Source: an uncultured bacterium
Lineage (GTDB): Bacteria > Patescibacteriota > Gracilibacteria > Absconditabacterales > Absconditicoccaceae
Length of the DNA: 51,018 bases
Direction of reading: 5' to 3'
Assembly: GCA_903953935.1 (NCBI GenBank)
Contig: CAJBLF010000045.1
Span: forward strand, 1 to 51,018
Shown: positions 1 through 51,018 of the stretch, one piece after another
How the letters are laid out: every line of letters starts with the position of its first letter
How positions within the stretch are numbered: the stretch's first letter is position 1
The notes under the pieces: model-generated
The model's input: the letters and a program-made list of their open reading frames with translations, nothing else
Database searches by the model: none
What the model was told of the DNA's origin: nothing
Made by a program: the position numbers and the translations under genes

Positions 1-15
1 CTATATGTCTTTATA

Positions 16-47
16 CTATACTTTATATCTATACTTTATATCTATAC
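16..47. repeat. 13-bp tandem repeat, about 2.5 copies
   Basis: The unit CTATACTTTATAT occurs twice in direct succession and is followed by a partial third copy. It lies in the AT-rich stretch 1-99 beyond the 3' end of the first minus-strand gene. No gene is visible in 1-99. Confidence 0.6.
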
Positions 48-99
48 AAATTCAATATATCTAATGTATTTTTAAATGTTGTTTTGTTCCATTGGTCCT

Positions 100-1116
100 C
101 TACTCTACCAATTCTAATTCTTCAATTTTCATGTTTTCTTTTTTTGTTATCTGTCTTGAGAAATTATCTACTTGTTCTTTTCATAATCCAAATGCTTCGG
201 CGATCTCTGCGTGAGTTTTCCTTTTTCATTTTTCCATTGCTTTGTTTGCTACCAAGGTTTTTTCTAATTCTTCTCTTACATCTCAGATATTAACTTCTTT
301 TTGGTAGGTGTTGTATTTTTCTATAAATCATTTATCAAATAGCTTCTTTCTTACTCTCGATACTTTATCGGCTAGACCATCTCTTTCTTTTTTATCTCTG
401 AGATCTGCGTCAGGTCGTAGTTCTCTTACTAAATCCAGATTTGATTTTAGTCACTTACATGCTAAGAGAGTAATATGAATCTGATATGTGCTGCGTGAAA
501 TAATAAGTTTATTTAGTGTCTCGTCTCATATCTTCCCTTTTTCTTTCAGTTCGCTTTTAACTCTATTTACCCATCAACGAGTAGTTCATAATAGTTTAGC
601 TAACTCTTCCTCGCTTTTGCTGTTAAAAAATGGTATCAAATGTAATAATAGTGCTTTTGTTGTTCAATTTAGATTGTATTCTTTTTTCATTACATATTCT
701 AGATTACCTAAACTCATATCTTTCCAATTTCCATCTTTTGGGACCACGATATATTCTTTATCCTGATGGAGTATCTTTTCTGAATATCATTCGATATGTG
801 GTCAAAAATATTTTTCCATGAGATTGTCTATCCTTTCTTCTTTGTCTTTGGTAGTTGGCTTTCCATCAGAATATTTTCTCTTAATCTTGATAATAACAAA
901 AGGAGATCTTTTTCACTTCCTAAAGATTGGTTTGAGTTGGATATCTTTATGTCATATTACTTGTCCCTGTGTGTTGATTTTATATCCATTTCCTATGCAT
1001 AGTGTTGTTCTTCATGGTGTTTTACCCTCCAAATCTCATGCTTTTATCTCTCTTTTGGTCCTTTCGGTAAAGCTGTCTGTTATGCATGGCAATCCTTGTT
1101 TTCCCATTGTTCTCAT
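100..1116 (-). CDS. Hypothetical protein with helix-turn-helix-like segment (338 aa)
   Basis: This frame is open for 338 codons when UGA is read as Gly and it stops at UAG. I do not recognise the family. The middle (about residues 120-180) reads like a winged helix-turn-helix: a Leu-rich helix followed by EELAKLLGTTRGWVNRVKS and then ELKEKGKI. A similar pattern, HAEIAEAFGLGKEQVDNFS, recurs near the C terminus. The protein is Lys/Glu-rich and has no membrane segment or signal peptide. It lies 33 bp downstream of the kinase-like gene on the same strand and may be co-transcribed with it. A DNA-binding or replication-initiator-like role is a guess. The start is the first ATG; a second ATG lies three codons later. 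Confidence 0.65.
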
Positions 1117-1149
1117 ATTATTTTTTAAAAATATATTTAGGGTTTATTG

Positions 1150-1968
1150 TTAATGTATATATCTAGATAGAATTTTTTCTATTTCTATATGCCTTACTCT
1201 AGAATCTTTTTTTGCTTGTTCTTTTAATAGAAAGTTTATAAAATCTTCTATTAAGAGTCCTTTATTGAAGTATACAGATACAATTCCAATAAATACACAA
1301 AAATCTTTCAAATTTTGTTCAAATATCGTTTTGTAGTCTTCAGACATCATTTTATCATCAAAAAAAATATCATTTTTATCAGTTGTTCTTACGCTATCAA
1401 AGTCTCATATTATTATCTTTATTTCGTTATTTTTGTATATAACCATATATGAATCTGATGGTGCTTTTATTTTGTTTTTGCTAAGTTTTTCTATCGTATC
1501 TAAACATGTAGAAAAACAATCATCAAGATTTGATATTGTGTTTATAGCTATTGGGTTTTTTCTGAGTTTTTCACTGTCCTTTGATGTGTTCTTTCATCCA
1601 TTTGAAGAAACAACGAAAGATGCTTTTTCTTTATTTCAACGTGTCATAAGGACAGACGCTTCTCATTCTATATTTCTGTATGTATTCCATGTAGGTATCT
1701 TTGTTTCTTTAAGTTTTGCATAGGTGTTTAGTGAGTGCTGTTTTAGTTTTTCACTATTAAAATGTTTCATAGCTAATTTTCTTTTTCTCCTTCATATAGA
1801 TATTGTATTCCTTGTTATTTTTCCACATGCTCACTCTCCAATCGTTTTATTGTCTAAAATCTTTATCATTGAAGTTTTGTATCCGTCTGACACTTTTTTA
1901 ACTTTATTAAAATTTAGTAAATCTTTTACGTAACTTATTATTTTTCCATCTCTTTCTTGTATATGCAT
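1150..1968 (-). CDS. Divergent protein-kinase-like protein (272 aa)
   Basis: The frame is open with UGA=Gly. The sequence carries the layout of a kinase-like nucleotide-binding lobe: IGEGACGKI (about 44-51, a GxGxxG loop with one Gly encoded by UGA), then KLAMKHF (about 64-70), matching the beta3 A-x-K lysine. Near residue 188, IIIGDFDSV resembles the DFG-type metal-binding motif of kinases and aminoglycoside phosphotransferases. The catalytic loop just before it (APSDSYMVIY) is atypical and its Asp/Asn pair is not certain. Family knowledge: this arrangement defines the protein-kinase-like fold. Activity as a kinase is inference. It is flanked by an HTH-like protein and an ADP-ribosyltransferase-like protein, so this may be an accessory or effector cluster. 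Length is typical for small kinase-fold proteins. Confidence 0.6.
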
Positions 1969-2045
1969 ATTCTGTAGTACAAAACAGATAAATTTTTTTG
2001 TTTTTTGAATGGTAATTGTTCTTATTGTCTACTCCACTCCTCTTC

Positions 2046-2954
2046 TTATGCTGCAATTTTTGCATCATTAGTAGAAAATGATCAAATGTTTTCCACTGAT
2101 TTTAGGTTTTTGGTATCGAATGACATTATTTGATCATATCAATCAGATTCTTTTATATATAGTCCGTCATATTCACTTTTAAGTATGGCTGCTGCTTTTT
2201 CTAAAGCTTTTCTATCATTAAATCATCATCATCAAAGCTCTTTTATCTTATTTTCTAATTCTACTTTATTTTGAAATATTATAGGTTTCTTTATTACTAC
2301 AAAAAGAGAATATAATGTAGATTCTGTTACTTCAACATCATTGTCTCATTTCTCTTTTGCGTATGATTCTGCTATCTCTTTTTGTGAAGTAGTAAATACG
2401 CCAAAACTTCATCATCACTGACTATTAAGTCATGTTTTGAACTCATCAAATTTTTTCTTTCCACCATGAAAGACCATCCATGGCTCTCAATTTTTATCTA
2501 CAACTTTGCTAGCATTTTTTGGATCGTTTTGTCGATCCCCAAACCAATTTTTAAAATTTGTGCTTCTTGTTTCTAGTCGATACGTTATAGCAAACTTATT
2601 TCAAAATCTATCACGTGCAAGACCAAATAATGCACTATCAACTCTTTTTCAATTTTTATCTATTGTAATATTGTCTACTTCTCCTTTGTTGTTTATGATG
2701 ATGTCTCACTTATCAATTCCTTTTTTTGCTATTTCCATCAATTCTTTTCTGTTTATTTTTGAACTGATTGTATCTTCAAGGTTCAATAAAAATATCTGTT
2801 TATGTCTTTCTTCGTTTTGTATCTTACTCTCTTTGTTTATGTCTTTCTGTATATTCTGTAGTCATTCTTTATATGCTTTATCGTCAAAAGATCATTCTGA
2901 TGAAGAACTACTGTTTTCTTGAAATTCATCTATTCTTGTTACGGTGTTTATCAT
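2046..2954 (-). CDS. ADP-ribosyltransferase-like protein (ART-PolyVal type, 302 aa)
   Basis: The N-terminal ~135 residues are charged and unrecognised. From about residue 128 the protein matches the ART-PolyVal domain seen in phage and mobile-element polyvalent proteins: FKNWFGDW, then NDPKNASKVVDKNGEP, then WMVFHGG (the HG of the NAD pocket), GGGSFGVFTTSQKEIAESYA, and a Tyr/Leu-rich strand IKKPIIF. The second W of FGDW is a CGA codon (2532-2534), where the family has Trp, one of several hints of CGA=Trp. Known family role: ADP-ribosylation, or an NAD-binding relic, in phage-delivered multidomain proteins. Here the domain stands nearly alone, so an effector, toxin or defence role is possible. 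The substrate is unknown. Stop UAA, start ATG. Confidence 0.72.
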
Positions 2955-3075
2955 CTATTTACATTAGTTATAAATAGTCACTCAATTATATTCGAAAATA
3001 AGAAAAAGTCAAAAACGAGAATGTTTTCTCCTCTGGATTTAACCTGATACTATGTTTTATAGTGAATTGTTTTTT

Positions 3076-4284
3076 TTACTTTGAAAACATCTCCATAATC
3101 TCTTTTACGGTGAGTATTGATTCGATTCTCTCTGCAGATGATCCTGTAAACATAAGTCATTCTCAACGTCATCATGTTGTAGATCTAACCAGTTCTTTGT
3201 TGATACACATTTGTGCTAAGTTAGGATTTCCGTCTCTATATCAGCAATGAACGAGACAGTTTTCTATACATTTTCTTACTTTGACCTCAACGTCATTCAT
3301 TCTCTCAAATATTCAGCTTTCTTCTAATGCTCTTGCTGGTAATCATGCACTAGACATGTAGGTAAGTATCTTTTCTTTTGTGGCATTGACTATAGCATCT
3401 TTGAATTGTTGACTTGCTCGGCTTTCTTTGCTTGCAGCAAATCTTGTTCCTACCTGTACTCCAGATGCTCATAGCTTTATGATTTCGTTCATTTCTTCTT
3501 TGTTGGTGATTCCTCATGCTCAAATTACAGGAATGTGTATTCCTTTAGATTTTAATAGTGCAATAACCGCTGGGATTGCTGTCGACAATTTTCCTTCTTC
3601 ATTCTGTGTTTTTTCTACGTTTGCTGCTCCTAAATGTCATCCTGCTGTTGATGGATCTTCCAGTATTATAGCGTCGGGTAATCTTCCGCTTTTTTCTCGT
3701 AATTTAAGTAGTACGTTTACTCCCTTTACATTGGATAATATAGGAACAATCGCTACATCAGGATAATCTTTGGTTAATTCTGGTAAATATTTAGGTAATC
3801 CTGCTCATGAAACTATACCGTCTACTCATGCTTCACATGCAGCTTTGACTTGTTCTTCGTAATTGGTTGTGGCAACCATGATATTGATAAAGACTGCTCA
3901 TTTTCCTTGTGCTATTTCTTTAGCTTTTTTTACTTCGCTTTTGATACACTCTATTTGTGTTTTGAGTAGATATGCATCAATCTGTTCTTGAGATAATTTA
4001 CCTCTTGGATTCTCTGGTGTGCTTGCATTCTTTTTTGCTTCCTTGATATTTTGTATCAAAAGGTGTCTATATTGTGCGGTCTTGTGTAATGCTGTAGCTG
4101 ATATTGTCCCTATTCATCAATTGAGTGCAACGTTACCTGCAAGTTCTGCGGTTGATATCCCTACGCCCATTCATCCTTGAATTACGGCAATATCTACGCT
4201 ATGCTTTCATATCGTCAGTTTGTGTCATATCTGTTCTCAGGCTTGTTCTATTTTTTCCATAGGTAATGTATAACTATTTGACAT
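3076..4284 (-). CDS. Nitronate monooxygenase / FabK-like flavin oxidoreductase (402 aa)
   Basis: An FMN-dependent TIM-barrel enzyme of the NPD/IMPDH superfamily. Visible motifs are V-I-Q-G-G-M-G-V-G at the start of the barrel, AGNVALNGGIGTI, VSGAGLP, a DAIILEDPSTAGGHLGA segment and IPVIGAGGI followed by GASGVQVGTRFAA for the phosphate-binding loops. A CGA at 3697-3699 lies at the Trp that relatives carry before LPDA. The C-terminal ~80 residues hold three Cys (KCIENCLVHC) and a Gly-rich end, longer than typical nitronate monooxygenases. The family oxidises nitronates or reduces enoyl-ACP; which applies here cannot be decided. It is divergent from the small acidic gene at 4415. The 131-bp spacer presumably carries both promoters. 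Confidence 0.85.
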
Positions 4285-4414
4285 TTTTCTTCAAGCCCAA
4301 CAATATGTTTTGTTATTTCTTTGAAAAAAGTCTAGCTATTGGTTAGGATTATCTTAGGGTGGTATTTGTATCGACGTGTTTGATGCGACTTTTTATTTAG
4401 TAACCCGAAATATT

Positions 4415-4528
4415 ATGACAGACGAAACAACTACACCAGAAGTAGAAACTACAGAAACACCTGAAGTAGCTACACCTGAAGTAACTGAAGAAACTCCTGT
4501 AGCAGCTGAAGAAGTAGCAGCAGAATAA
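4415..4528 (+). CDS. Very small acidic Thr/Glu/Pro-rich protein (37 aa)
   Basis: A complete short reading frame of 37 codons with ATG start and UAA stop, followed 20 bp later by a clear hairpin terminator, so it looks like a monocistronic unit. The composition is extreme: only M, T, D, E, P, V and A, with repeated TPEV/TEETP-like motifs, giving a strongly acidic, disordered peptide. There is no signal peptide and no hydrophobic segment. No family is recognised. It could be a DNA-mimic, chaperone-binding or ribosome-associated peptide, all speculation. GC is higher than the surroundings, and the repeat of ACACCTGAAGTA within it suggests expansion by duplication. Confidence 0.6.
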   Translation: MTDETTTPEVETTETPEVATPEVTEETPVAAEEVAAE

Positions 4529-4547
4529 TTTTCTTAATGTATAAGAG

Positions 4548-4574
4548 ATTGCTCCCTAGGGAGTGATTTTTTTA
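4548..4574 (+). terminator. Rho-independent terminator after the 37-aa gene
   Basis: A perfect palindrome CTCCCTAGGGAG, extended by wobble pairs to about 9 bp, is followed directly by a run of seven or more T on the plus strand. Confidence 0.8.
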
Positions 4575-4626
4575 TTTATAAATAGTTTTCGCTTTTATTT
4601 AGTCTCTATAATGCTACACATGTATT

Positions 4627-5178
4627 ATGATTATAAAAATTATATTACTGATTATTTTTCTTATTATGGTCTTGTCGTTCACTATTTTTTCTGTTACTTT
4701 GTTTTTGTGACCTATCATTACGTGATTTAAAAGGGCTCCCTATGTTCCATCGTTTGATTCTCATTTACGTATCATGAAACAGCATCTTAGGCTCAAAAAA
4801 TGATCTACTATCGTGGATCTTGGGTGTGGTGATGGGAAGGCGCTCAGATTCTTTGCTAAAGAGTTTGGCTTGAAAGGCAATTGATATGATCTTAATCCTT
4901 TTGTGATTTGGTATGGAAAGTTTTCTAATCGATTGTTATGATATAAAGACATTAGCTTGATTAGATCAAATTTCAAAAAAGCGCAACTAAAAAATTACGC
5001 TTATATCTATCTTTATCTTTGGCCTGAACAACTTATTTTTATGGAAGACCGAATATTTGATGGATTATGAGATCATACCATTATTATTTCTAATTCCTTT
5101 GTCTTTGTCAAACACACACCTTTTGAGGTTATTCATGATGCACACAACAAAAAAGTGATCTATCTTTATAAAAAATAA
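4627..5178 (+). CDS. Membrane-anchored SAM-dependent methyltransferase-like protein (183 aa)
   Basis: An N-terminal hydrophobic helix (about residues 2-27, Ile/Leu/Phe-rich) is followed by a Rossmann methyltransferase core. STIVDLGCGDGKALRFFA is motif I (SAM-binding DxGxGxG), and GYDLNPFV is the acidic loop after strand 2. The later strands are short and the C terminus ends soon after FVFVKHTPFEV, so the substrate-recognition part is minimal. The frame contains several UGA-Gly codons, including one in the TM-to-core linker. Small methyltransferases of this form are common in CPR genomes; the substrate is unknown. It converges on truD with only 10 bp between stop codons. The start ATG was chosen because it opens directly onto the TM helix. 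Confidence 0.75.
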
Positions 5179-5188
5179 TTCTACTTCT

Positions 5189-6298
5189 CTATTGGGAAAC
5201 ATTTACTCATACTGTTTTTTCTAGTTCATCTATCATGATACTTGCGTATGATCATGATGGTAAGGTGAAATTTAATAGGATGTCGTCTTGTTGAAACTGT
5301 ATGTTTACTTTCTGGGGGAATACTCGAATCGGTCTTCTGATTCAAAATATTTTGTATTTTATACATAATTTTACGCTTTTTTCTGTAACCTTGTTTTTTT
5401 CAAGTAACCCTTGTTCTTTGTTTCCTGCAAAACTATCTTTAGGTGCTAACAAAAGGTTATATCATACTACTGGTCATGTAATTATCATGGTTTCTGGATT
5501 GAATGGTATCTCTCATTTTGTACTGGTTGGATAACGAAAAAATTGTTCGTTTTTTTTCATATCGTCAAAAAGCTTTATTGTATTTGTCTTTGCCTGATAT
5601 ATTCCAAACTGATTTTTTTGGGGATTTGCTGTGTCGATGACGATATCTCCATCCAAAATCTGTAATCATTTTTTTGTTCTGGAATGTATATATTCATTGA
5701 ATATCTTGCTTGCGTATGCCTGTATTTTAAAAACAATATCTTTTTTGTCTCTTATAGATGATTTTCATTGGAGAATATCACTCCCCTGTTTTGGGTTCAT
5801 TCCATTTATTCCGAACCTCTGATTTCAAAATAAATTAGGAAATCATTTTTTACATAAACTCATAATCTTTTTTTGTGAAATATCTTTTTCATGTATACTC
5901 AATTTTTTGTTTGCTCTTAGTCTTATATAAAAACCGTTTTTTATTGGTGTAGTCATCCCTATCGGTTCTGTATGCCATCATGTATTCAATACTTTTGCTA
6001 CCTCTCATATGGTTTCCAAAAACACTACCTCTCATCATATTTTCTTAAGTGCGCTCTTATAGATACAAATCCATTGTCTTGTTATTGCTTTTTTGTCTTT
6101 GAGTCAGGCTATACCAAGTGATAATCTAGAAATATTACATATGGAGCATATGTGATTTACGATATCCATGGTATTCATGTTTCTTTTTTCAAAGAACACA
6201 AAAAAAACATCTCCTTTGTTTGCTAAGGTAAACTGTAATTCTTCGGTTACCACAAAATCTTGTGATTTCTGTTTAAACGAAAATAATCTATCATCCAT
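5189..6298 (-). CDS. truD: tRNA pseudouridine(13) synthase TruD (369 aa)
   Basis: Makes pseudouridine at position 13 of tRNA-Glu. The catalytic-Asp motif GIAGLKDKKAITRQW (about residues 62-76) is clear, with one Gly from UGA. Upstream is FKQKSQDFVVTEEL, the usual N-terminal start of the family. Further motifs are FPNLFGNQRFG, PETMIITGPVVG in the insertion domain, and a C-terminal RRPIxVFPQK, where x is a CGA codon (5324-5326) that may be Trp. Length is close to the usual 340-370. The ORF is broken into many pieces under the standard code and continuous with UGA=Gly. It ends 10 bp from the convergent methyltransferase gene. Confidence 0.93.
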
Positions 6299-6320
6299 CG
6301 GTGTATGTATATACTAAAAC

Positions 6321-6593
6321 TTATTTTATCCCCTTCTTGTTATATTCTCTACAAAGATCTGCTAATGGTTGCATATCTTTTTCTAATATCTCTTGTAGTC
6401 CTTTTGCTATATTTTCCAAGTATACTGCTACTTGTGGATGATTGAGTTCTTCATCATGTAGACTGTCCTTTGCAAATTTCTTGCTAAGAATGCCAAAGAG
6501 TTCTGTTAGTGCATCATAGTCTAAATTTCCTATGTCTTCTCATAAATTTTCCATATTTCATTCGTAGCCTACGATCTTTTTTGGATGATTCAT
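6321..6593 (-). CDS. Hypothetical protein, helical (90 aa)
   Basis: A complete frame with ATG start and UAA stop and two UGA codons near the start. The sequence is predicted helical and charged (LTELFGILSKKFAKD, AVYLENIAKGLQEILEKD), without signal peptide or membrane helix. No family is recognised. It lies between truD and another small minus-strand gene with short gaps (22 and 24 bp), so the three may be one transcript. The C-terminal part looks like a four-helix or coiled segment. Confidence 0.6.
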
Positions 6594-6617
6594 TTTGTGC
6601 TCTTATTGTATAAATAT

Positions 6618-6968
6618 TTATGTCATAATCTTGTTGCTTTCCATTATTAGCTCTATTATCTTGCTGATTGCTTTTGTTTCTATATCTTCTACTTTTTTTA
6701 TGCTAAACTTCATAACGCTTGTTTTTGTTTCGTCCGCAATACTTTGTAGTATAGGATGTTTTTCCAAAATATCTGTTCCTCGATGACTTATACCAAAAAC
6801 TGTTTCATTATGTCTTGGATTAAGGTAAAATAAGAGTTTCTTCCTTGCTCATTTGGTCAAATAATAGCAATAAAGTTTCATTTTCTTCTCACATGAAAGC
6901 TTAGTATGCTTTTTTAGTATCCTTTGGAGGTGCTGTATGATGTTCTTGTTTTCCTTCAATTCTTGCAT
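6618..6968 (-). CDS. Hypothetical protein (116 aa)
   Basis: The frame has an ATG start, a UAA stop and one UGA-Gly codon. The N-terminal half is basic (ILKKHTKLSCEKKMKLYCYYLTKG); the C-terminal half is helical and amphipathic. There is no recognisable domain, signal peptide or membrane segment. It is divergent from the OLD-nuclease gene, with a 171-bp spacer (6969-7139) likely holding both promoters. I see no terminator or operator there beyond AT-rich sequence. Confidence 0.55.
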
Positions 6969-7139
6969 TATTTTTTATACAAATAAAGAACTCTAAATTT
7001 GCAAAAAAACGTGTTTTGGATATACTTGTAGTAAGTTAGAGTATACAGCATACGCCATAAAGTTTTTTGTCTTGGTTACAAAGTAATATATAGTTATTTA
7101 TGGTTAACATACAAGCATTTACCCCTATCTATTTGTTTC

Positions 7140-9059
7140 ATGCAATTGACCAATATCAAAATCTCCAACCTTCTTAGTTATCCTTATCAGCCAAATCTCA
7201 ATGGGTTTGAGGGTGTAAAATTTCATAATAAAGATAAAAATGATGTTAATGTGCTTATATGACCGAATGGTGCTGGTAAAAGCTGATTTCTCCATATTCT
7301 TAGACAAGTACTCAAGGTAGCTGTGCTCAATGATTATATGTATGATAGGCAAAATGTATTTATTGATAAAAAAAAGGTTATCACCATCAATGATCAATAT
7401 ACTGACTGACTTTATGCGCATTTCAGATATCCTGAGAAACCATCTCAAACTATTGTTGAATTTGCATTGACTCAGCATGATTATGATAATATGCAGTATA
7501 TATCACGTAATGCAGATATATTAAATGCTTTGGTAGCGACCTATAGTACTTTGAGTATCACGTATCCAAAATTTTCTGATGAAGAGATTGATGCTATTCC
7601 CAATTCTTTTGTCTTAGAATGTTCTTTTGACGTCCACAAAAAGACGGTTGATATTGCTCATACACATTCTCCACAGGAGAAGTTTGTACTTTTATATCTC
7701 CAAACCATAGAACTTATCCAAATTTTTATCGATATCTATAATGATTTAGAGAGATGAGATAATGCGCCCTTGGTTCCTTTAGCGAACGGCATTTGATTTG
7801 TGGGTATTGATAGAAGCCTAGAACACGTCTCTAATGTTGTTGATCCTCGTGCTTGGAATACTTTTATAGGAACAAAAGATTCAGTAGATTATCATTCGTA
7901 TATCTGATTTTATCTTTGTGTTAAAAAAATTCGAAATATTCTCTCCGATCATTCTACGTTGAAAATGAGTCAAAATGATATGATAGTGTATTCAAAAAAG
8001 TTGGAACAATCTGATTTTTATATCAGTATGTCTGCTGTTATTAAAAAATATCTTAATAAAAATTTACATATTGAATATGCAGATAAGCTACTTACCTTTC
8101 TTCTGATAGATCAATTCGGTCAAAAGCTCACCTTTGCTGAATTAAGTGATTGAGAACAATCCTTATTGTCCATGATTTTTACTATGTATGGATATGACCT
8201 TAGAGAAGGATTGATTATTATAGATGAACCCGAAATACATTTTCACCCACAAATGCAAAGAAGTTTCTGAAGAATCATAGAAAATATGAATAAAAATATA
8301 CGTACACAATTTATTCTATCTACTTATTCCCCTCTTTTCATCAATGAATCCAATATAGGTAATGTCTATAGAGTTGCAAAAATCAATGGCGAGACTATGA
8401 TAAAAAATCCCTCCTTTACCTTGTCTTCTGATGAGTCTACTTTGGTACATCTCCTTAAATTCGAAAATCTTTCTAAAATCTTTTTCGTCAATAACATCAT
8501 CATGGTAGAAGGTGAAACTGATGCGTATTTCTTTGATTTTTATTTGAAGCATCTTCATATGTCTCCTGAATGGAAAGATAAGCTTACTGATTATGAAATC
8601 ATCAATATTAATGGTAAATGAAGTTATAAGGTCCGAAGTACGTTTCTTTCGAGATTTGGTTTGCGTTCGTTTTTTATCGGTGATTGGGATAATATCGTTG
8701 ATTATGGATTTATGACGCAGAATGATCTCACCTATTATTACAAACAAGCTAGAGCTCATTATGCTTGACTCAAAAAAACGGGAAAGACCCATCGTCATTA
8801 TAATAAATTAGTGGATACTATTAGAAATGTGTTTCCTAAAGAATATAAACGTCTTTTGGTTGGTATTGATGGACTTTATAAAAAACATATCTTTATACTC
8901 AAAAAATGAGATATAGAAACGTATTTGGATATGCCAGAAAAATGATTGGAAAATATGGTTAAATTCTGTCATTATGATTTTAAGAGATGGTTGGAAAATT
9001 CTAACTTTGATGCTTGTAGACAGGAATTTGCTGATGTTTTTTCTACTATATTTCTATAA
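7140..9059 (+). CDS. OLD-family ATP-dependent endonuclease (ABC-type ATPase + TOPRIM), 639 aa
   Basis: N-terminal SMC/ABC-type ATPase followed by a C-terminal TOPRIM nuclease domain. The Walker A motif GPNGAGKSGF (41-50) contains two UGA-encoded glycines. The ABC signature is LSDGEQSLLSM (about 335-345, Gly by UGA), and Walker B is LIIIDEPEIHFHP with D362-E363. TOPRIM motifs are IIMVEGETDAYFF (E457) and FIGDWDN (D515/D517). Known role of the family: nucleases such as P2 OLD and GajA, often anti-phage. No UvrD-like GajB partner lies beside it, so it fits a single-gene (class 1-like) OLD system rather than Gabija. Defence function is inference from family and neighbourhood. The start ATG gives the usual LTNIKISNL opening strand. 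Confidence 0.9.
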
Positions 9060-9073
9060 TATTTCTTATGTTT

Positions 9074-9754
9074 CTACATAGACATATATATAAATCCTCA
9101 GATATTGGTTAAAATCACTAAGATGAATAAAACTATCAGTATAATAGTTCTTTTTTCTTCTTCTTGCGTTTGTTTCGTTAGTTCATACAATCTCTGATCA
9201 AACATATATTCGGTCTTTTTTTTATGTGTATATATATTTTCTATCTCTCTTTCTATTCCATTGAATCTCTGTTGTAGGGTTTGAATGTATTTGTCTTTTT
9301 CTTCTATTGTTTTGTCTTTTTCTCTGTAGATAATCAAAAATTTACTTATGTTTTGATTCATTATTCTTACTTGTTCTTTGTGGAGTATATCTTCTTCTTG
9401 ATTGTTTTTTTCTTGGTATCTTTGTGGATGTGATCATATGTTTTGTTGTAATCAGGTTTGTTTGTAAAAATTGTCGATATCATATTCGATATCGTTTTTT
9501 GTATGTATTTCCGATTTCCACGTATACAAATCTTTCCTAAGATTTTCTATCATCGTTAGTATGTGTTTGTTGTCATCTCTTGTTGTATATCCAATGCTTG
9601 GATCAGTTTTCTTGGTGTCCCATCAATTTGTAGTATCTCTTTCTCTTTTTTTGTCTATAATTCTTTTGGTGATGTAGAGTATACACAAAAAAGAAGGAAT
9701 AATCAAAACCCCTATCGTGATGTATATCTTATATGCCATAATTGTTTCGATCAT
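9074..9754 (-). CDS. Membrane protein with two terminal TM helices and central coiled coil (226 aa)
   Basis: An N-terminal hydrophobic helix (IYITIGVLIIPSFLCILYI, about 10-28) leads into a long charged helical region rich in Lys/Glu/Asp, with heptad-like stretches (REKDKTIEEKDKYIQTLQQR). A second hydrophobic helix follows near the C terminus (IILIVLFILVILTNI) and the protein ends GGFIYMSM. The frame continues through UGA at 9098-9100 to the true UAG. No family is recognised. It converges on the OLD gene (14 bp apart). The next minus-strand gene, at 9895, is also coiled-coil plus membrane helix with a similar charged core, so the two may be distant relatives or partners. Several in-frame ATGs exist near the start. 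Confidence 0.6.
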
Positions 9755-9841
9755 GAACCGATAGTGTATGCGGTAAAATTCCACTATATCATATTTAATT
9801 TATTATATAAGTCAATGGTATTTTTCTGTAATTATATAAAA

Positions 9842-9868
9842 AAATCCGGATTTTAATTTCCGGAATTT
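9842..9868. terminator. Bidirectional hairpin terminator
   Basis: AATCCGGA and TCCGGAATT form a stem around an AT loop, with A-rich and T-rich flanks. On the minus strand it sits 27 bp past the stop of the HTH/coiled-coil gene. Confidence 0.65.
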
Positions 9869-9894
9869 TGTACTGATATGTCTTTGATTTTGTT

Positions 9895-10464
9895 CTATCC
9901 ATTAAGAATGAAGAATCATGCAACCACGATGAAAACAAGTGAAAGTCATATGAAAATTAGGTTTTTGAGTTTTTCATTTTTTATCATACCCTTGAGTTGT
10001 CCAATTTTTTCCTCTAGTTTTTGCTTTTCCATAATAGCTTCTTGTTTCTCTTTGTTGTAATCAGGTAGTGCTATCATATGTTGAATTTTATTTTCAAGTT
10101 CAGATACCCTTTGTTGAAGTACGAAGATTACTTTATTCTTTTCTTCAAGCATTTTTTCCTTTTCTTTGAATATAAGAAAAAACTTTTCTACTTTTTGATC
10201 AATAGCGTTTTCCACATCCCCTTTGTTGGCCATACTGGTTGTGCTTTCTGAACTAGATTGATTGATGATTTCTGTGTTAAGCTCTTGGTGAAGCGTTGCA
10301 AACTCTTGTTTTAGTGAGATAACTTCTTCTTTTGCTAATAAGACCTTGTTTGCAATCTTTTTGTAGGATAATTTTCCGCTTTTGATATATCTATCGATAG
10401 TTCTTGTAGATATATTTAAAGATTTTGATGCAACTTCTCTTGTTACGTTGTACGTTTTACTCAT
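9895..10464 (-). CDS. Membrane-anchored HTH protein with coiled coil (189 aa)
   Basis: The N-terminal ~50 residues (TREVASKSLNISTRTIDRYI, then SGKLSYKKIANKVLLAKEEV) form an excisionase/MerR-like helix-turn-helix with the usual tyrosine/lysine wing. This is followed by a long coiled coil (about 60-165; LEEKNKVIFVLQQRVSELEN) and, beyond a UGA-Gly codon, a C-terminal hydrophobic helix (NLIFIGLSLVFIVVAGFFIL). DNA binding at one end and a membrane anchor at the other is the notable feature. It suggests tethering a DNA site to the membrane, or a one-component membrane sensor; both are inference. An inverted repeat at 10522-10557, just upstream of the start, could be its operator. The terminator at 9842-9868 follows the gene. 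Confidence 0.75.
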
Positions 10465-10521
10465 AATTACCTGTCATTAATAATTTAAAATACACGTTAG
10501 CTTATTGTTTTCGCGCAATTT

Positions 10522-10557
10522 ATTGTAATTTATCACGGACAAAGTCCAAATTACAAT
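10522..10557. promoter_or_regulatory. Inverted repeat upstream of the HTH gene (possible operator)
   Basis: ATTGTAATTT is matched by AAATTACAAT, enclosing GGAC/GTCC around AAA. The repeat starts 58 bp upstream of the ATG of the HTH gene. Neither strand has an adjacent T-run, so an operator or RNA structure is more likely than a terminator. Confidence 0.4.
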
Positions 10558-10605
10558 TTATTACATCAATACATGATGCACTATTCTATTTATATTTTTT
10601 TTTGT

Positions 10606-10857
10606 TTATTGGTTGAGATCAAATTTTGGTGGTTCTTGATATTTTATATCTTTTATTATCTTTTGTATAAATATAGTGATGAGTACTCATTCTACCATTC
10701 CTAAAAACAATATTCGTGGATATATATTTATGAAGTTAGGTCCTCCACCAAAGAATGCGATACTTACTGGTGTTGCTATATTTTCGAAATAAGGTATCCA
10801 AAGAAAGATGAATATTGAGATTATGACTATTAGATAGAGCATTTTTCCTTTGTTCAT
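10606..10857 (-). CDS. Small membrane protein (83 aa)
   Basis: The frame has an ATG start and a UAA stop, with one UGA-Gly. Two hydrophobic segments are visible: LYLIVIISIFIFLWIPYF near the N terminus and IYPRILFLGMVEGVLITIFI in the middle. A charged tail KDIKYQEPPKFDLNQ would be cytoplasmic or external. No family is recognised. It is the gene immediately downstream of the holin-4-like gene (54 bp gap) and may be co-transcribed with it. Confidence 0.6.
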
Positions 10858-10911
10858 TTTTATATATGCTATTTATTAAATAAAGATTATTTTTTGTTTG
10901 TTGGTAATCGA

Positions 10912-11295
10912 CTATATGATTTTTTTGATTACAAAGTATATTGTGCTTAAAATTATTGATAATATTAGTGTTTGAACTAGTGTTCCAAGTTGTACTGTAA
11001 TTCCAAGATCTAAGTAGTTAACTGTTTGTTCAAAGATATATAAGACTATTATGTTGAGTAGTAGTGATGATAGTCATAGTGTTATTAGTCTTACTGGTAA
11101 AGTAAGGATATTGAGGATTTTTTTAAGTACAGAATTGATAAGCCAGAATATTATTCCTAAGATACCAAATATGATATATATGTCCTTGTATATTGTCTGA
11201 ATCTTGAATCATAATTCTGGGATGTAATTGACTATAGCATACAATACTGCTCCATTGACGATGATGTTTATCAGAAGGTTTTTTAATGGTTTCAT
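10912..11295 (-). CDS. Phage holin family 4 / YvlD-like membrane protein (127 aa)
   Basis: Four hydrophobic segments separated by short loops, opening MKPLKNLLINIIVNGAVLYA and containing FGILGIIFWLINSVLKKILN, LPVRLITLGLSSLLLNIIVL and an amphipathic YLDLGITVQ. The N-terminal layout and the LTLP-x-xxITLG segment match the holin-4 superfamily (YvlD and relatives), which is widespread in CPR and usually chromosomal rather than phage-borne. Function is unknown; it is a small integral membrane protein. Two glycines, one within LGLSS, come from UGA. Confidence 0.75.
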
Positions 11296-11448
11296 GCTTA
11301 TAGAAACAATTTAAATGAGTGTTTTACCTATGTTTCGGTTAATGTGTATTTATTTGTCTATTGTTTTCAATATCATTTTTTTGGCTTTTTAACAGTGTTT
11401 TATCATTTTTGTCAAAAACTTGTCAATTTATGTGTATATCTGTCTCAT

Positions 11449-11856
11449 TTAGTCATCTATTATATCGTCAAATGTATCGTTCTGACCGTCATTTATGTGT
11501 TTGTGGATTGCGTTTCTTGTCGCTAATATGGCTATAACTCATGCTCTTTTTCTTCTTGGTGAGACCTCAAATCAACGATCTACCATGGTTTGATAATTTC
11601 GATGAAGAATCTCTTTTATGGGTGTTCCTATGATAAATTCTGATAAGAAGCTAGCTGCTGCTGTAGTGATGTTTGAACAATTGCCATCAAAACTATATTC
11701 TTCTATTTTATCGTCTTTTATTACTATATATACGACGATATCATCTCCACAGATAAAATTTCCCTCATGTTGCTTGATTGTATACTCTTTCATAGCAAAG
11801 TTTTGAAGAGGGTTTTTTGCGTATTCTTGTATCATGAGATTTTGTTCTTCGTTCAT
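11449..11856 (-). CDS. SufU/NifU-N-like Fe-S scaffold, apparently lacking the third Cys (135 aa)
   Basis: The scaffold fold is recognisable: FICGDDIVVYI (C36 in the CGD motif), then EEYSFDGNCSNITTAAASFL (C60 in the GxGC-S region) and a C-terminal helix RKRAGVIAILATRNAI. In SufU/IscU the third metal-ligand Cys lies in this last helix (RxxCA). Here the position is Ala, so only two of the three cysteines remain. The ORF passes a UGA at 11572. The window also has sufB and sufC but no cysteine desulfurase (sufS). It may be a degenerate scaffold or one with altered ligands. Positions 11296-11448 hold no gene I can support. Confidence 0.72.
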
Positions 11857-11871
11857 ATTTTAATCTGTAAG

Positions 11872-11925
11872 GTCTATAAAGTCTGTAAAGTCCCTAAAGT
11901 CACTGAAAAACTTGGCTTTATAGAC
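11872..11925. promoter_or_regulatory. Inverted repeat between two minus-strand genes
   Basis: GTCTATAAAG (11872-11881) is perfectly matched by CTTTATAGAC (11916-11925). The loop carries AAAGTC-type direct repeats. It lies just upstream of the SufU-like start and 14 bp past the stop of the next gene, so it could be an attenuator, operator or terminator. Confidence 0.45.
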
Positions 11926-11938
11926 TTCTGACTGTGTT

Positions 11939-12211
11939 TTAGTCTAATCTATATCGAAGATGTTCTATGAGTCTTTTGATCATAAGGATGATTTTGTTGC
12001 TAATCTCCATAAATCCTTTTGTACTTATAAGCTCTAGACTGTCTATTTGATTTGCAATATTGTGCATTGCAATCAAAAATTTGTTTGAATTGATTTCTAA
12101 TACCACATCATATGACCCATCAGTATTTTCTGTGAAGACAGCGCGAACATTGTCGAGACAAGCTCTTTTTTGACATACGTCTGTTTGTGTGATTAGGCTC
12201 ATTTGATTCAT
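11939..12211 (-). CDS. Hypothetical protein (90 aa)
   Basis: A complete frame from ATG to UAA with no UGA codons, so it is read the same in either code. The sequence has a CQKRAC Cys pair (about 13-18), a short beta strand pair (GSYDVVLEINSNKFLIAM) and a helical C-terminal half (ISNKIILMIKRLIEHLRYRL). No family is recognised. It lies upstream of the SufU-like gene on the same strand and is divergent from the wHTH gene at 12373. The spacer 12212-12372 is AT-rich with no clear element. Confidence 0.6.
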   Translation of the reverse strand: MNQMSLITQTDVCQKRACLDNVRAVFTENTDGSYDVVLEINSNKFLIAMHNIANQIDSLELISTKGFMEISNKIILMIKRLIEHLRYRLD

Positions 12212-12372
12212 ATAATGCTACTATATAAAAAATGTGGGTACGGGCGTTTTTATGGTTTTAAAAAATAAATGCAATAGAAAAACCATTTGAATTTTTGTGG
12301 AAAAATCGTCTTGATTTTTTTGTAAAAAACATTACATTTTTTTGTAATAATTTTATAGGTAAGTACCTGTAT

Positions 12373-13143
12373 ATGTCGAATATTGTTTTTGACAACCTTG
12401 TCAAAAAGTTGATAAAATATAAATGAAGGCTGATAGATGCGGGAAAAATCTCATCACTCCTCAAACCTACGCTTGCCGAAGATTTTTCTATACAGAAAAT
12501 GTATAAGGTTGTGTACTACCTTAAAATCAGATGATATCTTGAAAACCTCAAAAAAAATATCTTTTTTGTCAAAGATCCTGAACATGTTTATACAAAAGAA
12601 GAGATTATCGATCTTTTTTATCGAACCATTGTCAAAAAGCATTGTACGGATTTTCTTAAGGGTAATTGGTATGTTTGATGACTTAAAGCACTTGAACTTA
12701 ATCTCTCCTCTTTTGATGTTCCTGATGAGTTGTCTATTGTCAATCAACATAAACAAGCAACTGAAGTAGTGATGTTTGATAAGCAAATAGTTTTTAAGAC
12801 ATACGCAAAAAATAAGACCGACAATCTTTTTAAGTTTTTTTGGAAACTTACTAAAAAAGTGACTATCGGCAAGCATACTTTTTCAATTGCCTGATTGGAA
12901 CTAGCTATTCTTGAAAGTCTTTATAATCCTGGTATGATTGCTCAGTGATATATCAATGAACTTGTGAAGAAAGTTATTAGAAAATATCACAAAACCTTGG
13001 ATGTGAGTGTTTGGGAGCTTATTTTGAGAAAAAACAAACACAATACCAGTATCAATAGGTTGTATGCGCTTACTAAGCCGATTGATCCCGAATTGGCTGA
13101 TAAACTAAAAAACCTTATTAAAAAATATGGATATTTCATATAA
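12373..13143 (+). CDS. Winged-helix protein resembling AbiEi antitoxin/transcription factor (256 aa)
   Basis: Continuous from ATG to UAA with five UGA-Gly codons. The N-terminal ~75 residues look like a winged helix (KISSLLKPTLAEDFS, KMYKVVYYLKIRGYLENL, NIFFVKDP), followed by a domain with KGNWYVGGLKALEL and a later TFSIAGLELAILESL. This resembles the order in AbiEi-type antitoxins (wHTH, then a domain containing YxGxxxAL). The match is by pattern only. No AbiEii nucleotidyltransferase toxin lies next to it; a nucleotidyltransferase does occur at 32910 but is unlinked. It could instead be a solitary regulator. It converges on the Nudix gene with 4 bp between stops. Confidence 0.55.
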
Positions 13144-13147
13144 TATA

Positions 13148-13558
13148 TTATGAAAATGGATGAAAACCTTGTTTCTTGAGGTTTTCTATAGGTAAAAATA
13201 TTGGCGATGGAAATTTTTCTCGTTCTACTCGTTCTCGTTTTTCGCATTTTTCTGGTTCCATGATTTTGACTTCTCATTCATCGTAATCACAGATTGCATA
13301 TGCTGTTACGTAGTGTTTTCCTTCTTCTTGAAAGATATCATTGGTAAATGGTCCTGTGATTATGTTTTTGATTTTTATTCCTGATTCTTCCATGGTTTCT
13401 CTGATAGCACACTCCTCTATAGATTCGTTAAATTCTAAATGTCATCATGGAAAACTTCGTGTTCCGTCTCCATGTGCATTTCTTCTTTTTCCCAATAATA
13501 TTCTACCGTCTTTACGAACTATTACTCAAACACCTACTTTGGGTCTATTGGTTTCCAT
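13148..13558 (-). CDS. Nudix hydrolase, NUDT15/MutT-like (136 aa)
   Basis: The Nudix box is complete: GHLEFNESIEECAIRETMEE at about 39-58 (Gx5Ex7REUxEE). The PGGH before it uses two consecutive UGA codons for Gly. Four CGA codons sit where NUDT15-like relatives have Trp: GT-W before SFPGGH (13457-13459) and the W-x-W-x-x-W pattern in EPEKCEK-W-E-W-VE-W-EKFP (13235, 13229, 13220), followed by IFLPIENL. Read as Arg these would break the family signature, so this gene is the best single evidence for CGA=Trp. Expected reaction: hydrolysis of a (modified) nucleoside triphosphate to the monophosphate. It lies 69 bp downstream of sufB. Confidence 0.92.
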
Positions 13559-13627
13559 GTTTTTGATATTATATAAAATTATATCGTTTTTTTTATTGAA
13601 TATACTATTGTGTGTCATTAAACCTTT

Positions 13628-15013
13628 CTATCATATGGATCCTTCCATTTCTAGTTCTACTAATTTATTCAATTCTCCTGCGTATTCTAGCGGAAGTTTT
13701 TTGATTACAGAAGACAAGAATCCGTTGACGATCATTGTGGTCGCCTTGTCCTTTGTTAGTCAACGAGCCATGAGGTAGAAAAGTTCAGATTCATCTATTT
13801 TTCACGCGCTGGCTTCATGTGCTACAATAGCAGTCTCATTATCTGATTGAATGTTTGGTATGGTGTTTGATATTGATGTTTCATCAAAGAGCAATGCATC
13901 ACATTGGGTGTTGTTTGTTGCATGATCAGCTCATTTTCCAATAACGACAAGTCCACGATATGTATTGATTCCTCATCTCCTGGAGATGGATTTTGCTACA
14001 ATATTTGATGATGTGTGTTTGCCTAGGTGAATAGCTTTGGATCAAGTGTCCTGATGTTGTCATTGTCCCGCTACTGCTATTCCAAGCATATCTGTTTTGC
14101 TGTAATCTCACTTGAGTATCGAACAAGGATAAAGCATTGTCGTACATGATCCAAGGTTTCCATTCACCCATTCCATATAGCCATGCTCCTCTATTACCGC
14201 TCTTTTTGTGTTGAGATTATAGGTGTTGGTTGATCGATTTTCTACTGATGAATATTTCATCTTAGCATTTTTTCCTACAAATATTTCTACCAATCCAGCG
14301 TGTAACGATGCTTTATCAAATTTTGGTGCTGAACATCCTTCTATATAACTTCCTTCAGCATCGTCTTCTATAATGATCATGGTATGTTCAAATTGTCATC
14401 ATGCATAGGTATTCATACGAAAGTATGCTTGTAGTGGATCGGTTAATTTTACTCACTTAGGTACGTAGATAAATGTTCCTCAGCTTCGGACGGCACCATG
14501 TAAGGCTGCAAACATATGATCTTGTGCTGGCACTAATTTCATGAAATGTTTTTTGACTAACTCTGGATACTTAATCACTGCTTGTGGCATATCTTCGAAA
14601 ATGATTCATTGTTTGGATCGTTTCTCCTGGATTTGATGATAGACATTCAATGAGTCATATTGTCCTCCTGCACCTGCTAGATATTTTTGTTCTGCTTCTG
14701 GTATTCAGAGTCTTTTAAATTTATCTTTTATTTCCACTGGTACATCTTCTCGATTGTTAGCATATCCTTCATGGTCTTTATGTGGCTTAGCATAGTAGAC
14801 AATGTCGTCGAGATTCAATCCAGAAAGATCTGGTCCTCGTGTAGGTATTTTCATGTTTTTGAATATCTTTAAAGATTCCAAACGGTGATTTAACATCCAT
14901 TCGGGTTCTTTTTGTTCAGCAGAAATCTTCCTTACGGTATCTTCTGTGAGTCCTGTGAGGTAGAGTTCATATGTGATCTTGTCTGATGATTCTAGTGTTG
15001 ATTTGAGTGACAT
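13628..15013 (-). CDS. sufB: Fe-S cluster assembly protein SufB (461 aa)
   Basis: Component of the SufBC(D) scaffold. The sequence follows SufB throughout: PEWMLNHRLESLKIF, GPDLSGLNLDDIVYY, a GxGGQYDS segment, EDMPQAVIKYPELVKKHF, LHGAV-W-SGGTFIYVPKGV, EGCSAPKFDKASLHAGLVEI, MEWVNGNLGSCTTMLYP, AVAGQGQHQDTGSKAIHLG and TNNTQCDALLFDETSISNTI. The Trp in AVWSGG (codon 176, 14486-14488) is CGA; relatives have Trp there. Its stop follows a UGA-Gly codon. It begins 14 bp after the ABC exporter gene, which separates it from sufC. No sufD or sufS is in the window. Confidence 0.96.
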
Positions 15014-15027
15014 GTGTTTCTCTATAA

Positions 15028-16749
15028 TTAAAATCCTGACTGTAATTCTATCATTTTGTAGTAAATTCCTTTCTTTGTGAGTAATTGCTGATGATTTCCG
15101 CTTTCTATTATTTTTCAATTTTCCATAACATGTATTATGTCCGCTTGTTTTACTGTTTGTAGTCTGTGTGCAACTACAATGACTGTTCTTCATATAAATA
15201 AGTTATTGAATGCTTTTGAAATATCTTCTTCTGAAAAGCTATCTAATGAGCTTGTTGGTTCATCAAGAAAAATTATTTTAGGATCTTTTAAAAAGAGCTT
15301 CGCTATAGCAAGTCTTTGCTTTTGACCTCAACTCAATTTGACTCATTTTTCTCCTATCTGTGTTTGTAATTTATCTTTGAATGTATAAATAAAATCACAT
15401 TTTGCTGATTTTATTGCATTGTCAATTTGTGCTTTAGTTGGTTTTTTTCTTGTTCCGTAAAGCAGGTTATCTATTATGGTTCAGTCAAATACATTTGGAT
15501 CTTGGGTAAGATATCATATCTTATGGTAATAAGATTTTAATGCTACTTCTGATAATTTTTGTCCATCAATAATTATGTTTCATACATCGGGATGTACGTA
15601 TCATGAAACTAATTTAAGTAATGTTGTTTTTCCTGATCCGCTTTCTCATACAAACGCAGTTTTTTTCCCTCATGAAATTTCCAAATTAAAATTCTGGAAT
15701 ATGTTTTTATTTCCGTATGAAAATGTTATTTTATCTAATCTTATATCTCATCATACATAACTAAATTCTTTTCCTTCCTCGTATCATTTTAACTTGGGCA
15801 TTTCATCAAATGTGTTTCGTAATTTATGTACATAGGTTATCTGATCATAATAGTTGAGCATCATATCGTTTGCTTCAAAAAGTACTCAAGTAATTTGATT
15901 CATTAACATCCAGATAAGTGTGAATTCAGCGAAAGAAGAATTTCATCGGAATATTTGTAGTCCATACCAGAATATTAATCAGAATTTAACAAAATCTATT
16001 AATGCTCTTGGTAAATCGCTTGCTATGATAAATCATTTGCTTTCTTTTTTATCCCAGTATATGATATTTGAAAAGTATTCACTAATCATATGTAATTCTT
16101 TTGCTATTTTGCTGTTTTGTAATATCTCAAATTTTGACATAATTAATCTTACAATTGATCTATCGGTCTGAATAAATATTTCCCTTCTATTTTTTCTTAT
16201 TTTATCTAGACGCTTATTCCCGAACCACGCAAACAAAACCATAATAATAAACACTATCACTACCATCAAAAGTATCCATCGTCATAAGCTAATGGTTATT
16301 ATAGTAAATATCATTAAAATATTTGTTATAAACCTAACTCATCCTCATAATAAGGTGTCGTTTACTATTGATCTTTGAGAGTCGACTCATTTTTGGATGA
16401 TACTATTGGATTGTCCTGTGCCTAATCATTCTATTTTATTGTTGTCTGATTTAATGTATTTTTCCAAATAGTGGTTATAAACATTTTTTGCAAATAATCT
16501 TACAGTTATTTTTCTTGATGTTCTTATGAAGTAATTGCTTGCATAGTTAACAACTATAAATCATAAAAAAATAAATAAATATGTCTTAAAATATTGAAAA
16601 TCCTTTATTTCCATTCATTTTATTGCTTTACTTACTAATAATGCATTGATGGGTCGCATTACTCAAAAATATGCAGATGTTACGATGAAAAATACGTAAC
16701 GCCCTGGTAATTCTTTTATCGGGGATAATAATCTCTTTAATGTTTTCAT
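15028..16749 (-). CDS. ABC exporter, fused permease-ATPase (573 aa)
   Basis: An ABCB/MsbA-type half-transporter. Six hydrophobic segments in the first ~300 residues (for example [20 protein letters not shown]) precede a nucleotide-binding domain with Walker [14 protein letters not shown], a Q-loop in [10 protein letters not shown], signature [13 protein letters not shown], Walker [13 protein letters not shown] and switch VIVVAHRL. The signature and Walker A glycines are ordinary codons, but many others are UGA. The start overlaps the sufC stop as TAATG, implying translational coupling. Its location between sufC and sufB is unusual; whether it handles a sulfur compound or merely shares the operon is unknown. 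Confidence 0.93.
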
Positions 16750-17513
16750 TATTTGTTTTCTATATCGATAAATCATTCTTTTTTGATTATTTCAATTAAT
16801 TTCTGATCTCCTTCTTTAATGATCTTTCCTTGTTCTAAGATATATACATGATCTACGGAAATATATTTCAAGATATCGAAAATATGAGTAATGATGATGA
16901 AGCTATTTTTTTCGTGATTCACTTTAGCTATCATTTGAACTACTGATTTGAATGCATCAACATCTAATCCGCTATCTATCTCATCTAAGAAAATATATTT
17001 TGGTTCGAGTAATTTAAGTTGTACTATTTCTATTTTTCTTCTTTCTCCCCCACTGAATCCTACATTCAAATCTCTTCGAAGGAATTCCATTGATATTTCT
17101 AATTCTTGCATAAGTGGTTCTATGATTTTTTTGAATGCTAAGAAAGATGTTGTTGAGTCGTTTTTTGCGTCATATATAGATCTGAGAAATTCAAAAAGTT
17201 TTATACCCTTAATTTCTGGGATATGTTGGAATGCTACAAATATTCATAGTTTTGCTCTTTCATGAGGATCAAGCGCTAAAAGATTAATTTTCAATTTTCA
17301 ACCTTGCCTACCGGCAGGCAGGTTTTCAATTCTCAATTTTCAATTAGTAATTTTATATTTAGGATGCCCCATGATAGTCATAGCTAATGATGACTTACCT
17401 GAACCATTTTTTCCTATGATACAATAGTTTTTTCCAAGTTCAAAATCCATGGAAATGTCATCTATGATTGTTTTGTTGTCTACGGTAACTGAGAGATTTT
17501 TAAGTGATAACAT
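16749..17513 (-). CDS. sufC: Fe-S assembly ATPase SufC, with inserted PAGRQ-type palindrome (254 aa)
   Basis: ABC-type ATPase of the SUF scaffold. Walker A is CIIGKNGSGKSSLA, signature NVGFSGGERRKIEI, Walker B KYIFLDEIDSGLDVDAFK (Glu then Asp, as in SufC) and the H-loop IIITHIFDIL. Between strands after ITNGKL the usual short loop is replaced by ENLPAGRQGGKLKIN, encoded by a near-palindromic element (17303-17322) flanked by TTGAAAATTGAAAA-type repeats; the reading frame is kept. A CGA precedes RDLNVGFSGGE, where relatives have a variable residue, so it does not test the code. TAATG overlap with the ABC exporter. Confidence 0.94.
17303..17322. repeat. Near-palindromic PAGRQ element inside sufC
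   Basis: TGCCTACCGGCAGGCA is a 16-bp near-perfect palindrome and much more GC-rich than its surroundings. It is flanked on both sides by CAATTTTCAA-type direct repeats. It adds LPAGRQGG in frame to SufC. Similar palindromes coding for PAGRQ are familiar as interspersed elements in CPR proteins (general knowledge, not searched). Confidence 0.7.
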
Positions 17514-17594
17514 GTTTGCGGTAAAATAACTAAAATTTTCTGTGGAATGTGATTGGTTGATGATTCTAGGCGGATCTTTTCCGTCTCTACATTT

Positions 17595-18788
17595 TTATTT
17601 ATGAAGATTTATAAAGTCTCCTGAGTTTCCATAAAATTGATTGAACATATCATTGATATATTGTTCTGGATCATAATTTCCTTTCCCCCTTATGTTGAGC
17701 ATCGTATCGATCCATCATTGGTTGGTTGTCTGGATTTCTTCCAATGTCTTTTTTTCATCTTTATCGAAAAAGTCTTTATACTGTACTTCCGTACTTGCTC
17801 TTTGCTTTTTTTTGTTTTCCGTTTTATTGTCTTCTAGTTTTTGTAGAAGTTCTTGAACTGAACTTTCAATTTGTTGGTTGATTTGTTCGTCGTTTTTTGT
17901 CTGATCGCAAAGTTCTTTAATGTCTTGAGGGTTGTTGTTTTTTAGTGCTTCTATAGTGTTCTGATGTAGTTGTTGATATTGTTGTAATCATTCTTTTCCT
18001 TTGATCATCGAAGGAAGGATGTTCTCATAAGGAGCATCAATACAAAGTATGGGATTTTCTATTTTGTCGGAAAAATCAGAAATATATTTTGTGGTGTCTT
18101 TTTGTATCTGAAGCTGAAATAATCATACTTGTCATCTACTTGTTTCTAATATATCTGCTATTTTTTTGTAACATTTGGGGTCTAATGTTTTGGCTCTTTT
18201 GTTGATATATATTTCTTCCTTGTTTAAGGTGTTTTTTATGTTTTCTATTATAGAAGCAATATCGTTCATCTGTATAATGATATTTTGTCATATACCATAG
18301 CATGTCTTAATGTCTACAACAGTGGCTACTCCACGTATTGTATTCTGATTATCTATGATGGCACGTGTTATTGTTGGAGATGTGGATAGCTTTTTTGCGA
18401 TATCAAAATTTTGTTGTGCCTGAGCAATAAATATTTGTGCATTTTCTAATCCTGAAATAGTGTTTTGTACTCCTCTTTTATATGCCAAAAGTGTTTGTAT
18501 TGTTGCACGATTGTAATAATCATCTGCTGTGTTCCCACTAATTAATGGTAATGCTTTTTCGTATTCTTCTTTTTCAATAAACTCATTGGCCTGTAATGTG
18601 TTTTTTATGCTTGTTATTTTTTTTCATAAGGTAGTTTCGGAATCTATTTTTGCATTCTCTGTTAATCCATCATAGAGTTTTGAATCATTGAATGCTTTGA
18701 CAATGAACACACTAGAAAAAAACAATCATATACAAGCTATGAGGCTAAATATCGTTATGTTTTTCTTGTTGATATGTTTTATGCTCAT
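17595..18788 (-). CDS. Exported or membrane-anchored helical protein (397 aa)
   Basis: An N-terminal hydrophobic segment (TIFSLIACIGLFFSSVFIV, about 11-29) after basic residues looks like a signal anchor. The rest is mostly helical, with TPR-like features early (IEKEEYEKALPLISGNTADD), several Cys (TCYGI, DPKCYKK, ILCIDAP, ELCDQ), and a Gln/Lys-rich C-terminal region. No known family is recognised. It lies between an exported protein following pilC and sufC, 81 bp upstream of sufC. Position after pilB-pilC suggests it may act with the pilus machinery, but it could equally be a periplasmic or surface protein. Start: first ATG before the hydrophobic segment. Confidence 0.65.
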
Positions 18789-18939
18789 ATACAAAAATAC
18801 TTCAGGGTAAACTTCCTGTGTTTGATATTACTTATTCAATTAAGAACTTCAACGAAAATTATTCTATTTTTGTGGTTGATGTACGTGTTCGTGTCGTGTG
18901 AAATATTTTTTTGTTTTTCTGTATTTATGCTTTTTCATT

Positions 18940-19683
18940 TTAAAATTTGTATTGTTGGAGTAATGTGTCAATTTCGTTGAGATCAGGCAATATCTTGTCT
19001 CTGAATATTTCGAAATTTTTCGTTACAATGTCTTGTTTAGCAAAAAGCACATCGTACTTCTTTTGGAGTAAGCCAAGGTAAAATACTATTTTTTGTGTTA
19101 TACTTGCTTTAGCATTGTATTTTATTCTATTTTCTGTGGCACAGTTTTCATATGTTATAGAATTTGTTAATGATGTCTCCATTGTTTTTTGATCGTATCT
19201 TTCTATAGCATCAAAATATGCTTTATCACTTACGCTTTTTTCATTTATACATGACTGCATATCTTGTTTGAGTATTTGCATATCCTGCCTTAAATATGCA
19301 GAAATACCGTCTCATTTCTGTAGATATTGGTCACAATCAGCCAAATATTTCGCTAATGCTTCTTGCTTGTTTGTTGCTATGCTAAGTGTTTCTATTACGT
19401 CTTGTTTTGTGAGTTCTTCTAGTCCTTTTATTGTTGTTAACGTTTCTGAATCGTATTCATGTATTTTTGTGTCTTTTCCTGCTAATACAAGATGAGTCTT
19501 GATTATATCATAACTTATTTCGTTCATTACTATGCTGTGACCTCACATTTCTTCTTGATTGTTGTTTTCGAAGATTATAGCTCAGATTCCTGTTGTTTCT
19601 CCTATTTGGTTTTGAGCTAAAGAAATATTTCCCCATCCTCATATGATTATGCACACTGCTGTGATTATGATGCTGTTTTTCAT
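18940..19683 (-). CDS. Secreted helical protein downstream of pilC (247 aa)
   Basis: A signal peptide is visible (MKNSIIITAVCIIIGGWGNI, then SLAQN as a likely cleavage region). The mature part is largely helical, with four or so Cys (ADCDQYL, QSCINEK, YENCATEN) and no recognised domain. The middle UGA codons join two segments that the standard code would split. It begins 21 bp after the pilC stop and has the same strand order pilB-pilC-this gene, so it is probably co-transcribed and may be a pilus-associated exported protein. 18789-18939 is a gap of 151 bp without a clear feature. Confidence 0.65.
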
Positions 19684-19704
19684 GATCAATTTAAGGATAT
19701 AAAA

Positions 19705-20793
19705 TTATTTAATTACGTTGACCAATTCTGCCATAGGCAAGAAAATAGATCCTACTATTATTCCCACTATTATAGCTATAAATACCATTAATATTGGTTC
19801 TATCAAGCTCATTAAGATATCTATTTTTGTTTGTAACATATCACGATAGAAATCGGCCATTTTTTTTAATACTTCGCTTATGTTTCCTGTGTCTTCTCCT
19901 ACGTGAACAATCTGAACCAATATTGGATCAAATAATGATGATCATTCCATAGATTCGGAAAAGGTAAATCCTGCATTGAGATTTTCTTTTATCTCTATCA
20001 TCTTTTTTCTGTAAAAGAAGTTGGTGAATGTATTGCCCATCAGTTCTAATGAAACAATTGGACTTACTCAAGCATTGTATAGTTGACTTAAAAGCTTTGC
20101 AAATCTATACATGTAGTATGTTTTTACTACGCCTGAGACTGCTGGTATGGTAATCATTATTTTATCGACCAACATCTTGAATGTTAATACTTGCTTGTAT
20201 AAAAAATTATATAGTATAATTGTTCCTATAATCACAATAGCTATTATATATCGAGTGTTTTTTAGAAATCCTGATGCTCACATCATGAACTTTGTTAGAC
20301 TTGGTAAGCTTTCTTGATTTGGAAACATTCATACAATTGTCGGAATTACGAACATAAGTAATATTACAACTGCTATGAAAGCAAATCCGATAAGTAATAC
20401 AGGATATGTCATAGCCTTGCTTATTTTGGCGTTAATTCTTTGTGTGTTTTCAAGTTCTAATGCTATTTCATCTAATATTTCTGGAAGATTTCCCATGGTT
20501 TCTGCTGATTCTATTAATGCAATTTCTTCATTTTGGAAAAAATAAGCATGATTTATCATCGCTTTAGAAAGGGTGTATCATTGTGTTAGCTGATCTATTA
20601 AATCTTCAATTATCATAATCATTCCTTTGTCTTTTCCAGATTTTTTTATAGATATCAACGCATCTCTTAATCATAATCAAGATCTTTGTGCCAATGCTAA
20701 TAATCTAAAAAAATTTGTTTTTTCTTTTAGTTTTGGTGCAAAAAACTTTTGTATCATGAGCTTTTCAAGTGATCATAATTTGCTTACTTTCAT
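19705..20793 (-). CDS. pilC: Type IV pilus / type II secretion inner-membrane protein PilC/GspF (362 aa)
   Basis: Inner-membrane platform protein. Two homologous halves are visible: FFRLLALAQRSGLGLRDALI, ALIESAETMGNLPEILDEIA and a TM cluster YPVLLIGFAFIAVVILLMFV in the first, then VQIVHVGEDTGNISEVLKKM and SLIEPILMVFIAIIVGIIVG in the second. The GE(D)TG motif and SLIEP are diagnostic. Slightly shorter than typical (about 400). It follows pilB by 42 bp. With the prepilin gene at 35045 it supports a functional type IV pilus or competence-like system. Confidence 0.93.
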
Positions 20794-20835
20794 GTTGTGA
20801 TGCGTAAATAAAATATGTATGAATGTTTTTTTGAT

Positions 20836-22257
20836 TTATTGTTTTTCAAATTTTGCTTTTACGTATCTATAGACTTCATCTAGTGTTGTTTTCCCTTTGA
20901 TTACTTTAAATATTCCGTCTCTTTCTAGGTTAATCATACCCTTCTTAAGTGCTACACTTTCGACTTCAAATGATGATTTACCATCTAATAGCATATTTTT
21001 TATTTCATCAGTATAATCCATCATTTCAAAAATACCTATTCTTCACTTGTATCCACTTCCTTCGCATACTGCACATTTTCCTCCTGTCGTAGGATCTTTT
21101 CCACTTCCTGTATAAATTAGCCCATTGTTTATGAAATCATTTCGTTGTTGTTGGTTTATTCCTCTACTGAGAATTTCTTTCTTGAGTGCTTCTTTATCAA
21201 AATTTCTAAAGCTCTCTTTTGCAAATATATATTTTGGATTGTCACTGACTGATGTTTTTACTTTACAATGATCACAAACCCTTCTTATCAATCTTTCTGC
21301 CATTACTACGTTGAATGTACCCACAACCATATATGGTTTTGCTCATAGATTGTATACTCTTGTAATCGTTTCTGCTGATGAATTCGTATGTACCGTGGAA
21401 AATACTAAATGACCTGTCATGGCTGATTCCATTGCCATATCAAGTGTTTCTCTGTCACGTATTTCTCCCACCATCATGATATCTGGATCTTGTCTCAATC
21501 ATCATCTTAATCCATTTGCAAAGGTGAATCCTATGTCAGATCTAATTTGTGCTTGATTGAGTCCCATTACTTTGTTTTCTACTGGATCTTCATAGGTGAT
21601 TATATTTACTTCAGTCTTATTTACATAATCAAGACACGCATAGAGTGTTGTTGTTTTACCTGAACCTGTAGGTCCTGTCATCAAAATAATTCCGTTTGGA
21701 TATTTTAGATGTCTAAAAACTATTTCTTTGTTACTTCCTTCAATACCCAAATCTTCCAACGGGGGAATTCTTTTGGATTTATCTACTATACGCATTACCA
21801 GACATTCTCACCAAACTGTTGGAAGTGTGTTGGCACGCAGATCAATTTCTTTGTTTGTTAGTGTGTTGCTTGATACTCTTGCGTCTTGAGGTACTCTCTT
21901 TTCATCTGGTCTCATCTGACCTGATTCTATTTTAAATTTAGAAATAATACTTTCATGAAGATTTTTTGGGTATTGTACTAGTTCTTCAAGTATTCCATCG
22001 ATTCTGATTCTTATCCTACAATAATTTTCTAGTGGTTCGATATGTATATCAGAAGCTCCTCTTTCTACTGCTACAGTTAAAAGATTATCAAAAATTTTAA
22101 CTACGTCCGATTGTAGGACTGCCTCATCCAATTTTGCTTTGTAATCAATGTCTATCATATAGATATTCTTCTTAAAGACTAAAGCTGTACTCCCTATCTC
22201 TTGATATGCGGGTTTTGGCTTATGTCTAATTATATCTGAAACTACCAAAAAATGCAA
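20836..22257 (-). CDS. pilB: Type IV pilus assembly ATPase PilB/GspE (about 473 aa)
   Basis: Assembly ATPase. Motifs are [51 protein letters not shown] (Walker A), [12 protein letters not shown] (Asp box), [20 protein letters not shown] (Walker B; Gly codons partly UGA), STVHTNSS (His box) and a zinc site built from VCDHCK and [11 protein letters not shown]. The N-terminal MshE/T2SSE-N domain is missing. The frame opens at about 22257 without a nearby ATG; the candidates are TTG (22257 or 22248) or the ATG at 22158, which would leave only the core. The start is therefore uncertain, and a shortened or frameshifted N terminus is possible. 22258-22368 is non-coding AT-rich DNA. Confidence 0.9.
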
Positions 22258-22368
22258 AAAATATACCCTCGAAAAAGCTTGCTATTGTTTGTTTTTTCTC
22301 TATTTCTTGTTTATTTTTTCACAATCTTATTGACATATTTTCTTAAATATTATTTTTTATGTTAAATT

Positions 22369-22479
22369 ATGGTAATTTTTCGTTTCTCTGTATTGTGAAT
22401 ATTGTTGTTTAAGAAAATTATATTCCTTATCTGTTGCCTTATCTTGTTTTTGCTTTTGTTTTTTCTAAACTATATGTAA
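22369..22479 (+). CDS. Possible very small membrane peptide (36 aa)
   Basis: A short frame from ATG to UAA with one UGA-Gly, almost entirely hydrophobic after the first residues (ILLFKKIIFLICCLILFLLL). It lies 52 bp upstream of the Holliday-resolvase-like gene. A single-TM peptide is plausible, but a chance frame in T-rich DNA is equally possible. Confidence 0.25.
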
Positions 22480-22531
22480 TATGATATTTGCCATATAATG
22501 GTGCGTTTTTTTATTGTCTATTTCCCAATAT

Positions 22532-22912
22532 ATGAATCCTGATATTTGATTGATTGTTGTCTGAGTAATTTTTTGACTATTTGGTTGATATCTTATAGCG
22601 AAGCTATATTTTATGATTAAAATAAAACAACAAAGAAGTGATGCAGTAACAAGATCGCGTAATGTTGTGCTTGGACATGTTCATGAAAAAATAGCTCCTT
22701 TACTTCCTAATTTTCCCTATTCTTATAAGGATTTAGTCTTTTTGTGAAAGGGAGTAGATTATCTTGTATTGGATTGACTTTCCAAGGGAAATCTGAATAA
22801 GATAGTGTTTCTTGAGATTAAAAGTTGAACCTCTACACTTAATAGAAATGAACAAATGATTAGAGATTGTGTTGGTCAAAAACGTGTCATTTATGAAGTG
22901 TGGAAAAACTAA
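22532..22912 (+). CDS. Holliday junction resolvase-related endonuclease with N-terminal TM helix (126 aa)
   Basis: An N-terminal hydrophobic helix (GLIVVGVIFGLFGGYLIAKL, with several UGA-Gly) precedes a compact nuclease-fold domain: SRNVVLGHVHEKIAPLLPNF, FLGKGVDYLVLDGLSKG, IVFLEIKSGTSTL (the E-x-K of the PD-(D/E)xK active site with the preceding VDY Asp) and NEQMIRDCVGQKRVIYEVW. This matches the family annotated as endonuclease related to archaeal Holliday junction resolvase. Branched-DNA or general DNA cleavage is expected, and the membrane tether is typical of bacterial members. The start ATG opens directly onto the TM helix; a UAA lies just upstream in frame. Confidence 0.85.
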
Positions 22913-22960
22913 CTAATAACTAATAATGAATAACAATGGAAAATAGTTGTTAGCTGTTAT

Positions 22961-23031
22961 AGGATCGTGGTGAAATGGTATCACGTCGGTCTCCGAAGCC
23001 GTAGTCGTAGGTTCGATTCCTACCGATCCTG
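22961..23031 (+). tRNA. tRNA with CCG anticodon, tRNA-Trp-like (predicted tRNA-Trp(CCG))
   Basis: A full cloverleaf: acceptor AGGATCG/CGATCCT, D arm GTG...CAC with GG in the loop, anticodon loop CTCCGAA (anticodon CCG, U33 present), T arm GTAGG-TTCGATT-CCTAC, discriminator G73, CCA not encoded. By anticodon this would be Arg (CGG codon). The body is that of tRNA-Trp: A1:U72, G2:C71, G3:C70 and G73 are Trp identity elements, and the loop CUCCxAA differs from bacterial tRNA-Trp CUCCAAA only at position 36. Bacterial tRNA-Arg usually starts with G1. Together with CGA/CGG at Trp positions in genes here, it most likely carries tryptophan to CGG. The 27-43 pair is a U-U mismatch. Confidence 0.85.
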
Positions 23032-23080
23032 AACTAATCCCCTTACACGGGAATACTATATTCTATATTCTACATATTGA

Positions 23081-23746
23081 ATGAACCCAAAATTACTCAC
23101 TATATTTACGTATCTCAAGGAACTTTTTCCTAATCCTGAAACGGAGTTAAATTACTCTACTCCTTTTCAATTTGTTGTTGCAGTAATGTTGTCTGCTCAA
23201 GCTACTGATATTCAAGTAAATAAAGTCACTGATATGCTTTTCAAAAAAATACAAACACCTGAAGATCTTTTGACGTTTTGATTTGATTCTTTTGAACTTA
23301 GTATAAAGTCTGTTAATTACTATCATTCTAAGGCAAAACATATTTTTGCTACAGCAAAAATAATTCAGAATTTAGAATTCAAAATGCAGAATGAAAAAAC
23401 AAAGATATACAAGAATTGAATACCTGATACTCTTGAAGACTTGATGAAATTACCATGAGTATGAATTAAAACGGCAAAATTAATTGCTCATGTGTTATAT
23501 GATAAGCCCTTTATAGCTGTAGATACTCATATTCATAGAGTCAGTAATAGACTTGGTCTTGTAAGAACAACATCTCCCGAGAAAACCTCAGAACTTCTTG
23601 AAAAACGTATACCTGACCAATATAAAGATCATGCTCATCATGCCTTGGTATTGTTTGGACGTTATTATTGTAAAGCTCAAAAGCCTCAATGTGAGACATG
23701 TAAGTTACAAAAAATATGTTTATTTTATAAAAAAAACAATGTTTAA
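23081..23746 (+). CDS. nth: Endonuclease III, base-excision repair DNA glycosylase (221 aa)
   Basis: Bifunctional glycosylase/AP lyase for oxidised pyrimidines. The sequence shows FQFVVAVMLSAQATDIQVNK, the helix-hairpin-helix LPGVGIKTA (first Gly by UGA) with the catalytic Lys, VDTHIHRVSNRLGLV with the catalytic Asp, and a C-terminal [4Fe-4S] motif C-x6-C-x2-C-x5-C (YYCKAQKPQCETCKLQKIC). Between IFATAKIIQ and the HhH lies a short repetitive insertion NLEFKMQNEKTK (around 23366-23405), of the same kind as those in SufC and MiaB. Its end overlaps the PAP2 start by 8 bp. Length is close to the usual 210. Confidence 0.95.
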
Positions 23747-24356
23747 AATCGTAGAACCTCAGTGGTGAGTAAATATTTTGAAGTCTTTATTCGTTTGGAT
23801 GCAAACTAGTGTTTTTTGGTCTCATTGGATTCCTGTTTTGGCTGATGTGTTTGTGTTTACCTATCCTGTTTATTTGTGATTTTTGTATATTTATGGTATG
23901 GCTAAAAAGAAAATATATTATAAAATAGCAGCCTTATATGTCCTAGCAGGTACGGCATTGAGTCTTGTTGTAAATGTAGGTATTCAATTCTTTGTAGATA
24001 AAATTAGACCAAATGTCTTTTTGTGATTGACTGATTTAAAACATGAAACTATTTTGAATAAATTTATGCCGACAAGTAGTTTTCCCTCTGATCATGCGGC
24101 TGTTACTATGGGTATCGCTATGATGTCATTGTTTCGAGGAATAAAACATAATGACAAAAAGTTTCTCCGATTTGGAGGAATCCTCATTGTATTTTCATTG
24201 ATTACTTCGTTTGCTAGAGTAACGTCTGGAGTTCATTGGCCTACGGATATCATTGCAGGTAGTTTTGTTTGAATTTTTGTATCTTTGTTTATTATGCGAA
24301 AACCTATTTATACTTTTGGTACGTGAATAGCTGAAAGAATAGGAAAAATTATTTAA
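23739..24356 (+). CDS. PAP2-family membrane phosphatase (205 aa)
   Basis: Lipid phosphatase (phosphatidate or undecaprenyl-diphosphate type). The three active-site motifs are present: DKIRPNVFLG (KxxxxxxRP-like), TSSFPSDHAAVT (PSxH) and ARVTSGVHWPTDIIAG (SRxxxxxHxxxD). Five to six hydrophobic segments surround them. Three CGA codons lie in the segments following PSDH and at the end, and could be Trp or Arg. The ATG overlaps the nth stop, so the two are probably translated from one message. With UppS at 36914 it could recycle undecaprenyl phosphate (inference). It converges on the next gene with 4 bp between stops. Confidence 0.9.
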
Positions 24357-24360
24357 TTTT

Positions 24361-27300
24361 CTATGTGTTGAATTGTAATTTCATCGCACTTGATGCTAGA
24401 GCTCCTGTTGTACCATTATTGTCTGCAACTCCAGAATATCTAGATCATCAATCAAGATAGATTGCGTTTGAACATCACTTATCGACAAATATCTGAGCAA
24501 ATTCATCCATGGTTATTGCTTTTTTTGAGTAGATAGCCATTGCTTTTCATTCTTTTGTAAATCCTATACCAGATCTTGTATATTTTCCCTCTGCACCAAA
24601 ATTAAATTTGGATGTTTTTGTTCCCTCTTTTACAAGTATAGGTCCATTTTGGAATGCCCATGTATATTCTGTTTTGTCGGTTTTCTGTTGTTCGTATGTT
24701 TTAAGTTGTAAACCTCATGTTTTTCAAAAGCCAAATATTCCATTGTTGTCAGCAAAATATCCTTGTTCTGTTTTAGGTAATGTTGCAGGATCTACTCGAG
24801 CTTTTGTTTGTTCTCCACTTTTTACATATCCTCAAACTATTTCGCCAGCAGTATTCACTTGTGGTCAATTGACTATAAAAGAACCCTCAGGTAGTGTGGT
24901 TGCTTTTGTTTTTGTGAATTCTATTTTTGCGTTATCTTTTATCTCATATACGGTATAATCGTTGCTTGTTTCTGCTGTTTCGTTTGCTGCCTCCAACTTA
25001 TCTCAATCATTTATTGTTACTCTTTGGTTTTTGTTATCGGTGTATACATAAGTTAGTACTTCACTTCATCAAATTTTTGCCTTTCATTGTTCTATGTTTT
25101 TTGCTGTTTTGTCTCATTTTTTTGTGATTTTTAATTTTTGGGGTGCCTCGCTAAAATCAGTAAATATTTGATCTATTCTTGCTTTTTGTACTCATGTTAA
25201 TGTACCGTCTGCAGTATTGATATACTTTTTTTCTATATCTGGTTTTCCTGGTGTTGTTTCAGGGGTTGATGCTGTCTTTTCTTTTATTATTTCTGATGGT
25301 ATCCATCATGTTATAACTACTGTTTCGATAGTTGCTTTTACTTTTTTGAACATATAAGATTCAACTGTTTTTCATCCAGGAACTTCTGTTATCTTGAGAT
25401 CCTTTGCTGTTTTTTCTTGTATGCCAACTTCTTCACTTACTGGAGTATCCTTTGGTAATTTGCTATTTGCTATTTCTTTTCATTCATCATCTCTCAGTGT
25501 TGTTTCTGATCAGACAATATATTCTTTTGCTGTTTGTGGTTTTTCTGGACCATTTGGGTTTTCTGAAATTGTTGGATTAGCTATCAAATTGTTTTCTGTA
25601 ATGGTATATGCAAGATCTTTGCTTCCTACAAAAAGATATCATAGTAAATATACTCCTATATCTTTAGGTGATCTAATAATGCTTTTTGTTCTTTCATCTT
25701 TGTCATCGTAATATTCGGAATATTCTACCTTTGTTTTATTCTCTATCTTCTCTGATTTTGATCATATTTTGTTGTTTGTATTTGCTATAGTGCTTCGTGT
25801 GTCTGCGCTATTTATCACTCCTGTTATGATTTCTTTGAAAATATTTTCATTGGTGTTGTTTTGTGTGATTCGGGTTAAATTTGCCTCCTCTTTATTGTTT
25901 TTGCTTATAATTATATCGCTGTCATTTATTTTGGGATTTGCTGTATTGGTTTTATAAATTTCCATTCATTTTCTTATTATTTTTGGATCTATGAATTTAT
26001 AATATGATTTATCGATATTATCGATGTTTTTTATTTTGTTTGCTTTTTCTATTTCGTCTGCTTTTGGTGGTTTTGTTGTTCGATTTGGATTTTCTTTATT
26101 GTCTATATCTTCTGTTATTTTTATTATCGCCTCTTTTTCTTCTTTTTCCAAGGCAAACTCTTTTCCATAGGCATCATCTATGTCTTTTCGCATACTTTTA
26201 GGAAGTCGACTTTTCAATTTTCCTTTTCCTATTCAAAACATCATCAAAAGACTTACCATAGCATTACCTAAGCTTTTGAGTCATTCTTTGAGGCTTGTTT
26301 TCTTTTCTTCTGCTATACTTGTTCTCAAATCTAAAATCTGTTGTTCCAATTTTAGTGTTTTGACTGTGTTGAGAAAACTTTGATTGGTCGCTAGTTTATT
26401 AAAATTTGCTATTCTTGTCGCTTTGTCTGCTCATAAGATATTCATATTGTCGGTGGTGAGATATGAACAGTAGGTGTCTAAAATTTCTGTATGAGTAATT
26501 ATGTAATCTGTCAGTACGTTTGCGTATCCATTTTTTAGTGCATTTGTATCTTCGTACATATCTGGAGTTTCTGCTATTGTTTTTTTATCTGTTGATTTGT
26601 TTTGGTAGGTTAAAATCGCATCTGCAATGTTTTTAAAATTGGTAGTAAGTTTATCTGGATTTGCTTTGATGTATTTTTCCAGTGATTTATAATTTCCTTT
26701 TCCATCAAACTGTGCTAGTGGATTTGTTATTGATATATCAACCTTGCTTATATCAAATTTTTCCGCTTTTTTTGCTTGTGCTTGTTCTTGTGATCAGAAG
26801 ATTATATCTTTAGAAACTGTTTTGTCTGGTTTATTATTCTCTTTTATAGTCTGATTATATCTGATTATCCTTGTTCATTGAGGATATGTTGTGTCTTCTG
26901 CTCATGCCACAATTAGACTTATATTGTTTATGGTTTCGTCTTTTGTATATGCTTTTATTAGTTTTTCGAAATTTTTTACTTTAGTTGTCGCTACTTGATC
27001 TGTTGTGTTTTTATATGATTCTATGTTTGTTGTTGTTAATCTCGATATTTCGTCAAATGCATTCTTAAAATTATTTTCATCGTTGGTCTCAAAGAATTTT
27101 TTTGCTGTTTCTGGTGTTCGATTTTTGTTGAGTTCTGCTTCTGCATTTTTTGTTTCGTTTTTTTCCAATATCTGTATTCTATCGCTTATAATCTTGTATG
27201 TCGCATTGTCGGTTCAATTCGTATTTTTTTCTTTAGTAAGTGATTTAAAGGCCTCTAATTCTGTTTTATTGAATCTGTCTACGTATCCTTGAACTACTTC

Positions 27301-27735
27301 GATTTGTTTAAGATCAATCCATTTTTGCATAGATACTAGGCTTGTTTCAAGTGGTTTAAAGTCGATGGCTTTTTCTGGATATAGTGTTTTAAATCTCTTT
27401 ACGTCTTCATCGAACGCTTCTTTTGCTTGTATGAAAATGTCGATTTCAGTCTTCCCAATTTTTTCTAAATTATCTGAAAGATTCTTGGTTATTCCATCGA
27501 TGATAGCTGGAGAACTTTTAATGAATTCATTCATTTTTGCTCTTTCAGTCGGTGGTAATTTTTCTGTTTTTTCCTTTTTAGTGTTGGTTTTGTCTTCTTT
27601 TCCTGCGATTTTTAGGTCTTTGAAAAAGTCATCCACTGACTTTGCATCAGCTGGTTTTATGTATGTATTTTGTTTCTCTCCTGCAGCCTGTTTTAGGTCA
27701 TTCTTATGTTCTTCTATATGTAATTCACCTGGCAT
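24361..27735 (-). CDS. Very large protein with C-terminal phosphodiester glycosidase (NAGPA) domain (1,124 aa)
   Basis: One continuous frame of over 3.3 kb with UGA=Gly. The N-terminal ~500 residues are Lys/Glu/Asn-rich and helical without a recognised fold. A short hydrophobic stretch (LKSLGNAMVSLLMMFGIG, around 26230-26280) lies in the middle. SH3-like beta segments follow (IGVYLLGYLFVGSKDLAYTI; VYEIKDNAKIEFTKT). The C-terminal ~170 residues resemble the NAGPA/phosphodiester-glycosidase domain: RSGIGFTKEGKAMAIYSKK, then TMDEFAQIFVDKG, then NAIYLDGGSRYSG (LDGG motif). Family role: removal of phosphodiester-linked sugars, often on exopolysaccharide. No cleavable signal peptide is seen. The ATG at 27735 was chosen; an upstream ATG at 27783 would overlap the previous gene. 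Confidence 0.75.
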
Positions 27736-27760
27736 TTTTGGAATATGATAGAATAAAAAT

Positions 27761-28051
27761 TTAGATGTTGTTGACCATATCATCAAGCATTGCTATCGAC
27801 TTTTCATCATTGAGATGAGACTCCTCCTCTATTGTTTTTAGTCTTTCCAAAAACTCTTTGGATTTTTGTAATTTATTTCTTGCTTTGTTATCATTTACTT
27901 CGTCTATTGTTTTAGTTAGAGCATCAACTAACATATCTATGGTCGTTTCACCTAATGCATCATTACTGACCAATATTTTTAATCCTTTTGCTAATGGAAA
28001 ATATTCCATTGTGGCATCAAGAATTTTTAGTATATATTCTTTTTTGGTCAT
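27761..28051 (-). CDS. Hypothetical helical protein (96 aa)
   Basis: A complete frame from ATG to UAA without UGA codons. It is helical and charged (EYILKILDATMEYFPLAKGL, ARNKLQKSKEFLERLKTIEE, MLDDMVNNI), with no signal peptide or TM helix. No family is recognised. It lies 25 bp upstream of the 1,124-aa protein on the same strand and is likely co-transcribed. The upstream terminator at 28131 suggests that this gene starts the transcript. Confidence 0.6.
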   Translation of the reverse strand: MTKKEYILKILDATMEYFPLAKGLKILVSNDALGETTIDMLVDALTKTIDEVNDNKARNKLQKSKEFLERLKTIEEESHLNDEKSIAMLDDMVNNI

Positions 28052-28130
28052 ACGCGAATTAACAAACGATAAAATAAGCTATTTTCTCATTATTCTAATT
28101 GTATCCAATATTGTCTATAAATACAAAAAA

Positions 28131-28148
28131 ACTCCGTAATATCGGAGC
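28131..28148 (-). terminator. Hairpin terminator after the Trm11-like gene
   Basis: CTCCG/CGGAG stem with a 6-nt loop. On the minus strand it is followed by a run of seven T. It sits 24 bp past the stop of the methyltransferase gene. Confidence 0.75.
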
Positions 28149-28171
28149 AATAAAATTGACATATTTTTTAT

Positions 28172-29248
28172 TTATCTTATAATCATTATTTTTCTTCCTA
28201 CGTTTTGTCATTCTCTTCCATAAATCTCAGGAATTGCTTGGATGTGTATTCCCATCTGGGTTCCATAATCAGATAGATCTTTTTCTAGAGAATTTGTTGG
28301 CGTTCAAGATGATTCTTGATTTGCATAATATGGAATAGTAAAAATAACCGAAGGTTTTACTCCTCATATCGAAAGTTCTTGGATTCTGTCTAAAAAGCTT
28401 TTATATATGACTAATACTTGTTTTTGAAATTTTTGAATATCTTGTGATGATGTGTTTTTTCCGACTATTGGTCAGAGTCGTCACTCGGTGACAATTAATA
28501 CATTTCTCTTCATTTTTTCGTTTATCAATTGGTTTTCTATTTTCTTAGTTATGTCCTGGGTAAATATATTAAATTGTTTGTCCGGAGTATGAAACTTAGT
28601 GGTTTTTCGCCGTATGGCGTTTTGTTCAGCATACGTGGTTTTGATATCTGATCCTATGAAATCATATCCGAGATGGTTTGCTAACATTCACGTGGTTCAT
28701 GATCATACGAATGGGTCATAGATAACGAGATTTTCTATGTCGAGGTCAGAATGATGGATAACATTAGTTAATCAAATATTTATCATCATATGTGCTAATT
28801 TTGCTGGCATCATGCCCATATCCATGCTACGTCCTGGTTTACCAAAATCTACCGTCTCATATACTTCAATATTTTGATACTGCTCTACTATGCCGTATAG
28901 ACCATTTTCAAGATTGATGACCTCTTTTCCTTTTGATTTTATTTCTCTGTCGGTATGGAAGATGTCTACGAGTTTATATCTCCTAATTCAGACCGTCCTC
29001 TTGAGGTGTTTGCCGTTTGCTTCATTCTGGATTCATATAATCTTCACTTCTTTTAATAATTCCTGCAAATCCTTTTCTTTTACTACTGTTCCTATCTTGA
29101 TGGTTCATCAAAGTTGTGGTAATAATTCTGCGTATTTTGTATCAAAAATCACTATCCCCTTTTTTGGATAACTTATCTCTTTTGCTTGAACTAATTGTAA
29201 TTCAATCATGCTTATTTCTGGATTTTTTCCTAAGACTGCGAAGTACAT
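28172..29248 (-). CDS. Trm11/Trm-G10-like tRNA methyltransferase (358 aa)
   Basis: An N-terminal THUMP-like region (MYFAVLGKNPEISMIELQLV is typical of archaeal/CPR Trm-G10 proteins) is followed by a Rossmann methyltransferase with motif I IYDPFVGSGTTGMLANHLGY, several glycines being UGA, and DFIGSDIK after strand 2. In place of the expected catalytic (D/N)PPY the sequence reads VLIVTEGRLGPIVG, a variant I associate with CPR members. Expected role: N2-methylation of a tRNA guanosine; with the altered motif the activity is uncertain. The C terminus ends GREMDVG-like with IMIIR. No neighbour hints at another substrate. Confidence 0.78.
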
Positions 29249-29262
29249 ATTTTACTAAATAA

Positions 29263-29445
29263 TTAAAATTTATTGTTTGAAACAGTATATATAAACTTAT
29301 AAAAAATACAACTTTTCTTTTCTATCGCCTTGCCGGCTGGGCATTCCTTTTTGACTACCAGGTTCAAAAAGGAATCAAAAAACCCCTCGTCGATTGCCCC
29401 TTCATCTTTATTCATCATAGATACTCTTTGCTGTGATTTCTTCAT
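29263..29445 (-). CDS. Doubtful small ORF (60 aa) over a structured segment
   Basis: The frame runs from ATG to UAA without UGA codons. It is basic at the start, with two Cys (KKECPAGKAIEKKSC) and no recognised motif. Most of it overlaps the GC-richer inverted repeat at 29343-29375, and the PAGKA stretch resembles the PAGRQ element type. It could be a small gene or an RNA/repeat region that happens to be open. The whole interval 29249-29632 holds nothing else except the terminator at 29501. Confidence 0.25.
   Translation of the reverse strand: MKKSQQRVSMMNKDEGAIDEGFFDSFLNLVVKKECPAGKAIEKKSCIFYKFIYTVSNNKF
29343..29375. repeat. Strong 12-bp inverted repeat, GC-richer segment
   Basis: ATTCCTTTTTGA and TCAAAAAGGAAT are perfect arms around CTACCAGGT. 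It lies in a locally GC-rich segment that also includes GCCGGC. It could be a terminator, an interspersed element or a structured RNA. Confidence 0.55.
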
Positions 29446-29500
29446 TCAGCGATATTGCAATCGACTTTAAAACAATATGTTTGTTAATAAAAGAAAAAAC

Positions 29501-29517
29501 CTGACTGAGTTGGTCAG
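29501..29517 (-). terminator. Hairpin terminator after the epsilon-subunit gene
   Basis: CTGAC/GTCAG stem with a 7-nt loop. On the minus strand it is followed by GTTTTTTCTTTT. It lies downstream of atpC and would end the ftsA-ftsZ-atpC transcript. Confidence 0.7.
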
Positions 29518-29632
29518 ATTTTATTCTCCCTAGTCATGATCATACAACATACAAAGTTGCTAGACAAATATTTTGTAGATATGACGCATAATATCTCTTA
29601 TTATACTCGGCAATGTAATTGTTGTGTGGTAT

Positions 29633-30061
29633 TTATGCTGTTTGAAGCATCTTTTTGAGTTCAATATCTGCATTTGTTTTTTCTAACTTGATTAGTGCTT
29701 TCTCTATTTCCTCAATGCTTCATTCGTTTTTAAGTCTTTTGAGTTTTTCTTCAAGTATTCTTTTGGTTTCAAGTAATACGCTTTCTGATTCTTCAGGTGC
29801 AAGTGTTGCTTCAGTACTTACAATACGAACTATTTTCCCATCAATAAATACCATTCCTTTTGATGTACTTACAAACATTTCATCTCCTACTTGGATGTTA
29901 TTTTTCATTGGCCATAATTTAATAAGTCCAGGTTTGATGGACGTTACCATTGGTGGATGACCATCCATAACTTTAAGATTACCATTTTCTGTAGGAATCG
30001 ATGTTTTCTCGATTTCTCATTCATAAATTACTTTGTTTGGTGTTGAAATCTTTAGTTTCAT
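29633..30061 (-). CDS. atpC: F1F0 ATP synthase epsilon subunit (142 aa)
   Basis: The beta-sandwich opens MKLKISTPNKVIYEGEIEKT, then GNLKVMDGHPPMVTSIKPG (the GxxxVLxxHxPx-T-L-G motif of epsilon), KGMVFIDGKIVRIVSTEA, and a C-terminal helical pair (SVLLETKRILEEKLKRLKNE, beyond a UGA). It normally regulates F1 and couples it to the rotor. No other atp genes are nearby; it is isolated at the end of the ftsA-ftsZ cluster (156-bp gap). Either the rest of the operon is elsewhere or the gene has been separated. Length matches the family (about 135-140). Confidence 0.88.
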
Positions 30062-30217
30062 GATTTTGGCTTATGGTATAAAGCTATAATAATTATATTT
30101 GCTCTATGTATAGAACACAATAATTCTAGCTTCCAAACTTCATATTTACTTGACAATAAGTGTTTTCTTTACTCATATATGGGGTAATAATCAATATTGT
30201 CGATTTTCTTGGTTATA

Positions 30218-31384
30218 TTAGCTAGTTTTCTTGTTGAGTGATCTCCTTATAAATGCTGGAGTTTCTGTATCTTCTTCTGGATTTGTTTCTTCTGCTCTTG
30301 TCTCTTGGGTGATATCCTTCTTGATTCCTCTCATAATAAAGTTTTCTGATTCTCTTCTTGCTGGAACCATGGTAGGTCTTCCCAAAAGATCTCTCTTTGG
30401 TTGTTTTAATATGTCTTCTTTGCTTTGTTCTTCAAATCCTGTTGCAATGATGGTTACTTTAACCTCATCGTCCATACTTTCGTCTAATGTCATTCCCCAA
30501 AAGAAATTTACATCTGGATCTATTATTTCTTCTACTACTGCTGCCGCCTCTCTTACTTCTGCTGGTGTCAAATCGTGTCCTCATGAAACTGCGAAGATGA
30601 TGTTTTTTGCTCCATCTAAATTTTCTTCTAATAATGGATTCTCTATAGCTTTTCTTGCAGCTTCTACTGCTCTCTTTTCTCCTGCTCCGTATCCAATTCC
30701 AAGTAATGCATTTCATGAGTCTGTCATTACTGCTTTTACATCTGCAAAATCAATATTGATGTCTCCTGGTTTGATAATTAAATCAGAGATTCCTTGTACT
30801 CCGAGGTAAAGTATCTTATCTATCATAGTGAATGCTTGTTTGAATGTTGTTTTTTTGTCTATTACATTGAAAATTTTGTCATTAGGTATAACAATTAATG
30901 TGTCTACCGCTTCTTTGATTTTTTTAAGTCCTTCATCTGCATTCATTCCTCTCTTGTTTCCTTCGAAGCTGAATGGTTTTGTTATAATACCCACAGTGAG
31001 TATTCCCATTCCTTTTGCAATGTTTGCTATCACGGGCGCAGCACCTGTTCATGTTCCACCTCCCATTCCACATGTAATGAATACCATATCTGTATCTTGA
31101 AGCATAGCTTTTATTTCTCATTCGCTTTCTTCGGCAGCTTTTCTTCCTATTTCAGGATTAGCACCTGCACCCAAACCTTTTGTTAGATTAAGTCCTATGT
31201 TTATTTTCTTTTCAGCCAAGTTTGTTGCAAGATCTTGTGCATCAGTATTGATAGCGACAAATCCTACTCCATCCAATCCTTCAGAGATCATCCTATTGAG
31301 CGCTTTGTTTCCACAACCACCTATTCCCAATACTTTTATTTTAGCTCCTGGGATAAATTCTGGATTGATTTCGTGAATTACCAT
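30218..31384 (-). CDS. ftsZ: Cell division GTPase FtsZ (388 aa)
   Basis: Tubulin-like GTPase forming the division ring. Visible are [47 protein letters not shown], the tubulin signature [15 protein letters not shown] (residue 112 of the GGGTGTG is UGA, 31049-31051), [14 protein letters not shown], a T7-type region [18 protein letters not shown], and [10 protein letters not shown]. The C-terminal peptide [12 protein letters not shown] is the FtsA/ZipA-binding tail. FtsA lies directly upstream (67-bp gap). It is the clearest proof in a universally conserved protein that UGA is Gly. Length matches the family. Confidence 0.97.
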
Positions 31385-31451
31385 TTTTAATGTACATTAC
31401 AAATTAAAATATTGAAAGATTGAACATTATTTCGTTTTTTATATGTTTTGT

Positions 31452-32630
31452 TTAAAATAAGTCTTTAAAAAATGTTCAGATTTTACCTATGAAGTCGAGA
31501 TTGAAATTTAATCATAATCCCTTTCTTCATTCTGTGTATTTGTTTGATCGTACATATGTTCCTAGTACATTGATGAATTGAATGTTGGATGATATGTCTC
31601 CTAAATTTAATATGTTGTCTTTACCATAAAAAGTCGCTAATTTGAATACATCTTTTGCTAGAAGATCGAGATTTGGCATTCTTGCTCCTCATCAAATGAG
31701 AAGTACTCCTCCCGCTAATCTACCATCTCTTTCGAGGTCTTTAAGGTGATTGTTTATTTTCATAAATATTTCTTCATATCTTGCATTGATAACATCTGAG
31801 AGAAATAGGCTATCTATAGGACTATCGTCTGTTGATCTTTCTTTTTGGACAATAGCTGACCCATGACTTCTTTTAATTTCTTCAGCTTCTTTAATGTCTA
31901 CTTGCATGCCGATAGAAATGTCTTTGGTGACATCTTCACTTCCCATAGCAAGTGTTCCATATCCTAATGGATATCAATCTTCGTATATTACATAACTTGT
32001 TTGATTTTTTCCTATGTCGATAAGAATGGTTCCCAAGTCTTTGTGATCATAGTCCAAAGCTACTTCACTAGCAGCGATGATATTTGGTACAATGTCGACA
32101 ATATTTAATCCGACCTTCTCGAAAGCGTCAATAACTCCATTGTAGATGTTTTTGGGAATCATGAATACGTCTGCGATAAGTTCTAGTTTTTTTCCTTTCA
32201 TTCCGATAGGATCCTTTTCTCTTTTTGTCTCGTCAATAAGGAAATGTACAGGCACTATTTTGATCGTTTCATAGTTGCTTTTGTTTGATATCTCTGCTAT
32301 AACTCTAGATAGATGATCTATGTCATCTGGACCTATTTCTTCAGTCATAATTCTTTTTTGTTCTATTATCCTATTTACGATCATCTCGGGATGTGAGATT
32401 CCTACAAATACTTCTTCTATGAAATCTCCTCCAAGTTTTTTTATAAATGATTCTGTGATTTTGTTTATGGTGTTTACAAAATTTTCGGCGTCTAAGATTT
32501 TTCATTTGCGCATTCCTTGTGTAGGTTCCATTTGTTTGGCTAGAATAATCTCTTTTCCATCATCATTAGCGAAAATTACTCCTTTGATGACATCATTTCC
32601 GATATCGAAGACTGCTTTGATGTCTTTCAT
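31452..32630 (-). CDS. ftsA: Cell division protein FtsA (392 aa)
   Basis: Actin-like membrane tether for FtsZ. Features are the N-terminal phosphate-1 loop AVFDIGNDVIKGVIFA, the FtsA-specific insertion KLGGDFIEEVFVGIS then HPEMIVNRII, a 1C subdomain with IVPVHFLIDETKREKDPIGM and KKLELIADVFMIPKN, phosphate-2 LGTILIDIGKNQTSYVIYED, and a GGVLLIGGGARMPNLDLLA adenosine motif (two Gly by UGA). The C-terminal amphipathic membrane helix is poorly visible; the protein ends with KFSFLD-like residues and a stop at UAA. It precedes ftsZ in the same orientation, the usual order. Confidence 0.93.
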
Positions 32631-32702
32631 GCCTGTCTTTGTGTTATAGGGATAAAATTTCTATTACATAATTGTCTATCATGGATGTATATATACTATT
32701 AA

Positions 32703-32759
32703 AAAAAACAAACCCATTTTAATCTATTCTGATATACAATAGTTATCAGTTTGTTTTTT
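32703..32759. terminator. Bidirectional hairpin between ftsA and the nucleotidyltransferase gene
   Basis: AAAAAACAAAC and GTTTGTTTTTT pair as an 11-bp stem with a T-run on both strands. It would end the minus-strand transcript of the nucleotidyltransferase upstream of ftsA. The rest of 32631-32909 shows no convincing gene. Confidence 0.65.
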
Positions 32760-32909
32760 GATGAAATTACTCTTGCTAAGCTATGGTTATCGCCCACAAA
32801 AATAATAAAAAAATAGCCCCAGATTCTTCGAGATTGTTTCGTATCGAGCCATATTGCTCCGATTTTTTTACAATCTGTATCTCTCTTTGGCTATCTGTAT
32901 TTTATTGTT

Positions 32910-33803
32910 TTATGAAAGCTTTTTTTTGTACATTATATATAATAAATGTATTTTTTTTCTTATATCCATATGGAACTTTAACATATTGTTATTAACTACA
33001 ATACCCCATCCCCTCTCTTTTAGTTGTTTTGTTTTGTAGATAACTATAGGTAATCGGACGAGTTTTATAATCAATTCACTTCCCTTTCCTATGATTCCTC
33101 CGGCGAGAAATTCAGCTATTTTTTTGAATATAGTCTTGCCCGATGTTGGTTGGAGTCAAATATCGATACAATGTCTTCCTGGAAAATTTGGTAATGCACT
33201 TTCGAGCCATGTATTGTGTTTGTAGATGTTTTCTGGGACCTCTTGATATAAAGGAACCAAATGAGCTAGCCAGTATATAAAATAGATATCGTTTTGTGGT
33301 AACATAATATTATAGAGATTTTGATGGGTATGGGTTACATAGAAGCTTAAACAAAATTTCTTCTTTTTTCCTCGTACTCATCCTCTTTTTAATCCAAACA
33401 AGAAGAACATTACTGTGCTTCGAAGTCTGGCGCGCCACAATCCTCATTTTTTGGTTACGATAAAGACATCTATATCAGAATCTTGACGTAAAGCGTTGAA
33501 TGTGATGGAATTGCAGAGATAGATAGACTGAATAAGGGGTATGGATCTGTATAATCGTTTGTATTTGTTGATATATTTCAAGAAATCGTCAATATAGGGG
33601 TTTTTTTGAGTCCAGCTGTACTTGGGTCCATCCGGAGGAAATTCTTGTCCTCTCAGAATGTCTTCTCCCCTATCCCATCATTTTTTTTCAAAAAGGAAAT
33701 AACTGTAGTGACGAGGAATGTCATACTTCATGATTTTATAAAAAATTAGATGTTTGTTGTCATCCAAAGTATTTGCTAGAGAATTATCATATTTTTCTGT
33801 CAT
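32910..33803 (-). CDS. Nucleotidyltransferase-fold protein (297 aa)
   Basis: Pol-beta-type nucleotidyltransferase motif: IYLCNSITFNALRQDSDIDV, then FIVTKKGG, i.e. the hG-S-x(9-12)-D-x-D pattern with the usual Gly replaced by Asn. It is followed by membrane-associated-looking segments (VMFFLFGLKRG; IYFIYWLAHLVPLY) and a basic C terminus. CPR genomes often carry such proteins of unknown target. It could transfer nucleotides to a small molecule, RNA or protein; MNT/AbiEii-like toxins share the fold. No antitoxin partner is adjacent. The first ATG was chosen; stop UAA. Confidence 0.72.
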
Positions 33804-33869
33804 ATACTCTCTTTATGGTAAAGTGATTGGAGTATATATAATGTTGTGAAAATTTCCATTGGTTTTTAT

Positions 33870-34259
33870 CTATTTCCATTCTGAATATATTTTTTCCATT
33901 GGTTTTATAATATCTTCAATGTTTTCGTATTCAATAATACTATCGCTCACTCATTTTACGGTATCTTTAACATGTATTCATTTTTTTGTAATCAATACTA
34001 TTTTTTTGTTCATTGCATAAGCTATTCCAAGTTCTATCATACGACCATGTGTTGGTCCGTCATAATCGATTAATAATGCTCCACATTCCTTTATTTTTTC
34101 TTTTGCTCTTTTCATCATTTCATATTCATCATCAAACGTTTTTTCATCACGAATAAAACAATAGTCCTCAAATCCAGATTTTCTTATTATTGAACAGAGA
34201 TATTCAATTTCATCTTTGTTTTTTCAATCTCTAAATGGAGCTGTAATATACATTTTCAT
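33870..34259 (-). CDS. Nucleoside 2-deoxyribosyltransferase-like protein (129 aa)
   Basis: A compact Rossmann-like fold: YITAPFRDGKNKDEIEYLCS at the start, an acidic segment, then CGALLIDYDGPTHGRMIELG and IAYAMNKKIVLITKKG. The D-x-P-x-x-G-x-x-x-E-L-G pattern is the deoxyribosyltransferase signature (Asp, Gly, catalytic Glu). The family transfers deoxyribose between bases or cleaves nucleotides and includes the DUF4406-like and defence-linked TIR-related enzymes. Two ATG codons are close together; the first (34259) is used. It lies 66 bp from the nucleotidyltransferase on the same strand. Substrate not deducible. Confidence 0.75.
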
Positions 34260-34363
34260 AAGATGATTATTATTCAAATAAAATTATACAATCACTTTTT
34301 TGAGAACTCCTCAGAGGTCAAATGCTATAGCTTTTATGTTGTTCATGTGGTTTTTTAAAGATA

Positions 34364-35011
34364 TTATAAATACAATGAACTAATTTTTTTAATTACTGAT
34401 TTGATTATTTTTTTTTGTTCGTCTTCTATCATGGAATGTATATGTTTCTCTAATTTTATTGATTGCACAAGTAATTCTGGTGTATGAGGTAAATGAATAA
34501 ATACTGGCTGAAATTTTTTCCCATGATCGCTCAATCTTATACTGTCTCTTAGAACTGTTTCACACATATGTCTGCCTGCGTTTTCTGAAATCTTTATTTC
34601 TTTGATTTTTGCTATAGCTGTTTCTACCTGTTTTTCGTTGGGTATTCTTATGATCTTTGGTAATGTATCTAATGCTATTGTTTTTCCTATTTTACCGTCT
34701 TTGTCTTTTATTTTTGTGCCATATTCTGGTAGTGCATGAGCAACTACTTCAAGTGATAGGTTTGATGTATCTTTGAAATCCATACCCAATCATATTACTA
34801 TTTCTGGTTGTGTGTTTTTTATTGTTGTAGCAAGAATTTTTCTAAATTTGTTAAAATCTATAGGTAACTTTAGGCCTATGATTTTTATAGTAGTGCTAGT
34901 GTTTATCTTTATTGTTTTATTATTAAACCTTTCAACAATACGTTCAGCTATATTATACTCATAAGGACCAAATTTTTGAAACCCCATAAGTAATATTTTT
35001 TTTTCAACCAT
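34364..35011 (-). CDS. pcp: Pyrrolidone-carboxylate peptidase, C15 family (215 aa)
   Basis: Removes N-terminal pyroglutamate from peptides. ILLMGFQKFGPYEYNIAERI is the family's N-terminal GFxPFG..NP region. IVIGLGMDFKDTSNLSLEVV bridges a UGA and contains the loop preceding the catalytic Glu. ISENAGRHMCETVLRDSI holds the catalytic Cys (AGxxxCN), and VFIHLPHTPEL holds the catalytic His (FIHxP). The NPS of the first motif is altered to NIA. Length is standard. Under the standard code it would appear as two ORFs at the UGA 34790-34792. Confidence 0.92.
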
Positions 35012-35044
35012 AGGTGTATATAGATGTTATATTTTAAATGCGCT

Positions 35045-35701
35045 TTAGTTATCCCATTCAATACAATTATCACCGCTAAAATTCAGGCATATCTGTTTTT
35101 TTAAACTAATTGTTCTTGTATCGCTTTCAAAACGAGCCATGGTTTTGCACCGGGTTCAAGCAGTACTACACAATAAAAAACTATTTGCTCATGTGCTTAC
35201 TATATTTGTTCCACCGCTAATATAAAAAAATTGCATAGCATCATTTTCTTTAAGTCCTTTGTTTATCCATAAATCATAAGCATCTCAAGTGATTTTTATT
35301 ATATAACTATTGCTGTTGCAATAACTTAAATTGTTGCCTGTGACTACTATGCTACTATATGTTTCTTCAATTCCTCCTGATATATATTTTAGTTCTATTA
35401 ATTGATTTAGTGGTTGAAATCTGATGATATACTTATCGGGATAAACTGTTGTTGTTCAGTCATATATTGATTTGCTACTCAGTCCTGCATGGAGAAAATT
35501 ATTTAATTGTCCATAGATGGTTTCTATGCATGCTTGACCATATAATGAATTTCTATCTCTTATCTCAAAATATCATCTAAATGCCATAAACAAGATGCCT
35601 ATGATCATCATCACTATTATTAGTTCTATGAGGGTAAATCATTTTGGAGAACCACGAAAAAATGGAAAAATTGAACGATTACTGTTTCAGTATTTCACCA
35701 T
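35045..35701 (-). CDS. Type IV prepilin-like protein (218 aa)
   Basis: The class III signal SPKG^FTLIELIIVMMIIGIL (cleavage after G21; E5 of the mature protein present) is diagnostic of prepilin peptidase substrates. The Gly at the cleavage site is UGA. The mature globular part has several Cys (QACIETI, LSYCNSN, LLCSTAGTRCK, KQICLNFSGDNCIEW) that could form disulfides. It belongs with pilB/pilC at 19.7-22.3 kb although unlinked. It is located downstream of dnaN (27 bp gap). It could be a major or a minor pilin; the long C-terminal domain and Cys suggest a minor or adhesive one. Confidence 0.88.
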
Positions 35702-35728
35702 TTTTATTTTTCAATATAATAAATCATA

Positions 35729-36862
35729 TTATGAGTTGATGAGTGGTCTGACTACGTATCTATAAGAAGCATCATCTTTGTCCATTAAAATGAGTGGTTT
35801 CTGATTGTCGATAACATTGAAAATTAATTCATCTCCTTTTATGATTTTTATGAAATCAGTTATATATTTTCCATTGATTCCAAAACTCATTGCTGGTCCT
35901 TCGATTATAGCTGGAATATTGGTTGTTCAAGCTCCCTTATCTGTTTTTCCTGATGAAATTACGATACTGTCTTTTGTGGTTTCTATCTGGATATAATTGT
36001 TTATATCTCTTGTTAAGATACCTATTTTTCTGATAGCTTTTTCACATAGTCCTTTATCTACCAATATTTTTGTATTGAAATTTCTTGGCATGATTTCTTC
36101 TCTATCGTATTCTGGAAAATTACCTTGTATGAGTAGTGATGTAGCCAATATTTTCATGTCTTTTATTTCTGCCTGGAATGCGATAAGATTCTCTGAATAT
36201 TTGATAGTCAGATTTTCTGATTCATTGTTCATAGCATATTCGGATATTTTTTGTATGTCTGTCATGGTTACTTTTGGCACAATTAGCGCAAAGTCATTTT
36301 CTTTGGTTCCGGAATGTGCTTTAAATTCTGATAATCTAAATGAATCTGTACCTACAAAAATTAGATTGTCTTCTTTTGCTTTTAACAGTACTCCCGTCAA
36401 TACAGGACTGAAGTTTTTTTCTGTGACAGCGTATTCTACTTTTGAAACTCCTTCAGCAAACAACTGTGTCTCTACAGATAATGTGTTTTCATTTGGCATT
36501 TCTGGTAATGCAACATATTCACTCGCCGCTATACCATTGATTTCAAAACTATCTTTTGCTGACTTTAAACTCATGACCTGTGATTTCTGATCAACGCTTA
36601 TTTCTACTTCTTTTTCTTCTATACTTTTGATGATGTCAGAAAACATTCTTGCGTTTACCGTAATAGCTCCTTCCATGGTAATTTTACATGGTATTTCTAT
36701 TTCGATATATTTTTCCATATCAGTTGCTCTCAATAATAATCCATCAATCGCTGCCTTGAAATAGAAATTTTGCAAAATTGGTAATGTTGCATTTTTGGAA
36801 ACAAATCTCAATCCGAGATCTATGACATCCAAAAGTTTAGCTGTTTCGATAGTGATTTTCAT
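35729..36862 (-). CDS. dnaN: DNA polymerase III beta sliding clamp (377 aa)
   Basis: Ring-shaped processivity factor. The sequence follows the three-domain clamp: MKITIETAKLLDVIDLGLRF, NFYFKAAIDGLLLRATDMEK, VNARMFSDIIKSI, EYVALPEMP (domain link), AVTEKNFSPVLTGVLLKAKE, FVGTDSFRLSEFKA, LIQGNFPEYDREEIMPRNF and a C-terminal half beyond UGA at 35927 (PAMSFGINGKYITDFIKI, KPLILMDKDDASYRYVVRPL). The conserved terminal -MPVR-like strand reads RYVVRPLINS. Upstream is uppS on the same strand (51-bp gap). Confidence 0.96.
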
Positions 36863-36913
36863 CTCTTTTTTACTAAAAGACTAAAAGGAATTTTCAGTTT
36901 TAGACTAGTTTAT

Positions 36914-37615
36914 TTATTTTCAATAGTTGCGTAGACTTGCTATTTCATCGAATCGAATCAATGCTTTCTGATATTCTTGTATATCAAATTCCGGACATTT
37001 TTTGGCAGTGAAATATAATTCTGCGTATCCTATCCACCATGACATAAATCCTGAAGTTCTTTGTGCTTGATCTCATTTTGTTCTGATTATCAATTCTATT
37101 GGTGGGATATTTCCAAGATCTAAACTTTGAGTGATATCGTTTTCTGTGATCATTGTCAGATCCTTGCCTTCTTTTGCTAATGTTTTTATGCCTCTTACGA
37201 TTTCATCTCTTCCTCCATAATTGATAGCAAAGACGAAATATCTGTCCGAATTATAGGTGTTTCTTTGTTCTTTTGCTATTAGATATTCTCTAAATTCATC
37301 TGTTATGCCCTCCAAATCCCCAATAACCTTGAAGTTAACCTTATGCTCTTTTAAGAATCCATCGAGATCTTCCTCTACGATTTTGTACATTGTCATAAGG
37401 AAATCAAATTCTTCTTTTGGTCTTTTTTTCGCATTTTCTGTACTCAACCCTCGGAGGGTAAATACTTTCACATCGGTTTCGGTAAAGGTGTGAACAATGA
37501 GTTCTATTGCTTTTTCATATGATGTCATATATGCTTCCGCGACTGTTTTATTGTTTGCTTTGGCTCGCGTCCTATTCCCGTCTGGTATGATAGCTACGTG
37601 TTTTGGGTATTCCAT
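36914..37615 (-). CDS. uppS: Undecaprenyl diphosphate synthase UppS, cis-prenyltransferase (233 aa)
   Basis: Makes the C55 lipid carrier for cell-wall glycans. HVAIIPDGNRT-W-AKANN is the catalytic DGN loop. The residue that is Trp in essentially all relatives (DGNxRWA) is CGA here (37565-37567), strong evidence for CGA=Trp. Further motifs are VKVFTLRGLSTENAKKRPKE, DRYFVFAINYGGRDEIVRGI, PPIELIIRTKGDQ (after the UGA) and SGFMSWWIGYAELYF. Ends NYGK, stop UAA. It is divergent from prs. It is the first gene of a likely uppS-dnaN-prepilin operon. Confidence 0.95.
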
Positions 37616-37814
37616 CTATAATAAATAAGAATGAAAAATAACAAAAAAATATTCCATAGAATGTGAACAAATTGATATGTATTTGCCTCGTATATTCAAG
37701 GTAAAAAAATATATCGATTTCTTGCGCGGTATCTGAGCTTTTATGCTATATTATGTTGCTTTGTTTGTGTAAATATGTATCAAATAGCTGTTATTTATCT
37801 CTTTTTATTGATCC
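37616..37814. promoter_or_regulatory. Divergent promoter region between uppS and prs
   Basis: 199 bp between divergent starts, very AT-rich. For prs, TTGCGC (37722-37727) and TATATT (37747-37752) with a 19-bp spacer are a weak sigma70-like candidate. For uppS no clear box stands out. No operator or riboswitch is recognised. Confidence 0.3.
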
Positions 37815-38852
37815 ATGAAGGAGAAATTGCATATTATAGGTACACAAGATACCAAACACTTGGTTGCTTCTCTGATTGCCATTCTTCAGCGTGATTTCCA
37901 AGACACTATTACTTATGAGTATGTGGACTATCAAGAGTTTGCTAACGGAGAGATAAAGGTTGTTTTAGATGAGTCGGTTCGTGGAAAACATGTATATGTC
38001 GTTTGAGATGTTAATGGTCATCACAACAGTGATACCTATCACATAAAATATAATGATAGATTAGTTCAACTCTTGCTTATTTTGCAATGTGCAAAAAATC
38101 ATTGAGCCAAAACAGTTAATGTAATTCCTACCTGCTTTCCTTATTCTAGACAAGATAAACCTATCCAGTGATGATTGAAAGAAAGAGTATCTAGAGAGCC
38201 ATCTTCTGCTCAATTTATGATAGATATTTTTCAAGATCTTCTTACTACTGATTATTGTATTACTATAGATATACACAACCCTGCTGTGATTAATAATTCC
38301 AGAAAAACCAATTTTGTAAATCTTTATACAGGATGGTTTGTGCAACAAGTTATCACAAAATCAAAAAAAGATAATGTCGTACTTTCTCCTATGGATGAAT
38401 GATGACTTAAGAAGGTGTCTTCTGTATCAAAAGATCTTGCGCTTGATTATCTTACTGTACTTAAAAAAAGAGACTATTCTCAACCCAACACCATTGATGA
38501 AATTTTTGTCCATGGTAGTATAGCGTGAAAAAATATTATTATTCATGATGATATTCTTGATACCTGAGGGAGTTTAATAAAACTTATAGAAGAAATTAAC
38601 AAGAAAAATCCCCAAAGTATAAATGTTACTATTACTCATGGTATGTTTAATAAAGATGCAATTAGTAAACTTACTCGTCTTTATCATGAAAAGAAATTCG
38701 AGGCTATTTATGTTACTAATACTATTTATAGAGAGGAATATCCTGAATTTGTGCAAATCATCGATGTTGCGCCTATTTTTGCAGACGCCATAAAAAATAT
38801 TTTCATGTGATGAAGTATCAATTATAATCATTGAGTCAATTTATCTAAGTAA
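37815..38852 (+). CDS. prs: Ribose-phosphate pyrophosphokinase (PRPP synthase), 345 aa
   Basis: Synthesises PRPP. The N-terminal half has HIIGTQDTKHLVASLIAILQ, EYVDYQEFANGEIKVVLDES, GKHVYVVGDVN (UGA) and VIPTCFPYSRQDKP (the catalytic-loop region). The C-terminal half carries SPMDEGGLKKVSSVSKDLAL, EIFVHGSIAGKNIIIHDD and ILDTGGSLIKLIEEI (the PRPP-binding D-D-x-x-x-T-G-G). Six or more UGA codons are spread through it. Length is slightly longer than usual (about 315), with a longer end. Its stop overlaps the convergent miaB stop by 8 bp. Confidence 0.94.
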
Positions 38853-40350
38853 CAACAATCTTTCCATAGAGCTTAAATGCTATTGTTTTTGTTATCTCTA
38901 CGGTAACAAACTCCCCTACCCTTATTCATTTTTTTGTTGCTCATTTTTTTCATTCGAGGATAGGTCATGTTTCAATTATTATTTGTTTCATGTTGTCTGT
39001 ATATCATTCAATTACTCATGCACGTATTTTGTTGATGAGTACTTCTTTGGTTGTCCCTAGCTCTTCATTGTTGTTTTTACGTGAAATGTCTTTCAAAAGT
39101 TCATTGAGTCTGTTTCGTCTGTCTCGTTTTACTGCACGTGATATGTTGTCAGAATAATTTTTTGCTGCCAATGTTCCTGGTCTAGAAGAGTATATTCCGA
39201 TATATACCATATCAAATCATCCGTATTTTACTAGGTCTAATGTCTCCTGAAAGTCTTCTTCTGTTTCATCACAAAATCACACAATAATATCTGTTGTAAT
39301 GCTGATTTTCCTTGTGAGTTTTTTTATGTTGTCGATAAACTCTTTAGCTTGTTGGACCGTATATCCTCTAAACATTTTTTTTAACATAGTATTTGACCCT
39401 GACTGTAATGGTATATGGATATGCGGACAAAGTTTTTCCTCTTTTTCATGTAAGTCTAATAATTCTTTGCTATAATAGGTAGGATATGGTGACGTATATC
39501 TCAGCCGTTTAAGTCCCTTAAGCTTTAAGATTTTTTTTACGATAGTGATGAATTCTGGATGCTTATTTACTATTTGTCCTAATAAAACTATCTCTTCGGC
39601 TCCATGTTGTAGATGGATTTTTGTTTCATTGATAATCTGATCTACGGGGAAATGTTTTTCCAATCCTCTAGCGTAAGGTACGATACAATATGCACAAAAT
39701 TGATTACATCAGGTAGAAATAGGAATATAGACGGTTTTTTGGTGACTATTCATAGATGTGCTAATGTTTTCTGGAATGATTTTTTCATATTCGTTAATCA
39801 TTTCTTGGTCGTAAGAAAAGGTGTATCCTAGTTTTTTGAGTATCAAAGGAAGTAATCCCGTGTCGTCTATTCTTCGCATAAGCTCTATGTTTTTTCGTTT
39901 TTGAGTAAGATTATGAAATATTGGATTGAATGCATGATTGATTCCAATAAATTTTCAGTTCCCCTCTTTTGAGGACGCGTCATTTTTTGATTTTCAATTG
40001 TTTATTTCATCAGTAGATAATCATATTACTTTCGGTGTTTTGCTAGATGCTGATCCCATAAAATTTCAAACATTAAGTTTTCAACTTTCAGCTTTTAGTT
40101 TTCAACTTCTCATATTGTGTTGTATCATACATCAGGTGATTCGTACTTTTTGGTCCGGTCTGATTGTTTTGAGTTTCCCTGTTATCTTGTCTTCCGATTT
40201 TTGTTTTATAGAACAGGTATCAAAAATTATTATATCTGCATCCTTACTATTTTCTGTATAAGAAAATCAGCAGTTCGTCAGTACTGCGGTTATTCTTGCG
40301 CTATCTGCATAGTTCATTTGACATCCAAAAACCAAGACGTGAAATTTCAT
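38845..40350 (-). CDS. miaB: tRNA methylthiotransferase MiaB with inserted repeat segment (501 aa)
   Basis: Radical-SAM enzyme adding methylthio groups to i6A37 of tRNA. The UPF0004 domain starts VLVFGCQMNYADSARI (C10), with TNCGFSYTEN, IIIFDTCSIKQKSEDKI (C46) and ITGCMIQH (C74). The radical-SAM motif is STGCNQFCAYCIVPYARGLE (CxxxCxxC). IHIPLQSGSNTMLKKMFRGY and ITTDIIVGFCDETEEDFQET follow, with a C-terminal TRAM-like domain (RVGEFVTVEITKTIAFKLYG). About 50 extra residues (roughly 82-132) follow the third Cys region and contain RSGKLKAESGKLNV, a known style of CPR repeat insertion. Length is 501 versus about 440 normally. Confidence 0.94.
39955..40107 (-). repeat. In-frame inserted segment in miaB with TTGAAAA-type repeats
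   Basis: The minus strand here contains ACTAAAAGCTGAAAGTTGAA and related AGTTGAAAACT motifs, coding for SGKLKAESGKLNV and a Ser/Lys/Asn-rich linker. Compare the TTGAAAATTGA repeats around the PAGRQ palindrome in sufC. Confidence 0.5.
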
Positions 40351-40451
40351 ATTTGCTAGTATCTTCAAATAAATGGACTTTAGCGTAGCTATTTGCTGTT
40401 TGTAATCAATAAAAAATCAAAAAGTCTTGTTTTTTTTATATAAAAGAGTAT

Positions 40452-41948
40452 ATGTTTTACCCTAAAAAACAAAAAATACATAACAACAAAAAATTACTAT
40501 TAATGGATGATGAAACCAAAGAATTAGATTCTTCTATTCCTAGCCAAATTGCTAAGGAATACACAAACATTTCCTGTATCCCTCATTGCAAAATTCTTGC
40601 TGCGCGAAAACAAGGTGGATGTTTGAATGGTATTCGAGAAGATACCCTTACTATTGATCGTTTGGGTAGTCTTGACCCTCGTACTCGTTTCTTTCTTGCT
40701 GAAAAAGATGTTCTGGGGAAATCCTATATGTACGTTATTCAAGTAGTCAATAGTGGGTCTCATGATGAGACCATCTCTGTCATGTCATCTTTTTCAAAAA
40801 AAGACCATGATTTGCTACATGATGTATGACGTAATGCATTAGATTCTATTACTTGCTGCATGTATATTCATGTAGCTTTTTTTGTTTGCATACTCCTCTC
40901 TTTTTTGTATTCTCTTCTATGTTTAGTATTTATAGATTCCATGATTGCTGTTATATTTGTTCTTGTGCTTGTTTTGCTGTTTCCTCTCTTTTTTCCATGA
41001 TACTATATAACCGAGTTGCTTATTAGCTTTCTGCCCTATATAGCTGCAATTAGCGGTATATTTGCCATTGTGACTTTTGTGTATTTCAAAAAATATTTAC
41101 GTCAAGTTTTTCGTCCTATAGTTTTTCGTTTTTTTCGAGGAGTATCGTTTTTAGTGTTCTGTTTCTTCTTTTTTTGGTATAGTAGGCAATTTAATCATTT
41201 TTATGTTCAACAATCATCTATTTCACAAGACTCATTATCAGATACATTGGAGGTATATACATGAAATCTAAACATATTGTTTGCTAACATACATAAAGAC
41301 AATGTGAATTATACATGAATAAAAAAAACTATCTCTGACAACAATCCTGATGTGCTTATGTTTGTCGAATTTGCTGATCATCATTATGATAATCTCAAGG
41401 ACTTTCTTCAATCTACCTATCCCTATACCAATAGTACTACTCGATCCAAAAAGTTTGTTGGCAGCATGGTGTTTAGTAAATATCCACTTACTAACAAGGC
41501 TTATGACTTTCCTCAGGGCATGTGGAGATATGGATATTTTTCATTGCCCTATGCTCATCATGAAATCTATTTTTATCTTGTACATACCAGTTCTCCAGAT
41601 AGCTATGCACATTTCCTTATGAGAAATGAACAGCTTACAACTTTTGTGCAGGATATTAAACAGCATGAATCTGATAGAAAACACGATGATATCGTTGCTG
41701 TTGGGGATTTTAATATAACTCCTTGGTCGTCGTATTATTCTATTCTTTCGGATGCTTTTTCTGGTAATTTGACTAATATGACTAAACGTCTTCCCTTCCT
41801 TTTTACTTGGAAATTTAAGATTTTACCCTTTTTTCAAGCACATATCGATCATGTATGGACGAGTTCTTCGCTTGTAGTTAAAAATTTGAGATCTATATCT
41901 ATGCCAGGTTCAGACCATAAAGCATTTCTCTTCACCCTTCAACTTTAA
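40452..41948 (+). CDS. Membrane-anchored endonuclease/exonuclease/phosphatase-family protein (498 aa)
   Basis: The N-terminal ~135 residues are soluble and unknown (GGCLNGIREDTLTIDRLGSL). Three or four hydrophobic helices follow (VAFFVCILLSFLYSLLCLVF; VIFVLVLVLLFPLFF; FLPYIAAISGIFAIVTFVYF; GVSFLVFCFFFFW). The C-terminal half is an EEP catalytic domain: NILFANIHKDN, DVLMFVEFADHHYDNL (catalytic Glu), GSMVFSKYPL, DIVAVGDFNITPWSSYY (D-x-N), HIDHVWTSS and PGSDHKAFLF (terminal SDH). This layout resembles YafD-like membrane EEP proteins. The substrate may be a phospholipid head group, DNA or another phosphodiester; not decidable. It is divergent from miaB (101 bp gap). Confidence 0.88.
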
Positions 41949-42035
41949 TGTCTATTTTGTGTACTAAAAAATTTGCAAAATCATAAAAAAACACTATAAT
42001 TAGCTTATGCTTTATATGGTTTATACCCATCAGCT

Positions 42036-42929
42036 ATGATAAACAAAAAAGAAAAACCAACAGAAGATTCTCAACTATGATCCATAAAAAAGGACTTCTT
42101 TTTTGACATGGAAGAGAGTAAAAAGACTGATACTCCAGAAATTCCCCAAAAATCTGCATGTTTGTTTAGTACGGATTCTCTTTCTGGATATGGTTTGGAT
42201 CTTGTATTTGAACTAGTCAAAGAAGCGTGATTTGATGGTATAGATCTTGCAATCTGGAAGAATTTTGATTCCTGGAAGATAGATTATGTAAAAAAACTTT
42301 CTGAGAATTATCAGCTTCCTGTCAAGGTTATTCAGACCTCAGACAATCTTAATGATAAAGAAATTAATAGAGCTATAGATTTGTGTTATGAACTTGGTGT
42401 TGATACGATAGCTATTAATGCTCCTAAGTTTTTTAATTTCAAGGCTTTTAGCTTTATCTCTGATAATATATTGAGACGAAGAAAAGAAAATAAAAGTATT
42501 CATTTTTCTATTATCAATCCAGAAGATTCGAGCTTATTTGCTTTACCTATTCCTAAATATCGTTTTAGTAACATGGTTGAAATAGTGAAGAGATATCTTT
42601 GTTATATATGATTGGATATCTCAAATTTGGATTCTGATTCTTTTGAAAGCGATTTTCTTAGGAAAATGAAGGATTTTCTTCCCTATCTTTCGGTCATCTA
42701 TTGCTCTGATAAAAGCAGAGTATGAGAAGGACATATATTGCCTGGTGATTGAGTTTTGAAATTACCTACGTTCTTCAAAAAACTTAAAGAATACTGATAT
42801 AATCGTTATATAAGTACTAAGATTAAAATATCCAAAAATGATCTTACTGATTCTGATAAGGTAAAGCTTATCCTTAAAAAGTCTAGAAGCTACCTTAAGG
42901 AATATTATGAAGAATTGGAATCTGATTAA
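42036..42929 (+). CDS. Xylose-isomerase-like TIM-barrel protein (297 aa)
   Basis: Looks like the sugar-phosphate isomerase/epimerase family with the AP-endonuclease-2 fold: LFSTDSLSGYGLDLVFELVK, EAGFDGIDLAIWKNFDSW, LPVKVIQTSDN, INRAIDLCYELGVDTIAINA, HFSIINPEDSS, VIYCSDKSRVGEGHILPGDG and LPTFFKKLKEYGYNRYISTK. The usual metal ligands (E-D-E-H) are only partly visible (E-x-H near GEGH). The N-terminal ~40 residues are an acidic, disordered extension. Several UGA-Gly codons lie at typical GxGxxG turns. Function unknown; it could act on a sugar phosphate or be a catalytically altered member. An 87-bp gap separates it from the EEP gene, with possible cotranscription. Confidence 0.75.
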
Positions 42930-42954
42930 AAAATATGTTTTATACATATACTAA

Positions 42955-43004
42955 AAAATAGACTACGAAGCGGTTGTATTGTTTGTTTTATGTAGTCTAT
43001 TTTT
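42955..43004. terminator. Bidirectional terminator, 12-bp stem
   Basis: AAAATAGACTAC (42955-42966) is perfectly matched by GTAGTCTATTTT (42992-43003), followed by more T. It ends the plus-strand TIM-barrel gene and the convergent minus-strand small gene. Confidence 0.8.
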
Positions 43005-43019
43005 TGTTGTTTTGTATGT

Positions 43020-43223
43020 TTATTTTGGATCAGAAGGGTTCTTTGCTTTGAATATATAATATATCATCATACATGGAAATGCAAGTATTTTTTTTAAATT
43101 TGGTTGTATTCGAAGATATGCTGGATATTCCTTGAAAATCATTTTAAGAAATCCACCAAATTTATTCGTTTCTTTGTGAGAATCAAATGGATATATGATA
43201 AGATCTCGAAGAAACCTAAACAT
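43020..43223 (-). CDS. Hypothetical small basic protein (67 aa)
   Basis: A complete frame from ATG to UAA without UGA codons. It is rich in aromatic and basic residues (FRFLRDLIIYPFDSHKETNK, YLRIQPNLKKILAFP, MMIYYIFKAKNPS). One weak hydrophobic stretch near the end may be membrane-associated. No family is recognised. It follows trigger factor on the same strand (56-bp gap) and is ended by the terminator at 42955. Confidence 0.55.
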   Translation of the reverse strand: MFRFLRDLIIYPFDSHKETNKFGGFLKMIFKEYPAYLRIQPNLKKILAFPCMMIYYIFKAKNPSDPK

Positions 43224-43279
43224 TGCTTCAGTTATGTATAAAGAGTTGAGATATTGAATATATTAATTCTTTACTTCTA

Positions 43280-44521
43280 TTAGTGTTTGTGTGGATTTTT
43301 GGTTTTGTGTTCAGTACCGTCATTTTTTACTAATTTATCGTAGAGTTTCTGTTCAACTGCCATATGTTCTGCTTGATTCCAGTCTACATCTAGTTTGAGT
43401 AATTGAGTGAATTTCTGTAAAATAAAGAATTTTTCCAAACTTTCTTCAGCAGCTTTTGTGATATCTTCAAAAAATGCTTTTGCTTTTTCTTCTCACATTT
43501 TTTTGAAATATTCATCCATTTTTTCTTTACCACCCAATCTGTCTTCAAGACTTTTCATTCTTGTTTTGAGTTCTTCATTTGCCAATGTTTGAGGTATTGT
43601 CACTTTCATGGATTTGTTTCTCAAGTTTTGTAGTACCTCCTCTATCTTTTTGATAAGCTCTTGATCGTATTTCTGATGTTCTATGGAGTCTCTGATATAA
43701 GCTATAAGGTCATCTTGATTTGATAGCTTTGTATCATCTCAAAATAATTTCTTGAGCATATCTGGTGTCATTTCTGGGATAACTATTTTTTTCACATCTT
43801 TAATCGTGAGTTTGATCTTTGTTGGTTTGATATCAGTTTTTTTGTTGTGAAATACTGCAGGAAGTTTGCTTTCATCGTGTACAAGTTCTATTGTTTCATC
43901 TTTTTTCTTATTGATGAATGTTTTTGGAAAAAATGGATCTTCCGTAAATTCTTGTTCACCGACATACGTATGTCCTGTATGTACAATCTTTCCCTCCTTA
44001 TCGAGATATTCAAGCGTAATTTTTGAAATTGTATCGAGTTCTATAGTTTCCGTGTCTTGATAATCTGCATATTGTTTTTTGATGTTCATCAAAGTACCCT
44101 CAATTTCTTCGTCGGTAGCTGTATTGTCGATGGGCGTACACGATTGTTTTTCTCGATCATTATTTGTTACCTCTACTTCAGGGAAGATATCGAGTTTAAG
44201 ATCTATGATAGTGTTTCCTTCTTTCTGTTCTTGTTTGAGATCGTATGGTTCTCCTATGAGTTTGAGATCAGGTTGTTCTTTTAATATTTCTTGAAGTCCT
44301 ATATTGATAAGTTTCTCGTATGCTCAGATAGAGATGTATTCTGGTTTGATGTTTTTCTCTACCATATCGAGTGGAGCTCATCCTTTTCTAAATCCTGGTG
44401 CTTCATAGTCTTTTTGGAATTCTTTGAGTATGATGAGTTTTGCATCTTCAAATTCCTTTTCTGTGATGGTAAGTTGGATGTCGTAGTTTGCATGTGCTCA
44501 TTTCTTTATCTGTTTTTCCAT
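43280..44521 (-). CDS. tig: Trigger factor, ribosome-associated chaperone (413 aa)
   Basis: Binds the ribosome exit tunnel and folds nascent chains. The ribosome-binding signature GFRKGGAPLDMVEKNIKP (one Gly by UGA) lies near residues 45-62 after a ferredoxin-like N-terminal domain (ANYDIQLTITEKEFEDAK). The middle contains EVTNNDREKQSC and a PPIase-like region (ITLEYLDKEGKIVHTGHTYV, EFTEDPFFPKTFINKKKDET). The C-terminal helical domain includes MTPDMLKKLFGDDTKLSNQD and KVTIPQTLANEELKTRMKSL. The PPIase core is divergent. It ends in a His-rich tail (NPHKH). Confidence 0.88.
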
Positions 44522-44542
44522 AATATATGTGAAGGTATAAAA

Positions 44543-44582
44543 AAATCTGACATATAGGTGATACGGAAAATGCGTCAGATTT
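44543..44582 (-). terminator. Hairpin terminator after the first surface-protein gene
   Basis: AAATCTGAC and GTCAGATTT form a 9-bp stem with a long loop, with a T-run following on the minus strand. A second small hairpin ACTCC-TTTG-GGAGT lies at about 44597-44610. They end the 44668-46974 gene. Confidence 0.65.
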
Positions 44583-44667
44583 CAAGATAAAGACATACTC
44601 CTTTGGGAGTAACTAAAATCGAACACTAAGGTCTGATTTTAAATGAAATTGTTGTTTGTTGGTTATG

Positions 44668-46974
44668 TTATTGTTGGATGATGTAGAAAGAGAATCATAT
44701 TGAGTTAGTAAAACCACCACTTAGAAAAAGTCCCATCTGTGATGTTAGAGGATATGTATTTGATGTGATATTTCACCCAAAATATGTATCTCAATTGTTT
44801 ACCGCAACGGCACTACATCGATCGTGAGCACCACCCCCCAATATTGTTGTGTTTGTGATTGTTCATACTGAGTCAAGATTTATGTGGAGAATATCTTGAT
44901 ATAAAACATTTAAAAATTCTGGTTCGTTTTTGGATCAACAAATGATTCCTCCTCCATTGATAAAATCAACATCATATGTGTATATTCAGCTTCATATATT
45001 CGTTTCCCAATTGTTTCCATAATTTTCATCTAATGAAGCAATAATTTGTTCGCTGTTACTGTTCCAATATTTGTAATAAATATTTCCATTGGTATCTACA
45101 TTTGCAACCCTACCTGCATGAGGTATAGAGAATTCTGATCCCACTATAGGATTTAAGTTAAGGTCCATTTTCCGGAGGAGACGATTTGTTTGATTACCAT
45201 ATCCAAGTTCAAGTAATAATCATCAGTTTGCGTCATTCAAAATAGTGATGTCTTTATAAAGATTGTTAATTATTTTACTTATTTTAACTATGGTTCCTTG
45301 TGGATTTATCTTTGCAACAAATGCAATATCATATCCTGTTACCAAGACACTATCTACATAATTGTTTCCATTTCATCAACCTATAAATCCTCATACAGCA
45401 TAGAGATTGCTGTCAGTATCAACATACAGTGAATGATTGTTTGGTTGAAATGTGTTGTATGTACCTACTGCTTTTTTTGCCCATACTCGTTTTCAAGATG
45501 TATTGAGTTTAGCTACAAAAGCACTTCTTAAATGTACACTACCTGTTAAGGTTATATTTCATAGTATGATGCCAGACATATATTCTCCAGCAACATAGGT
45601 ATTTCATATGTTGTCTGTGATTACTTGGCTTATAAATAAATGATTTTGTGTGCTGTTTGCATGTATGTGGTTTATCCATTGTAATTCTTTGGTGATAATA
45701 GAAACGTTTGCTATATAGGCATTTGCTCATTCTATTGCTGTATCTATTATATTTGTAATATGTAATCTGTCTTTGAATTCTCCTCAGAAATACAGATTGT
45801 TTCATACAGCAACAAGATCTTTTAATGTCATCAATGGGCTTGTACTAATATAAGAAGTACATAGGTTACCGTTCCATGAATAATTTGCAGCACAGATAAA
45901 TGTGCATTTTCCCGATGTTAAATCAAAGTTCCATGTTCAATTATTTTCCAATGATGTATTTATTGTATTTGCTGGTAGTGTTCATAGACACTGGTTTATA
46001 GGTGTTTGTTCTACGCATGTGTTGTTTTCCCATAGAAATCATTCGTCACAGGTAAATCTACATTCTGTTGTAGATGGTGTAATGTTGTATGTTCAAATGT
46101 TTGATGGTATATATGTTGTTCCGTCCCGATTTTGTGATATGGTGTTGGTTGTGTTCCAACTTGCATGAGCTGGTAGTCATTCACACGCTCTTTCTATTGT
46201 TGTAGCTACACAATCGTGGGTACTCGAATTATATGCGAAACCAGCATTACATATATAGGTACATGCTCATGCTGTTGTAGCGTAATTTCGATATGTGTTT
46301 CCTGGAATAGATCCTATTGATGTGCTAATTGCATATGTGGGTAATGTTCCTAAGCATGCATTATTTGTTGCTCAATTACATCCTGATCATGTTATATCCT
46401 TTCGTGATGTTCCATCGCATCATTGGAAACAATTGCTTATAAATCTTATTTCTCCTCCGTTGCTAGGAAGACAATCTCCTTGTCATGCATCACCAATTTG
46501 AATTGTTTTCATGGTTTTTATTTTTTGTGTTGCATTGAAATTGTTGTCGGTATCAAATCGAACTCATTTATTATCTATTCAACTGTATGATATGAGGTGC
46601 GTTCACATCTTTATGTTTCCGGTTGCTGTATGGTTTCATAAATTATCTCCTAGTATATTTTCGCTGTATGCATACATTACATTTCCACTTTCATCGATTC
46701 CCAAGACTTTTCATGAAAATGGATTTTTTTCTTGAAGTATTCCAGTTTTGATATATATTCCGGTATATGACATTTCTATAAATTTCTCTGTATCTAATCA
46801 AGATTGTGTGATTGTTATCTTCGCTATCGTTTGTCGAGCATTATTTATGTTTGATGTTATGTTGACTTCAGCAAGTGTGATGACTGACGCAAAACCTAGT
46901 AGTATCGTCAAAAACAGTAGAACGAGGTTCTTTGTTGATAGGTTGTTTGCTCCGATTTTGTGTACTTTAAACAT
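44668..46974 (-). CDS. Secreted Cys-rich / beta-propeller surface protein (768 aa)
   Basis: Signal-peptide-like start (KNLVLLFLTILLGFASVITL, then AEV). A shared N-terminal module follows (FIEMSYTGIYIKTGILQE, GKVLGIDESGNVMYAYSENI, GDNLGNHTATGNIKMGTHLI). Then come Cys-rich repeats of the CPR surface type (ACLGTLPTYAISTSIGSIPG, CTYICNAGFAYN, ISQN-W-DGTTYIPSNIGTYN, TECRFTCDEGFLWENNTC). The C-terminal ~380 residues have SBBP-like repeats (DNIGNTYVAGEYMSG, AFVAKLNTSGKRVWAKKA), suggesting a beta-propeller. Ends FYIIQQ. The Trp in QNWDG is CGG (46126-46128). Paralog of the next gene; probable adhesin or other surface protein. Confidence 0.82.
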
Positions 46975-47016
46975 GGTTATGGACTGAAAAGTTAAAGCTT
47001 TACTATTTTTTTATGG

Positions 47017-49020
47017 TTATTGTTGAATAATTGGTGGATATTTTTTTATATAAAAGAATGGAGAAAATCATCACGTCAAGAAAAATTGTTCTGATGGTAT
47101 TGTTGAATAGCTTGATCATCCTATATAACTGTTATCAAAAGTATCGTTTGTAATAGCTGCACATGTATCTGTTTGTTGTCATCAAAATCTTACGCCAACA
47201 TAATTTAAATCATTACTATCTACAGAAAACACATCATTTTGTCCTGATGAATTTAAATACGGATTTCATCATATGCCTATATATGCATTGAATGTTCAGC
47301 ATATATGTACATATCCATTGTTGTCGGAAGACATATCAGAAGTGGTATATCAGTTTGTTCATCATGCTGTTATAGGTATTTCTCAAGTGGAGTTGAAACC
47401 GTTATATCGATAAGGTATGTTATTGTCGTAAGGATTCTTATAATACATTTTTCAATTATCTAGTATTGATAGTAAGCTTGATTGTACTCATAATGCGTTT
47501 GCTGGCATATTATGAGTGCTTATTATGTTGCCATTTGTTTTGTCTATTTTTCCTACCCAATTGTTCGTTGAATTATTTATATGATAAACCCAAATATCGT
47601 TTGATCAATCATTATAAATTGCTGATATTTTATCCAATAGATTATTTGTTTTTTTAAATCGTAGGAGATTCCCTGTTTTACTGATTTTTGCTGTTATTGA
47701 TCCATCTCATGATCAAAAATCTAATCACGTCGACATGGTTCAAAACATCAGATTTGCTGTTCCATTGAATGATGGTGAGGGTGAAAAATTTGCGATAAGA
47801 TAAATATTTCATTCTGTGTCTAAGGTCATATAATTTTTGTTTAGGGGCGATCAAAAAAATGTGTTTCAAATGTTTAATGTTATTCCTTTTGCCCAAATTC
47901 GACTTCATCCACTATCTGCTTTAGCAATAAAGCGATTTAAAGCGTTATTGGTTTGTCCTGTCAAAGTGATTGTATCAAAAATTGCTCAACTAACAAAAAA
48001 TCATTCTACATAAACATTTCATACTTTGTCTGACAATACTTGACTTAAAAATGCAAAATTTCAAGTGAATAATCTAATAATAGATGTTTGTAGATTATTT
48101 CCTCAAGTATCTACGCTTGCTACATAAATATTAAATCCTAGGATTGGTGCACTTATGTGATTTGTTATTTGGAACATATCTTTAAATCGACCACCAAAAT
48201 ATATGCGACCATTTCAATAATCCATATCGGTAAGTCGCATTTGAGGGTTTGTGGTTGGTGTATTTATACATAAGCCCGTTAATGTGGCAGCATATCCATT
48301 AGTACATCTATAAGTACAGTTTCAAGAATTTATTGCAAAATGCCAGATTCAGTTATTTGTAAGTGATGTGTTTATAGTGTTTGCTGGCAGTGTTCATGCA
48401 CATTGAGGTGGTATTATTCAGTTGCATCACTCCCCTACTATATTGTTTCGTGAAAATCCGTCGCATCATTGAAAACATTCGTTTATGAATCTAACTTCTC
48501 CTGCATTGGTAGTAGAACATGTTGTTTCTCAGTCTTGTGCTATTTGTAATGTCTGTTGGGTTTTTATTTTCTGTGCGGTGTGAAGATTGTCGTCGATATC
48601 AAACCCTATTCATTTATTATCTCCTCAGCTGTATGATATGAAATGCATTCACATTTTGAGATTTTTCGTTGCTGTATGGTTTCATAAGTTATCTCCTGTA
48701 AAATTATCACTATATGTGTAGATTATATTCCCATTTTCATCAATTCCCAAGACTTTTCATGAAAATTGAGTTTTTTCTGTGAGTATGTTGTTGTTGATAT
48801 ACATTCCTGTAGAAGATAGCTCTATTACTTTTTCTGTCTCTGATCATGCAGATGTAATTGTTGTCTTACTTATTGTTTGCCAAGTATCGTTTGTGGTTGG
48901 TGTGATTTCTATGTTTGCTAGCGTTATAACTGATGCAAATCCTAGCACTATCGTTAAAAACACCAGAACAAGGTTCTTCTTAGATAATGAATTTCATCTG
49001 ATTTTTTGAGATTTGAACAT
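47017..49020 (-). CDS. Secreted Cys-rich / beta-propeller surface protein, paralog of 44668-46974 (667 aa)
   Basis: The start MFKSQKIRGNSLSKKNLVLV and signal FLTIVLGFASVITLANI closely resemble the neighbour, as do GKVLGIDENGNIIYTYSDNF, GDNLGNHTATKNLKMGMHFI and SYSGGDNKGIGFDIDDN. It has fewer Cys-rich repeats (CAGTLPANTINTSLTNNGIW, NCTYRCTNGY) and again a propeller-like C-terminal half (LSDKVGNVYVEGFFVSG, RFIAKADSGGSRIWAKG, DTEGNIYLIANFS), ending PPIIQQ. Tandem duplication followed by domain loss is the simplest reading. Forty-two bp separate it from the downstream copy. Together they may be transcribed as one unit after the terminators at 49134/49234. Confidence 0.82.
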
Positions 49021-49133
49021 TGGTATTGATTATAGCTTCTAATTAAAGTTTATGGCTTTTGTTTCTCTTTAATTATACACAGAAATAGGAAAAAAAGCAA
49101 AAATTAGGCTATAAAATTGTATTAAAAATCAGA

Positions 49134-49158
49134 CCCCCATATTGGGGATTCTATTTTT
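49134..49158. terminator. GC-rich hairpin with T-run
   Basis: CCCCC-ATAT-TGGGG hairpin followed on the plus strand by ATTCTATTTTTTT. It lies in the 310-bp gap 49021-49330 between two surface-protein genes, which otherwise holds the hairpin at 49234 and no gene. Confidence 0.55.
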
Positions 49159-49233
49159 TTGATGTGTTAAAGTGTTGTGTCTATTGATCTACGAATAATA
49201 TGTTAAATGTGTTACATTTGAAGCTAAAAAGGA

Positions 49234-49262
49234 AAAGAGAACCCAATTGATGGTTTCTCTTT
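49234..49262 (-). terminator. Hairpin terminator after the collagen-like gene
   Basis: AAAGAGAACC and GGTTTCTCTTT form a near-perfect stem around CAATTGAT. On the minus strand it is followed by TCCTTTTTAG. It lies 68 bp past the stop of the collagen-like gene. Confidence 0.6.
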
Positions 49263-49330
49263 ATTCCTATTGTTTTTTTCTTTGTTCTAATCAAAAATTC
49301 TTGTTCATTTGATGTATATTTTATTAGTTG

Positions 49331-51018
49331 TTATAATCATTGATAATCGTTTTCAGCTTCACATCTAATTGTTTTAAAGATTATCTGACTGGTAGCTCAT
49401 AAGCTCCTTGTCCATGTGGTAAGAGCACCAGGTTGCCAATTACTTACAGAATAATAGCTCTCATTCGTTATTGATAATGTTTCTAATGAATATAATGTAC
49501 CTCAAGCTAATCAAAATTCTTCACAATATAGATCTGTTAACTGACGTTTTTTCATATCAGTTGTTAAATTCCCTTTTATATATTTACAATCTAAAGTGTT
49601 ACATATTTTTGGATATGATATGGTAAGATAGGTGAGACCTGTATCTATGTCGCATGATTCGTATGTAGCTCGTCCATTGTATCATGCTACACTTTCCGAT
49701 ATCATTACTCTTTTGGGAGGACACTGGACGTTTATTACTTGATCTGTTCATCGAAATCATCTTCAACCTCAATCTGATCTTCGTATCTGTCAATTAGTTC
49801 AGGTACTATCTATGAAGAATTTTCAGTAATCAATTCATCATATTTTATATGTAGTGTTTGTGTTTATATCTCAGCTTACATCCAAAGGGTATGCTGGATT
49901 GGTTTTTCAAATTGATACTCTACCCTCAAGTTCTGCAGCAGTAGAATAATTATTTCCCATATTTATTTTTAATCATTTTGCCTGTCATGGTCCACCAGCA
50001 CTATTATGGTCTATCATCATACCATATGTATTTCATCAAAAAAAGTTGTTTAAATATAGGGTAAAAAATGCGTTTTTTGAATAAATGTTTCCTGATCCTA
50101 ATATTGGTGAACTACTATTATCTATTACAGCTATTGTTCAACTCACTTGTAGTTTTACAGAGGGATTAGATATTCCTATACCTACATTTCATCAATTATT
50201 AAATATATTTGTATTTGTAGTTGTTCGGGATGCTCAATTTCGGAAAGGAGTTGCTCATAATATTCAAGCTTGTAAAAGTCCTGTTGCTCATGTGTTTCAT
50301 GTATCTCATGTATCTCATTTTACTCAAGCTGGTCATGTATCTCATGTATCTCATTTTACTCAAGCTGGTCATGTATCTCATGTATCTCATTTTGCTCAAG
50401 CTGGTCATGCATCTCAAGTATCTCATTTTACTCAAGCTGGTCATGCATCTCAAGTATTTCATTTTGCTCAAGCTGGTCATGTATCTCAAGTATTTCATTT
50501 TGCTCAAGCTGGTCATGTATCTCAAGTATTTCATTTTGCTCAGGCTGGTCATGTATCTCAAGTATTTCATTTTGCTCAGGCTGGTCATGTATCTCAAGTA
50601 TTTCATTTTGCTCAAGCTGGTCATGTATCTCATGTATCTCATTTTGCTCATGCTGGTCATACTGGTCACTGAGTTCCTTGTAAGCCTGATATGGTTTCTC
50701 GTACGGTATTACCATTTGCATCGGTTGCTTTCAAAAATTTTCATGCCACTGGAGATCATCATAAAATCTGTAATTCTGGAGCTATTATTTTTCCAGGTGC
50801 TTTTAGATTGGTTCACTCTTGTTGTCGACTGTTTATGAAGTCATGAACTTTTTGTCATCGAGATACCGTGATTTCTCATCAGTTTGTCGGTGATGCTTCT
50901 CAATTTAATATGCTAGAGAAAGTAGCATTTATTCAAATAAATACTGATATTCCCAAAACCGTACCTATAATTAGCAAATATAGGTTCTTTGCTTTAGAGA
51001 ATAAATTTTTTGTTTTCA
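49331..51018 (-). CDS. Membrane-anchored collagen-like protein with tail-fibre-type C-terminal domain (partial, at least 562 aa)
   Basis: Open to the window edge, so the 5' end is missing. Near the edge is a hydrophobic anchor (NLYLLIIGTVLGISVFIG), then a short globular part (TVSRGQKVHDFIN; IIAPELQILGG). A collagen stalk follows (50282-50686; units GPA GAK GNT GDT). After it come TPF-W-NGAS-W-TTTNTN, then NNGGNVGIGISNPSVKLQVS and a second IGKTNPAYPLDVSGDIN, the pattern of S74/tail-fibre-like proteins, then a Cys-containing C terminus (VQCPPKRVMISES, CDIDTG, CNTLDCKYIKG) ending CEAENDYQGL. Both Trp in TPFWNGASW are CGA (50240-50242 and 50225-50227). A surface fibre or adhesin is likely. Confidence 0.85.
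50282..50686 (-). repeat. Collagen-like Gly-X-Y repeat, 45 triplets, 36-nt unit
   Basis: With UGA=Gly the minus strand encodes 45 consecutive Gly-X-Y triplets. The commonest 12-residue unit is GPAGAKGNTGDT (36 nt), with variants GVK, GDT and GDA. 43 of the 45 glycines are UGA (one every 9 nt from 50666 down to 50288); only the first two (positions 50684 and 50675) are GGN. The standard code would put a stop at every third codon. Confidence 0.92.

Follow-up and report, generated by a model that had tools for sequence, protein, structure and literature searches.

A single tRNA gene, found in a window of 51,018 nucleotides (the whole stretch of DNA analysed, corresponding to contig C45 of its source genome), raises the question whether a tRNA with an Arg anticodon, CCG, can instead deliver Trp, so that CGG changes its meaning. 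The gene and its anticodon are located as follows:

22961..23031, plus strand: tRNA gene with anticodon CCG and a Trp-type body (A1:U72, G73, U20), CCA not encoded (ARAGORN, Rfam, sequence)
22993..22995, plus strand: anticodon CCG inside the loop CUCCGAA, predicted to read CGG (sequence)

The initial annotation took this sequence for a real tRNA with a CCG anticodon, and both programs agree: ARAGORN calls it as the only tRNA of the window, under the label tRNA-Arg(ccg), at 22960-23032, and Rfam model RF00005 matches 22961-23031 with 65.1 bits (gathering score 29), as a full cloverleaf. The tRNA is 71 bases long and features a 5-bp anticodon stem. The Trp-type acceptor, discriminator and CUCCxAA loop that had been described for it can be read directly: A1:U72, G2:C71, G3:C70, G73 and CUCCGAA. 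The D-loop, AAUGGUA, has U at position 20: A20, the Arg feature expected in the D-loop of an ordinary tRNA-Arg(CCG), is absent. Free RNA folding produced a minimum structure other than the cloverleaf, to which no weight was given. Very probably, this tRNA accepts Trp and reads CGG as Trp, with a Trp-type UCG partner serving CGA.

Identity elements were evaluated as in Shulgin & Eddy 2021 (PMC8629427), where A20 is a main element for Arg, and G73 with A/G1:U72 are the elements for Trp. The UCG-anticodon partner, predicted from the window alone, is indeed present, and is of Trp type; it is listed here with the ordinary tRNA-Trp of the same genome:

G000:C6:11369-11440: Trp-type tRNA(UCG)
C21:24848-24919: tRNA-Trp(CCA)

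The true tRNA-Arg of the genome, with anticodons GCG, UCU and CCU, all carry A20 and A73, and no Arg-type tRNA with a UCG, CCG or ACG anticodon was found in it. The assignment of Trp rather than Arg identity elements to the CCG tRNA extends to the whole family: A1:U72 and G73 are found in 31 of the 31 family tRNA(CCG), A20 in none. Family tRNA(UCG) are of Trp type (G73, no A20) in 26 cases out of 27; the only Arg-type one, from G035, is located on a 2 kb piece, within a Pro-His-Arg-Arg-Leu tRNA cluster, and is probably a contamination. By pattern and similarity search, no clear tRNA(UCG) was found in G012, G013, G016, G025, G027, G030 and G032. In the other families of the class, A73 is present in 7 of 8 CCG and 16 of 17 UCG tRNAs, and A20 in nearly all.

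In several genus members, the surroundings of the gene for the Trp-type tRNA(UCG), up to about 0.5 kb away, contain further copies of it, complete or partial (G000:C6:11474-11522; G001:C7:27412-27449; G004:C8:11255-11457). A genome from another family, G046, contains a CCG tRNA (G046:C5:3059-3087) with A1:U72 and G73, but with an A after GG in the D-loop; its TrpRS gene has many in-frame TGA. A separate or a shared CGG change is possible there.

The search for TrpRS in the genome yielded one gene (C24:12026-12991), and nearly every relative likewise has a single copy. From these computed features we infer Trp charging and in vivo decoding along the following lines. The single TrpRS would charge the CCG and UCG tRNAs as well as tRNA-Trp(CCA); the CCA tRNA would read UGG, the CCG tRNA CGG, and the UCG tRNA CGA, plus CGG by wobble. 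Arg would be left with AGA, AGG, CGU and CGC, served by tRNA-Arg UCU, CCU and GCG. Standard TrpRS recognises A36, which is missing from both the CCG and the UCG anticodons: a change in TrpRS is therefore implied. TrpRS positions 89, 106, 205, 216 and 264 are fixed differently between the family and its class relatives.

The bodies of the two tRNAs, identity positions left out, were compared to the tRNAs of related families. Both are nearest to tRNA-Trp: the CCG body scores 0.65 to tRNA-Trp, versus 0.59 to Arg-CCG and 0.58 to Arg-UCG; the UCG body 0.65, versus 0.59 to Arg-UCG and 0.49 to Arg-CCG. The closest non-CCG relative of the window tRNA is a tRNA-Trp, from G038. In the tRNA tree, however, none of the tested groupings is rejected (p-AU 0.42 to 0.86); since the 58 available columns reject no hypothesis, descent of the CCG tRNA from tRNA-Trp rather than from tRNA-Arg is favoured, not shown. 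Two separate origins, CCG from Trp and UCG from Arg, had been considered on the basis of base 37 and were dropped: the loop CUCCGAA also occurs in outside Arg-type CCG tRNAs, and tRNA-Trp from outside the family is the nearest match of either body.

The codons themselves were examined in the window proteins. Eleven of them, at 13457, 13235, 13229, 13220, 37565, 14486, 2532, 3697, 50240, 50225 and 46126, had been indicated as CGA or CGG falling on conserved Trp; all are in frame, and each is the codon reported. Their coincidence with conserved Trp was evaluated by comparing Pfam scores under the Trp and the Arg reading of CGA/CGG, where a plus sign favours Trp. The relevant genes are:

13148..13618, minus strand: Nudix hydrolase, four CGA; Pfam NUDIX 79.4 bits (Trp) versus 61.8 (Arg)
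36914..37615, minus strand: UppS, three CGA; 161.6 bits (Trp) versus 148.6 (Arg)
13628..15193, minus strand: SufB, CGA at 14486; SUFBD_core +4.2 bits for Trp, SufBD_N -2.5
3076..4284, minus strand: nitronate monooxygenase-like protein, two CGA; +3.5 bits for Trp
38845..40368, minus strand: MiaB/RimO-type radical SAM protein, CGG at 39505-39507 corresponding to Trp288 (family comparison)
28172..29248, minus strand: methyltransferase-like protein, CGG at 28610-28612 corresponding to TGG in the same-genus orthologue
44668..46974, minus strand: cysteine-rich repeat protein, CGG at 46126 (QNWDGTTY) and at 45172

The coincidence holds strongly for Nudix (+17.6 bits) and for UppS (+13.0), where DGNRT[W]AK is aligned to E. 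coli DGNGRWAK, and modestly for the SufB core and the nitronate monooxygenase; it does not hold for SufBD_N. The ART codon lies outside the Pfam domain, so that the score is the same in both readings; the Radical_SAM score is -1.8 bits under the Trp reading. The CGG of MiaB, at a site which we take to be Arg in other bacteria, was considered as a counterexample to Trp and rejected: relatives in the family have TGG or CGA in that column, an invariant Trp under the new code.

The source genome consists of 1.30 Mb in 65 contigs, is 96% complete and contains 39 tRNAs; about 628 kb of it were analysed, in stretches. In a distant test, 66 genes from 443 kb were aligned, with CGA/CGG masked, to about 530 kb of E. 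coli K-12, and columns in well-conserved context were counted. CGA corresponds to W in 11, F in 5, Y in 3 and R in none of 29 columns; as controls, TGG columns have W in 6 out of 18, and AGA columns R in 177 out of 278. With CGA holding Arg as often as AGA does, finding no Arg among 29 columns would have a probability near 1e-13. The near test was based on 265 reciprocal best pairs with a same-genus genome, G001. The 419 CGA columns are paired to CGA (283), TGG (75), CGG (23) and Arg codons (5); the 43 CGG columns to TGG (20), CGA (16), CGG (1) and Arg (4); the 361 TGG columns to TGG (221), CGA (107), CGG (9) and never to Arg. For AGA, 1490 of 1787 columns are Arg. CGA, CGG and TGG exchange as synonyms. 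Over all predicted genes, CGA (53.5 per 10,000) is more frequent than TGG (49.9), and CGG is rare (7.9).

Profiles scored on CGG only favour Trp for YebC (+6.2 bits), TGT (+6.0) and ValRS (+1.6), not for PNPase (-3.2); the PNPase column nevertheless features TGG in the G001 orthologue, despite Pfam slightly favouring Arg. The ValRS codon is aligned to a Trp of Thermus ValRS 1gax: an Arg match, seen in a first pass on orthologues, was discarded as a misalignment to another synthetase. The claim that CGA and CGG columns correspond genome-wide to Trp, not to Arg, is upheld by both tests, as well as by the gene pairs using TGA (201 Trp versus 4 Arg, see below), and sequence comparison thereby confirms that the two codons encode Trp in this genome.

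In-frame TGA is read as Gly: Gly is found in 131 of 182 TGA columns, when compared to E. coli. A UCA tRNA, labelled SeC by ARAGORN, is present in the genome. As a side observation, dnaN (window 35729-36862) uses TGA for one of its 18 Gly codons, with no TGA in its G001 counterpart; the gene, 94% identical between the two species, does not contain CGA or CGG.

The few Arg-paired columns are not randomly distributed. All four such CGG columns, in the comparison with G001, belong to one gene:

L052:12307-13818 (G000:C51:32307-33818): PIN-PhoH gene, no in-frame TGA

Six Arg columns of this gene, those of the PhoH R-G-R motif among them, are occupied by CGG (four) or CGA (two). In relatives any Arg codon may be found at the motif, where TGG was never seen, and CGA/CGG are kept in several lineages. 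PIN-PhoH is present in 9 of 36 family genomes and in none of 23 outside. When the pairs with G001 were sorted by TGA use, and columns with CGA/CGG in only one partner were counted, the 226 TGA-using pairs showed TGG opposite these codons in 201 cases and Arg in 4; the 8 TGA-free pairs showed TGG in one case and Arg in 11 (Fisher p 1.7e-14), these Arg columns coming from four pairs and not being independent events. Pfam scores for the TGA-free genes of G001 are higher with Arg than with Trp in 8 of 9 families scored both ways, the remaining one being unchanged (ThyA +16.1 bits for Arg, TldD +8.9, AAA_28 +6.9, Radical_SAM +5.1). In the present genome Arg is favoured for PhoH (+10.5), PIN (about 4.2-4.3) and AAA_28 (+4.6), Trp for Band_7 and Pribosyltran (by about 2 bits). 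TGG amounts to 117 per 10,000 in TGA-free genes, versus 47 in TGA-using ones; in the latter, the sum of TGG, CGA and CGG, 108 per 10,000, is close to the TGG value of the former. Because Arg columns, Pfam scores and TGG frequency agree, TGA-free genes are seen to follow standard decoding, with TGG as the only Trp codon and CGA/CGG as Arg. Native genes surround them, whether they occur alone or a few together, so that they are not stray contigs.

Some TGA-free genes deserve separate mention. On G001 contig C12 (L113:1503-2492 and 2620-3474), a TGA-free thymidylate synthase gene, with CGA/CGG as Arg (+16 bits), adjoins a TGA-using gene for a related protein; a similar pair is found on C43 of the present genome. 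On its contig C4 (L165:17655-19284), neighbouring OMP decarboxylase-like and phosphoribosyltransferase genes feature no TGA and a GC content of 0.40-0.43, and are likely to have been acquired.

The TGA-free genes were probably acquired from standard-code bacteria and are misread by the host, in conflict with its code. The retention of CGA/CGG at the PhoH R-G-R motif in several lineages is poorly explained by acquisition, and residual Arg decoding may play a part. It is doubtful that the acquired TGA-free genes are still expressed with CGA/CGG as Arg, via residual Arg decoding, beside native genes that use them as Trp, the codon then being truly ambiguous in one cell. Quite unlikely, too, is a general ambiguity of CGA/CGG, mainly Trp and partly Arg, by which acquired standard-code genes would still give working protein. 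It would account for the lack of depletion of the two codons at conserved Arg sites of TGA-free genes, where they make up 21-22% of the six Arg codons, for the shared location of PIN-PhoH in several members of the genus, and for its CGA/CGG at R-G-R in several lineages, where TGG was not seen. Recent acquisition, however, explains the same pattern, and the failure to find an Arg-type tRNA for these codons in the genome, along with the 201 to 4 ratio in TGA-using genes, argues against ambiguity. Comparing codon use across bins of TGA share did not discriminate between dual decoding and recent acquisition.

Two further alternatives concern the window tRNA itself. An ordinary tRNA-Arg(CCG), leaving CGG as Arg, is suggested by the anticodon and by the ARAGORN label, and G73 is found in some tRNA-Arg too; yet A1:U72, the missing A20 and the pairing of CGG columns with TGG and CGA make it very improbable. 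Reassignment might also be limited to CGG, with CGA still Arg, the situation in Anaerococcus and in RFN20, a clade of Bacilli: the window gene, taken alone, reads only CGG. The same tests, however, also show CGA as Trp, and the genome has a UCG tRNA of Trp type, so that this hypothesis is hardly credible at all. Decoding of both codons as Trp, by the CCG and UCG tRNAs, is the reading retained.

Sense-codon reassignments in bacteria are few. With proteins of SR1 stored in databases under code 25, Arg stands for Trp at about one residue in 170 (about 0.6%). Since CGA has overtaken TGG, this clade lends itself well to proteomics. The TGA-free class shows the effect of a changed code on gene import, since arriving codons are misread by the host; the notion that the code hinders gene exchange thus becomes directly testable. 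Experimental proof of the reassignment in this clade was not found in the papers searched. No description of a TGA-free, Arg-reading gene class was found either, including in the portion of PMC8629427 drawn upon, in a literature search not directed specifically at it.

The genome is a member of candidate division SR1 (Absconditabacteria): its MiaB has its closest named relatives in records from this division, including the complete genome RAAC1_SR1_1, CP006913. Like NCBI genetic code 25, which applies to SR1 and Gracilibacteria and has UGA as Gly, it uses TGA in frame for Gly throughout, and has a UCA tRNA; but code 25 keeps CGA and CGG as Arg, whereas both are read here as Trp. That such a reassignment had been predicted for Absconditabacteria, as stated in the initial annotation, is correct: Shulgin & Eddy 2021 (PMC8629427) predicted that CGA and CGG encode Trp there, with consistent tRNAs. 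Clade, codons, new amino acid, UGA as glycine and tRNA set (Trp-type UCG and CCG; GCG for CGU/CGC) are the same; the present genome is from another genus of the clade, and its CGA frequency, 53.5 per 10,000 of all predicted genes, compares to less than 37 of Pfam-aligned codons there, values which are not strictly comparable. Its GC content, 0.326 across 443 kb, is within the 0.26-0.38 range of the Absconditabacteria code. A 2026 survey of 4-bp anticodon stems (PMC13092985) treats the Absconditabacterales reassignment as established and reports a 5-bp anticodon stem for all Absconditabacterales tRNA(CCG), as in the window tRNA; its subject is the length of the stem rather than origin or codon columns. 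Anaerococcus and the RFN20 Bacilli likewise have a tRNA(CCG) with Trp identity features, but their CGA stays Arg and a tRNA(UCG) is lacking, while here both codons are assigned to Trp and a tRNA(UCG) is present. A known code is recovered in another genus, with stronger numbers, and the split between TGA-using and TGA-free genes appears to be a new observation.
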